NCBI GenBank assembly: GCA_947044365.1
Contig: OX345636.1
Location: 10,851,809-10,915,808 of the forward strand
Direction: 5' to 3'
DNA: 64,000 nt
Source of the DNA: Petrosia ficiformis
Taxonomy: Eukaryota; Porifera; Demospongiae; Haplosclerida; Petrosiidae
Part shown: one piece after another, positions 1-64,000 of the stretch
How the letters are laid out: each line of letters starts with the position of its first letter
Position numbering within the stretch: position 1 is the first letter of the stretch
Notes under the pieces: generated by a model
Databases searched by the model: none
Seen by the model: the letters and a program-made list of their open reading frames with translations, nothing else
Told to the model about the DNA's origin: nothing
Translations under genes and position numbers: made by a program

Positions 1-598
1 ACCGAACAACACAGTCGTGTAAAAACAGATCTTCTTGCCTCACATGCTTCAACATACTTATCTTTTTATCCTTTTCTGCACTTTTTATTACTTCTCTTGG
101 AGAATGTTTGCTATATGATTGGGCATCAGTATCTATAATTCTGACATCCAACAACGCCTCAACCTGTGGCATCCAAGCCCCTCGAATGGCTAGGTCACCA
201 ATCAATGCTGGTGATCCTATTACGTCATCCGCCTCTCTAATAACTGGTTCTTTTTTTTATCTTATTCCACAAAAGAGATGAAAGGTCCCCTATTGCATCC
301 CTTACTTCATTGTGTCTACGGATAATGAGGCCACCTTTACGGCATGTGATAGAGAGAAAGGTGTTGAACAACCATCACAAACATCTGGGACATTTAACAA
401 GGGTTTCCTATATCTAATAGCCAAGCCATCCCAAACTCGCTTGCTGACAAATCAAAATGATTTTTCACAAGAGGTAGTACTGTTAACCAAGATGATGTTT
501 TTTCTTTATTTGCATGGAGAATAGCCCGTTGACGTGGCTGGTCAAAATGACTAAGGATAGTTTCAAACTTCTCCACATTTAATAGCGTCTTGCTTTCA
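1..598 (-). pseudogene. Decayed retroelement ORF (RT-associated C-terminal module)
   Basis: Read on the reverse strand, three frames together spell a protein block widespread in animal retroelements. In order it has KTSSWLTVLPL, a Cys pair around CDGCS, GGLIIRRHNEVRDAIGDL, then a stretch ending near QSYSKHSP. In cnidarian and sponge genomes such blocks lie downstream of reverse transcriptase in non-LTR-type elements; that family knowledge is from memory. At least two frame changes are visible, one near 430 and one in the run of A/T near 250-258, so it cannot be translated whole. The element continues past the left edge, so RT itself is not seen. It is probably a dead copy. Confidence 0.7.
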
Positions 599-1982
599 AG
601 TGTTTCAGCTTTTACTTCTTTTAAACAATTTACTATTATTAATGTAATAATAGTGTCATTTTGTTTATAGTACTGTCATTGTTCTATTATTAGTGGTTCT
701 ATTAACTGTAATGTCATTATATTACTATGTTCAATCATAAGTATTAGTGTATAATTAGCAATTAACAATGAAATAGGTAGGTGTCACATTTGCTAGGTAA
801 GATAATTGTTTAATTATCAAACAGCAACATTGTTAATTATTGCTAAAATATATATTTGTATCCTGAACAATACATTGAAACTGTTTCACAAGTTCACGCT
901 ATTTTAATGGACCATGTGCTTCTACTCATTAACAGTGTTTGTTTTAAATATCACTTTCTATATTGAAAATAACATGCAACCATAATTAGATATCAGTTAT
1001 GTATGTGTAATTCAAACAAAAAATCCACGCAAAATTAGTAAAAAAAATTATTGTGATCAATAGCTATATATATAATTATAAAATGAGAGAATATTGTAGA
1101 TCTGCAGTATGTGGTAGGGCACAGACATTACACATGGGTAAGATACATCAATTTCAGATGTTGCGTACTTGGCCTGGTAAAAACATTTTTAATCATTAAA
1201 TTGTATAATTATAATTATACTTACCAGCAAAATTAATAATTGTCACCTTCATGATGAAATTGCAGCAAATTGTTGAAACAAGGTGAAAGTTTGGTTACTA
1301 TTGAAATCAATTGAGAGATAACTTTATAGCTTGTAGTTGGCAACAATAATTATATATGTGTTTGATATAGCTTGTAGGTGGCAAAATAATTATATAATTA
1401 TTATGTACGTATTTGATACAGCTTGTAGGTGGCAACAACAATATATTTGATATAATTATACATGTTGTGCATTCTTATTAGAAAATATAAAAACCAATGA
1501 AGAAAATGAAATTCTACACCGATTACTTATAATGTGAACATTAGGGTCTTAAACTGTTATCTAGTTTCTTTTTGTTTTGTGTTCAATCAAAATAGTGGCT
1601 GCTAAAAATTAATGTACATTTATTATACTTACTTTGAGGTTGAGTCTGTGACAAAGCCTATCCTACATATGTTTGTTTCTCTTTTTTCTCCATAATTATT
1701 TCATCTTCCTTCATCTTAACTCAGCTGAATTTCCTTCACAAAATATTCCTATTAAAGTATAAAATTGATATCATAATTATATATTTATTATATTGAGATT
1801 ATTGGTATGTGCACAGATGAGAGAGAAATTCATGCCAATTCGTAAGATGACGTTTGCCACGTTCAATGGGCGTTCCCTCTGGTGAGCGAGTATAAATAGT
1901 TATTTAATGGTTCACAAAGGGACTGTAAATCACAAACTTTGAAGCGTAACTGAAAGCGGATAGTGATTGTAACTGTCTAGAA
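599..1982. other. Intergenic AT-rich DNA with a short imperfect tandem repeat
   Basis: I see no coding exon here. At about 1326-1450 a segment reading 'agcttgtaggtggcaa' plus AT-rich spacer occurs three times with a spacing of roughly 50 bp. The last 150 bases must hold the promoter and 5' leader of the CARD gene, but I recognise no clear core promoter motif. Confidence 0.5.
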
Positions 1983-4900
1983 ATGTCTTCTCGTGATTGC
2001 CTCAAACCTCTGAGGAGTCTACAATCTCCTATAAATCGCTCGATTGGAATATCTCCATCCCCATCCACAGCAGAAGCTCGCCTGGTGTGTGATAAGCTAT
2101 TTGAGAATTTACAAATTCTGATCCAGTATATGGACTTTCCTAATCTAGCGCCATTTATTCTCAGACAAAAACTTATGACTGGAGAAGAATACAGCAGAGT
2201 AATGTCCCTTTGGTCAAGTCGACATCTTCAAGAAGCAGTGGTTGAGTCACTACTTACAATTCGACATAAACCAGACTGGGGGAGGAAGCTAATTGATGCT
2301 TTAGAAGATTCTGTCACACAGCATAGTGATGGACTGATCCATCTTGGACATGTGTATGTATTAAAGGAACTGAAAGAATGTAAAGCACAATTTGCTTCAG
2401 GCCTGGAAAAGGTATAATGGAGATAAAATGTTTTGTTTGTTTTCTTTATGAAGTTTCAAAACATACTGAGATTGTTTATAAATTCTCATATATACTTATG
2501 TTAATTTTATCATTATTTCTCTTTAGTTAACTGCAGATCTAGAGTCTCTTCTTCATTCAGTTGATGTATACAGTAGCATGAGAACAGAAAACACATTGGG
2601 CTTACTGACAATATACCTGCCACTTTTAATGCAGTACACAGATATTGACATTGTCATACCATTTCTTAAAGTAATGCGGTTACTAACAGACGAAGACTAT
2701 CAGCAACTTAAGAAACTATGGCAAGGAGGACATCGCAGAGATGCAGTTGAATCTCTATTGTTTACACTGAGTCGTAAATGTCCCGAATGGGAGGATTGCT
2801 TTGTTAGCGCTCTTCATCAGTCTTTACACTCAGAATTTGGTGATTATCATGAAGGACATAAGCATATACTAGAAACCTTGTTTAGCAGTGGTGCAGGTCC
2901 AGAACAGGTGAATATTAATTATAATAATTATCTTATCTCCATCATTAATGAACTCCAACCATAGCTATGATTACATATTATAATTTATACTGTACACAAT
3001 TATTATTATATTCATAATGCTGTTCAGTTGAGTAATTTCTTCCAGTCGGCTATCTGTCAATTCTTCATCCATACATCCCTATATTATCATTTATATATCC
3101 CATACAGGGAGAGAGAGTTAGACGAGCTAGCTGTAATTGTATATGTCATCAATTTACTGCTCCAGAAGACCCAGGATTTGAGGTAAATCAATTTGTATAA
3201 TGTACTAATATTCATTTAATTCACATGATTGGATTTATACTTCCTCAACTTGTTTTGACTTTATTTGTTATGTTTAGTCCTCAAATTTAATTGTTATACC
3301 AAAAGGTCAGCACATCGGGATAAAAACAATAGTGTAAAACAAGGCATTATTATTGCATGAGTTCATTGTCTATGGGAAAAAAGATAAAATTGTGCTTTCA
3401 CTGACCCACAGTGATAATCAAAACAAATTAAAATTGAATAGACTGTAGTATTTGTACATAAATGATAATAAATGGATTTTTAAAGACTATGTTCTTTTTA
3501 TATTGTTTAATGATAAAGAAATATGCTAGAGTGCATGATTATAAAAAATTATAATTTAAAGTCTGTGTGTAGGCAGCAGCACATGAAAATATCCATGGGT
3601 TTTTTTAAGAGATACAAAAAATTATCTAATCTGCTGGTGAAGTAAACTATATACTATATGAATTATTTGTGCCATACTGACATTTGGTTGTTTATTATTA
3701 CGTTTCTAAACCTTCTATTATGCCATATTAAGTGCCTATCATGTGATGTATTATGGTATTGTAAATATAGTAACTTATTCTATTAAATATTTTAGAGGAT
3801 TTAGTGAAAAGCACAATAATTTGATAATCAACCCTAACACCTAACAACCACAAAACAGAAACAAACACATATAGTTGTGAACATATCATAAGTGTGCTTG
3901 CTAGCATCACTTTTGTCTGGTTGTGCTACTGCTAGTCAAACCACAGTCACATGGTGTCCCATATTTAGATACTGATGTGCATACCAATAATGCCAACAGT
4001 GTGTTTGCCAAGGCATTGTGTAGCTTAGCCAGACAAAATTGTTATTTTAAAATATCTTTTGATTGAGTAGGTGGTAAACTGCTTGCATAGCTAAAGAAGA
4101 TATTCACACACATGGTAATAATATAAACAATAAATGAATATTAGCTATTGAGCCAATACAATAATTTGAATATAAATAATATATACCCACGCAGATCAAG
4201 TTGACTTTAGAGGCTAAAGAAAACAAACCTTGTTTGTCATAAACAATAATAATTATATACATACATTAAATAATTGTATATAATAATCATAATTATATAC
4301 TTTATTACAATCAACAGATTCTCAAGGAAAGTCGTAAAGCAGCTATTGAGTTCAGACAATCAGCATCAGATACAATTCAAGGTCTTTACAAGAACCTGGA
4401 CAAGTGTCTTAAAACACTGTAAGCTATAAGTAATTAAGCATAGTTATGTATTGCACATTATATAAAAGTAATCATGAATTTAGTCTGCACTCAATTATGT
4501 ATTATATCTGCGTTTTTATGATATAATTAATGCTAAACAATATTATTATGATTTAATATAGTCATAACAGTTAAGATATGATTACACTTTATAGTTTATT
4601 AATTATATTTATTAGAGAGTCTACAAATACTGTTCATGTTCAATGGTTGAGAGGTGTATCTTCACAGCTTGGTACACTGTCAACGTTATGTGCAGAAATG
4701 ATGAACAAATGTCAACACAGAAGAATTCAACAGGTACGTGTATGCATGTGTAAGCATGAAATACATGTCTTTATATGTAAGTAGAAAGTTCTACTATTAA
4801 AACAGTAACTTTTGTGTTGTTGATTCTCTTAATTATTACACTATGCACCAAACAGCATATACTCCACAATAAAAGCAAGGGTACTTGATTTTTAACAGCT

Positions 4901-6886
4901 TCAATACACATGTTCTTATCTTCCACATCAAATAGGACTTTGTCTTTTGTTTTTTCTGTTACATCACAGTGACAACAACAAATTGTGATGTAGATATGTT
5001 ATAGAAACTTTAGTATAGGCTTATGCACATAAACAACCTTGGTATGTGGACAATTGTAAAATTTGCAAAGTGGTTGTTCACACTTTTAAGGAGCTTTTCA
5101 AGTGTTTGATTTGGTGTGTATCACTATCACTTTGTTCTCACCTAAAATGGATGCTTCGTGACTACCACTTAAGGATCATTAGAGCAAGATATTAAGTTGT
5201 TATGAAGTTATAAAATTAAGCATGTGATTATTTTTGATATGATCAGGGAGTTTTCTACTTATGGTATTTAGATGAATAACCATAAATGATCATACTACTT
5301 GTAATGCATGATTTGAAGTAGGAAGTTTAAAACAAATAATAACAACTTCAATTTATTCTTTTCTTTACTGTTTCTCTTACACAGGGTATCAGAAAAAGTC
5401 TTGGTCAGTTAGAAATTGGTTCATCTGCTTTTGATTCTCAAGTTGATAGACACGAAAGAAAGTTTGCAAGAGATATTCAAACCAGTAAGTTCTGTTTGCA
5501 GTATAACATTTAAAATTTTTTAACAGACCGTACACAGACTAACAGATGAGTAAACATAAATAAAAATAATTATAAACATAATGTTTTTTAATTATCACCT
5601 TTTATTAGTCTAAGACTGGTTTGTCCACAACTATAATTATAATCATAGAAGTTATGCATGGAATTTCATTTCCCATATCGTTTTGCAGCCATAATAATTA
5701 CTCAGTTTAGAAATTAGATTGTATAATAACTCATCGCTTGAGAATTTCATGTTATAATTAGTAAATCTTTATTGTTACAATTTAACCTTGCAGTCATTTT
5801 CACTGGGGAAACAATTCTATTTAATATCCCCGTCATGTCATCATTTAGCTCTAGAACATTGACTGAACACACTCCTAAGTAAATCTATCATCAAAATATC
5901 TTATCAACATATTATTTTAACAACTATCTAATACAAAACGTGTATGAACTACGGCATTGAAGATTGACAAACAGAAATATGTTGTCCTTTATCTGTGGAT
6001 CTTGTGTGACTACTTATTGATAAAAATGTTCTTAATTATAAAGCTACTAGTACATGCATACAGGGTAATGCTAACCACATTAAACCACACACGTGCTTAA
6101 TTATATAACAATAACTTCTCCTTGTATCAAATTGTTCACAACTTTTGTAGTAATTAACTGAGCAAACTCCGCTTGTGTGTTGTGGTTGTTGTCATAGTGA
6201 TATAAAGTAGCAGATGTTGTAGTTGTGTAATGATCATTATTTCTAAGTCAAATTCTAGACAAAAGCATTGTTTCTGGACCAAGCTCAAAATTGTATTGTG
6301 GTGATCACCATGGTAACATCACCATGGTGATGTGTTGTGGTTTGTAAAACTACATACAAAATGTCATGTATGTCTGCTGTAGTTAATAGCTGATTTGAAT
6401 CATGTATAAGATAACACCTTGTCTGTGTTATTTCACAAGTGTACACTACCTTATATCCACCATAAACAATATCACGAGTGTTGTATGAATTGCTTTTAGA
6501 TATTAAATTATCTATAATGAGAATTCCTTCTAGTCCTTATAAGCTAGAGGACAGTAATGTGTATGGTATAATGTATATATGTGTTACATTGTGTTTATAG
6601 TAGCACACTTCTGGTTTTGGAAACTGGTACAGACTTAGACAAAAACAGGGGAAAGTTGAATATCCCTATCAATGTTCAATAATTTTTGTTTATGGACTGA
6701 AACGCTAAATTATATAATTATAGGATAAGTTCACTGTATGGAGTAGATTTGTTTACTTTAGCTAGTTATAGTAAACTACTGACTATATCAACTACTGAAT
6801 CTCAAATTACTCTAGTTGCACAGTGTAAGATTATGGCTAGTGGAAGTGTCAATGGAAAAGACAAATGGATGAATAGACATGACTGA
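1983..6886 (+). CDS. Tandem CARD-like domain protein, 8 exons, about 483 aa
   Basis: Exons I assign: 1983-2411, 2527-2907, 3108-3182, 4318-4418, 4616-4733, 5385-5484, 5794-5878, 6724-6886. Every junction is GT/AG and the phases (0,0,0,2,0,1,2) close to one 484-codon frame, although exons 3, 4, 7 and 8 are too short to stand out alone. Exons 1 and 2 each hold a death-fold helical domain of about 95 residues with a CARD-like pattern (LTDEDYQQLKKLW, then AVESLL, then a W-containing helix and a small helix after ALHQSL). The arrangement resembles the paired N-terminal CARDs of RIG-I-like receptors, but no helicase follows. The rest is helical and probably coiled-coil, with FARDIQT and LYGVDLFTLASYSKLL. 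It is likely a cytosolic adaptor or sensor. The stop at 6884 may be bypassed by splicing to the exon-like block at 6955. Confidence 0.72.
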
Positions 6887-6953
6887 CATTTTGAACATGA
6901 CACTCTCAAAGCAACAAAGCAACATCTTGAACATTCTTTATTTTTTATTATTA

Positions 6954-7206
6954 GGTAATACTGGATCATTCATGATGAAACCCACATGGGTGGATTACAA
7001 AGAACTCAAAGAAATGTTACATAATCTAGAAGATTATATTACAGAGTTATTAGAATGGACAGATACTGCATTTGCAACTCTATATCCTCATGATGATATG
7101 GTCCTCATTAGAGAATGGGGACCACATTGATACTGAAATTCAAGCACTTGGACAAGCAGCTGGTCTGTACTATGACCTTGTGCACACACACCCCATGACT
7201 CCCTTA
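6954..7206 (+). pseudogene. Exon-like block with a frameshift, possible 3' part of the CARD gene
   Basis: An acceptor-like 'attattag' precedes a frame rich in charged helix residues (VDYKELKEMLHNLEDY, then LLEWTDTAFATLYPHDDM). It stops near 7128, but the next frame immediately continues in the same style (DTEIQALGQAAGLYYDLV). A one-base shift or a missed tiny intron near 7120 would join them. The block could be an alternative last exon of the upstream gene (a phase-1 donor would be needed within exon 8) or a decayed duplicate of it. No family is recognised. Confidence 0.4.
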
Positions 7207-7319
7207 AAGAACTGTTCTGTTATACTGATGGCTGGATTCCATCTTCTGCATGGGGGTACTGGTTTTCCAGTCATATTCTATGGGTCTGGTTACCCCCTTA
7301 GATCTTCATAATTACAACG

Positions 7320-8937
7320 AAGAAATTAATTATTTTTATCATCAAATGTATTATTATCATGCTGACGTCACATTCCATTGCATTCATGTTTCATAACTTC
7401 TATTCTTCACAATAACTCTCACACATACTATATAGACCTTGAATCATGTGCTTTTAAAATTCATAGTGACCCACAAAATTGATTTTTTTATTCGTCCTTT
7501 TAAATCATGTATGATCATCTCAAGCAAATGCATCATAAATACATCACATATTTTAGTATTGTTTATTAAATCATGTATTTATTTCTTACACCATTTAGTG
7601 TCACACTGTTACATAATTTCACTATAGCTAATTGTTCTTATATTATGCATTTCATCATCAATTACTTGTATTTTTTACCTTCATTTTTTATACATTATGA
7701 TTATATATATCTCTCCTCCTGACATAATCATATTTTGTCATTAATTTTGCTGTTCCATATATTTTGTATAATTACACTACATATACTGTAATTTTTTTTA
7801 TTGTTTTATGTGTGTATTACAGGTAGTGAAAGTTAAATGAAATGTTCACTCTACATTGACAAAAATATAATAGTCATAATCTATATTTGCATAATACTTC
7901 TAGTTCACAAAGTTATATACAACAGGTGTGGTATAATGTACAAAATGAACTGGATGCATGCTAATCACACACATTCACAGTTATGCAAAATGTGTACTAA
8001 TGAATTATGTTCAATTATATACTTATGTAAGGTTACTGCTATATGGGAGCTGGGACAAGTATAATATTGTTGCTAAGGTAATCTATCTCTTGTGCTTTTT
8101 GTGGCTTTGATATCCCTTTCATTTTTTTGGAAAAGGTTTTTATTATTCTTCACTAGTGTCCTGTAGATTTAGTGTTGTCATGTAGATTTATTCATAGTTG
8201 TCGCTTTCTTATCATTAATTATTGTATACATATAGTTTACTGTTAGTATATAATAATACAATGGTATAAAGTATTAAAATTTCTTTTAATGGCATCATTT
8301 TATAAGAAAGATTAGGGAAATAATTATTATGAATGAATAATTAAATTATGACGCATATATTTCAGAAGTATGAAAGATGATGAAGCTGGACATGTGCATT
8401 TCAAATGTATTGACTTGGCAAAATGATACAAACACAAGGGCAGTTAACTGGTTGCTAAAACATGTGGATCATATCTTGGATACTACAGTGCATGTATTAA
8501 TAATTGTTATTATAATTATTATAATAACAATTATAGGTGTTCATTAATTACCACATGGGAGGTGTATTTCCTGCAGTATAGAGATGATGTTCAGCAATAC
8601 AATAAGGGGTCATAATCCATTAAGTATGTGAAAAATTGTGTAATCAAGTATAATGGTTAAACATATTGTGCAGGATTACAGTTTGCCCTTTGGGACCTTA
8701 AATCAATTTGTAAAATATATTTAGAATGGAGTTTCAAGCTTATTATTATTGGAGTGAGATTTTTTAGTAATTGTAACTGTATCATGTACTACAACTACTA
8801 ATTAACGACTACCACAACAAATAGAATAAGAATTATCACTACACAAAAGTAAGAGCTAGGTCTCTTGTGTGCTAAAGGAAATCTGTAGGACACGTATGCC
8901 TTAACTTAATCAAGCTAATACACACATGAAGAATTTT
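7320..8937. other. Intergenic AT-rich DNA with a dispersed-repeat fragment
   Basis: No supported gene. At about 8062-8150 a segment containing 'gttgctaaggta', 'tgtgcttttt' and 'tttgatatccct' recurs at 58728-58830, so both belong to one dispersed repeat. A small AT palindrome (taataattgttattataattattataataac) lies near 8495-8530. Confidence 0.5.
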
Positions 8938-8943
8938 TATGAA

Positions 8944-9020
8944 GTACATGACAAGTTCTATTTTTTTTCAAGTGGTGTATGTACATACACCACTTGAAAA
9001 AAATAGAACTTGTCATGTAC
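8944..9020. repeat. Near-perfect 77-bp palindrome
   Basis: The arm from 8944 (gtacatgacaagttctat...) is matched by its reverse complement ending at 9020, with arms of about 38 bp and the centre at 'gtatgtacatac'. A third partial copy of the arm (tacatgacaacttccattttttc) follows at 9042. This looks like a short foldback element or a recent inverted duplication. Confidence 0.85.
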
Positions 9021-9697
9021 TTTTGTAAATAGTATGACATAAATACATGACAACTTCCATTTTTTCAGTGCATATGTATAGTTCAGACAATGGGGATGAA
9101 ATATTAGTGCTTAACAGTTCTGGATGGTCACATGATCATTGATCCTAGTGTTTAGAGGCCCTGTTTGTCAATCATAGGGTCTATAAAGAGCAGAACTTAA
9201 TCAGTTCATTCTATAGATTTATATAGTATTCCACTAACTTTTCTAAAATATTCATCAACACTTACAGAAATAGTGCTAATTTATATATTGATGGGAAACA
9301 CTTCAATCAAAGGAAAGAACTACAGAGGGAGATCCATTGGCAATTGATCTGGCTCCGCGACAATGGATCTGGCTCTGCAGCAACAAGACTGGAATGTTTA
9401 CACTTAGAGTTACGGTAACAATGAATATGACATGTACATATGGTTGGCTTGGTGGGGAGAGAAGGATTTGATATTCAATAAAGCGGCATTATGATTTAAA
9501 TTAAATTATCGAATGCATCAAATAATTGGATGCCTTCGAATTCCATATCAGAGTTGGAAAACATTTCTCTCATGGGCATGAACAGCCAACTCACAACCAG
9601 CCTGCTGGCCAGCACAGAGTTAAACATTGCCAGCAGCCTCCTGTATATCATAGATTACTGAGAGGATGGCTTTCCTAATAATTCTTCTTATTACTCC

Positions 9698-9752
9698 TCT
9701 ATTACGTTGGTTGTACTTCCTTTTGAGCAGGAAGTACAACCAATGTAATAGA
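9698..9752. repeat. 55-bp inverted repeat
   Basis: Arms of about 23 bp (tctattacgttggttgtacttcc and its near-complement) surround a short loop, with one mismatch. Probably a miniature foldback element. The flanks 9021-9697 and 9753-10010 hold no gene I can support. Confidence 0.75.
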
Positions 9753-10010
9753 ATACTAAATTAAAATGTAGTTCAATAGACCAAGATCTAATAATATAAA
9801 AAGTAAAAGGAGATTGGAATAGCAAGTTGATTTATGTGTGCCAGATTAGGTCTCCATCTGTGTTGAAGTACCACAATGTCATACAATGCAAGGATATATA
9901 TATATATATATAATTATAATTATAGCTATATAGCTACGTGCATGTGCTTGAATGGAAATATACACACAACCAGCTATCATCCTTCACTTTTTATGGAAAT
10001 GATTTTTATG

Positions 10011-10486
10011 GCCCGTAGGGCCATCCCTATAATTGCTTTCCACGGGGTTTAATGTATATATATATATATATATATATATAATTATATATATATTATGTTT
10101 GTGTCACTTGCGCGACTATGCGTTGTATACGTAGTTAAGGAAGTTGCGTCATTCCCGGGGGGCTCGGTCAATTAATGGGCGTGGCGCGTAAACGAACGCG
10201 CGATCAAGCTCTACACACCAGCAGAAAGAAAGCTGTTGAACTTACGTAGAAACTGGAACTAATAGCTAGCTATTCTGCCTGAAATATATTCCTAAAGTTC
10301 TACAAGGTCCTTTGAAAGGTCAGGAGAGTAGATAATCAAAATAATAACTATAATAAGCTGTTGTCTTTCATGCTTGATAAAGTCAGCCATGATTACTGAA
10401 TTCTGCACACCACAAAGCAGTCATATCTTCACTTAAATTTGTAAAGCAATCATAGGGATGTTTTTTCTCTATATACACTTGTTAGT
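10011..10486 (+). mobile_element. MITE family A, copy 1
   Basis: Starts with 'tttttatggcccgtagggccatccctataattgcttt' and ends with 'aaagcaatcatagggatg' plus a short tail, so the termini are inverted copies of each other over about 18 bp. A GC-rich core (cttgcgcgactatg, cattcccggggg, aatgggcgtggcgcgtaaa) is shared with copies at 11448, 27655 (inverted) and 59513. No protein is encoded. An internal (TA)n run interrupts it at 10054-10092. Confidence 0.75.
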
Positions 10487-10654
10487 TTCTAGATAATTAA
10501 ACAGGAAGTAGAATATCTACATTTAGATATAAAATGGAATACATTTTCAAAAGGAATACATATAAAATCAAACTCTAATACAAATGTATACATGAATTAA
10601 AAATATAATGGAAAAACATTACACCAAAATGAAAATGAAAATTATTTACACATA

Positions 10655-11065
10655 TCAAACCAAATCAAATGAATACACTCATACACATATTAAATCATAT
10701 CAAATGGAATACACTCATACACATATTAAATCATATCAAATGGAATACACTCATACACATATTAAACCAAATCAAATGGAATACACTCATACACATATTA
10801 AACCAAATCAAATGGAATACACTCATACACATATTAAACCAAATCAAATGGAATACACTCATACACATATTAAATCATATCAAATATAATACACTCATAC
10901 ACATATTAAACCAAATCAAATGGAATACACTCATACACATATTAAACCAAATCAAATGGAATACACTCATACACATATTAAACCAAATCAAATGGAATAC
11001 ACTCATACACATATTAAACCAAATCAAATATAATACACTCATACACATATTAATATCAAATGGAA
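10655..11065 (+). repeat. 36-bp minisatellite, about 11 copies
   Basis: The unit contains 'ggaatacactcatacacata' followed by 'ttaaaccaaatcaaat'. Two variants differ at 'ccaaatc' versus 'tcatatc', and blocks of variants alternate, giving a higher-order pattern. Because 36 is a multiple of three, long open frames with 12-residue repeats arise, but they have no other sign of being coding. A similar 'aatggaatacatt' motif recurs at 21630-21735. Confidence 0.9.
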
Positions 11066-11447
11066 TACATTATTACAAAATGAAAACTTGTTAGAATCAC
11101 ACAGTATAAATTACATGAATAAACATTATCTAATGTACATACATAAATATAATTTATTAGTTATGATCTTTCTATAGTTACTCTAGGAGTGTTCATATGC
11201 TGTAGAAGAAGTATTATAATATTATCATTATTAATTGTTATCAATACACATAATTTTCTACTACTATATAATGAACTTAGAACTCTTTGTTTATCTAACA
11301 ACACTTAACTATAAAAATAATTATATAATCTGATGGAATAATACACATGTATTAACATTATGAACTGAACACTATACCCATAATAATTTTAAACACTAAT
11401 CATATAATTATGCTAATACTTTATACCAGGAGCCCATGAAAAAACCA

Positions 11448-11972
11448 GGTTTTTATGGCCCGTAGGGCCATCCCTATAATTGCTTTCCACGGGGTTGAAT
11501 CTATATATATATTTTTTCTTGTGTCACTTGCGCGACTATGTGTTGTATACGTAGTTAAGGAAGTTGCGTCATTCCCAGGGGCTCAGTCAATTAATGGGCG
11601 TGGCGCGTAAAGAACGTGCGTTTGAGCTACAGACCAGCCAGGAAGATTCAAAAAGGATGTAAAACTGCTAATAACTGTTGTAAATAGCAGAGAAACAGTA
11701 TAAATATTATGCAAGAATCTTTAACAAGTAAGTATGATAAGTTGCTGAGTTTCAGTCTCATGAGGAAGTCATCATTTAGAACCTTGAAGGAGTACTTTAG
11801 TCAGTTCATCAGAGATCTGTGTATTTAGTCTGCAATTGGGCTTACACTTACTTCAGGCCCCAGCTTTCAAGTACACAGAAAGGTACAGACACTAGTGCCA
11901 CCAGCAATGCTTAATACATAGTCATCACAAAGCAAATATAGGGATGTTTTTTTTCTCTATATACACTTGTTT
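11448..11972 (+). mobile_element. MITE family A, copy 2
   Basis: Same left end (ggcccgtagggccatccctataattgcttt) and GC-rich core as copy 1, and the same right end with 'atagggatg' followed by a T run and 'tctatatacacttgtt'. The interior after about 11640 differs from copy 1, so the family has divergent internal segments. Confidence 0.72.
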
Positions 11973-11989
11973 TCATAGACTCCTGATGA

Positions 11990-12204
11990 TATATACTAAT
12001 AATTCACTAACACACTAATTACACGCTAATATAACAATTACACTAATAATACACTAATAATACACTAGTAATACACTAATTACACACTAATACATCAATA
12101 TATTATACTAATATACACTAATAATACACTAATTACATGCTAATAATCAATATATACTAATAATACACTAATTACATACTAATACTACACTAACAACATA
12201 CTAA
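11990..12204. repeat. AT-rich 'acactaata' minisatellite
   Basis: Imperfect repeats of 'acactaataat' and 'acactaattac' run up to the 3' end of the ROC-COR-Death gene. The same 9-11-bp motif recurs at 23560-23660 and 28670-28780. Confidence 0.8.
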
Positions 12205-15200
12205 TTATATATTTATTAATACTACACCACACATAATTAATAGCTGACCTGTATAGTCCTTTTTGTGATGATATTTTTCGATCACTTCTTCTTTTTCTAA
12301 ATAAATTTTCACTTCCCTTGCGACGTCTAGAAACTGTAATTGTTCCAAGACCTCAATAAGATTGCTCCACGTTACATCAGATGATTCGGACTCTATCCAT
12401 TTGATGAGAACGCTCTCTACCTTGGATTCATCTGTTGTGAAACTTTCTCGCTGCAATTTCTCACGAAAATTGATATCTATCTTCAGAGCTCTGGCAAAAT
12501 CATCCCAGTGGGCTGACCTCTTGCTGAGCAATTCGTAAACATCGTCAACCTCTGGTGACTTCTTCAATATAGAAGGAAGCACTTTACCACAAAGAGAAAA
12601 CAAACAATCAATAAAAAACTGAAAAACAACACTTTTAAAAACATTTTATTATTATGACTGTATAACATGCTCCTAACAAAAAATGTTTACATTCTTTAGA
12701 CATGGTAATATTCTTACCTTGTGGGGTATTAGCATCAGGAATCCAGTAGGCTTCTTCAGGAGTGAGATTACGATAAACTCGTTTCTTTTGATCACAAGAG
12801 GTCCTGATACCATCAGGGGAAGGGAGTAGATAGTGGAGATCAGAGGAAGAGTTGCATTCCTTTCCTTGACATACGAGCTTAAACTCTTTCTCTATAGGTA
12901 CACTAATAAACTGTAGACAACCATTTACCTGCTGGCAACAGGTCTTAAGAAGCACCTTGTGTGATTAAAGTATAAATGTATAAATAATATTGGTATATTA
13001 CAAATGATTTACCTGTAAAGATTCACAACTTTTTTGTATTGGAGTGAGCTTTGGAGAATCTGGAATATAGCGTAATAGATCGACTTGAATTACGTTTGGC
13101 AGTTCAGTAAGTGTCACTTCATTGATATCAAACAGGAAATGCATTCGATTACGAAAAACATCCTCATCAAATTGGAGGCTACATGTTTGTTGACCAAACC
13201 TAGCCATGGAGGTGACAAGACGTGTGAAGAAACCAGGGATTACATACCCTGTACTAAATGTGATGTGTAGAGGTGTAGCTTTCAAATTGTATCCAGGAGA
13301 AATAGTTGACGACGGATCTCCAGTGAATGTCGCCAGTACAGCAGGTACAAAAAACTGCTTGACATCACGATCATAGTACAGTTTCGAATCAAGCTCAGCA
13401 GCCAAACCGAAGTGAACCAAAAGTTGAATCATCTCTTCTGGTTCAACACCATCGCACTCTTTCCATGCTGCAGCATATAATGGTTGTACAAGAATACCTT
13501 TCTTCCTCAGAAGATCCCACATTTTCCCATACACTTCTCTTCCCTCAAGAGTGAGGACCTTCCCTAGGCAGTCCACAAACCACTTTGGACTGAGAATAAC
13601 TTTATCACCGAGGCCCTTGATATGAGGGTAGAACAAGACCACTCCCAGTTCATGGTAGAAATTGAGGACTTTCATAACATCCTTAGGTTCAATTTTACAC
13701 GATTTACCAACAGCAATTGCTTCACCGATGGTAATGGTATTTCTTGATTTCTTCTCCACAAGCATTTGCAAGACTTTACGAAATAGAATCCAAGATATTG
13801 GTGTTCTAACTTTCAGCTTTGTAGAGGTAAAATCATCAATTTCTTCCCTCAAACATTTGAAAGTGTTATCTTCATGTTCCTGTCCTGACGTGGTATTATC
13901 AACAATAAGGACCTTATGCTTGTCTAGAACTTCGGAGTAATGTCGGGCTTGTAGGAATTCTTCTAGGGTCTTCTTCACTCTCTCCTTTTCAGTAGCTTTC
14001 AACTTATCTCCCCGAGTGCCAACAGCGATTACTTTAGGATACTCCAGTATAGCATCTTTGTCGTCACGTTTCACAAGATTGGCATGAATATTAGACATCC
14101 AACTTTCCATGAGTTCAAGTGTAGTCATGCTCACATCTCCCACTGTAATCTCCTGTCCATGTTGGTATCGGACTGATCTCATTCTGGTATTGAGATCAGT
14201 GGAAGCATCAAAAAGGAGGAGAAACATGGTACGAGACGTTAGAAAGGCTGGTAGCACCTCCAGGAACACCGGTTGACCACCACAATCCCAAATGTGAAGG
14301 AAAGGTTGTGGTTTTAACTGTGTGATCTCAGTGGAACGCATTTGTTGAGCCATTGCCATCGCTTCAGAGAAAAATTCGCTTACTGACATTTCTTCTATTT
14401 CCTCATCATAACATCGTGGAATGTCTGTACTAGATGGCATCATGTCTCCTGCAAATAGTGTAGTAGCGAGCTCTGAACTGAGATGCGTTTGACTGCCACT
14501 TGGGTTATTATAGATAGTGGCCAGTAATCGAGCTAATTCTTCAATCTCGTCTTCTGGGGTGACCTCCCTCCACGGATCTCCTGCTTGAGCCCACTCATAT
14601 CGTACTGATTGAAGATCAGCAATGATAGTACTGTTCTTTCTTGAATCAAATGGTTTGCTCATAAGTCCACGTTTGAGGCTGCTTTTCCCAGCACCACATG
14701 GACCAAGTAACATGATACGTGCATACGCCACATCAAGTTCTCCATGAGAGAGGACTATTTCATAGGCTACACAAAAACAGGAATAAACATTATGGTGAGA
14801 TTTTCACAAACACAGAACAATTAAGATATTACTCATCTCCAATGTAACCCTTTCCTTGTGGGCAGAAGCGATATTTTGAAATGAGGTGCTGTTCAAGCTT
14901 GTGTCGAGTGACAAGTGTTCATGCTATTATTGTAAACTAAACTGGACGTTTACCATTTTAAAATTTCAATGTCTACACAGTGCTAATTGTAACTACACTA
15001 TGAAAAAAGGAGTAGTGGTAAGGATCTCATTGAATGTAGTCTACATCTCTTACTTTTACATACATCAAATAATTTAGCTCATAATTATATGTACCTCTCT
15101 TCATCCATCTTTCTCTCTATTTGATAAAATATGTAATTATTATAATTCTCTTCACTTAATTATACTCACCTCCTAGTAGATGTCATCACATTATAAAATG

Positions 15201-18200
15201 TCACAGATACAGGTTTGAAGAAGAGAAAAGCAGAGGGAATATATGAATATTCATAAATATGTCTCATCATACTCACCCGCTAGTAGATTCACAGTATTAT
15301 TAAAAAGAAAGAGTCATAGACACAGGATGCAAGATTAGAAAATTAAATATATCGAGGGATTTAATGATTATTCATATGTAAATTTAGTATTATCATACTC
15401 ACCCGCTAGTAAAATCACAGTAAAACAGAAAAACAAAGCATCACAGATAAAGAATTGAAGAACAGATATGTCAATATAGTGATTTAATGAATATTAATAA
15501 TTTTATTGAGTCATACTATACTCACCCACTAGCAAATTCACAGTAAAAAAAAACAGAGTCAGACACAAAATTGAAGAATGGAGAGGGATTTAATGAATAT
15601 TCATAATTATGTTGAGTTTCATTACACTCACCAACTAGTAGATTCAAAACACCAAGTCAGAAAAATGAGTCGCACACATAGGATTGAATAGAAAGTAAAT
15701 ACAGTGATTTAAATCATAATTATGTTGAGTGTTATTACACTTACCAACTAGTAGATTCACAGGAACATGTCATCACATTTGAAAAGAGTCACGGACACAG
15801 GATTGAAGAATAGAGGGATTTGATGAAATTCATAATTACATTTAGTCTCACTATACTCACCCGCTAGTAGATTTCACAATACAAATACGAAGTCACAGAC
15901 ACAGCATTGAAGAACAGAAAAGCAAATAGAGGGATTTAATGAATATTCACAATTATGTTAAGTCTCGTTTTACTCACCCCCTAGTAGATTAGCAGTAACA
16001 TGTCATCACATTACAAAAAATAAGCGTCACAGACACAGGATTGAAGAATAGAATAATAAATAGAAGGATTTATTGAAAATTCATAATTATGTTGAGTCTC
16101 ATTATACTCACCAACTAGCAGATTCACAGTAACATTTTAAAAATAAGCGTCACAGACACAGGATTGAAGAATAGAAAGGAAATAGAGGGACTTATAAAAT
16201 ATTCATAGTTTCATTATACTCACCGGCTTGTATATTCATAGCAACAAGACATCGCATTACAAAAACAAAGAGTCACAGACACAGGATTGAAGGAAAGGAA
16301 AGTAAATAGAGGATTTAGTCATTGCATTATGTTGAGTTTCATTATACTCACCCGCTAGTAAATCACAAATAAAAAGAGTCACCAGCACAGAATTTAAGAA
16401 TAGAGAATAAAAAGAGGGACTTAATGAATATTCACATTTAAATTGAGTTTCATTGCACTCACCAACTAGTAAATTGACAATACAATGTCGTCACATTACA
16501 AAAAAGAAGAGTCACAGACACAGGTTTGAAGGATAGAAAAGCAAATAGAAGGATTAATGAATATTGGTCACATTATATATACTAACCGGCTAGTTGATTT
16601 CACATTAGAAAAAATAAGAGTCGCAGACACAGGATTAAAGAATGAAAGAAGTAAACAGATGGATTTAGTGCATGATTGAAATTATATTGAGTTTCATTAT
16701 ACTCACCCCCTAGTAGATTCATAGTAACATGTAATCAAGAGTAACAGATATGGGATTAAAGAATGGAAAAGAAATAGAGGGATTAATGAATAACAATTAT
16801 GTTGAGTCTCATTATACTCACCGGCTATATAGTACATTCATAGTAACATGTCAATCACATTAAAAAAAGAAGAGTCACAGACACAGGACAGAAAAGTAAA
16901 TAAATGCATTTAATCAGGATTATGTTAAGCCTCACCTCCTAGTAGATTCACAGAACATATCATCACATTACAAAATAGAAGAGTCACAGACACAGGATAG
17001 AAGGATGGAAGAATAGTAAAGAATAGAGGCATTTAATGAATTTAATGTTGCGTCTCATTATACTCACCGTCTAAAGATTCACAGTAACATGTCATCATAT
17101 TACATCACAGGATTAAAGAATTGCAGAGTAAATAGAGGGATTAATGAATACTTTATAATTATGTTGTGTCTCATTATACTCACCGTCTAATAGATTCACA
17201 ATAACATGTCATCACATTGCAAAAAAAGCAGTCACAGACACAGGATTGAAAGCATAAATAGAGGGAACTAATGAATATAAATTGTTATCTCAGGGGTCAT
17301 TACACTCACCGGCTAGTACAATTACAGTAACATGTCATCAAATTACAAGAAAAGAGCCACAGACACAGGATTGAAGAATAGAAAAGGAACTAATGAATAT
17401 TCATAATCATGTTGAGTCTCATTATACTAACCGTCTAGTAGATTCACAGTAACATGTTATCCAATTACAAAAAAAAGAAGTCGCAGACACAGGATTGAAG
17501 TAAATAGAGGGATTCAATGAATATAAATAATTAAGTTGAGTCTCATTCTACTCACCATCTAGACAAATAGAAAAGTGATAGATAGTTTTAATGAATATTC
17601 AAATTTATATTGAGCTTGTTATACTCACCAGCTAGTGGATTCACAGTAACATGCCATCACATTACAAAAATGCAGAGTAACAGACACAGGATGGAAGAGT
17701 AAATATAGGGATTTAATGAATATTCTTAATTATATTGAGCTTGTTTTACTCACCCGCTAGTGGATTCACAATAACATGTCATCACAATACAAAAACAGAG
17801 TCACATAAACAGGATTAAAAAATAGAAAAGCAAACAGAGGGATTTAATCAAAATTATGTGTGTCTCCTTATACTCACCCGCTAGTAGATTCATAGCAGCA
17901 TATCATCCAATTATGAAAAAATTTCATAGACACAGGATTCAAGAATACAATTACAAATAGAAGATTTGGTGAAATTCATACTTTCATTAAGTTTAATTAG
18001 ACTCACCACCTAGTGGATTCATAGTAACATGTTCATCAAAGTATAAAGAATACATGATTTAAGAACAGAAAAGTAAATAGAGGGATTTAATGAATATCCA
18101 TAATTAAGTTGAGTCTCATTATACTCACCAACTAGTGTATTCACAGTAGCATGTCATCACATATTACAAAAAAGAATAGTCACAGAAGTAAATAGAGGGA

Positions 18201-19211
18201 TATAAGGATTGTGTTGAATTTTGTTACACTCACCAGCTAGTATATTCATGTCATCACATATTACAAAAAAAGAAGTCAAAGACACAGGATTAAAGAAAAT
18301 AGAGGGATTTAATAGACATAGTCATGTTCAATCTCATATCTTACCATCTAGTAGATTCACAGTATCATGTCATCAGATTACGTCACAAACACAGGATGAA
18401 GAATAGAAAAGTAAATAGCATAATTATGCCGAGTCTCATTATACTCACCCACTAGAAGATTCACAGTAACATGTCATCACAGAAGAGTCACAGACACATG
18501 ATTGAATAATACAAAAATAAGGAGGGATTAATGAATATTCATGATGAGTCTCATTATTTTACCTCCTAGTAAATTCACAATAACACGTAATCACATTATA
18601 AAAACAGAGAATTGAAGAATAGAAAAGTAAATAGAGGGATAATTATGTTGACTCATATCATACTTACCGGCTAGTAGATTCATAGTAGCATTCATCATGA
18701 ATAGAAAACCATAGTGCAAAGTAATATAGTACTAATTTTATCAGTTCTCAATTGTTAACTCACCAGCTAATATTTCCATCACATTATAACAAAGGAGTCA
18801 AAATAAAAGAAAATGACTTTGGAACTTTATTCACTCACCTCCTGATAGATTCATATGTAATATATTGTATCATAAACATGGAATTATATTACTCATAGCT
18901 AGGTAATAGATCTATAATAATAATACTCACCTCCTAATAGATTCAGATATTTTTTAAATAGTCACAAATATGAATGAATGGTTCAGTAAATGAATTATTA
19001 CTCATCAATAGATGCACTCACCTCCTAAGATTCAAATGATATGTAATAATGAAATATATGGATACATTTTCAAACCATCAGTAGTATTACATATGATACA
19101 CTTACATTATGTTCCTGAAATTATTGTATGCCATCACACAAAGTGTAAGACCATGAGCACAATATTAGAAGGAAAGTTAATACGCTGAAATAAGAAACTT
19201 ACCTCATCCAT
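12205..19211 (-). CDS. ROC-COR-Death GTPase gene with a microexon array near its 5' end
   Basis: Exons on the reverse strand: 19211-19203 (ATG GAT GAG, with A at -3 and G at +4), possible 19114-19106, about 35 three-base exons (15170-19024), 14923-14833, 14766-13013, 12955-12718 and 12581-12205. The junction phases close to the stop at 12205. The large exon has a P-loop GPCGAGKSSL, a G3-like WDCGGQPVF and a G4-like TRGDK, followed by a COR-type region, so it is a Roco GTPase. The 12955-12718 exon matches the usual Roco tail (LTPEEAYWIP). The last exon is a Death domain (WDDFARALKI ... VLIKWIES). The order resembles animal Roco-Death proteins such as DAPK1 without the kinase. Size is about 819 aa plus whatever the array adds. 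The C-terminus could be extended if the donor-like 'ACAG|gtcagc' near 12249 is used. It likely acts as a cytosolic signalling switch; partners are unknown. Confidence 0.82.
14833..14923 (-). CDS. Short coding exon linking the microexon array to the ROC exon
   Basis: The 91-nt exon lies between 'tttacaataatag' and 'ATGA|gtaatatc'. Only one frame is open; it reads HEHLSLDTSLNS and ends in VTLEM. Its acceptor is phase 0 and it leaves one base, A, which joins CC of the next exon (14766) to give Thr before YEIVLSHGELDVAY. Without this exon the ROC exon cannot be reached in frame from any upstream phase-0 exon. Its phase-0 acceptor is what makes the single-codon exons upstream frame-neutral. Confidence 0.7.
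15170..19024 (-). repeat. Tandem array of 35 units, each AG|NNG|GT: putative single-codon microexons
   Basis: On the reverse strand each unit reads ...tctactag|NNG|gtgagtataatgag..., followed by 70-131 nt in which AG is rare, so each spacer has the layout of a small intron. Exon left coordinates and triplets in transcription order: 19022 GAG; 18931 GAG; 18839 GAG; 18764 CTG; 18668 CCG; 18563 GAG; 18449 TGG; 18345 ATG; 18234 CTG; 18129 TTG; 18007 GTG; 17878 CGG; 17754 CGG; 17629 CTG; 17556 ATG; 17432 ACG; 17310 CCG; 17184 ACG; 17068 ACG; 16936 GAG; 16822 CCG; 16707 GGG; 16587 CCG; 16463 TTG; 16352 CGG; 16224 CCG; 16112 TTG; 15978 GGG; 15861 CGG; 15745 TTG; 15632 TTG; 15526 TGG; 15403 CGG; 15277 CGG; 15170 GAG. 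AG and GT are kept 35/35 and the third base is G 35/35. Donors are gtgagt in 28; the others are gtaagt, gttagt, gtgagg, gtaaga or gtaaaa. That the array exists is certain; that the triplets are spliced as exons is inference. Confidence 0.93.
19106..19114 (-). CDS. Possible 9-nt microexon (Glu-His-Asn)
   Basis: On the reverse strand 'caataatttcag|GAACATAAT|gtaagtgtatc' has an acceptor, nine bases and a strong donor, phase 0 on both sides. It sits between the start-codon exon (19203-19211) and the first single-codon unit, with introns of 88 and 81 nt. It is unlike the array units in sequence. It may be a real small exon or an ancestor-like neighbour of the array. Confidence 0.4.
19203..19211 (-). 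CDS. Start-codon exon of the ROC-COR-Death gene (Met-Asp-Glu)
   Basis: The sequence gaagaATGGATGAG|gtaagt has a favourable start context and a strong phase-0 donor. The exon ends in GAG just before the GT, like the first three array units and the last one. Upstream leader extends to higher coordinates. A donor-like 'CACTGTG|gtaagatc' at about 20003 could end a separate untranslated first exon. I cannot place the transcription start. Confidence 0.55.
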
Positions 19212-19350
19212 TCTTCAATTAATATCCTCCGAATATAATTATTATATTGTATGTAGGCAGGAATTCAATTCTTTTGAGAAAATGTAAAGTTGATGCACTT
19301 GATTTGTTTTCAATAGACATGACATTAAGTGTGGACAATTATGTATCACA

Positions 19351-19436
19351 ATTGTGGTATTATAATTAGTGTGGGATAGGATTAATTATGATTCAGCATA
19401 ATTAATCCTATCCTACAATAATTATAATACCACAAT
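19351..19436. repeat. 86-bp palindrome
   Basis: 'attgtggtattataatta...ataggattaattatg' and its near-complement surround 'attcag'. A miniature foldback element just upstream of the ROC-COR-Death start exon. Nothing else supported lies in 19437-20080. Confidence 0.8.
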
Positions 19437-20082
19437 ATTAATACAACATCACTGTAAAAACAAAATTGTTAAAATAGATCATTCAATGCTAAGTACAGTG
19501 AAAAAGGAGACTGAAACTATATTTAAATTGTCATGATGCTATTTGCGGCTAGATGTATTTTGTACCCATTATGCATGTATATAATATATAAATAGATACT
19601 TCTAATTGAGGTTGTCTAGGAGAAACAACAGCAACTAAGTCTAACTACAATTTATGTTTCTGCTCTGTGTTAAGAATATGTAATAATTGTAATTATTACT
19701 GCATCAGGTAAAATTAATGACAATATCACTCAACCCTACATAACATAAATAGGTTTAGCCAAAATTTTATGAACTATTGTTGGGTATGAGGTAGTATTCC
19801 TATAAAACTGAAATCTCATGATATTATCTGGTTTCAATTTGTGCTATTTGGGAATAAAACATTTAGTCACTTTTGATCCCTTTTATAATAATAAATATAT
19901 ATAATTATTATAATAATTATTAACCTGTCACACAAATAACTCTTGAAAATTACTTCTGGTCTTGTTCTGAAATAGGAGCGTACAAATAATCTATTATTAT
20001 TGTGATCTTACCACAGTGATGAACTACACAGAAGAGCTAGATGGCCACAGAAGACGAAAACTTAGCATCGAAATGGAGGTTA

Positions 20083-20112
20083 GCGCAAGGGTCAGGCCAC
20101 GCCTGACTAGTT
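20083..20112. other. Solo terminal remnant related to the MULE-like element at 51136-54155
   Basis: 'gggtcaggccacgcctgacta' differs by one base from the right terminus at 54135-54155. A small hairpin (agtttg...caaact) follows. No matching left end is visible, so it is a relic or an independent short element. Confidence 0.5.
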
Positions 20113-20490
20113 TGAGTCTACGCAAACTCTGACCGCAATTTACAAATTACATCCTTCTTTCTAACTTCCTGAGGTTTTAATTAACCACAATCTATGTTTT
20201 ACTACTCTTTTTTTGTTGAGATGCCAGATGATGCAACTGTTCTCATTCTGTAGACATTTATATAAACTTTACATGCAAAAGAGGATTCGATGCTGAGAAT
20301 ATATACAAGCTAGAGAAATATATACCCTCTGGAATATTTTACAGTAAGGAATTTAAATTTAATTATAGACGCTACCTTCTCTGAGGTTGCCATTATTCTG
20401 GAGACCTTTTTTGAGAATAAAATGTAAGGCTTATAATATTAAAATTATAGACATAGAATACACCTATTTTTCATGTCCTTTATATGTAAT

Positions 20491-20650
20491 GTATATAGTA
20501 TGCTAATAGGTCCTATATACAAAATATAGGACCTGAGTTTGTGTCCGAGAAAGTCACATAGCCCGAGCCTGCGAGGGCTATATCACATCCAAGGACACAA
20601 AATGAAGTTCCTACATGCAGTATATAGAACCTATTAGCATACTATATACA
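20491..20650. mobile_element. Foldback MITE family B, copy 1
   Basis: Arms begin 'gtatatagtatgctaatagg' and close with its complement. The core holds 'gtgtccgag...gcctgcgagggctatatcacatcc'. A second copy at 33631-33793 shares both arms and core. No coding capacity. Confidence 0.85.
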
Positions 20651-20658
20651 ATATATTG

Positions 20659-20759
20659 TATGATGGTGACATCCTGCATAGCTAGTGTGCACATAGAAGG
20701 TCTATATACAATATTATATAGAACTCACCACATCAAAGGGATGATGTCACCATCATACT
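20659..20759. mobile_element. Foldback element directly abutting the previous one
   Basis: Termini 'gtatgatggtgacatc' and 'gatgtcaccatcatac' are inverted copies. The interior has 'tctatatacaatattatata'. It begins within about 10 bp of the end of the family B copy. Confidence 0.75.
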
Positions 20760-20775
20760 ATATATATATATATAT

Positions 20776-20915
20776 ATCAGAGAGTATGGTAGTACTCTCT
20801 ATGTAGGAATGGCACGGAAAAAAATGGCCACCCATACATTTCAATTTGAAATGTATGAGCAGCCATTTTTTTCCCGTGCCATCCCTACATAGAGAGTACT
20901 ACCATACTCTCTGAT
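20776..20915. mobile_element. Near-perfect 140-bp foldback, MITE family C
   Basis: 'atcagagagtatggtagtactctctatgtagg' is mirrored at the far end. The centre is 'cccatacatttcaatttgaaatgtatg' between A/T runs. One arm (catccctacatagagagtac) also ends the dispersed copies at 39955-40185, 60280-60515 and 62565-62775. Confidence 0.9.
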
Positions 20916-20919
20916 AATA

Positions 20920-21580
20920 GTTTAATGTTAATTAATAATACTTGAACTATTGATAATTATAGAATTCATTGTTTTCCTTCTTGTTAACTAATTGTGTACC
21001 AGTAATAGTTACTTTTTACCTCGGCTTTAGCAGTGTCATTAAAACTATAATAATAATTGTAACACGTGTTCACAATATGCAGAGTAACATGTTCTAACAA
21101 CATAGCACTTAGATTGGTGCAGCAGCGACCTCTGAAGCACTATAGCTATAGCTGCAGAGCTAGTTACATGCATATAGCTATACTCAAGAATGAATTGAGA
21201 AATGCATAGAATCAGAATATGGAACTTCATTACATTTAGTTTGAGTTCCATTTCAGAGGTCAATTCATTTTTTGAAGTGGGACAGCAGCTCCATCTCATC
21301 AATTGGAAGGAGCAAATTGTTCCAATAGGTAGGGTGGAGTGAGTGGTATGTCCAGACTCTTTAGCATGCTAGGTCATCTTTTGATTAGTGTGTCATACAG
21401 ACTGGTGGTATATAGTAGGAATAGTCAGATGACTACACTCCCTTGGAGCACGAAAATAATGTATAACAGTAATAGAATGCATTAACAAAACAAATAGAAT
21501 ACATTAATCAAATTAAAACAAATAGAATACATTTAGATTACATCAAAACAAATACATAAATAAATAAATATAATATTATG

Positions 21581-21633
<53 letters not shown>

Positions 21634-22250
21634 CTAAAATGGAATACATTTATTAAAATCAAAACAAATGGATACATTTCAAATCAAATGGGACATATAT
21701 TATATAAATCAAAATCAAATGGAATACATTATTACACATGCAGTAATACACAATATATAAAATACATACACAAATTAATGATTATAATTACAATAAAATA
21801 GATTATTATGTTTCTTTCTATTGTGACTAGTACTGTTTATATGCTGTAGAAGTCATATAATGATTAATTATTATAATTGCTATACAACATACATAATCGT
21901 ACACTACTTGCTAAAAATATACTTATAATTATAATTTATGTTAGGGTACAGAGAGTTGGCTATATTCTAATAAATGTAGAGTATATTACTTTATGATAAT
22001 GGAGCAAGTATATAAAGTAATTCATCGCCGGATTACTGAAATTTTTCTCGCTTAAAATAACTTAAAGTGTGGAAACTTTCTTGTGCTTCATCAGTAAAAC
22101 AGAGCACAGCTATATAGTAGCCATGGTAACATAGTACTCTACAATATTATACATTAATTCCCATAAAAGCTATTATAAAAAACTAAAACCACTCAATTAT
22201 AAAAACAATTGTATAATCTAACACTATACATTATACTAATGCTACACAAC
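20920..22250. other. Intergenic DNA with (TA)n tract and scattered 'aaatggaatacatt' motifs
   Basis: No supported gene. A pure (TA)n tract lies near 21588-21631, and minisatellite-like 'aaatggaatacatt' copies at 21470-21735 recall the unit at 10655. An open frame at 21045-21302 on the reverse strand has no recognisable features. Confidence 0.5.
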
Positions 22251-22254
22251 ATGA

Positions 22255-22483
22255 TATGTGACCACGGATGCGATAAATCAGTCATTTGTGAATTTTGTCA
22301 AACACTTATACATTCAGCCATTTGACATACAAAAATGACTAAATAGTACAATAGTTGCTCTTCCTGTGTACCAGATATCGTGGTCTAACTATGCAAAATA
22401 GCTGAATAGTGAGCATTTAAATATAAGTGTTTGACAAAATTCTTATTTTATAAATGATTGATTTTCAGATCCATGGTCACATA
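22255..22483. mobile_element. 229-bp foldback element
   Basis: 'tatgtgaccacggatgcgat' is mirrored by 'gatccatggtcacata', and 'gaattttgtcaaacacttat' by 'ataagtgtttgacaaaattc'. The arms are interrupted by mismatches, so the copy is diverged. Confidence 0.75.
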
Positions 22484-23559
22484 TATATTAGTACACATGT
22501 AAACTAATACACTACATAATATACAATAATTATAACTATATGTCAATGCAGGGCATTGAAAGCGAGCATTATAGGTCTGAGCAGTTATATAATTCCGTGG
22601 TGATGGTGGTAGTTTGCATTTTTGAGATTTAAAAGGCTATTTCACAGTGACACATGTCTAATAAAGTTGTGTACTGGCAGTCTTTTATGCTGTTGTCTTC
22701 ACAATTGAATGTTATACTGTTGTTTCATACTTAGTCACTAACAAATGCAGCCCAAAAGAATTTGTGATGCTCAGCGTTGTCTCTCTCTGTATGCATATAA
22801 TATTATAATTATGTAGCTGTGACTTCAAGTTGTCTTGATGTAGGTCTCCTTCTCAATGTCATATCTTTTCTATTCCTTCATGTATTTTTGTTATGATTGA
22901 TAAATTTAAAAGTATACAGTATATGTAAATAAATAGAATATAAATAATTATTATTTTTATTGTAACAAGATCACTAAGAGTGAATAGCAGTAATCAATAA
23001 AAACTCTCTTCTTAAAATGAGAAGTATTTATAGAAGTACCAGAACATAAATTGATGCCACAGAACAATACATGATTATGTAGTAGACAAGTAAGTATAAC
23101 ATGATCACAATAGAGATTGTTAAAAAAGAGAGACAACTATACTATACAAATAATAATTGTTCGATTGTGTTACATTCTTACATTATCATTGACAATTTTA
23201 AATTTATATGGTATATGTAAACAAAAATTAGAATATACGATATGTGTTACAGACAAACGCACTTGACTCATAAGGTTAATTAACCTCGCTAATGTTCGCA
23301 ATTATACACTGAAATGTTATTCCAAGCACAAGGGCAGTATGCCCAAGCATGCAGGTTTATATTTCAGCAAAATACATGATCTACAGCTTGTGCATCATTA
23401 ATTGTGAATGTGTGTTAGTATTACCAGAGTTACAGCATCTGGTACTATGCCAGGAAACTGGAAAGTTATACCTGCTACAACTTCCAATATTCAAAATACA
23501 ACCGAAGCAACAACATGGTAACAGACTATAATACAATAGCAATTATATATATGTATTAT
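22484..23559. other. Intergenic, nothing recognised
   Basis: AT-rich DNA with short open frames only. I see no domain, repeat array or clear splice-flanked exon. Confidence 0.4.
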
Positions 23560-23712
23560 TATACTAATAATACACTAATAATACACTAATAATACACTAA
23601 TAATACACTAATAATACACTAATTATACACTATTCTAATAATGCACTATTTATAATATACTAATGATACATTAATAATGAAGGTCAACACAGAAGAACAT
23701 GGTTTACAATAA
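23560..23712. repeat. 'actaataatac' minisatellite with a shared flank
   Basis: About eight copies of a 9-12-bp unit, followed by 'aatgaaggtcaacacagaag' and 'aacatggtttacaat'. The same unit plus the same flank occurs at 28690-28818, so this is a dispersed repeat and not a local expansion. Confidence 0.8.
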
Positions 23713-23983
23713 TAATCACTGCAAATCGGCATTGCATATATATACAGAGTTATTTAGAAGTCAATCTGTAACATTAAGAAATATTGGCATTTTGACAGGA
23801 ATTGATACACAAACAACTTGAGAGAATGTAGAATTCAATTCAGTTCAATAAACATGTCTAGAACATTAATCTTAGTGTATAGCTATTGTCCGATTTTCAT
23901 GGAGATTTTTAAGTTAACATAAATAAATTAAAAACCATAAACCGAATTATTGGCTGTATGTGTGTATCTGTTAATGTGATTTG

Positions 23984-24515
23984 TGGTTTTAATTTATTCA
24001 TGTTAAACTCATACAAACTCCATTATACACACTGTAATGATTAAATGACAATTAGAAAATCTGACAATAGCGATACACTAAATACTCTATGTAGACATGT
24101 TTATTGAGTGTATGTGTACATGTTTTGACCATTTTTAAGTTATCATATTTACATGTATCAAATAACCATTAGGCCCTTAAAGGTCAATAGGACCAAAACA
24201 AAGCAAATTGAGTATAACAGGCTACTCGTAATCGAAATATTCAAAAAAATGAACTCAGCACTTAAAAGTACACAAATGCAGCATGTAACACATTCATGTG
24301 ATTTGTAGTATTTTAATTTATTCATGTTAAACTCATACAAACTCCATTATACACACTGTAATGATTAAATGACAATTAGAAAATCTGACAATAGCGATAC
24401 ACTGAATATTCTATATAGACATGTTTATTGAGTGTATGTGTACATGTTTTGACCATTTTTAAGTTATCATATCTACCAAATAACCATTAGGCCCCTAAAG
24501 GTCAATTGGGCCAAA
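23984..24515. repeat. Direct repeat, about 210 bp, two copies
   Basis: The segment beginning 'gtggttttaatttattcatg' at about 23984-24196 recurs at about 24304-24515 (start-to-start about 319 bp) with few differences. It includes 'atgacaattagaaaatctga' and 'tgagtgtatgtgtacatg'. The spacer between them is unrelated. Confidence 0.85.
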
Positions 24516-24519
24516 ACAA

Positions 24520-25730
24520 AGATAAATGACTGTAACTAGAAAATGGCTGAAATGTTTGCAACATTATTTCAGTATTTTATATATATGCTTTGTACTACTT
24601 TCAAGGCTATTGAACACACATGGCAATTTCATCCCGTTTATCTATAATTTTATGAGGTGTTGAGTAAGTATATACAACGTGTCAAGGATGGACTCTATTG
24701 AGTCATTGTTTATCCTCACCACATCATATGCACACTCATCACAAAGGAATAAACACTTGGGTTCTAGTTTTTCTCTACATTCTGATAAATATAATAATAT
24801 CGCAGAGCTAGTTTCATTCATCCTTAAAAGAGCAAGAATAAATTTCACACAGTGGTAATGTAATGCATTACCTCATACACATTGTAGTATATATACATCC
24901 AAAAGGACTGTTGGTGTGTAAATTTGACAAAAATTGTTTCCTGTCATACCACCCACTCTGTCTTCAAGTCTTACATGTGTAAAGCTAACCTTAGAAAATA
25001 GTTCTTTAATTAACAAAAGCATACTTCTACATGTAGTTCCGAAAATCTAACCTAAAAATTTTTTTAAAATAGCAAATTATTTTATCGATTTCAGTCTACA
25101 TTACTTCAGAACAGGACATTATAAAAGCAATTTGCTGTTTCTGTTTAAAATTTGCTATAGAAACCTGCCAAACTAAAGTCTATTATTCACATTCACGATG
25201 TCTTCAAAATAATGATGTGATGATATGTAATGTAGTGTATAGTATAATATCATAAGGTTAATACATGATTATACTGTAACTCTAGATCTATAATGAAGCA
25301 ATTAATGGATTGAAATTTGACATACACAAAAAAAGAACGGGAAGGAGACTTATATGAAAATGCTACATGTAGAAAGATTGTTTGTCATTTCAAAATAAGG
25401 CTATTAACACTTTTCTGAGGACAAGGTGAATGTGAATGACCTTTACATATAGCTCAATGATAGCAAACATCTTAAAGTAAACTAACAATGGATATTCTAC
25501 CTACATGTGTATCACATTAAATTATAATCAAGTGGTCAGGCAGATGTAAAAGGATCATGCGGATAGAACAGCATTTCATTAACATTGATACTACAGGACA
25601 CACAACCTATGTTGTATACCTGATATTAACAAGGTGCTGTGCTTTGAGCATGATCTGATGTAAAAATTATCTATAATTATGGCTTGATAAGGGATTAGTT
25701 TGATAAGGTGTATAACAAGTCAGTATAATA
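24520..25730. other. Intergenic; one uncharacterised reverse-strand open frame
   Basis: An open frame at 24642-24848 (-) has three Cys and a helical look (LLYLSECREKL) but no recognisable family, and its flanks give no convincing splice sites. Otherwise nothing is supported. Confidence 0.35.
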
Positions 25731-25733
25731 TAA

Positions 25734-26202
25734 GGATGTGCGATAATATCGATATAGTGATATTTTCATCACTGAAGTAATTATCGTGATAAGCGATATC
25801 AGGAATCTATATCGCAATATAATTATAATATTCATTATTATTAATTTCAATAATTATTATTGCTTGACACATGTGTTCATGCATGCGCAGTTCAGTTTAT
25901 ACACAGATGGCTAGGCTAGCAATGACGTTGAAGGACAGCATGATTTGTTGGCTCCATTTGTAGGCGCCAAAAGCAAGATCTGGCAGTTATTCAGATTCAA
26001 GGTCGATGCTCCAACTAAACAGCAAAGAGGTAATTTTTCATTTGTGTAAGGGGTATTTGCCTTACAGTGGCAACATGACTAATCTTCTTTATCATTTGTG
26101 GATTTGCTACATAGAGAAACACAAAGCTTTAAAGTATCGCGATTATCGTGATAAACTTTATATGATAATTGGGAAAGAAAATTTTGATGATACACATCCT
26201 TA
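25734..26202 (+). mobile_element. Short hAT-like element with a BED-finger scrap
   Basis: The termini 'aaggatgtgcgataatatcg' and 'gatgatacacatcctt' form an inverted pair of the type seen at hAT ends, with further inverted 'cgataatatcga / cgattatcgtgat' inside. Between them, frames at about 25965-26110 read AKSKIWQLFRFKVDAPTK and then YSGNMTNLLYHL, matching the N-terminal BED zinc finger of hAT transposases; frame changes break it. A non-autonomous, internally deleted copy. Confidence 0.6.
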
Positions 26203-26209
26203 GTACATG

Positions 26210-27650
26210 AAGTATACATACCTTAGTAGTAACCACCAAACAGAATAATTCAGCCACTCAGCTTGGCTGTCTTTTAAAGCATCCTTTTCAATCATGCAAC
26301 TTTAGTTCTATCCATACCGTGTATGAATTAACACCAGTTGTTCAAGTCACGGTCTACACTGACTCTGGCCAACACAGGCACATTTCTCTTCTACAAAATT
26401 TAGTAGTCTAGTTATTAAATTAATAATAGTATCATGTGACTCTAATATCAGGCGGGATTTTATCATTTTATCATTTTGAACCAGAGGAAAGTGGAGGTAA
26501 AGATGACATTTAGACGAAATTTCAAATTTGCTACCATTACTTGCAACAGTGGTAAGTTCTTCATCCCATGCATGAAGTTCAGTATTATAATTATATATAT
26601 TTTATACTTGTGTTAAAATCAGTGGGTGTACAAACTGGCATTGGGCTTTGGAAGCTCTGTGTCACAAGTTCTTCACATCACTGATGTATTTTCACTACAC
26701 AAATTAGGTTATATTACAGAGTGCTGGCATTTGTGACCATGTTTATAATCTTATTCAGCACAAAAATTTGAACCTGGATATTGAATATTTGAGACGCATC
26801 TAAATGCAATAGCAAGGTAAGTATAATTAAATTAATAGATTGATGAATTTCACTATCTAGTAAAGACTAAAGTTAACATTTGTACATTGGACTACTCATA
26901 CATAGTAAGGTACATTTAAGTATTATGCTAATACAGAGTTCATCATACTGTTTCCCTAAAACTTTACAACAAACATTTGGACACAGGTTAACACTACCAT
27001 TCACTTATCTAAACAGTTGCAGTATATACTCTCAGTACACTTCAGTAACTTCACTCTTATAATAGCAAGGTAAACAATAGTTTAAGAATGTATCAATGAT
27101 TTCATCATTGCTTACTGTATGTAGGTCTTCTTCACATACTCATGACAGCATTGGTTCAACATGGACTTCAAACTCATAGAAGTTGTTGAGAAGTTGCAAG
27201 GTTTGCTTATGCTATTTATCACATAACAATCTTCTTTGCATTATATAGTAGAATAAATAGCTCAAAAGAGATAGCTAATGAGATTGCGAGGTTTGTTCTT
27301 GATACTTCACTTTAATTTAATACGTTTATTTTATGTATAGTTATTTAGGTCTATATTTTACTTAAGCACAAAGGAACCTGTAACTTGTTTAATTGATGAG
27401 ATATCCAAGTAAGCATATTATTCCGTTAATGAAGTATCATTACTAATTAATATTTACTACAGGTCCCACTAAACTCATTTACTAAAAATTAAAAGATAGA
27501 TTGGTTGGACACATGCACATTGGGAACCATTAATATTCTCAGTGCATTTCAAGTTGTACTTTAATATATGCAACAATTTTTTGTTTTAATTTTAAAAGGA
27601 AAACAACAAAAAGTCATTAAAATAATATTAACAGTAAAATCATTAGTATA
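26210..27650. other. Intergenic, no supported gene
   Basis: A donor-like 'acagtg|gtaagttc' at 26550 follows a short open ATG frame from 26503, but I find no partner exon. Short open frames at 26880-27062 show no features. Confidence 0.35.
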
Positions 27651-27654
27651 CAGA

Positions 27655-28408
27655 ACAAGTGTATATAGAGAAAAAAAGTATCCCTATGATTGCTTTATGG
27701 TGTTCAGTAATCATGGCTGATTTTATCATACCTGAAACACAACAGCCTATTATAGTTATTATTTTTGATTATCTACTCTCTTTACCTTTTAAAGAACCTT
27801 GTAGAACTTTAAGAATATATTTCAGGTAGAATAGCTAGCTATTAGTTCTAGTTTCTACGTAGGCTACACAGTGTTTGTTTGTTGAGCTTGAGTGCGCGTT
27901 TCATTTACGCACCACGCCCATTAATTGATCGAGCCCCCGGGAATGACGTAACTTCCTTAACCAGTTCTTCTATGGGGTGGGGCACTTTAAGTCACGATTT
28001 TTATTTTTTTTGCATAGTTCATGAGTCCATTCTACAAGATTACTATAATTGCTGGTTTCGGTCCGAAATTATTTCCGAAAGACGAGATATCTGCAGAAAC
28101 CATTTCGGCTATTTTCGGCATAAAATCGTCCATTTTTCTCATTGTTATTCATATTATGATGTAAAAATTGCAATGAATATCATTATATTAACTATATTCA
28201 TTTTTTGGTGATGATTTGTGACGAATTTTGTTTTATAAAACTGTACGAGAATTTACGGATAAAAACGTACTTTTAATTAATAGGGTTATACTCATTTTAA
28301 TTTTAATAACGGTATAACTTTCCCCACCCATTGTTTTAAATTTAATATATATAGTTCGAACCCGTGGAAAAGCAATCATAGGGATGGCCCTACAGGCCAT
28401 AAAAATAT
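27655..28408 (-). mobile_element. MITE family A, copy 3, inverted, with an extra internal segment
   Basis: Reverse complement of the family A layout: it opens with 'acaagtgtatatagag' and 'atccctatgattgcttt' and closes with 'gcaatcatagggatggccct'. Relative to copies 1 and 2 it carries about 370 bp of different DNA at 27966-28340 containing 'atttccgaaagacgagata'. That part may be an insertion or a chimeric element. Confidence 0.68.
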
Positions 28409-28669
28409 CAGTGATATCTAGCACGAGTATGCTGACCCGGATACTGTAGATATCAGTAGTATGCAGACAAACATCAATAGTATCGAGTGTTTTTATGCAG
28501 ACCTGGAATATCATTGGTATGTCGAATGTGTCCGTATTTTGTTTTATATGGACTCTGTATACTAAACATAGTCGATGCTGCATACTAATGGAATAATAAT
28601 GATTTACAGATGCGAATAGATGAAAATATCGGTCTGTATATGAATGTCTGTTTTGCAGTGAATTATTTG

Positions 28670-28830
28670 AATAATTATACTAATCCTAATAATACTAATC
28701 CTAATAATACATTAATAATACACTAATAATACACTATTCTAGTAATACACTATTTATAATATACTAATAATACACTAACAATGAAGGTCAACACAGAAGA
28801 ACATGGTTTACAATATTAATTATTTGAATA
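28670..28830. repeat. 'actaataatac' minisatellite, second dispersed copy
   Basis: Same unit and same downstream flank ('aatgaaggtcaacacagaag') as 23560-23712. The bases 28831-29360 hold nothing I can name. Confidence 0.75.
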
Positions 28831-29360
28831 ATTACACTAATCCTAATATGCCAAACTTAAACTGTAAATCAACCTCTACAAGTTGGGGTTATAGCGCGGT
28901 TGTAAGCCATTTTTTTAAATTTAAATATTAACAAAACAACACACACCCTCATTACAGCTATACTACATGTACCTACGTATATCAGTGTTCTGCCCAGGAT
29001 ATTTAGAGTGGTGGTTGAATTCTACATTGCATTTAGTGCTGTTTATCCAGTATATACTTAATTCTGTCTCAGTAGCCTATATTTATACTATTTAAATTTG
29101 AGAGGTGGTTAATTCATCTGAGAGGTGTTATTCCCGACCAGTGTGGGCAGATCACTGGTAAATAGTACATAATTGTATGAGTAGTGCAGTGATGTAATAT
29201 GATTGGGATGTTTACACAAACAATTTAAAGCTGGTAGCAGAAAAAAACACATTTATAGTATATAAATAATCACAAATAGGTATCTATACATGTACATCTA
29301 CCTATAAACCATATGTGTGCATCTATCTATCGATCCATTCATCCATTTATCCATCCACAT

Positions 29361-29368
29361 CCACATCC

Positions 29369-29399
<31 letters not shown>
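29361..29399. repeat. (ATCT)n microsatellite
   Basis: Eight or so uninterrupted 'atct' units, preceded by imperfect 'catccat' repeats. A related imperfect tract lies at 30175-30285. Confidence 0.9.
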
Positions 29400-29433
29400 A
29401 TTTGATTTCACAAACCTTTCAGTGTCAGGCAAC

Positions 29434-30060
29434 TTAAACATTTTGGAATACATGATTCTTTCTCTCTGTTTTGTCATTCTCTGATCTGTTATTTGGTTCC
29501 AATTTCACCATATCTTGAAAGCACATTATAGCTACATCATACTTCCTAGTTATTTGGAGTGCCTGTGAAATCAAAAGAGACTTGAAGTAACCATGGTAAC
29601 ATGCAGTTGTGAATCTAACCTGCCCTTTTCTGAAATGCACCTTAACACTTGTTGGGCTTCTTTAAGCACCTATGTAAACTAAACAACAGATGAATTAATA
29701 ACACATGCGGAATATTATTTATCATGAATAGGTTAAGAGAGATGACTCAACAGATAGTAAAGAGATTAACTAAATAACAAAAGAATGAAGGGTGATATAT
29801 ATATGAATAAAACAATGGTGGCCCGAATACTGGACAGGTAAAACATAATTTGTATAGCATTATTTAGAAGCAGAAGGATTCAGACTCCCTTTGTGACTTC
29901 TTTTTCTCTTTTTTTCAATTATTCCCAGTCCTTGTTTGTATAGAACCTCAGAGCTAGGGAATATTGAGAAGCTTTGAAATAAACTGTACCTTTTCTTTAT
30001 AACCAGTAGCATCTGTGATTCTATCATCCACATTATCATATTCACAAATGCCTTCATCTA
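29434..30060 (-). CDS. Partial gene with a TPR-like repeat
   Basis: Three exon-like blocks on the reverse strand: one at about 30060-29989 (DEGICEYDNVDDRITDATGY, donor AAG|gtaca), a 21-nt block 29640-29620 (VHFRKGQ, donor CAG|gttaga) and one from about 29562 to the stop at 29434 after 'ttcacag'. Joined in phase 0, the last two read FRKGQALQITRKYDVAIM and then CFQDMVKLEPNN, which fits the tetratricopeptide consensus (G, A, Y, A, F, P spacing). Upstream exons are not found, so this is a 3' end or a fragment. TPR proteins are protein-protein scaffolds; nothing more specific can be said. Confidence 0.42.
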
Positions 30061-30944
30061 TTGGGAGCCATATTCTATAAAACAACAGTTGAAAATTATA
30101 GTTTTCTTACCTACATTGTGTATCTACATGTATCTATAATTATATTGATCTATCTACTCATTCGTTAATTAATCTATTCATCCATCCATCCATTACACCA
30201 TCTCTCTAATCATATAACCATTCACACCATCTGTTAATCCATTTGTCCATTCATCCATTCATCTATCCATCTATCTATCTATTCAAACCTTATCTTAACA
30301 AAACTTATCAATTTGACAGTATAAGTGACTTCAGTATTTGGAGGTTCATTCAGTGAAGGTTCCAATCATTACCAAATGCATACGGGAAGGTAAGAGAGCC
30401 TGAACAGTGGTTAAGTGATCCAAAGTGCTGGGAACAATTCTATTTCAACTTGTAACCATCTATGATGAATACACAACTATAATGTCTATGTTATTACTAC
30501 TGTTTACCTGTTTATTATTCTTGTCTGTATATAGCAACAAAAAAACGTCCTAAGCTCCAATTTGTACACCAGTACTACAGTAGGCTAGCGAGAGTCCATG
30601 GTATTGGAAAGTCGTGTCCATCCACTTTTTCACATTATTATTCTATTACATTTGAATAAATATGGTCAGATTTTGGTATCCCATAACCTTAAGGGAAGTG
30701 ATATAGGTGTATACTAAAAATTTATAATTGGGGCGAGCCTGAGCGAGCCTCACACTGGAGTTGGTTGACAATTTTCTTTACATATATATGTATGTATGTA
30801 TCGTACGTGATTCCATATGTTCTATTAAATCGTGTTGACTTCAATAAAGTTTTGTATGGTACGTACTACGTAAATATTTTATTGTTCAAATTTTAAAACG
30901 TTTTATTAATAAAGCTACGTGCGTGTCACTGTGTGATAGCTATG

Positions 30945-31016
30945 GATGAAGATGAAAAGAAGAGAGAGGGACAGAGCTAAATGTGCTGCAGAGACTAAAG
31001 AGGAGAGATTGGATTG
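30945..31016 (+). other. Short frame with a transposon-style charged repeat motif
   Basis: From an ATG at about 30945 the frame reads MKMKRRERDRAKCAAETK followed by EERLD and a stop. The 'R-x-R-A-x-x-A-x-E-T-x-E-E-R' pattern is familiar from repetitive N-terminal parts of Helitron-like and related transposon proteins. It is too short to assign. The surrounding 30070-31600 shows nothing else. Confidence 0.25.
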
Positions 31017-31618
31017 ATGGTACTGATAATCCGGTCTACATATTTTATGAGTTCCTGTTGCTCTGCTAGTGTCATCAGGTGAAGAAGCTAATACTTGCTC
31101 AACATTAGCTCTAAAACCAAAACCAAACCATGAATTGTTGCATTTTGCTTTTCTTCCATCTCAAATGCACTAAACGCTTGCTTTTGCTCATTTTCAAACA
31201 TTTGGTTATGCTAACCATGCCTTCTCAGGCTCACTACGTGTCAATAATGTATTATGTGTGGGGTGTGTCCTACCCATAATATTATAGAGTACTGATATGT
31301 AGTTGTCATTGTTACAAATTACCTTTGACTCTACATACCTTTGTACTTCTGCTTCCATTGTGTAAATCTTGATAACCAAACACAATGTTTATTATTTATC
31401 CCTTCAATAAACTAAATAAAATAAATATATAATTATATAATTCAAATATAATTATCATGTGACTACAAAAGTATCTAATTATGTGGCGTCAACAAAGTAT
31501 TCCATATTTCAATTTGAATGTTTTATGCCAACTTGTATAAACATATCATGCATTTTATAATATGACATATCCATAAAATAGAAATTAAAATTATAATAAC
31601 ATCTAGCACTACATGTCT

Positions 31619-31940
31619 TAGTCTCGCCAGGCCAGCCCCTCACACGCTACTCGGAAAGAGGGTCTTTTCAAACTCGCATGTTGCATTTGTGTTTAACACG
31701 CCACAGTTTTTGTGGCGTGTTAACCACAGGCAAAGAGTATAAAGTATGTCAACACCTCAGTTTTAATTGAATCCACCCACTTAAGAAACCCGCTGACTGC
31801 AACACTAATGCATACTTTATACACTTTGCCTGTGGTTAACACGCCACAAAAACTGTGGCGTGTTAAACACAAATGCAACATGCGAGTTTGACCAAACCCT
31901 ATTCCCGCGTAGCGTGTGAGGGGCTGGCCTTGCGAGACTA
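31619..31940. mobile_element. 322-bp foldback element with 9-bp target duplication
   Basis: Termini TAGTCTCGCC...GCGAGACTA enclose arms of over 110 bp (aggccagcccctcacacgct..., then a short inner hairpin, 'aacacgccacagtttttgtg'). Flanking copies of TACATGTCT lie at 31610-31618 and 31941-31949, so insertion with a 9-bp duplication is directly visible. Nine-base duplications and long TIRs are typical of MULE-type elements. Relics of the same right arm lie at 32700-32725 and 59318-60103. Confidence 0.9.
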
Positions 31941-31949
31941 TACATGTCT

Positions 31950-33630
31950 GTAGAAGTTGGAAGTTTTACAAATTAGAAATACAGTGGAGCTGCATTAAAA
32001 CGAACACTGTTAATACAAAAATCTGCTTAAAACAAACATTTACATCTAGTCCCTGCATGTGTGGCGGCTTTCATACAAATAATACGTTCCAATTCTTTTA
32101 GCGCAAATGCTGATAAAACAAATTTCCACTTTACACATCATTAAAATTAATCCCCTTCAATAATTATACATGTAGTGCACATGAGATTAGTACTTCTTTT
32201 TGTGTGAAAACTAATACAAACATGTTACAAAACTATGAACACAAGTATACACAACCATATTTTTGAAAACTATCCATCTGAAAGAAACATATAATTGCAC
32301 AGTCATTATTCACTGATGTTATTAGGAAGCCATTGAAATTTGGCAGACAGACAGACAGACACAACAAACACACTCACGCATGACACATCAGTGTCATTTT
32401 AATCTATTCTCTTCTTACAACTATAAAAATGCAAAAACAAAATTAGGCCACTAGCCAGTCAGTCAGTCAGTCATATGATCAGGACAGTCACATGACATTT
32501 AGATAACTATGATATTATATAGTAGAAAATTATATGCGAGAAGCCATAATTTTATTCAATTATTATCATTATCATGGGGCAATAAATATATAATTATAAT
32601 ATTATTATAGAGTATGTAATATCTCAGTAATATAGTTCTAGTGTTGCACATGATTGCACAATCCTTAAATGGATCCCACATTACTATCAAACTCAGTACG
32701 TGCTAGGGGCTGGCTCGTGAGACTAGTACATGTGGGTATATGTGTCTATTTGTTTTTGTGGAATGTAATAAAGCTTTATTTTCTGCTCTTTGTGAAAAAG
32801 GAGAAATCTATGGCGGACCTCTCCTTCTCGATAGCTTTGCCTATGAATAGAAATAATTGTAATGAAAAGGTACCTACCTACATACCTACCTGAAAGGGTC
32901 TTAAATACCTATGAGGGTTTTATAATACTTGAAGGGTCCTCTAAACACATCATGTATGTCATCGTAAGATGATTATATTATATCAGTAACACAAAATGTA
33001 ATAAAAATTCCACTCTCAGAATGAATGCTTTACGCCATCCCTCGACTGTAATGTAATGATGGACAGTATCCTCTCAATACCCTGAAGAAATCCTAGGGTC
33101 TAGCATCAATGTAGATGGGGCTAAATATAAAGTACACTAAGCTGTGTATACATATACTCGATTTTTAATAAAATTTATTTAATCGTATTTTCATCACACT
33201 GTTGTGAATTTAGGTCGATACAAAATTATATAATGTGGTACTGTAATTGCAAATACTACAGTTGCATATATACAAGTGGATGCAGTAAGTGGGCTTTGTG
33301 CTTCAAATCATTGTCATTCTATAATCTTTGTCAAGGACTGCAGAGATCTGATCTCGTCATAAGTAATCGAGCCATGTGGAAGTTAATCGCATTTGTGTCT
33401 CCGACGTATTGGTATACATGATTGCATAACTTGTAATAACATTTGTTTTTACTATAACCAATAACTCAATTGAAACAAATTGTTCCTTCCTATGAATATA
33501 ATCTCATTTTGAGGTAATAAAAACAGTCTCTCTATATGGTAGCATGTGAATTCATGACTATAGTCAACATTCCTTTTTATTATAATAATATAATTACATA
33601 TACTATATAATATATATATATATATGTATG
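31950..33630. other. Intergenic, no supported gene
   Basis: Contains short simple repeats ('cagacagacaga' near 32345, 'cagtcagtcagtcagtca' near 32458) and a foldback end relic near 32700. Open frames at 32669-32893 and 33233-33421 show no recognisable features. Confidence 0.4.
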
Positions 33631-33793
33631 TTATATAGTATGCTAATAGGTCCTATATATACAAAATATAGGACCCTCGTTTTGTGTCCGAGGATGTGAT
33701 ATAGCCGCAGCCTGCGAGGGTTATATCACATCCAAGGAAACAAAACAAGGGTTCTATATTTTGTATATAGGGCCTATTAGCATATACTATATA
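33631..33793. mobile_element. Foldback MITE family B, copy 2
   Basis: Same arms (tagtatgctaataggtccta) and core (gtgatatagccgcagcctgc) as 20491-20650, and likewise flanked by (TA)n. Confidence 0.88.
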
Positions 33794-35223
33794 TATATAT
33801 ATATATATATATAATTACGTATAATTATATAACCAGACAAGTGTTATATTATCCTCGTATTTCATGAGGATAATGTAATGTATGTTTTTATAATTATGAC
33901 TATATATACAATTATTGGGAATGATTTTTAAAAGTATATCAACAATTAACAGCCTGTAAATATGTAACTGTGGTAAAAACTGGTTCGTTATAATACCAGA
34001 AAAAACTTCATTACAATGTATTGGCAAAAACAAATGTTATCACTATAGTCATGCAATCATGAATATGAACATTAAAATACATTCTACAAACACATGAAAA
34101 GATTTACAGACCCGGAACAAGCAAAATTTGATTGGTAAGGCTGCATGTATACTTGTATAGCAACATGTACAGATGAATCAAGAAATATAATTATAGTAAC
34201 AGGCGTGACTTGAGTGGCTTCACATGATGCTTGAAGACAGCTCACTGTAAACATTAATGGGTTATTTCATTTTAGCTCATGTTTGGTTACAAGAGTTTCA
34301 TGATATATATATATATATATATATATATACTTTTTTTTGTTTAATATACTTTATTATGACAAGTATTTCATATACTAGTCCCTGAAACTAGTACTTGTAA
34401 ATATTGTCTAGCAGGAAAAACAAGCCAGCATTGAGTAAACTATAATTACTTTAATTTTTACATTGAGTGTAAGCTATAGCTATACCTTACCAGATTCTCC
34501 ACATCATCAGTAATTTCGTTTTTGTGTATGCATGCATTCATTGCATTGTTTCATTTCTGTTATTTATCACATTTTTATTCACAAATGTCTTAGGCCTGGC
34601 CAAAACCGGGCCAACTAGACTGTTGGCACCAGCCAGTTGTTTACAGCAACTGAGCCAACCACTGTGTAAATAACCAATTCATTTTTATAGTGATATTTAC
34701 TCATCTTGGAGATATTAGTATGTACATGTACATGCATTTCTACTACAATACATGAGAAATAATATCTGTTGTACCTACACACACACTTGTATACATACTC
34801 AAATACATACATACATACATAATTATGCATGAATGACTATTTCTTGAAATTGTAACTACCAGTGGTTTAGTACACAGAAGACGTGTTATAATTATACAGA
34901 TATCTTCTGTGTATATGTATATATTGTATTAGAGTGTTTGTATTTTCATGTCCTTTAACAAAGAAGAGTTGATAATCATAATTTTAATAATAATTATAAT
35001 ACTTTGCTGTGTTTAAGGCAAGTACGAGAAAGTTGTGATTATTGAATGATGACACCACAAAGTAATTATGGATTACTTTTTTGGCATAATTTATATCTTG
35101 GTGTAATTCGTTTCCCTTGTGTATAGTGAGTCTTTTTTGTAAATATATATATATGTCTTATCAACACAAATTAAACTACAATTACATGTATAAGTTTCTT
35201 CTCATTGTGAAACATACATGGCA
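33794..35223. other. Intergenic DNA downstream of the receptor gene
   Basis: (TA)n tracts at about 33783-33812 and 34303-34329; no exon recognised. The receptor's 3' UTR and poly(A) site should lie just below 35224. An 'aataaa'-type signal is not obvious on the reverse strand among many AT runs. Confidence 0.4.
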
Positions 35224-38200
35224 TCATTGGCTCTTATCAAAATCAAATATGAGAGATTCTCTTCGAATAACAACATTAGCTGGAGAATACAAGTCTTCTT
35301 CATTTGAAGATTCTTGTAACAACAGTTTTGCATCTTCATTCGTTTCTCGACTTTTAACACAGAGTTCAAATTTCAGTCCATACTTTCTCTTGATTGAGAT
35401 TAAAACATGAAAAGCTACTATACCTAAGAAGACCAATAGTGAAAGAGTAACAGATGCAATATTAAGAAAATGATTGAATTTGAAAACTGATTTTGGTAAA
35501 ATACTGGTAAACCCAAGATTGAACAGAAAGAAAAATTCCAACGCTGTGTTCCATTTATTTCTATATTTCCCTCGTACAAAGGCCAATAAAGTGAAGGACA
35601 CAATTGCTATGATATAGTTGTTTAATTGAGGGAGTGTTCCTGTTGTGTATGAAAATACAGGTATCAAAATAAGACGCATAATCAAAAGAACTCCAGTCCA
35701 AAACCGATACTTGTTTTTGTATGGACCAGTATAAGCATCAATTAATGGTTTCAGTTTCACTATAAGATTCCTGAAACTTGTACAACATTTACCACTGTAA
35801 AACTGTAACCATTGACTAGAGAATACCAGCCCTGTATACACTAGAGAGGTTAGTAGAAATAGGACAGACACCACAAAAAGTGGAATATGTTTACCATTTA
35901 GATAGGTAATATTACCATCTACACTCCAAACATTCCATACTTTATCCTCACATTTGATAGTGGCCATCATGAGCCCATTAGTAATAGTACGTAATAGTTT
36001 AGAGTAAGACATGAGAATGAGTGTAGCCAGAACCGGTACCGCATTGTTACCACAGAGTCGAGATAGTCTTCCTGAATAATGACAACCAACTACAATAAAA
36101 CCAATTAAAATCCAAATATACAGAGGAAATGAAAACTGTAGCCATGTTTTCCAGTAGCCATCTAGTCCATTGAAGAAACAGGTTTGAATACCAAGATCAA
36201 GATTAAGCCATGATATGAACTGATTCAACACAGGTATATTGACACCATCAGCAGAAATGAAAGCTTCGTTGAATTTGATTAAGTTAGCATAGAAAAGCAA
36301 TCCATTGATACTTCCTACAGACACAGTCAAATTACAGATCAGGAGAAATGCTACCAGTCCTATTCCAGCACTTATAAAAGCACTTAGGAGTATTATGTAT
36401 TTGTTCTCACACACGTCACATTGATTAGAGCCTAACATGAGACTAAGTCCTGGTTGACACCCTCCACACAAGATACCTGATCTGTTGTGTGAACATTGAC
36501 CATCTGACTCATTGAGGCTGAGAGACACATCTGATGATTTCAGACAATAATCAAATGGACAGTTTTGATATGCTACAAAACAGTTGTACTGATGACTGTA
36601 ATATAACCAGACATTGCCAGTTCTTTTGATTGGAAGTACCCAAGACACATCACATTGGCTAACATATGCAATAATATTATTACAAACACAAACTCCCAAA
36701 GCTAACTCCAGACCAAGAGGACATTGTAGAAATTTGACATCTATATGTAGTGATGTTCCTTTTATCCATATGGCATCATCAAATTTTTTAATTGATAATA
36801 CTATTTCTCCATTGTTAGATCCATTTTGATTCAATTGGAATGTAAAATTTGAACATGCATTTTCTGTCACCTGAGCACTGTTACCAAGGAGAACATCAAT
36901 TCCCTTGCTTTCAATTGCGATTACTCCAGGACTGATTTCTCCACACATTCCAACTGTTGCTAGTGATAAATGTATTGATTGACCAGGATATATCTCTTCA
37001 GAAACTGTCATGTTCTTACAGTCTGTTAAACCATTAACACTACAGATACACACACCTAATGGTCGTGTCATGAGGTGTGCTATTGGCATAGGAGGTGTTT
37101 GATGCCACTTAGTACAATCACTGATATTCTCATTACCTTCATACCAATCGCAATCAAAGTATTCACCTCCATATATATTATCACCAGCAATGGAAGCTGA
37201 ATTACCTTCAAACGTTGCAGTAAGGTTTTCAATAGAGCACCACGAAATTTCGTTAGCGAAAGAGAGAGTGATGTGATCAATATTTCTTGCACTGATATAT
37301 ATTGCTCCACCAAACTCTCTAGCTGTATTATTCACAAATTGGACAGGAACATAGCTTGCAATTGCAGTGGTTCCATCAGCATTTATACCTCCTCCACTAT
37401 ATGGTGTACTGTTATTTGCTATTAAGCTGGGCTGACCACCAAAATTTACACGACAATTTCGAATGTACATTCCACCCATGTTATTGTTAGTTATATTAAT
37501 ATCAGAAAACAATATTTTATACGCTGATTTTTGACAACCTATAAATAGACCAGCTCCATATACTCTTTCGCTTCGGAACGTGTTGTTTGATATTTGAATA
37601 TGCTCTAAGAAGATGTCGGTATTAGACACTGTCTCTGAAAGTTGTATTAGAATTCCATATTGCATTACATTATTTGAGATATTTAAACGATGTATCCTTA
37701 GAAGATTAATGTCTTTACCAACAATAACTATAAGTACAGATGGGTTTGGTACATTAGACTTGGTGATTGTACAGTCTTCAATAGTCACATTATAACAAAA
37801 AACCTCAATAGCTATAAATGTGGTTCCAATGAAGTTTGATTTCTGTATTACAACTGATGAATTGATAACTGATTCATTCTTTATAGAAAAAAAGCGAAAA
37901 GCCGAATTTGAATGGAAGAACAAGCTTCTCTCAATGAAAACGAACCCGTGGTTGGATTTAAATTTTATACCAAAGTTGAAACTACTATTGACAGAAGTTA
38001 ATTTATAAGAACTCATTGCAGAATGTGAAAAAACTCTGATTGGTTGACTAATATTACTAATGGATGATTCCTTCATAATAAAAACATCAGCTTTATCCAA
38101 TTCTTGTCCACATATATCTATACCAAGTCTGCTGCAATTTTGCACAGATGTTCGATAGAAAGATTTATGAAATACAGATGTAAGTGATAATCCAAATGGA

Positions 38201-38664
38201 CAGTCACTGATTGTTAAGCCATCAATATGAACTGTATTGGTATATGATATATTAATACCAATAGTAACGTTACTAGCACATCTAATGAACACATTTGATT
38301 GCATAACTGACCAATGGAATCCCTGTACCCACTGACCTTGACCTTTCAGCGTTACATTATGTAGTCCTTTCATAAGGAGACTATCAGTCAGAATATGATC
38401 CCCTTTAAGAAAGATAAGAGTGAAATTAGAAGGGATTGTGAAATTATTATTGGTGTAGTAAGAGATAGGGTAGCACTCTTGCTGCATAGGGCAGTCCTGA
38501 CTATCCATAGGTTTCACATAATAGACAGCAGCTCCTTTAATGCTGAATATGAAGGGGAGCAGGATAATCACCTGTAAAAGAAATTAACAGCAATAAAATT
38601 CATTTTGTCGCTTTCTGAATAAACTCACTTGAATGAAGATTGCATGAAATGACATTGCTTGCAT
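35224..38664 (-). CDS. Large surface receptor: beta-helix-like ectodomain plus multi-pass C-terminus
   Basis: Two exons: 38664-38629 (MQAMSFHAIFIQ, donor CAA|gtgagt) and 38571-35224 (acceptor tttacag|GTG). Together they start with a signal peptide split by the intron (IILLPFIFSIKGAAVYYV). Residues of about 40-500 are rich in Asn/Ser/Thr-X-turn repeats (N-V-T, I-S-N-N) like right-handed parallel beta-helix proteins, with many N-glycosylation sequons. A Cys-rich stretch (about 500-720) includes CGGCQPGLSLMLGSNQC. From about residue 725 come several hydrophobic segments (YIILLSAFISAGIGLVAF, LYIWILIGFIVVGC, PLFVVSVLFLLTSLVYTG and others) interleaved with conserved-looking LLFYANLIKFN, WLNLDLGIQTCFF and KHIPLF. 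Uncharacterised proteins of this architecture are numerous in sponges and choanoflagellates as I recall. Expected at the plasma membrane; ligand unknown. Confidence 0.85.
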
Positions 38665-39117
38665 CAGTCAATATACAATTCAGTGCTACACTTTACCAAC
38701 TGTATATATGTATGGTTACCGTAAATAATTCGTATTACAATGTACAAAAAGTTTCGTGGTTTATCCTTGCTGTCCCAGATTCGAATTTTTATTGGTGAGG
38801 CTAAAAAATGGCCCTCCAGAGACGCGTTTTCATGAGAGGTGTGGCCAAACTTAATTATTATTTTGATTATTCATTTCCCAATATGACCAGCCGTGAGGTA
38901 ACTCGCTACATCTCTAAGACAGAGAGAATCTGTTCTCTTACATCTGTATTTTATACTATCAAACATTTATGCAAAATTGCAGTGAGCATGGTATAGATAT
39001 ATTTAGACAAGAATTGTATAAAGCTGATATGCCCAGCGTCTGTACACCCATCTGTGCCATCTCACAACCAGCGAGTGGCCTTCTGGGAGATCGAGTCAAT
39101 AATTGGTTTCGAGTTGC

Positions 39118-39262
39118 CATGGAATCATCCATTTAGTCATTAGTTGGGAGTGTATTGGAGTTTTTGCACGTTCTGCAATGAGTTCTTATAAATTTACTTC
39201 TGTCAATAAGAGTTTCAACTTTGATCTACAATTTGGATCCAACAATGGTTTTATTTTCATTA
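39118..39262 (+). pseudogene. Receptor ectodomain fragment on the opposite strand
   Basis: The + strand reads SWECIGVFARSAMSSYKF and then TSVNKSFNFDLQFGSNNGF, clearly matching residues near HSAMSSYKLTSVNSSFNF of the - strand receptor. A stop and a frame change occur just upstream (near 39130). It is about 145 bp and has no flanking exon context. It is a third, inverted and older copy lying between the two - strand copies. Confidence 0.75.
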
Positions 39263-39954
39263 TATATATATAATTTATATTATAATAATTATAATTACAT
39301 ATTGTAATTATTGATTTTAATAAGAATAATTATTTTAGAATATTAAAAACATTTTCATTGTATTTTTCTGAATGGTACATGATTTGTGAATATTTTATGT
39401 AGATTGCTATAAGGCTTGATCATCATTGAAGGTCGGACTTCTATATAATTATATCCATTATTTATGAATTGATTATCATTTTCATTTCACTTACAGATGA
39501 TGCTGTCTGTTTTCTACTTCATTTACAGCTTTGCCACAAGAAGTAGTGCTAGTCTCTGTGTCAACCATTCGGCATTCCAGTGCTTATAATAGTGTATAAT
39601 ATTTATTTTATTATCAGTATACCATAGTTTTATTAATATTAACAATTATTATGCCCATTATTTTAAGAATGTATTTGCTCACAAACTTTATTACTATGCT
39701 TATGATTCCAACGTAGGTAACTGGTTACGTAGCAGCAATTAATTCCACGTGGTTAAATTAATGAATACACTTATAAATATGGCGTCCAATTCGAGATCAA
39801 ATCTTTACCGTCGTTGAGACTATCTTCTTTCATAGTATTTGAAGATATCGTCTCGATACTTGTAGACCAGAATTTTACAATGAATGCGATTGGAATGGTG
39901 CTAGAATCATTGTGATATTTCAACAAACAAAAAAAATGATTTGTCTGGAAAATA

Positions 39955-40185
39955 ATAATAAAAATATGAAGCAGATTTTGCCAGTTTTGCCACTCACCTG
40001 TTCTCTACCTTAAAGACAATCTTTGGCGATCTAGATGATGTTGGTAGTCATAAAAACGAAAACTTATATGTACATATTACCAGAGATTTCAGCTCATCAC
40101 TTGCAATTGAAATGTATGGGCGGCCATTTGTTTTCCGTGCCATCCCTACATAGAGAGTACTACCGTACTCTCTGATAATATTGCA
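39955..40185 (+). mobile_element. MITE family C, dispersed copy
   Basis: Shares 'gcagattttgccagttttgcc', 'ttggcgatctaga', 'gttggtagtcat', 'tttcagctcatcacttgcaa' and the end 'gccatccctacatagagagt' with copies at 60280-60515 and 62565-62775. The terminal part equals one arm of the 20776-20915 palindrome. Confidence 0.8.
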
Positions 40186-40499
40186 GTAAATTTTGAGCAC
40201 TGTTTTCTTTTGGACACCATTCCTGCAGAAAATATCAATGCAACAGAATATTCATCATTTATTTGATCAACAAATTATTATGCTGAGTCATTTAAAAATA
40301 GAATTGAGACAAGAATAATATAGAAACATGTTTAAAATGAAAGTATGTAGAGATATATATCAAAACTGAAAAAAAAAAACCAGGAACAAGATTGGGATAC
40401 TGCCTTGCTTTGGCAGCAAATTAAATACCATTTCCACATTAAACACCACTTCCACCAAACAATTCTGCATAAGTATATATTATAGCTAGAGTAAAGTAG

Positions 40500-42437
40500 A
40501 AATTTGACATCTATATGTAGTGATGTTCCTTTTATCCATATGGCATCATCAAATCTTTTAATTGATAATACTATTTCTCCATTGTTAGATCCATTTTGAT
40601 TCAATTGGAATGTAAAATTTGAACATGCTTTTTCTGTCACCTGAGCACTGTTACCAAGGAGAACATCAATTCCCTTGCTTTCAATTGTGATTACTCCAGG
40701 ACTGATTTCTCCACACATTCCAACTGTTGCTAGTGATAAATGTATTGATTGACCAGGATATATCTCTTCAGAAACTGTCATGTTCTTACAGTCTGTTAAA
40801 CCATTAACACTACAGATACACACACCTAATGGTCGTGTCATGAGGTGTGTTATTGGCATAGGAGGTGTTTGATGCCACTTAGTACAATCACTGATATTCT
40901 CATTACCTTCATACCAATCGCAATCAAAGTATTCACCTCCATATATATTATCACCAGCAATGGAAGCTGAATTACCTTCAAATGTTGCAGTAAGGTTTTC
41001 AATAGAGCACCACGAAATTTCGTGAAAGAAAGAGAGAGTGATGTGATCAATATTTCTTGCACTGATATATATTGCTCCACCAAACTCTCTAGCTGTATTA
41101 TTCACAAATTGGACAGGAACATAGCTTGCAATTGCAGTGGTTCCATCAGCATTTATACCTCCTCCACTATACGGTGTACTGTTATTTGCTATTAAGCTGG
41201 GCTGACCATCAAAATTTACACGACAATTTCGAATGTACATTCCACCCATGTTATTGTTAGTTATATTAATATCAGAAAACAATATTTTATACGCTGATAT
41301 TTGACAACCTATAAATAGACCAGCTCCATATACTCTTTCGCTTTGAAACGTGTTGTTTGATATTTAAATATGCTCTAAGAAGATGTCGGTATTAGACACT
41401 GTCTCTGAAAGTTGTATTAGAATTCCATAATCCATTACATTATTTGAGATATTTAAACGATGTATCCTTAGAAGATTAATGTCTTTACCAACCATAACTA
41501 TAAGTACAGATGGGTTTGTTACTTTAGACATGGTAATTGTACAGTCTTCAATAGTCACATTATAACAAAAAACCTCAAAAGCTATAAATGTGGTTCTAAT
41601 GAAGTTTGATTTCTGTATTACAACTGATGAATTGATAACTGATTCATTCTTTACAGAAAAACTGCGAAAAGCACAATGTGTATGGAAGAACAAGCTTCTC
41701 TCAATGAAAACAAAACCGTTGTTAGATACAAATTGTAGACCAAAGTTGAAACTACTATAGACAGAAGTAAATTTATAAAAACTCATTGCAGAATGTGCAT
41801 GAACTGTGATACACCCCCAACTAATTCGACTAAGGGATGATTCCTTCATAACAAAAACATCAGCTTTATCCAATTCTTGTCCGGAAATATTCATACCAAG
41901 TACACTGCAATTTTACACAGATGTTCGATAGAAAGATTTATGAAATACAGATGTAAGTGATAATCCATATGGACATTCACTGATCGTTAAGCCATCAATA
42001 TGAACTGTATTGGTATATGATATATTAATACCAATAGTAACGTTACTAGCACATCTAATGAACACATTTGATTGCATAACTGACCAATGGAAACCCTGTA
42101 ACCACTGACCTTGACCTTTCAGTGTTACATTATGTAGTCCTTTCATAAGAAGACTATCAGTCAAAATATGATCCCCTTTAAGAAAGATAAGAGTGAAATT
42201 AGAAGGGATTGTGAAATTCTTATTGGTGTAGTAGGAGAGAGGGTAGCACTCTTGCTGCATAGGGCAGTCCTGACTATCTGTAGGTTTCACATAATAGACA
42301 GCAGCTCCTTTAATGCTGGATATGAAGGGGAACAGAATAATCATCTGTAAAAGAAATTAAAAGCAATAAAATTCATTTTGTCACTTTCTGAATAAACTCA
42401 CTTGAATGAAGATTGCATGACATGCCATTGCTTGCAT
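40500..42437 (-). pseudogene. Truncated second copy of the receptor with two nonsense codons
   Basis: Exon 1 (42437-42402) and the exon 2 start (42344) match the intact gene, and the region 42344-40500 is nearly identical to 38571-36731. Two codons that are CAA in the intact gene are TAA here, at about 41915 and 41364. At 40500 similarity stops abruptly inside the ectodomain, and an unrelated tail follows, so the Cys-rich and membrane parts are missing. If transcribed it could give only short secreted fragments. The high identity implies a recent tandem duplication. Confidence 0.9.
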
Positions 42438-43659
42438 CAGTCAATATACAATTCAGTGCTACACTTTGCCAACTGTATACAGGCCAGGAATGTATACTGT
42501 TGTGCAAATCAGGAGCCTATAAAAAAACAAGAGGGTAGGAGCGTGAAACTCCCACGCAAACAATGAAAATCCGTGTGCACTGCTTATTATAATAACGTTA
42601 CTATAAATAGCGCGTGTCAAACTAAGCGCCTTCCAGCAAAAAAAAAAAGAAAGCTCCTGGTGGCCGAAATCCACAAAGAAGAGCAAGATATCTCGGCCAA
42701 AGCACTGGAGGCCCTATGGAAACTCAGACACTTCGACGAATATCCAATTCGAGACAAGTTTCGAGAGCTATTCTTTAAAGAACAGCAATGTGAGTTCGGT
42801 AGGCCTAGTGAAATGTATTGAAGAAATGCAATATGCGTACAAAAAGCTTCTCACTAAGTTCTGTGTTGGTTACTATAACTCTTGATACTCCTGGAAACAC
42901 TCAGCAATTGGCTTAAGGTTGTAGTCTTTTCTAGTCTTGCAAGCTTCTTGCTGCATACAATCTGGTTCCATTCTGTATTTTTTGGAAGCCACACCCACCC
43001 GAGGGTATAATTATTGGGCCTAAATGTTTTGACTGAAGCAAAGCTAAACACGCCAGTTTATTTTCAGAAACAAAGCTAAACACGCCCCACGGGTGGTGTA
43101 GGTGGCGGTTGGTGGGAAACAATGGTGGGGTAACTGTAGTTAATCTCTGAGAAAGATCGGAGTTTGATAGTGTCTAGAAAGGTAAATGGTTTCAGTGAAA
43201 AGCTACAGAATTCAGCTTTCTTCAGCCTCTTGTAACTATAAAAGTAAAATGAATTTGCAGAAAACGGCTTCGTAACTTTTCTCAAAATACATTGTACTTG
43301 GTGCACGCCATGTATGGTGGGCGTGGCTTTCCTGGTTTTGTACTTGGTTTGTTAATTGGAAAAATGGAGATTTTATATATGTTTTATCAATTCCAGGACA
43401 CTATAAAGGTGATTAGAAGATATGAAGGTTGCTATTACACCAGGTTAGAGTCATTATATAATATTCTATTTTGAAACTGATTGGAGTCGCATCCGCCCAC
43501 TCCCTAGTACCACCTTAATTGATTTGGAGCAAACTCGATACAGTTCATAGACACTTCCAACGACGGGTATTTCTTTCGAATTAATTGTTCTACTTCGTAG
43601 ATACCTGTTAACGATGACACTAAGTCGTTATCCAATATCTTTCTTCTTAGAGCGTATGG

Positions 43660-43860
43660 CACGCCAAACGTATCAAAAATCATTTGTGAAACATCGTCAT
43701 ATACAACGTCATGTAACAATTACGCGACGTCGTGTAACTATTACACGACGTCCTGTTACCCGACGTCTTGTATACTAGGCGACGTTTATAACTGACCTTG
43801 CCGCCCACTTCGCGAATTCGCGATCGCTTAGCGAAGTGGACGGCAACACGTGTGTGATTT
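43660..43860. repeat. Subterminal CGACGTC cluster, left arm
   Basis: Five GACGTC-containing motifs alternate with 'ttac' spacers (attacgcgacgtcgtg, attacacgacgtcctg, cccgacgtcttg and others). They are followed by an imperfect palindrome around 'cacttcgcgaattcgcgatc'. The mirrored cluster lies at 50695-50850. Regular subterminal motifs are typical transposase-binding sites; they also resemble CRE cores (TGACGTCA at 50833). Confidence 0.65.
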
Positions 43861-43893
43861 TCTCACTGCAAAGATAGACGAAATAGATGCAGA

Positions 43894-45689
43894 CAGTGGG
43901 GTAGGAACAGGGGGGGCAGGAGGGGCTGAGGCCCCCCCCCCAACGTATAGGTTGTGGGGGCTAGCCCCCCCCCCCCCCATTTACCACTGACAATAATATG
44001 TACTGATGTGCATATTAACAATTCATGCATTATGCTGATTCATGCATGTATATGTATAAGTTATCCTGAACAAATTCATACTTTGCCATGGAATGTATAA
44101 GTGTTAATTTATCAATAAATAAAGACAATAATTGAAGTGTGAAAGCAGCTGATATACCAGGTGGACTTGTAAAAATAATAATGGCTACTGGAAGGCAACC
44201 CACTTTAAAGTCATTTTTTTGTGCTACGACTTCTTCTCTTCAAAGCGATCAAAGCTAACAGTTGATGAGTCTTTTGATGAATCAGATAATGAAAATGAAC
44301 TAATGTAAGTTTATAATTTTATATCAGTAGCAACTTACCACTTGAGATTTCTTCATTTGTATAGGTTTGAAACGGGTGAACAAAACACATCATCATGTGA
44401 AGATGACTTATATGATGACACAATGGAAGTCAACAATGGCACTTTGTACTACTTGTGTGAGTTGTGACAAGGAGTGCTGTGATGATCAAAGTGTGCCTTA
44501 TCAGTCTTTCAGTGTTGACTCAAGTAAAAGAAAGCAGGGTAAGCAGAATCGTGTCTTTCAAAAAAAGTGGTTTTCCGATCACAAATGGCTATCCTATTGC
44601 TTAACTTGTAATGCAGTCTTTTGTTTTTACTGCCGTAAAGCAACTTTGTAAGGAGGATTGACATTCAGTACAAGAGGTGATTCATCATTCGTTACAAATG
44701 GGTTTCGCAACTGGAAGAAAGGGAAAGAAAAGTTTAGGAATCATGAAATGAGTCAGACTCACAATGAAGCAGTTTTAAAATGTGAATCTTTAAGCAGACC
44801 CACCATATTAACTTTAGCAAATTCAGCTCTAAAGAAAGACCAAGAAGAAAGAAGGGAGATGTTAATGAAGCAACTTCGTTCTCTTCGCTTCTTATTGCGC
44901 CAAGGATTGGCTATTAGAGGTCATTCAGACACAGATGAAGAAAATCTATATCAACTGATGAAGTTTCAGGCAGTTAGTTCTTCGCAGCTTCAAAGTTGGT
45001 TAAGGGATAAGAAATATCAATCACCAGAAATTGTGAATGACCAAATTCAGTTGATGTCAAAGCATGTCTTAAGGTCATTACTCACTAACATTAAAGCAGA
45101 ACCTTTCTATTCAATAATAGCTGATGAAACGACAGATGTTAGTGGAAAAGAGCAGCTAGCAATATCACTAAGGTGGGTAACTAGTTCATATGAGATTCAC
45201 GAAGATCTGATAGGCTTGGTATATGTTGAAACGACTGATGCCTTGACACCAAAAACTGTCATCAAAGACAGTCTGATTCATTGTGGCTTGTCTCTTTCCT
45301 CCTGTCGCGGGCAGGCATACGATGGGGCAGCTAACATGGCTGGTCATTTAAGTGGTGTGGCTGCCAGAATACAGCAAGAAGAACCAAAAGCATTATTTGT
45401 TCACTGTTTTGCCCACTCAGTGAACTTGTGCTTACAAGAATGTGGGAGACAGTTGAAGGTCATCAGAGATGCATTGTCTCTGGTAAATGAAGTCTGTAAT
45501 TTCATTAGATTATCTCCCAAACGCTTGTCATTATTTGAGCGCATGAAGAGTGAGAGTGGAATGTCTTCAAAGATATTGCCATGACATTTATAAAAAGTAT
45601 GCATATGTTCATTAATGATTGTATCAGTCAATGCATGGTAGTGGCACTCAGTCCTTAGCCCCCCCATTTATCATTTCGTTCCCCCTATG
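43894..45689 (+). mobile_element. hAT-type DNA transposon with 8-bp target duplication
   Basis: GATGCAGA flanks both sides (43886-43893 and 45690-45697). The ends CAGTGGGGTAGGAAC and its imperfect mirror (gttccccctatg) plus G/C runs (aggggctgaggccccccccc and ttagccccccc) form the TIRs. A 'CA' start and 8-bp duplication are hAT hallmarks. Its cargo is a C-terminally truncated transposase, so the copy is non-autonomous. Confidence 0.88.
44182..45584 (+). pseudogene. hAT transposase (TTF zinc finger + DUF4371), broken
   Basis: A first exon near 44182-44305 starts MATGRQPTLKSFF and loses frame in a T run before KRSKLTVDESFDE. The second part from about 44365 has a TTF-type finger (KKWFSDHKWLSYCLTC, FCFYC), then a stop codon at 44649-44651, then a DUF4371/RNase-H-like core with IIADETTDVSGKEQLAISL, GAANMAG and FVHCFAHSVNL. 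The catalytic region is cut off at SSKILP. The C-terminal dimerisation domain, roughly another 250-300 residues in the family, is absent. Three lesions make it dead. Confidence 0.88.
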
Positions 45690-45784
45690 GATGCAGACAC
45701 TATAGTTAGAAGTAATCAGATAAATGGTAAAGCTTCTTGAGTTTATGTGAGGATGACTTGAAAGAAATAGGCTGCACTATGGGA

Positions 45785-46075
45785 ATGGGGAAACAGATCT
45801 TGATGGTCATAAAGTCATACAGCACAGAAGTAAGAATTTACTTATGACCGTCAAATATTATGGATTTACATTCCTCATATTATTAAACTATAACCAACAT
45901 CCAGCTGTGCAGTTGTGTTCACATTAATTTTGCTTTTCACTTTCAATGTACTTGTCTGATACTACAATCAGCAGTGAGAATTTACTTATGACCGTCAAAT
46001 ATTATGGATTTACATTCCTCGTATTATTAAACCATAACCAACATCCAGCTGTGCAGTTGTGTTCACATTAATCTA
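45785..46075 (+). repeat. Inverted-repeat partner of 48205-48385, with internal duplication
   Basis: The segment with 'tttacttatgaccgtcaaat' and 'ccagctgtgcagttgtgttc' occurs twice here (about 45840-45928 and 45974-46072) and once inverted at about 48249-48345. Two facing copies bracket the integrase scrap and the UBX-like gene, and may be the ends of that inner element. Confidence 0.8.
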
Positions 46076-46093
46076 GTGGCACTACATATAATA

Positions 46094-46249
46094 AGAACTA
46101 GATTAGCAGATAGGCGAAGTTTTACTACAGGAAGCTCAGTCCATAATCAACGAATTGAAAGATTCTGGCGAGATATGCACAGAGGAATAATACAAACATA
46201 CCATCGTTTATTTTCTCGCAGCTGTCAAACGTTGGAGGCTATATCATAA
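46094..46249 (+). pseudogene. DDE-integrase fragment
   Basis: The frame reads RSFTTGSSVHNQRIERFWRD and on to MHRGIIQTYHRLF, then stops. 'G-x-S-x-H-N-Q-R-I-E-R-x-W-R-D' is the C-terminal part of a retroviral-type integrase-core family common as single-gene transposons in cnidarian and sponge genomes (from memory). It contains the expected Glu of the triad (E of RIER). Nothing upstream in frame remains. Confidence 0.68.
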
Positions 46250-46458
46250 GAGGATGAAATTATACTATCACAAAATATAATTTAAAAAACCTGATTAGGA
46301 ACAAAATAAGTGAGTGGATCATATTACTGCTGTCCCACTTCTATGGCAATATGACCTTCTTTGATTAAATCAGAAGAATCAATATAGTGATCATCTTTCT
46401 GGGAACAGTACTGAATAATGCATAGTTTTCTTTCAAGTTTCCAAACACAAATGCTAGC

Positions 46459-47154
46459 TTATACAATAGCTGGTATATAACGATAAATGATAATTAGTTC
46501 AGAAAATACTAGAATTATGCATTTATCTACCTTTGCTTTTGATTCCATGTTCACAAATACCACTGTGGATCTGTTATCTGGATAATGCAGATGGACTTGG
46601 AATGTGCCAGATATGTTTTTACATTTCTCCTTGAGTGCATTTCGCACTTCTTCAAGTATTTGTAGTAATCATTACAAGTTTCTAAAACTAGGTAAAATCC
46701 AAAAATTCAATTGCCAACCTGATCAATAAGAGCAGCCTGAAAATTAGTTTTAAGAGGCATTATAAGTAATTAAATGCACATCATAGTTTTGTACCTTTTC
46801 CCTGTCTGCTTTCAATGACTCCTCAAAAGCAATGTTTTGCTCTTGAATCAAGTCTCTACTTGTTTGGAATTCCTGTGGAAAGAATAGCGTGCATTAAAAC
46901 CAGAAAAGGAAAGTAAATAGAGTACTAACCATTTCATGTCTTGGAGATGGTAAGGAAGGATAAAATTTGTCAGAAATGGGTGAGTACGGAGGTGGAGTTG
47001 GGGAGTACAAAGGTGGAGATGGTGAGTATGGTGGTTGGGATGGTGAACAATTGAGTTCTTCGTTAATGATAACTGGTCCACTATCTGATTCTACTTCAAT
47101 TATCGGATTGGTTAATGTAGATGAACACTATATATATATATAATATATATATAC

Positions 47155-47187
<33 letters not shown>

Positions 47188-47904
47188 ATTTATATATATA
47201 TATATATATATAACATATCGATGGTATGTGTATAGTCATTTTTGAAATTTTCCTTATACCTGTTTTTCAATAACTGCAGAGGTTGACATCTTGAAAGGTA
47301 CTGGTGGAAGGTCATCACATTCACTTTCGCTCTCATCCTATATCATAAACATAATATGCATGCGTGCAACTACCAAGAATTTTTGTAGAATAACCTGATC
47401 ATTCACTTGCACCATGTAAAGGCATCCATGACGTTGGGCAACATCGCCACCTGTTAAATCTTGTTCGGTTGCTTTTATTAATTTATTGCTTTTGATGCAA
47501 CTCAGAACAAACCATTCCTCCAATTTTGGAGAAATGTCACTGAATCCTTTGATAATCATGGATCTCACCTGAAGAGGAGTCAATACCCTTGTGAACTCAA
47601 GAACTTTAATCCTTCCTTGGGATTGCAAGCTTTCTTTGTAACCACCTTTAGGGACTACAAGCTTGCTGTGTCTATCGGGCAGGACTATAACAGTTTTCTT
47701 TAATGGCTTACATCGAAATGCTTTTTTCTTTTTCTGAGAAGGGCCAGAAACACATTCATCCATAGGATTGAACACCGGAGCAGGTCTTTTATTCCCGGCT
47801 AAAGATGAACTTGCTGGAAAACATCTAGCCAATATGAGAGCTTTAGCTTCCGTAGGGTTTTTCATTTTCTCACAAAGTTTCATTCCTTGCTTTGTCTTGT
47901 CTAC
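46459..47904 (-). CDS. Multi-exon transposon cargo gene, proline-rich with UBX-like C-terminus
   Basis: Exons on the reverse strand: about 47904-47395 (ATG at 47883), 47337-47260, 47127-46930, 46872-46796 and about 46654-46533, with GT/AG borders. Exon 1 is basic (KKKKAFRCKPLKKTVIVLP, LVVPKGGYKESLQSQGRIK). Exon 3 has YSPSPPLYSPTPPPYSP repeats. Exon 4 reads QEQNIAFEESLKADREK and exon 5 FQVHLHYPDNRSTVVFVN, the layout of the helix plus UBX fold in FAF/UBXD proteins. Related genes accompany integrase-type transposons in cnidarians, sometimes with a HECT domain, as I recall. It lies between the facing repeats 45785-46075 and 48205-48385. The 5' exons and stop are not certain. Confidence 0.5.
47128..47215. 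repeat. (TA)n microsatellite in an intron
   Basis: Nearly pure TA for about 85 bp between two exons of the UBX-like gene. Confidence 0.9.
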
Positions 47905-48204
47905 CTGTATTATATTTGTGTTTAGTTAATAACAGATTACAGTTTTTTTTATTAATTGGCAAAAAAATTAGTTCTATGGTGAGTGTGTATGTTAATTCTT
48001 CACCTATTGGGAATAAGAGTGCGTTTCGTGTTATAACATTATAATTGCTGCACGCCTTTCATGCATGAGCATCTGGTCATTATGATTTCATGTTATACTT
48101 GGAGGTATTATTTAATAATTACTTCTTTATGATGTTATCTCACTGATGGATATTGTCTATTTATTCTCAAACTGAGTACTTTCAGTAAGAGTCGCCTGTG
48201 ATTG

Positions 48205-48385
48205 TAGTCTATATTATCAGACAAGTACATTGAAAGCGAAAAGCAAAATTAATGTGAACACAACTGCATAGCTGAATGTTGGTTATAGTTTAATAATACG
48301 AGGAATGTAAATCCATAATATTTGATGGTCATAAGTAAATTCTCACTTCTGTGCTGTATGACTTCCCATAGTGCAGCCTGTTGTA
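48205..48385 (-). repeat. Inverted copy of the 45785-46075 repeat
   Basis: Reverse complement of the left repeat, including 'gatggtcataagtaaattct' and 'cttctgtgctgtatgacttc'. Marks the right border of the integrase/UBX block. Confidence 0.8.
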
Positions 48386-48389
48386 GACT

Positions 48390-48600
48390 ATTATTTGAAG
48401 ACTTAACATGTTTATATTGTTTAGTCATGTATGTCATTGTATTGCATATATATTATTGGCTCTGGTAGCCCTGATTTTATGTTGCTGCTGTTTGTATATA
48501 AGTAAGAGTACTTTGTCTTATTTGGTTTGAAAATAGATATACTCTGAAGTAAATATTGTTGTTGAAAACACATTAATTGGCGATGAGGTCAGTACGGACT
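48390..48600 (+). other. Probable LTR end and primer-binding region of a Ty3/gypsy element
   Basis: 'tataagtaagagtactttgt' and an AT-rich stretch precede 'aattggcgatgaggtc' 30 bp before the gag ATG. 'TTGGCGAYGAGG' after an LTR is a layout I know from several gypsy lineages. The matching 3' LTR is not found near 50624, so the element is incomplete. Confidence 0.4.
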
Positions 48601-48601
48601 C

Positions 48602-50624
48602 ATGGCTGTTCAAAGTTTTGGCCCGTTTGATGGTGCGGAAGAGGACTGGAGGTCCTATACAGAGAGGTTAGGACAGTACTTCATAGCGAATCAGATCACG
48701 GGTGAGGAAAGGAAGCGTGCGTTCCTGTTGAGTATATGTGGCCCACAGACCTACCAGCTTATGAGAAATATTTTGGCACCTACTGCCAAACCAGAAGACA
48801 AGAACTTCGAGGAGCTGGTTAGTCTAGTGGAGAGACACAAGAATCCGAAGCCATCAGTGATAGTTTGCAGATACAATTTTAATTCTCGTACCAGGAAGCC
48901 AGAAGAAACAGTGGCGGAATATGTGGCGGAGTTGCGAAAATTGGCAGAGTACTGTGCATTTGGAAGTGACGTGGAAGACATGCTCAGAGATAGGATCGTG
49001 TGTGGTATCAGTGATACTAGGCTTCAAAAGAGACTTTTAACGGAGAAGGATCTAACATATAAGTCTGCTTTAGAGCTGGCACAGTCCTGGGAAGCAGCCG
49101 AGCTGAATGCAAAGGACATTCAAAAGCAGCCAAGTGGAATGAATTTGTATAGAGTATTTCAAGATAATCGCAGCACAACTTGTTATCGATGTGGTGGTCA
49201 GCACTTCCCCCAAAGTTGCAAGTTCAAGCAAGTCAGATGTCATGCCTGCCAGAAGACGGGTCACCTTGCTAGAGTCTGTCGCAGTAGAACAGAGATTCGA
49301 GCAGAGAGTTCCCTTCCTCATAGACGACAACATACGCCTAAAGAGTTTCACAAAACTCATTGCGTTGATTCGAAATTGGAGCAACAGCTGGAAGAGGAGG
49401 AAGAGGAATGGACTTACTCATTGTTTAGAGTGAAAGGAAGTGGAGGAAGCAAACCAATAATTGTGACTGTAATTGTACATGGAACTGAACTTGTGATGGA
49501 ATTGGACACAGGAGCATCCAGATCAATAATTAGTGAACGAACATATGAGCAGCTCAGGAAGAATGGCGCTCCATCGCTGGAATCATCTGTTATCAAACTA
49601 CGTACGTACACTGGAGAACAGCTGTCAGTACTGGGAACACTGTCAGTGCCTGTCACCTATCAAGACCCAACATATCAAGGATTTGGATCTCTTGGTGGTG
49701 AAAGGAGATGGCCCTAGCCTTTTTGGCCGAAATTGGTTGGACAGAGTGAGATTAGATTGGTCTAATATATATAAAATCCGATCAGACCTTTTTGGCCGAA
49801 ATTGGTTGGACAGAGTGAGATTAGATTGGTCTAATATATATAAAATCCGATCAGAGTCGCAGTCAAGATTGCAGTCCATACTACAGGGGTTCCAGTCACT
49901 TTTTGGCGAGGATTTGGGAGAGGCCAGGAATTTCTCAGCTAAAATCTGTTGCTAAAGACGAGAAACCGCGTTTCTATCGCCCTCGAAGAGTTCCCTATTC
50001 CTTAAAAAATAAGGTTGAAGAAGAACTCGATCGTCTGGAAAAACAAGGTGTCATAGAACCTTGCCAGTTCTCCGACTAGGCAGCACCCATTGTTCCTGTT
50101 CTTAAACAATATGGTCAAAATGCTCCCATCTATTACATATTTGGGACACAGAATTTCTGCGGATGGTCTGCGCCCAAGTGAAGATAAAACTGCAGCCATC
50201 CGAAGCTCACCTGTTCCATTAAATGTATCTCAATTGAGATCATATCTAGGGGCAGTAAATTATTATCGTAAGTTTGTGCCCAATGTATCGAGCATTTTGG
50301 CTTTGTTGTATCATTTATTACAGCAAGATGTCAAATGGCCTATATTGTCTCGTGTGAGAGACAGTGTTGAAAGGCTGGGTTGGGAGATACTACTGATCCC
50401 GAATTGCAACCTTATCATCGAAAAAGGATGGGAAAGAGAGAGTGTTCAAAGGTGATTCCGTATACATTAGAGATCTTCCAAACAACAAAGGATGGTTACC
50501 TGGTGTTGTGTCTAAGAGTGAAGGACAATCTTACCAAGTGATCTTAACAGATGGAAGGATAGTTCGACGTCATGTTGACCACATACAAAATAATCTGCAT
50601 CTATCTCGTCTATTTTTGCAGTGA
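48602..50624 (+). pseudogene. Decayed Ty3/gypsy gag-pol
   Basis: The gag frame (48602-49717) has a capsid-like helical region, two CCHC knuckles (CYRCGGQHFPQSC, CHACQKTGHLARVC) and a retropepsin site LDTGAS. Frame is then lost. The early pol piece FGRNWLDRVRLDWSN occurs twice because of a 69-bp tandem duplication (49718-49855). A start of RT (EEELDRLEKQGVIEPCQF) is followed by an in-frame stop near 50078. Most of RT is missing; a later piece ITYLGHRISADGLRP ... YLGAVNYYRKFVP joins directly to an integrase C-terminal piece (KGDSVYIRDLPNNKGWLPG). It is an internally deleted, multiply frameshifted relic. Confidence 0.85.
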
Positions 50625-51063
50625 GAAAATCACATATGTCACTGCAAGACATACACTGTACTTCGTCTTTCGTAGTAATTTTTACACACGTGTTGCCGTC
50701 CAATTCGCTAAGCGATCGCGAATTCGCGAAGTGGGCGGCAACGTCAGACTAATATTATACGACGTCGCCTAGTATACACGAGTCGGGTAACAGGACGTCG
50801 TGTAATAGTTACACGACGTCGCGTAATTGTTACATGACGTCATATATGACGATGTGTCACAAATGATTTTTGATACGTTTGGCGTGCCATAAGAGCGCTT
50901 CTAACAATCTCTCGACTACATGCCATTTAATTAATTTTGCATAATTAGGGGGCGTAGTTTGACACTCGCTATTTAGTTATTATAATATCCAGTGCACGGA
51001 TTTTCATTGTTTGCGTGGGAGTTTCACTCTCCTACCCTCTCGTTTTTTTTTTATGGGCTCCTG
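50600..51063. repeat. Right arm of the long inverted-repeat element
   Basis: Mirrors the left arm: 'tttttgcagtgagaaaatca', 'gctaagcgatcgcgaattcg', five GACGTC motifs with 'ttacacgacgtcg', 'cgtttggcgtgcc', then the terminal 70 bp. It is about 0.9 kb shorter than the left arm. Confidence 0.8.
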
Positions 51064-51474
51064 TGCAAATGCAGATCTACGCTCGAGAATGCGTGGGCGG
51101 GGAAGCTCTATCCAGCCAGCGGTACCAGTCTATTGTAGTCAGGCATGGCCTGACACCACGCGGAAGAACGGAGGGTCAGGACCGGTGTCACGAAAATTAT
51201 GGTCCTGCAAAAATCTGGTCCCCGGACCGAAAATTGCAGTCCTGGGGGAGTGAATATAACGGTCCTCTTTGAAAATATTGTTCCCCTCGTTTCATTCGAG
51301 CTAACGCGGAACGGAAGATAAGTTTAACGTCGGTGATATCTCAAATACTCATGCATTAATTCTCTCAACAGTCACAAAATAATAATTATTATTACATAAA
51401 ATAATAATTCAACGTTCTAAATCACAAATTTCTAATTTCCAAATAAATAAAGAATCCAAATAAACTAATTTTGC

Positions 51475-53035
51475 AAATAAACAGAGATTCCATCATCGTA
51501 TGAACTTCCTCTTTGTTTAATTAACATCTGTATAAACACCTGAAAATACACCATACAGTAATTAAAATATACATGGTTAATATCGCATGTGCATACCTCA
51601 GGAAATAGGATGTCAACAACTAATCCAAAGACATTTTCACATTCTCTTTGTTGCTCATCTTCCACCAAAGAACTTAAAATTCTGAAAGCTTCATCTAACT
51701 AATTGGCCAAAAATTATAAAATAAAAATCTAGATCTATAATAAAGTGACTAACATCATCATCTGTAAGATAATGATGAGCAATTCCAAATGACGCACTCT
51801 TCATCCTTGCTCTTTCTTTGTTAGAAAGAGTCATGTATCTGTCTGAGAAAGGAGTTATTCGCTTTCCTTTGATGATATCAATTAATAACTGCTGTAATAT
51901 TGTGAAAAAATGATGTAGATATACGGTATCCAGTAAAACAAAAAGATGCATTCTACTTTATTTTCTGAAACTGCTTTTTGAAAATCATTAATTGACAATG
52001 AGCCGGCACCTGAAAATATATGCTTGTACATTTAACAGTGTTTATTGCATTCGTCTACAAACCACGAATCCTTCCGTTGATTTTGACAGTGAATCCGAAT
52101 TTTTTTAATTCATGTAATGTGTCATTATGTGCTAACTCTCTATAATAATAACAGAATACTATATAAATATTATGCATGGAAACTACCTTTTTGGGAAACT
52201 ATCAAATATGGTTTGCAGTAGCCACTGCCTCATCATATGAGAAGATGTCTGTAATATAGTGATGGAATCAACTATAACATACCTGAAGTAACAATTATAT
52301 TTACCTCAAAATTCAAATCTTCATCATGTATGATACACTCCATGAACTATATATTATGTGGACTATTAATTATGATTGATGTAAAACATACCTTGCAAGT
52401 AAAAACACCACAATCATCACCATTATTTTGTAGTGGTACATTCTAAACATAACAATCATATTGGAAAATAAAAATATATATAGAATGTTATAAAAACAAC
52501 AGATGTATATGGATTAACCTTGTTAATAAAGTTATATGTAAGTAGGTCTGGCAGTAAATGTGAAAGTTTCCTGAAACAGCATAAAATAGATTTGTGGAGA
52601 TAAAAGTATGATTTCGTAAATTGTTTACTGTATGTGTGTATGATTCATTTGCCGCCAAATGAATCATACACACATACAGATTTTTGAAAGGGATAAATAG
52701 CCTAAAAATTTTATTGCATTGATAACTATTATTAAGACAGAAATGAACTATTAAGCATACACATAGGCACCAATGGCTGTTGAGACAGCAAGGGAAGAGT
52801 GTACCAAAATTGCTACCTAATCCTTCCTAAAAGAAAATATTGAAGTACTTGTCAATGTTGTCAAACTTGTTTGACATCAACTTCACCAAAACATAAGAAG
52901 GTACGATCTCCATTAGCTGATCATTTCAACAAAAGAATCAAGTTTTCAAAATTGATTCATCGCATGTTTATTTGATTACTTACCAAAGTTTCTTTACTAA
53001 GAACCTTTGCAGCATAGTTCACAACCTGCAGAAGA
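51475..53035 (-). CDS. Ulp1-type (C48) protease-like gene inside the nested element
   Basis: A string of small exons with GT/AG borders on the reverse strand: about 53024-52983 (VVNYAAKVLSKETL), 52575-52519 (KLSHLLPDLLTYNFINK), 52442-52392 (NVPLQNNGDDCGVFTCK), about 52350-52308 (FMECIIHDEDLNFE), about 52250-52194 (TSSHMMRQWLLQTIFDSFPK), about 52144-52068, and further ones through 51751 and 51601 to a stop at 51475. 'P-x-Q-x-N-x-x-D-C-G-V-F' is the active-site Cys/Gln signature of Ulp1/SENP SUMO proteases. The catalytic His and Asp exons are not located. C48 proteases are frequent transposon cargo (Mutator-like, Zisupton and others). Some junction phases remain unverified, so it may be partly decayed. 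Confidence 0.55.
52629..52679. repeat. Perfect 51-bp hairpin within the nested element
   Basis: 'ctgtatgtgtgtatgattca' and its complement surround 'ccgc'. It sits between Ulp1-like exons, in an intron. Confidence 0.9.
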
Positions 53036-53305
53036 ATACGTGGCTGTCGGGTGCGTCAACGACTTGCCGTGGGGGACCCTTTTTTATCGAGGAGGACCAT
53101 CATTTTTGAAACGTCAGTGTACGTTTTTGGTCCCCCGGACTGAAAATTTCTGTCCGGGGACCAGATGTTTGGGGGGACCATAATTTTCGTGACACCGGTA
53201 CGAATATTGAATTTGTTCTGCTGCAGGATTTCTGCAGCAGAGGAAGTGACGTATTTAACCAGTAATAAAGTTATAATTTAACCCTTAATTAAATGCGCTA
53301 AAATT

Positions 53306-53790
53306 ATGGATGCTGTAGTGGAAGAAGTGTGTGTTAAGCTAGGGTACAATTTGAAGGATAAGCAAAGAAAAGTGATACTAAGTTTTGTGAAAGGTGAAGA
53401 TGTGTTTGTTGTGTTACCTACTGGCTTCGGGAAATCTCTAAGCTTCGCCTGTCTACCACTTATTTTTGATCGAGTCAGAGAAGACGGTTTATCATCTATC
53501 ATCATCATAATTACTCCACTGATTGCTATCATGAAAGACCAGGTAAGTTTGCAGGTATACAGTTGGTATTTATTTACTATTTTGACTAGGTTTGTGCATT
53601 TACGAAAAAAGGCTTAACAGTTGGATGTGTCTGTGGTGAAGATGATGACCAAGCTATGAAGGCAGACGTTGCAGTAGGAAAGTTCCAATTAGTCTATTTT
53701 ACTCCAGAGGGTTTGCTCTTCTTATTGTTTAGTAATATGGAAGGATACAATCATCACCTTCATAGTGTGCCACCTGACATTTGCTGTGAT
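53306..53790 (+). pseudogene. RecQ-like helicase N-lobe fragment
   Basis: Two exons, 53306-53542 (donor CAG|gtaagt) and 53590-53790 (acceptor tag|GTT), both phase 0. Exon 1 has a RecQ-type motif 0/Q region (NLKDKQRKVILSF), Walker A LPTGFGKSLSF and motif Ia TPLIAIMKDQ. Exon 2 has VYFTPEGLLF. The DEAH box, C-terminal RecA lobe and RQC region are absent before the element's right TIR. RecQ-like genes are multicopy in sponge and cnidarian genomes; here a piece is carried by a MULE-like element. Confidence 0.78.
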
Positions 53791-53822
53791 GTATGTAAAC
53801 ATTTATTACAAGAAACATAAGA

Positions 53823-54035
53823 TTATTTTATTTTTGTATAATAGTTAGCTGACAACAAAACATTTTCGGCTATATAATTATGTGTTTTAATCCAGGATAA
53901 AAGCTCTTTCTCTTGTTTATGTATTAAATACTTGGGTCTATAACAGGAAGAGCTAAGCATATTGTACCTATTGGTGCTACAGTAACTTATATCTTTTCCA
54001 CAACCATAGCAAAACAAAGTTGTTTTGGTCGCCAT
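53823..54035 (-). CDS. Short Cys-containing frame next to the right TIR
   Basis: Begins MATKTTLFCYGCGKDISYCS immediately inside the right TIR and has a donor-like 'CAATAG|gtacaa' after about 23 codons. It could be the first exon of the MULE-like element's own - strand gene, with the rest lost or displaced by the nested insertion. No family is recognised beyond a possible Cys-rich finger. Confidence 0.3.
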   Translation of the reverse strand: MATKTTLFCYGCGKDISYCSTNRYNMLSSSCYRPKYLIHKQEKELLSWIKTHNYIAENVLLSANYYTKIK

Positions 54036-54550
54036 GTGTTATGTGACACGTGCATCAGCTCCACCCAGCCCCACCCGAAGCAATATAAGGGCAGAACAAA
54101 TTCGTACCGGTCCTGACCCTCCGTTCTTCCGCGTGGGTCAGGCCATGCCTGACTAAGTCTATTGTGCTTATGTCAACAATTTGTAACGCCCACATATTTG
54201 ATGTATTAAAAGAACCCAAAATGAGAAATGAACCGGTTAGTTGGACTGGATAAGATACCGCATTTTAACCCCTACAGTACGCGATACTTATTATTAACCC
54301 ATACTACACAGGAGGATTTCGCGAGGGTCTGCTACCTTCCATGGGTGTGGCTGCACAAAAGTTATTACTAACTCGAGGAGCACGCTCGCTCGAATTTATT
54401 GAAAGTTTTGTTACTCATGTAGGAAAGAGCTTTATAGTTATCCTCTCTACAATGTTTCCAAGTTAAAAGACTACTAAACATCATCTTTCAGTGCTGGAAT
54501 TACCGTAAGGAGTGAAATATAACGCAATTTTATAATTTACAAGTGACAAC

Positions 54551-54721
54551 TCTGAGCAATCAATAATCGGCCACGCCTTTTTGTAAATAGTACAGTGTTT
54601 AATAATTGGAAGTATAATTTTTAGAATTTTTTGGTGACCAATAAAATTAGAAGAATTTATTATTTCCAATTGAACTCTATACTAATTACAAAAAGGTGTG
54701 GCCGATTATTGATTGCTCAGA
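54551..54721. mobile_element. 171-bp foldback element
   Basis: 'tctgagcaatcaataatcgg' continuing to 'ccacgcctttttgtaa' is mirrored at the far end. An inner pair ('taataattgga') forms a second stem. No target duplication identified. Confidence 0.82.
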
Positions 54722-55489
54722 ATGGCCCAGATAGTTGAATACAAAAAATCAGTCAAGCAACTTTAAGAGACGAGATTTGGTTTATGACTAGAGTAGATGT
54801 TGTTGCAGCTTATGGTACAGTAACCATTTATTTCCAGCAGTTCTATAAGACGTATGGATAGCTGTCCGTCAATATATTAATTTTTCCGATCATAGGCGAG
54901 TCCGAATTTCATTTTTGCAAGCTTATAACTCTAAGACCAAGCAAGCGATCGTCATGAAACTTGGTATGCAGAGATATTACTTAGTATACTTTCTTACTAT
55001 GGTGTAGTAATTCCAGTTGCAGTGGTAGAGAGAGCGCTATAGCGTCCGATTATTGGTGGTGTCCGATAATTGACACTTTACTCTAATTTGATAATGTCTA
55101 CGGTTGGCCACTGAGAGTTTATGGTTCATCACTTTGCAGAAGTAAATTTGTAAGTTTAAAATAATGTTGTTTTGGTTAAAATAAGTAATCAGTTTGATGA
55201 AAATAATGCTGTAAATAACTAAGCCCACCATCTGCAAAAGAACAGAGTGGGGCATTCATGAAGCAATAATTATGTTTATAAATTTTAACTTGTTCCAAGT
55301 ACTCTGTAGAGTTAGTGTATGCAACCGTATTATTGTTCGAAGGATACTAACTTCGTAAATCTAGTATGGTGTATTATTAAAGCAGTCCATAGTTTTCCAA
55401 CTTACGACATCACTTAGGTAAGCAGTTATCTTGGTTTCAGTAATGCCTACATTTGTATTACATTATTTATCATGAACAATTATTTGGTA
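54722..55489. other. Intergenic, nothing recognised
   Basis: No exon or repeat that I can support. 'gtccgattattggtggtgtc' near 55045 echoes the neighbouring foldback. Confidence 0.35.
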
Positions 55490-57540
55490 TATGGTAATTG
55501 TTGGACTAGATTTGTTTTCCATCCAATCAGATTTGTCGTAATTGGGTTTATTGGAAGTGTTTCAAGTAGTTTGAATAAATACACTCTCTGAGTTTCATTA
55601 TCCACACCTATAATTAATTATTATTTGTTAGAACACATGAAGGTGGAAAGCTAAGGACTGGATTGGTATTACATTGCATTTGATATAGAAAAGTTTGTGA
55701 TTTCAATAATTATTATATGCATAATGAACCATATAAATAAATACTTGCAAGAGTTTCAGAGCTTTCATGACTTGGATTTCAGTAATAACAATAACTATTA
55801 TTATACTGATAATCATATAACATACTATGTACTTATGGAGAGAGGACCAGATTCATTATCCATTCATTATGAGTAAATTATCTTTTCACTTTTAAGCTTA
55901 TTTGAAGTGTTTGAATAGGTGCTCAATTCATAAAAAAACTACTCCTTCAGTGTCATCGTCAATGGGTGTTCAATCTAATACAATATCTACTGTCTTTGAC
56001 TTTCAATATTGTCACAATCTATACTGGATATATCGCATCTGTGCATAACAATACACGAAGTTCCAAAGCTATCGACCTGATTCGCATTACATAATAGGAA
56101 AGTTAGTGATTGCAATAGATCAGTATAGATAAATATATGCTTGCCAGAGATTCAAAGCTTTCAGAACTTGTATTTCAATAATAACTATTATTATACTGAC
56201 AATTATATAACGTACTATGTGCTTATGGAGTAAAGACCGGATTCATTATCCATTAATTATGATTAAATTGTTTTTGTTAACTGTTTTTCAATGGATATGA
56301 AGAGTTTCAACAGGTGTTCCATCTAATATAATAACTAGTCTCTTTGACTTTCCATGTTGTCACAATATGTACTTAAATTTCTTTAAAATATATGAAGTTG
56401 GAAAGCTATGGACCGGATTGGTATTACATAACATTAGATATAGGAAAGTTAGTAATTTCAACTATTATGTGTAATGATCAGTATTAATAAATACTTGCCA
56501 GAGTTTCAAGCTTTTTAGACTTGTATTTCAGTAATAACAATTATTGTACTGAGAATTACATAACATACTATGTACTTATGAAGTAAGGACCGGATTCATC
56601 TATCACTTATGAGTAAATCATCTTTTTACTTATTTGATGTGTTTCAATAGGTGTTCACAATAACTACTAGTACTCTCTTTGACTTTCAATGTTTTCACAA
56701 TCTTCTACTTAAATGTCTTTACAATGCCTTAAGTTTGAATGCTATGGACCGGATTGGTATTACATCACATTAGATATAGGAAAGTTAATGATAAATTTTT
56801 GTCAGGGTTTCAGGATTTCAGGACTTGTATTTCAGTAATGACTATTATTATACTCATAATTATATAACGTACTATTTACTCTTGGAGTAAGGACCGGATT
56901 CATTATCCATCATCTTTAAGCTTATTTGAAGTGTTTCAATGGGTGTTCAATCTAATACAATCACTGCACTCTGAGTTTTAATGTTGTCACAATCTGTACT
57001 TGAATTTCTGAAGCTGGAAAGCTATTGACTGGATTTGTATTACACATTAGATACACATGTATAAGAAAGATAGTGTTTGCAATTATATGTACATAAATAA
57101 GTACTTGGCAGAGTTTCAGAGGTGTTGAGATTTGTATTTGAATCTAACTATTATTATCATATAACACATTATCAGTTTCCATCCCTAATGAGTAAATTTT
57201 ATTTTATTTATTGGAAGTGTTTCAAGTGGTTTTGAATAACTGACTTTCAATATTATCTATACCTCTACCTATAATTATTTTTAGAATACATGAAGTTGGA
57301 AAGCTACGGACCAGATTTGTATTACATAATTCTAGGAAAGTTAGTGATTGTGATAGATGAGTATAAATAAATACTTTCCAGAGTTTCAGATTTGTATTTC
57401 AAGTGCAACTATTAATATTAGTGTTAAATTAATCTAATACAAAATGCATATGGATTAAGGAGTGGATTCATTTTTCCATCTATTATGAGTAATTCATCTT
57501 TGTTGTCTTTAAGCTTATTGGAAGAGTTTCAATATGTAAG
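55490..57540. repeat. Diverged satellite, six or seven units of about 280-410 bp
   Basis: Landmarks recur in the same order: 'gaagttggaaagctatggac', 'cggattggtattacat', 'aaataaatacttgccagag', 'gtatttcagtaataac', 'gtacttatggagtaagg', 'accggattcattatccat', 'aagtgtttcaataggtgttc'. Unit starts near 55650, 56060, 56394, 56733, 57010 and 57293. Indels vary unit length. No coding frame is conserved. Confidence 0.88.
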
Positions 57541-57902
57541 CTTTCCTTATAATTTATATCATTTAAGTGAACACATTGAGGGTTAATTTGCTTGACAATT
57601 CCTCAAGATACATGTAAGTATATTGCATACCCATGTGCATAATTAGTTGCTATAAAATGACAATTCAAAATTTTAGTGATTACATTTAGAAATTCACTAT
57701 CAAAATGGAACGAAGAAAGAGAAAAATTTTCTTTATAAATTTATTAGTAAATTATTAGCGATCTATAAATATATATATAGAAATGTTGTGGATTCTCGGT
57801 TGTTTCTGGAGGTGGGAAAGCTGCCAAACAAACAACAATGCAAACTCTTATTAAATCTTGCTTACATTATTCTTTGTAGTCCAGTTTCCTCATATATATC
57901 CA

Positions 57903-57984
57903 TTTTTATTGTAAAAATTTCAAAAAATATGGTAGAAGCTACTCTTAGCTTCTACCATATTTTTTGAAATTTTTACAATAAAAA
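57903..57984. repeat. Perfect 82-bp hairpin
   Basis: Arms of about 38 bp ('tttttattgtaaaaatttca' ... 'tggtagaagct') around 'actctt'. Likely a very recent foldback element. Confidence 0.92.
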
Positions 57985-58293
57985 CTATTTGCTGATTTTG
58001 ATTTTCATGGACCATACAACTAGTACCATATAGGTTCTAAACATTCGCTATTCCAAATTCGAAAATAATTAATTATTTATAAATTTTTGGTCATTGTTTA
58101 TTCTATTCTTTCATTAATTTTATAATATTCTAATTTTGGTATTCTCCTCTAAATTCGACATCACGTGCTGAGTTAAAAGGAGTGGACAGTGAGCGGCCAG
58201 GTAAGGAATTGTGTTTTAGTATTATCGATGATTACGTTGTAACTTGTAACCATGTAAGGCGCTTCAAGCCAGTCGTGGAAAACGTCAATTAAG

Positions 58294-58462
58294 TCACCAG
58301 AAAAAGATAACCACTACTTGTACTTCTCTCAGCGATATATCAGCTGTTTCTAGATCATCCATAGTCGCCACTACATCTCCAGCATCCGATAATAATACTT
58401 TTCCAGCGATGTAAAATTGATTTCTCCGCCCTCCAATTTCGGTGAAAATAATTATTTCCGGT
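58294..58462 (-). CDS. Unassigned ATG-less open frame, possible exon
   Basis: The frame reads FTEIGGRRNQFYIAGKVLLS, then DAGDVVATMDDLETADISL, then REVQVVVI before a stop; its composition is coding-like. Just upstream on the same strand 'ATTTTAGAG|gtaaatcg' is donor-like, but no acceptor or partner exon is identified. It could be a piece of a host gene or a transposon. No family is recognised. Confidence 0.3.
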
Positions 58463-58626
58463 TCAACGTGCTCGATTTACCTCTAAAATTCCCCATCCAA
58501 AATTCACTTGAAAGAATCCACTCTGGCGAATTTTTAGAACCTATACGGTATTTCAAATTAGGAAAGCAACAACAGTTTTAACAACCAAAATTACCGGATC
58601 TATGGAATAAATATAATATGACAAAA

Positions 58627-58706
58627 CAACCCTACATAAGCATCACTTCTTTGTTTTTTACTTTTGCTCTGGCGACGACTATATACATACTTATGTAGGG
58701 TTGTTA
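58627..58706. repeat. Short inverted repeat next to a dispersed repeat
   Basis: 'caaccctacataag' and 'cttatgtagggttg' surround about 50 bp. The following 58715-58830 matches the dispersed repeat at 8062-8150. Confidence 0.6.
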
Positions 58707-59120
58707 TGTGGAAGTGGATAGTTTAATGTTGTTGCTAAGGTACCATCCCAATCTTGTTTCTGTGCTTTTTCGGTTTTGATATCCCTACATACTATTCCAT
58801 TTTTAAAAATGTTTTTTATTATTCTTGTTTCAATTCTTTTTTTAAATGTCAGTATAATAATTTGCTGAAGTACCCCATTTCATAGTTGGATGTTATTCAA
58901 TGAATCAACAATACCTGGAACAGAGAAGGTTAGTCTGTAGTGTGTTTCAGTCAGTATCAAATGTGATGATTATTCTGTTTCATTCACAGCATTATTTTTT
59001 TATGTAGGAATATGGTGTCCAGAAGGAGACAGTACTCAAAGTTTACTGCAATATTATAATTATTTTTTATTAAAATTAATTTATATAATTTATATAATTA
59101 TATATATATACACATATATA

Positions 59121-59322
59121 CAATAACAATATGATAAGTATAATAATTATAATATAATTATTTTACTTATCATATTATTGTTATAAAGTACAGAGGATTT
59201 CAGTTCCGTTGACACAATTATTCCGTTCCGTAACCACATAACCACATGTACTATTATATGGAGGGTGTGGTTACGGAACGGAATAATTGTGTCAACGGAA
59301 CTGAAATCCTCTGTACTTTATA
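59121..59322. mobile_element. Two adjoining palindromes (64 bp and 140 bp)
   Basis: 59121-59184 pairs 'caataacaatatgataagta' with its complement. 59182-59322 is a near-perfect foldback with arms 'tataaagtacagaggatttc' + 'agttccgttgacacaattat'. The second joins directly to a foldback-arm relic at 59318. Confidence 0.88.
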
Positions 59323-60103
59323 CACTTTGCCTGTGGTTAACACGCCACAAAAATTGTGATTAAGTAGTTCCATACACTATATGCACAGCTACATAAATAG
59401 CATTCCAATCTTTCCAATAAAATTGAATTTCATCATTACTATCATTTACCTAGTACTTGAAATGTACTTGCTTGAAAACTGTGTGCCAAATGTGCAAATA
59501 CAATACTAAATCTGTTTTTATGGCCTGCAGGGCAATCCCTTATGATTGCTATTTCACCGGTTTGAATTTCTATAGATGTTTGTGTTACATATAATATTAT
59601 ATATGCGTTGTATATAATAGTTACAAAAGTTACATCATTCTGGGTGCTTGGTCAATTAATGGGCATGGCACGTAATAGAACATGTGCTCAAGCTCTATAG
59701 ACCAGCAGTAGTAAAGCTGCCTAATTGTGGATCACGTATTGAAACCGGTACTAATAGATGTTCTATTTGAAATATATTCCTAAAGTTCTACAAGATTCTT
59801 AAAAAGTAAGAAATGTTGATAATCAAAATAATAAATATAATAGACTGCTGTACATATGTATGTTTTATACATAAGCAAGTCAGCCATGATTACTGAATGT
59901 TGGACACCACAAAACAATCAGAAGGATATTTAAATGTTCCTTGTACATGTATCTTCTCCTTATATCTTGTTGAGCCGAAAACAGCTAACTGTAATTGAAG
60001 ATTCAATTTAGTCGTGCATCACTGTTAAACACGAATGCAACATGCGAGTTTGACCAGACCCTCTTTCCGCGTAGGTGAGGGGCTGGCCTGGCGAGACTAT
60101 GGC
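59318..60103. mobile_element. Relic of the 31619-type foldback, split by a MITE family A copy
   Basis: 59318-59356 ('tatacactttgcctgtggtt' 'aacacgccacaaaaa') and 60025-60103 ('aaacacgaatgcaacatgcg' ... 'ggctggcctggcgagacta') are consecutive parts of the right arm of the 31619-31940 element. They are separated by about 670 bp that include MITE family A copy 4 (about 59513-59940: 'ttttatggcctgcagggcaa', 'aattaatgggcatggcacgt', 'cagccatgattactgaat'). The left arm is missing. Confidence 0.75.
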
Positions 60104-60279
60104 TGAACGTACTCGTTATGTAGGTCAAGAAACAGAACAGTAAGACAAAACTTCGATGGAATTTAACCATAAATAAATTTATATTTGTGCTAGAACTACT
60201 TTTATAGCTCCAAAAATGTAGAAATGTATTTTTATGAAAAAGAATCATAATATAATAATAATAATATGATGATGATGAA

Positions 60280-60515
60280 CATTCAGTCAGTTTTGCCACT
60301 CGCCGGTTATCTACTTTAAAGACGTTCTCTGGCCATCTAGAAGATATTGTTAGTCATATATAAAAACACTCAATATCAAAAGGTATGTGTGTATTTAAAC
60401 TTATCTGTATATATTAGCAGAGATTTCAGCTCATTTGTTGCAATTGAAATGTATGGGCAGCCAATTTTTTTTGGTGCCATCCCTACATAGAGAGTACTAC
60501 CGTACTCTCTGATAT
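60280..60515 (+). mobile_element. MITE family C, dispersed copy
   Basis: Same order of landmarks as 39955-40185, ending 'gccatccctacatagagagt' 'actaccgtactctctgat' before a long (TA)n tract (60513-60563). Confidence 0.8.
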
Positions 60516-60519
60516 ATAT

Positions 60520-60526
60520 ATATATA

Positions 60527-60566
<40 letters not shown>

Positions 60567-62560
60567 TAGGTGATATCAGGTAGTTTTACATTGAGGTACA
60601 CAACTACACTAAGCTACTAACAAACAAGTATTTGGTATCTGATACTGAATGAATATGTGCTTGCTTATTATACATTATATTTGCATGTGCATATGATTAT
60701 GAGTATTTCTGAGTGCATGTATGTTTTGTGTGTCTGTGTATTCCTGTGGCTATAAGATTATATGTATACACATTCATTGGTCCTCGTTTGCATGTGTGTG
60801 ATAAATATTTACGCATGTGAGTGCACATTAATTATGTACAATTACAAACTCTAGTTGTATTTTCTTACCATTCCAAAGTAGTGAATTATTCACTAAGTCA
60901 GTTATTAATATATTAATATCAGTATTAATCAGGATATGATATCTTTATAGTTCTCAACCATTGATGTCTACGAAGAAACAAACAAACAAATAACTGTTGA
61001 GAATCTCCTGAAAAGAGAGAGTAAGGTATAATATTATTCGTATAATAAGTGAACTTAGTAAGATATATTATAATGGAGTAACAAGTTTGGATAGCAGATG
61101 TACAATATGTAAGTCCCGTATCATTCATTGGAACTCTCCTCTGGTCCTTCATCCATGGGTACAATGGTGGATGGGTATCAGTTTGTACAGGTATCTCATT
61201 GTTTTTTTGAATGAAATCATCCTAAGGAATAGAATCTTCAAAAGGAATGGTGGATTGGGAGGTAGTAGTGGATGAAATAGATCCATGGATTGAAATGTTA
61301 GGAAAGCTATAAATACATGTACAATTGCTGGGTTACAATAGAGTTGTGTATTATCTATGCATGGCCAGATTTAAAATACCTTGGTTTTCATTTTTAAAGG
61401 TATCAAAATGCATGTAATAATTGACAACATTTCACAACCCTCAGCTAACCCTCTGTGACATTTGGAAAACATTGACAAAATGCATACCTTTAAATGCTTG
61501 GTACTTGGCCATTATATGATTATAAATTTAGTCAACTAAATTTGGTGAGCACTATGTTAGTTGTCATCCAGTATAAAATGGTCAAAGCAAATATTTAAAG
61601 GTAAACATTTGCTATTTCAAAAAGTCCTTTTTTCACATTAATGGGCACATATATATAGTGGCAAATGTCTGATATTCATGTCTCCTTTGCAAAATGATCA
61701 GGAATGACAAATAAACATGAAATGTGGTACACTGATAATCAGTACAGTACATTTATCACTACAATTTAACCATAGCAAACTGAACTTTCAAATACTTGGT
61801 TTGACATCTTTATATAACTAACAAATAATCTAAGAAGTTTTTTGTCTTCGGCTATGTAAGTTAAAATCATGAGTGTTTTAAAATTTGAGTTATAATAGCT
61901 TAGAGATGTAACTTACAAAGTCCCGAAAATTAAAATTAGTACTATAATACATTCTTTTCTCCAAACATTTGTCACTCATGAAAGATTCCCCAGATATTCT
62001 TTCAATGTCTGTTCATATGCATGCAGGGTAATTTTTCAACAATTAAACTTGGAAGATAAATATCATCACAGAGCACATGAAAATATAATGACAACTTCAA
62101 CTCACTCTGTAAATCTAGAAATCTTTTTACAAACATTAAGTGTACTGGCCACATGACCATCACAATATATATATATAATTATAATAATCTTGAAGTAATA
62201 AAATACAATTCATTCATAACAGAAGAAGAATCCACATTCAGAATCAAAGGAAATATCTTCAACATATGCATCTAACTTAGTTCTTTTCGATTTCAGAGAC
62301 ATCTCCAACACAATTGTTCACTCCACCTACAATTTTGAATAACAATTGCGTATAGATCTCTACTTAATATTGGAATTAGACATCTAGATACTGCACAATC
62401 CGATGAATACTTTTATGAATATATATAGCTGAATTCTTGAATACATGCATATTCGTAATTGAACTGTTGTTAACTGCAAAAACCATTACAGATCTATATA
62501 TTACCATCCCTACATAATTATAGAGACTAAATCTAGAGAGTACTATATATATATATCTTG
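60520..62560. other. Intergenic, no supported gene
   Basis: (TA)n to about 60563, then AT-rich DNA. Open frames at 60925-61164 (-) and 61087-61275 (+) overlap and show no features. Nothing else is recognised. Confidence 0.4.
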
Positions 62561-62564
62561 GATA

Positions 62565-62775
62565 ATATGAAGCAGATTTTGCCAGTTTTGCCTACTTGCT
62601 GGTTCTCTATCTTAAGCTTAACGACAATCTTTGGCCATCTAGAAGGTGTTGGTAGTCATGAAAACACTAGATATAAATAGGTATGTGTGTATTAAAACCT
62701 ATCAGCTCATCACTTGCAATTGCAATTTTTTTCGTGCCATCCCTACATAGATAGTACTACCGTAATCTCTGATTA
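62565..62775 (+). mobile_element. MITE family C, dispersed copy
   Basis: Shares 'gaagcagattttgccagttttgcc', 'ttggccatctagaaggtgtt' and the end 'gccatccctacatagatagt' with the copies at 39955 and 60280; somewhat diverged. Confidence 0.8.
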
Positions 62776-62948
62776 TTATAATCATTAGCTGTTCTAATAA
62801 AACAATAAAACCTATGCTTGTCCTCTTAAACACAACACTTTTATATAATTTATACATGTATATACTAAAAGTACTGGCCGTCCTAATAAACAAATTACAC
62901 AGTAATGAAATATAGGCCATTCTAAAAACATATTTCTGTCAGTTAATG

Positions 62949-63354
62949 TTACTTATGTCGGCAAACAAAGCTTGTAGAAATGTATCCAGTTTGTATTTCA
63001 TTAAATCTAGAGGGTGTTTTGAGCAATCTGTTCCAAGTAGGTTTTTTTTGGTTTATACTCTCTCTTTTTAGCCATGAGGCAATCATCTCAAACATTCTTT
63101 CCCTAACGGTAGGATGATTTGCTTTAATAGCTCTAAGAATGTCCACTGCAATTCCCAATCCAGATCCTATGAACTTCCAATCATTCTCAAACGTCATGCA
63201 CTTCTCAAAAATCTCATTATGATCATTAATATCTGTATAGATAGAAGTTAGTGATAAATAATTATAAGTATGTAATTAGGAAATATACCTAGTATGCAGT
63301 GGCAAACATGATTGAATGGATCTGGTTCAATCTGGTGATGATGAGGAGGAGGCT
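62949..63354 (-). CDS. 3' end of a Death-domain gene
   Basis: Two exons on the reverse strand: 63354-63289 (PPPHHHQIEPDPFNHVCHC, donor CTAG|gtatat, phase 1) and 63232-62949 (acceptor acag|AT). The second starts INDHNEIFEKCMTFENDW and continues with a death-fold pattern: WKFIGSGLGIAVDILRAI, ERMFEMIASWLKRESI, PTWNRLLKTP, then a stop. The His/Pro-rich linker is only 22 residues in this exon, and the gene extends beyond the right edge. A cytosolic adaptor or receptor tail is likely; N-terminal domains are not visible. Confidence 0.75.
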
Positions 63355-63359
63355 CTGAA

Positions 63360-64000
63360 ATGAAAGATAATAATTATCATTTGACATTATTGAATTTCTA
63401 TAGTATAATGCCAAAGAGGACTTTAGGCAGCCATTGGTCAATGCAAGTATATATGGCAATGTTAACATCCAAATTAAAATTCTTATGACATGAACTTAAT
63501 CAGATTAAAAGTGTTATGTCTGCATGATTTAGAGTTTTCATAGAAAGAATGTAAGCTTATTTTATTTAAGCTTAATTTTAAAATTATTAATTTAACCTCC
63601 ATCTATTGCTATAATTATTCATGGGTCAAGGCATTTATCCTATATCCCAACTCCCTTCAGTTAAAATTGCACGACATGGTTTTTTTATGTTTCTAATGAT
63701 TGTGATACATCTCACTGTCACAATATATAATTCACCTGTTGTGCAAGCACATGGGCAATTTTAAAAAGATGAGGTGCTTATTATTTTTCCAACCCCTGCA
63801 TCTATACAATTAAGGCCATCAGTAGGGGTATTTGCTTGAGGGACTATATTTTTAGTCAGCTATTCACAATGTTATTATTTATTATCAAAAATATAAAGGA
63901 TATCTGTAACTGTTAAACTAATTCTTCATAAAAATGATCAGTTCATGATGTACATCAATATCTTATTATAAATTATACCTAAAATGAATATTCATCCTTT
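63360..64000. other. Probable intron of the Death-domain gene
   Basis: AT-rich sequence upstream of the 63354 exon on the reverse strand; I see no further exon before the window edge. Confidence 0.4.

Follow-up and report, generated by a model that had tools for sequence, protein, structure and literature searches.

Can a row of three-base units be a row of exons? This question is raised by a locus of the sponge Petrosia ficiformis, where a 64-kb stretch of DNA, referred to below as the window, carries on its minus strand a gene for a predicted Roc-COR-Death protein with 35 such units close to its 5' end. Each unit has its own acceptor and donor and is very likely a single-codon exon; that the units are spliced serially into the N-terminal end of the protein appears reasonably probable. 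The parts of the gene are listed below in the order of predicted transcription.

19203..19211, minus strand: exon 1, predicted coding part, ATGGATGAG (M-D-E), donor GTAAGT, phase 0; based on sequence and paralogues
19106..19114, minus strand: predicted exon 2, 9 nt (E-H-N), phase 0; based on sequence and paralogues
15170..19024, minus strand: array of 35 putative single-codon exons (EEELPEWMLLVRRLMTPTTEPGPLRPLGRLLWRRE), with 34 introns of 70-131 nt, no stops, and AG-NNG-GT in 35 of 35
15095..15116, minus strand: predicted linker exon, 22 nt (RERWMKR plus G), phase 3n+1, donor GTACAT; based on sequence and Roco relatives
14833..14923, minus strand: HEHLS exon, 91 nt, in frame only when splicing leaves out the 22-nt exon; lacks conservation and is probably unused
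13013..14766, minus strand: Roc + COR-A exon, 1754 nt (Pfam Roc, E = 4.6e-11; COR-A, E = 3.7e-16)
12718..12955, minus strand: predicted exon, 238 nt, no Pfam match at E ≤ 0.001
12205..12581, minus strand: predicted last exon, Death domain (Pfam Death, E = 2.5e-09), preceded by a 136-nt intron, 3' end uncertain

The array and its host gene

In a single exon of this gene, Pfam Roc is followed by COR-A, both above the curated cut-offs, which assigns the product to the Roco family, and the Death domain (37.6 bits against a cut-off of 22.6) places it among the Roco proteins of the Death-domain type. The first choice of acceptor for the last exon resulted in in-frame stops, so another acceptor was taken instead. 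The start of the gene, ATGGAYGAG/GTA, is present in all six paralogous loci examined (L006, L008, and L039 to L042), as well as in L044 and L045; no such start was found in the C1:10.96 Mb pseudogene copy. A counterpart of the 9-nt exon 2 occupies the same place in L008, L039, L041, L044, and L045 and, judged by eye, in L040 and L042; by the same judgment, it has been lost from the pseudogene L006.

The array itself proved to be as originally predicted: all 35 units are present between positions 19024 and 15170, spaced by 73 to 134 bp, and every one consists of AG, exactly three bases, and GT. None of the 35 triplets is a stop, and 27 of the 34 donors between the units are GTGAGT. The pattern AG-NNG-GTRAG has 34 matches on the two strands of the 64-kb window, 32 of them inside the array region; in the YAG...GTRAGT context, a spacing of 3 yields 29 matches within the array region, and the sole other match at spacings of 0 to 12 is one at 9 nt. 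Third positions had also been expected to be almost free of A and T, which is true of the window array (G in 35 of 35) but not of its relatives, where ATA, AAT, GAA, CGA, AAA, and other triplets occur.

The original prediction had the array joined to the HEHLS exon, which is probably wrong. The exon next to the array is probably the conserved 22-nt one: counterparts of 22, 16, or 10 nt were identified in 12 of the 14 other Roco loci scanned (13 of 15 including the window's own), and the scan of all lengths from 10 to 61 returned 23 candidates whose length is 3n+1, compared with 6 for either of the other length classes. No intact counterpart of the 91-nt exon was found in the 12 relatives examined. 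In six C3 copies it has indels that are not multiples of three or has lost the donor (the donor GT is gone in five of the six), and five C2 copies and one C14 copy yielded no counterpart. Because the 22-nt exon recurs among the relatives and the 91-nt exon does not, the latter, a part of the first predicted protein, was dropped. Its inclusion made the N-terminal protein query partly wrong (residues 42 to 71); a search with the 95 residues of this query, among 71 candidates, returned no protein at E ≤ 1. The N-terminus predicted from the array was absent, by eye, from the 22 proteins examined among the 120 matches listed (of 727). A search for the first exons joined in a processed copy gave 12 matches, all with 2 mismatches, compared with 8 in the control, and none was convincing. 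In the sets viral_contigs and genome_contigs, searched for relatives, 53 and 32 stretches, respectively, matched, and none was confirmed.

Similar arrays and the genome-wide signal

Rows of these units are found upstream of 32 Roco loci (a hand count that includes pseudogenes) and also within a single cluster of ankyrin-like genes; no units were found in the 1.5 kb upstream of nine Roco loci at C2:6.1-6.3 Mb. A common origin of the ankyrin-gene and Roco units was considered and given up as weak: with z from 0.6 to 4.5 over six comparisons, the two show a likeness of layout only.

Throughout the genome, the exact sequence CTACTAG-NNN-GTGAGT occurs at 446 sites, compared with 3 in the control. 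The same two motifs are separated by 0 to 2 nt at 10 sites (control, 29) and by 4 to 12 nt at 62 sites (control, 61), so that a spacing of 3 alone is enriched, with the others at or below the control. The 446 sites include no TAG and no TAA or TGA; of the triplets counted for comparison at such sites, T(C/G/T)G occurs 89 times, (A/C/G)AG 20 times, and (A/C/G)(A/G)A 105 times. Stops are likewise absent from the 222 units of the collected arrays (12.5 expected) and from the 109 array-by-triplet types (6.4 expected, P = 1.3e-3), counts that are not independent because the array repeats are related. In 149 units, the 28 intron bases upstream of the splice AG contain AG 0 times and GA 300 times. 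Exactly three bases precede GT at all 137 acceptor cores of nine arrays without known lesion, whereas 3 of the 9 cores beside two broken genes are broken or frame-breaking (P = 1.7e-4). L042 has one looser match with a 2-nt spacing, and one 0-nt site is located at C9:5677803, near a C9 array. The anatomy of the array, its splice signals, the lack of stops, and the like layout in relatives are matters of observation; that the triplets are read as codons we infer from selection.

Rates of change and competing explanations

Sister genes, whose pairs are mutually non-independent, were compared in C3 over the first seven units, each matched to its counterpart by position and flanks. The changed triplet bases numbered 8 of 21, against 33 of 654 intron bases, in the first pair (p = 1.1e-5), 6 of 21 against 25 of 653 in the second, and 3 of 21 against 30 of 663 in the third (p = 0.075). 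Thus, the triplets changed faster than the introns in two of the three pairs, and all codon changes among the three genes are non-synonymous. Two of the three C2 pairs were not below 0.05 (0.054 and 0.059), nor were five of the six from a further C2 run (0.058 to 1). Between the window array and the pseudogene copy, with flanks 7.2% diverged, 13 of 13 triplets were kept (0 of 39 bases changed), so that the window's own lineage gives no sign of faster codon change. The same pair led to rejection, in its simple form, of a mutational hotspot as the source of the triplet variety. Conservation of codons between C2 and C3 genes, which share 6 of the 7 proximal codons in the best pair, was not counted as support, as the 12 pairs range from 2 to 6; it weighs slightly against the serial reading. 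In L039, there are repeats of ∼11-unit blocks that share one codon order, and 18 units with identical 60+47-nt flanks hold ATG, GGG, CCG, ATT, or ATA.

The central claim of the original prediction, that a Roc-COR-Death gene contains single-codon exons in tandem, has strong sequence support in the absence of stops, the restriction to a spacing of 3, the decay beside broken genes, the phase and anatomy shared with paralogues, and the faster triplets in several sister-gene pairs. An intronic minisatellite with cryptic splice-like motifs that never enter the mRNA could account for a tandem repeat within an intron-like region, and for the empty protein search with the predicted N-terminus (partly the rejected exon). 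It is extremely unlikely, given no stops among 446 sites, an enrichment at one spacing alone, damaged units only beside the two broken genes, and a layout that recurs at 32 Roco loci. Alternatively, the codons could be old and simply kept, with the introns homogenized repeatedly by exchange, in which case the contrast between triplets and introns would need no diversifying selection. The repeated L039 blocks, the intact triplets of the pseudogene copy, and the several nonsignificant sister-gene comparisons are all consistent with this explanation, but the first seven C3 units are not homogenized and still differ far more in their triplets than in their introns in the first two pairs, which makes it unlikely.

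Two further alternatives concern how translated units would be used. Choice of just one unit for each mRNA, so that only one residue is exchanged, as in Dscam, would suit a set of repeated, similar alternative exons subject to unequal exchange, like the Dscam clusters, and a codon order kept only in part between C2 and C3. However, every unit adds a whole codon, so the frame enforces no exclusion, and such a choice is very unlikely. Inclusion of a variable subset of the single-codon exons in each mRNA, yielding many tails per gene that differ residue by residue, is a tentative option and only somewhat unlikely: no choice of subset would disturb the frame, since each of the 35 units, like exon 2, contributes whole codons in phase 0, and the similar signals of the units invite skipping, by which flatworm micro-exon genes (MEGs) are described as varying (PMC7653826). 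Nevertheless, the strong GTGAGT donors and the AG-free acceptors are suited to constitutive use as well.

Predicted splicing and comparison with known systems

If the units are serially spliced single-codon exons, their ∼70- to 130-nt introns would be removed by intron definition, since 3 nt leave too little room for exon definition. Removal may proceed from 5' to 3', with each step creating a new NNG/GTGAGT donor in a ratchet of three bases. With all units spliced in, the insert between exon 1 and the Roc exon is predicted to be 9+105+22 nt, GAACATAAT-GAG-GAG-GAG-CTG-CCG.... As each unit is one codon, the frame would survive the gain, loss, or skipping of units; their number would vary through unequal exchange, which would also even out the introns, and selection would change the codons in some lineages. 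As a result, up to about 45 residues at the N-terminus would evolve quickly ahead of a more conserved signaling core.

With dozens of single-codon exons per gene, about thirty Roco copies, and the ankyrin-like cluster, variable codon-by-codon combinations might equip each animal with a vast range of N-terminal tails for its death-domain signaling proteins, perhaps to recognize self or microbes. This proposal is speculative and rather unlikely; to our knowledge, such a diversification system would resemble no other. Should the array be translated, its 34 introns within 35 codons would make it the most finely divided coding sequence known to us. It would also probe how short an exon the spliceosome can handle, with 3-nt exons in series, allow protein segments to evolve by copy number with the frame preserved, and add a new category of rapidly evolving region to the death-domain genes of sponges. 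Standard gene finders and RNA-seq aligners would probably miss such exons. No description of a tandem array of one-codon exons was found among the titles and abstract starts listed in searches of the open-licence literature.

The exons of the Dscam clusters are much larger than one codon and mutually exclusive, and clusters of this kind rely on RNA pairings in which selectors compete for a docking site. What the sponge array would have in common with Dscam is tandem exon duplication, a source of protein diversity in the hypervariable Dscam clusters (PMC3364881). A 3-bp micro-exon in Drosophila homothorax (PMC7392893) indicates that a one-codon exon is spliced in nature, but it is single, whereas the sponge has an array. 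The 1-nt micro-exons used in plant APC11 and VPS55, with GTRAGT donors (PMC8831610), are single and conserved, while the sponge units are repeated and probably diversifying. The MEGs of flatworms (Schistosoma and tapeworms) likewise have runs of very short consecutive exons, mostly divisible by three (PMC10526429, PMC7653826). These exons are given as 3-81 bp or, with a majority of 15 bp, as 6-81 bp, with introns of 0.1-5 kb, and encode secreted proteins (PMC10526429, PMC7653826), the MEG superfamily having an N-terminal signal peptide (PMC10526429); the predicted N-terminus here, MDEEHNEEELPEW..., is not signal-peptide-like by eye. MEGs are defined by at least 7 exons, at least half of them shorter than 70 nt and divisible by three, and by a run of at least 4 (PMC7653826), a pattern to which the exons predicted here would conform, as 36 of the 41 (exon 1 by its coding part) lie internally and measure 9 or 3 nt. 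Both systems would allow frame-safe skipping of short consecutive exons. Unlike MEGs as described there, the sponge array comprises 35 predicted one-codon exons in a row, in tandem copies separated by ∼70- to 130-nt introns, in a gene for a Roc-COR-Death protein.

The array and its predicted flanking exons

The original observation of 35 units, each consisting of AG, three bases, and GT and spaced 73-134 bp apart, was borne out on the minus strand of the window. The gene 3' of this array encodes Roc, COR-A, and Death domains, placing it among the Roco genes; among the protein search matches listed, the sole one with a source name was a homologue from Amphimedon queenslandica (44%). The array and other features of the window are as follows:

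19024-15170, minus strand: array of 35 putative single-codon exons
15116-15095, minus strand: predicted 22-nt exon
10647-11061: 36-bp minisatellite, 11.5 copies, 95% matches
35224-42356: large open frame of 1119 aa with an adjoining, partly broken near-copy; membrane-like segments by eye
44346-45584: open frame resembling (by eye) a hAT-type transposase
48587-50455: open frames resembling (by eye) pieces of retrotransposon gag and pol

The triplets of the array are GAG and CGG (6 each), CCG and TTG (5 each), CTG and ACG (3 each), TGG, ATG, and GGG (2 each), and GTG (1). On both strands of the window, AG-NNG-GTRAG has 34 matches, 32 of them inside the array region.

The predicted exon 1, ATGGAYGAG, is present in all 6 paralogous loci of one comparison, as well as in the related loci L044 and L045, and is followed by the 9-nt exon 2 in 7 of these 8, having been lost in the pseudogene L006. 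The predicted 22-nt exon encodes RERWMKR plus one base that completes the A of the A-Y opening the Roc exon. Among 15 Roco loci scanned, including that of the window, candidates for such linker exons were 22 or 16 nt long in 12 and 10 nt long in L037; L022 and L030 yielded no candidate. More than one candidate is present at some of the 15 loci. Across all lengths (10-61 nt), 23 candidates belong to the 3n+1 class versus 6 in each other class; one more 22-nt exon was recognized by eye in L040. The 91-nt exon (14833-14923) originally placed next to the array is probably not used: it fits the frame only if the 22-nt exon is absent, and its counterparts in six C3 copies carry indels, with the donor GT gone in five of the six. 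Among five copies on C2 and one on C14, none gave a scoring match. The 22-nt exon, in contrast, recurs. No protein covering the predicted N terminus came up in a protein search in which the query still included the 91-nt exon, and no convincing processed copy of the joined first exons was found.

Unit length, splice signals, and stop triplets

An exact search of 191 Mb of the genome, window included, for CTACTAG-NNN-GTGAGT yielded 446 sites versus 3 with the reversed control. With 0-2 bases between the same flanks there were 10 sites (29 in the control), and with 4-12 bases there were 62 (61 in the control); the enrichment is limited to a spacing of exactly 3 bases. Two clusters with a 7- or 8-base spacing, at C6:5.55-6.36 Mb and C8:4.72-4.95 Mb, may represent ordinary short exons or repeats of another kind. 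Units lie upstream, on the coding strand, of at least 32 Roco loci (a hand count among the matches listed that includes pseudogenes and fragments); nine Roco loci at C2 6.1-6.3 Mb have none within 1.5 kb upstream. Among the matches listed, no Roc match was near the single sites C4:3719378 and C5:5439826 or near a cluster at C5 8.1-8.3 Mb, where similar sites recur at C5:8.147-8.286 Mb. Two sets of loci outside the window are needed here:

C5:8228500-8236499 (L043): 15 units, WLVPHWGWWRLDDWP, between exons resembling ankyrin repeats by eye; the one stretch of the C5 cluster that was fetched
C1:10.958-10.961 Mb (L004, L005): copy of the window gene that is now a pseudogene, its array shorter and its Roc domain truncated

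The units of L043 lie between ankyrin-like exons, and therefore the single-codon layout is not confined to Roco genes.

In nine arrays without a known lesion (the window, L008, and L039-L045, the gene state of L043 being unchecked), all 137 acceptor cores tested are followed by exactly 3 bases and GT; these cores represent a subset of the units (in the window, 17 of 35). Two arrays lie next to broken Roc genes, one at C1:10.96 Mb and the other at C2:11.463 Mb, and in them 3 of 9 cores deviate (one 4-nt unit, one 2-nt unit, and one lost donor; Fisher p=1.7e-4). Two further sites depart from the three-base length. L042 has one 2-nt match when the context is relaxed, and at C9:5677803 CTACTAG is joined to GTGAGT with 0 bases between; the latter site, roughly 4 kb past the units read in the C9 array, could be an empty unit or a chance occurrence. 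Across 149 units in five arrays, AG is absent from the 28 nt that precede the splice AG, versus 300 GA (a count inflated by shared descent); farther upstream, at -90 to -60, the same units have about equal numbers (108 AG, 112 GA).

None of the 446 triplets is TAG, TAA, or TGA, as compared with 89 T(C/G/T)G, 20 (A/C/G)AG, and 105 (A/C/G)(A/G)A, the remaining 232 being unclassed in this tally. A test with a stricter motif used, from the arrays examined, the 222 of 229 YYAG-NNN-GTRAGT sites that occur in groups of at least three, covering 28 of the 35 window units and including one pseudogene array; it gave no stops, where base frequencies predict 12.5. When a triplet was scored only a single time in any one array, which partly allows for array relatedness, 109 types remained, again with no stops (6.4 expected; P=1.3e-3). 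Use of the array exons, either all or a subset, is thus far a prediction from sequence. The 70-131-nt introns between units would be removed by intron definition, possibly sequentially in the 5'-to-3' direction, with the donor restored after every added codon.

Triplet change and selection

Units of one array differ more from each other in triplets than in flanks, with mean pairwise differences per site of 0.567 versus 0.097 in L039, 0.577 versus 0.143 in L041, 0.478 versus 0.224 in L040, 0.473 versus 0.337 in L042, and 0.498 versus 0.444 in the window. In L039, 18 units have identical 60+47-nt flanks, yet five different triplets. Units 1 to 7 of the arrays in three C3 genes pair one to one between genes, with triplet versus intron substitutions of 3/21 versus 30/663 (p=0.075), 6/21 versus 25/653 (p=1.9e-4), and 8/21 versus 33/654 (p=1.1e-5). 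Three C2 genes gave 2/21 versus 2/661 (p=0.005), 3/21 versus 26/641 (p=0.059), and 3/21 versus 25/640 (p=0.054). When six units of four C2 genes were compared in another run, the six p-values ranged from 0.045 to 1, and all but one exceeded 0.05. All changed codons in the sister-gene comparisons are nonsynonymous; the Roc exon has dN/dS of 0.24-0.72 (five pairs). The C2 and C3 genes have 2 to 6 of the first seven codons in common (12 pairs).

The C1 pseudogene, in which exon 1 was looked for and not found, has one 4-nt unit and one broken donor in its array, and a second broken donor, noted by eye, at the last unit. All 13 triplets matched between it and the window array are identical at a flank divergence of 7.2% (for unit 26 the pairing follows its order rather than the best flank score). 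A simple mutation hotspot behind the triplet variety is disfavored by this conservation, and the window's own lineage shows no sign of faster codon change. Selection on the triplets thus seems to differ among lineages.

Relation to known microexons

A tandem array of one-codon exons was not found described in the literature searched, at the level of titles and opening lines of abstracts. Splicing has been described for a single 3-bp exon (PMC7392893) and for 1-nt exons (PMC8831610). The closest known system is that of the flatworm micro-exon genes, which contain runs of exons divisible by three; the work describing them states that single-amino-acid exons are found throughout biology (PMC10526429, PMC7653826).
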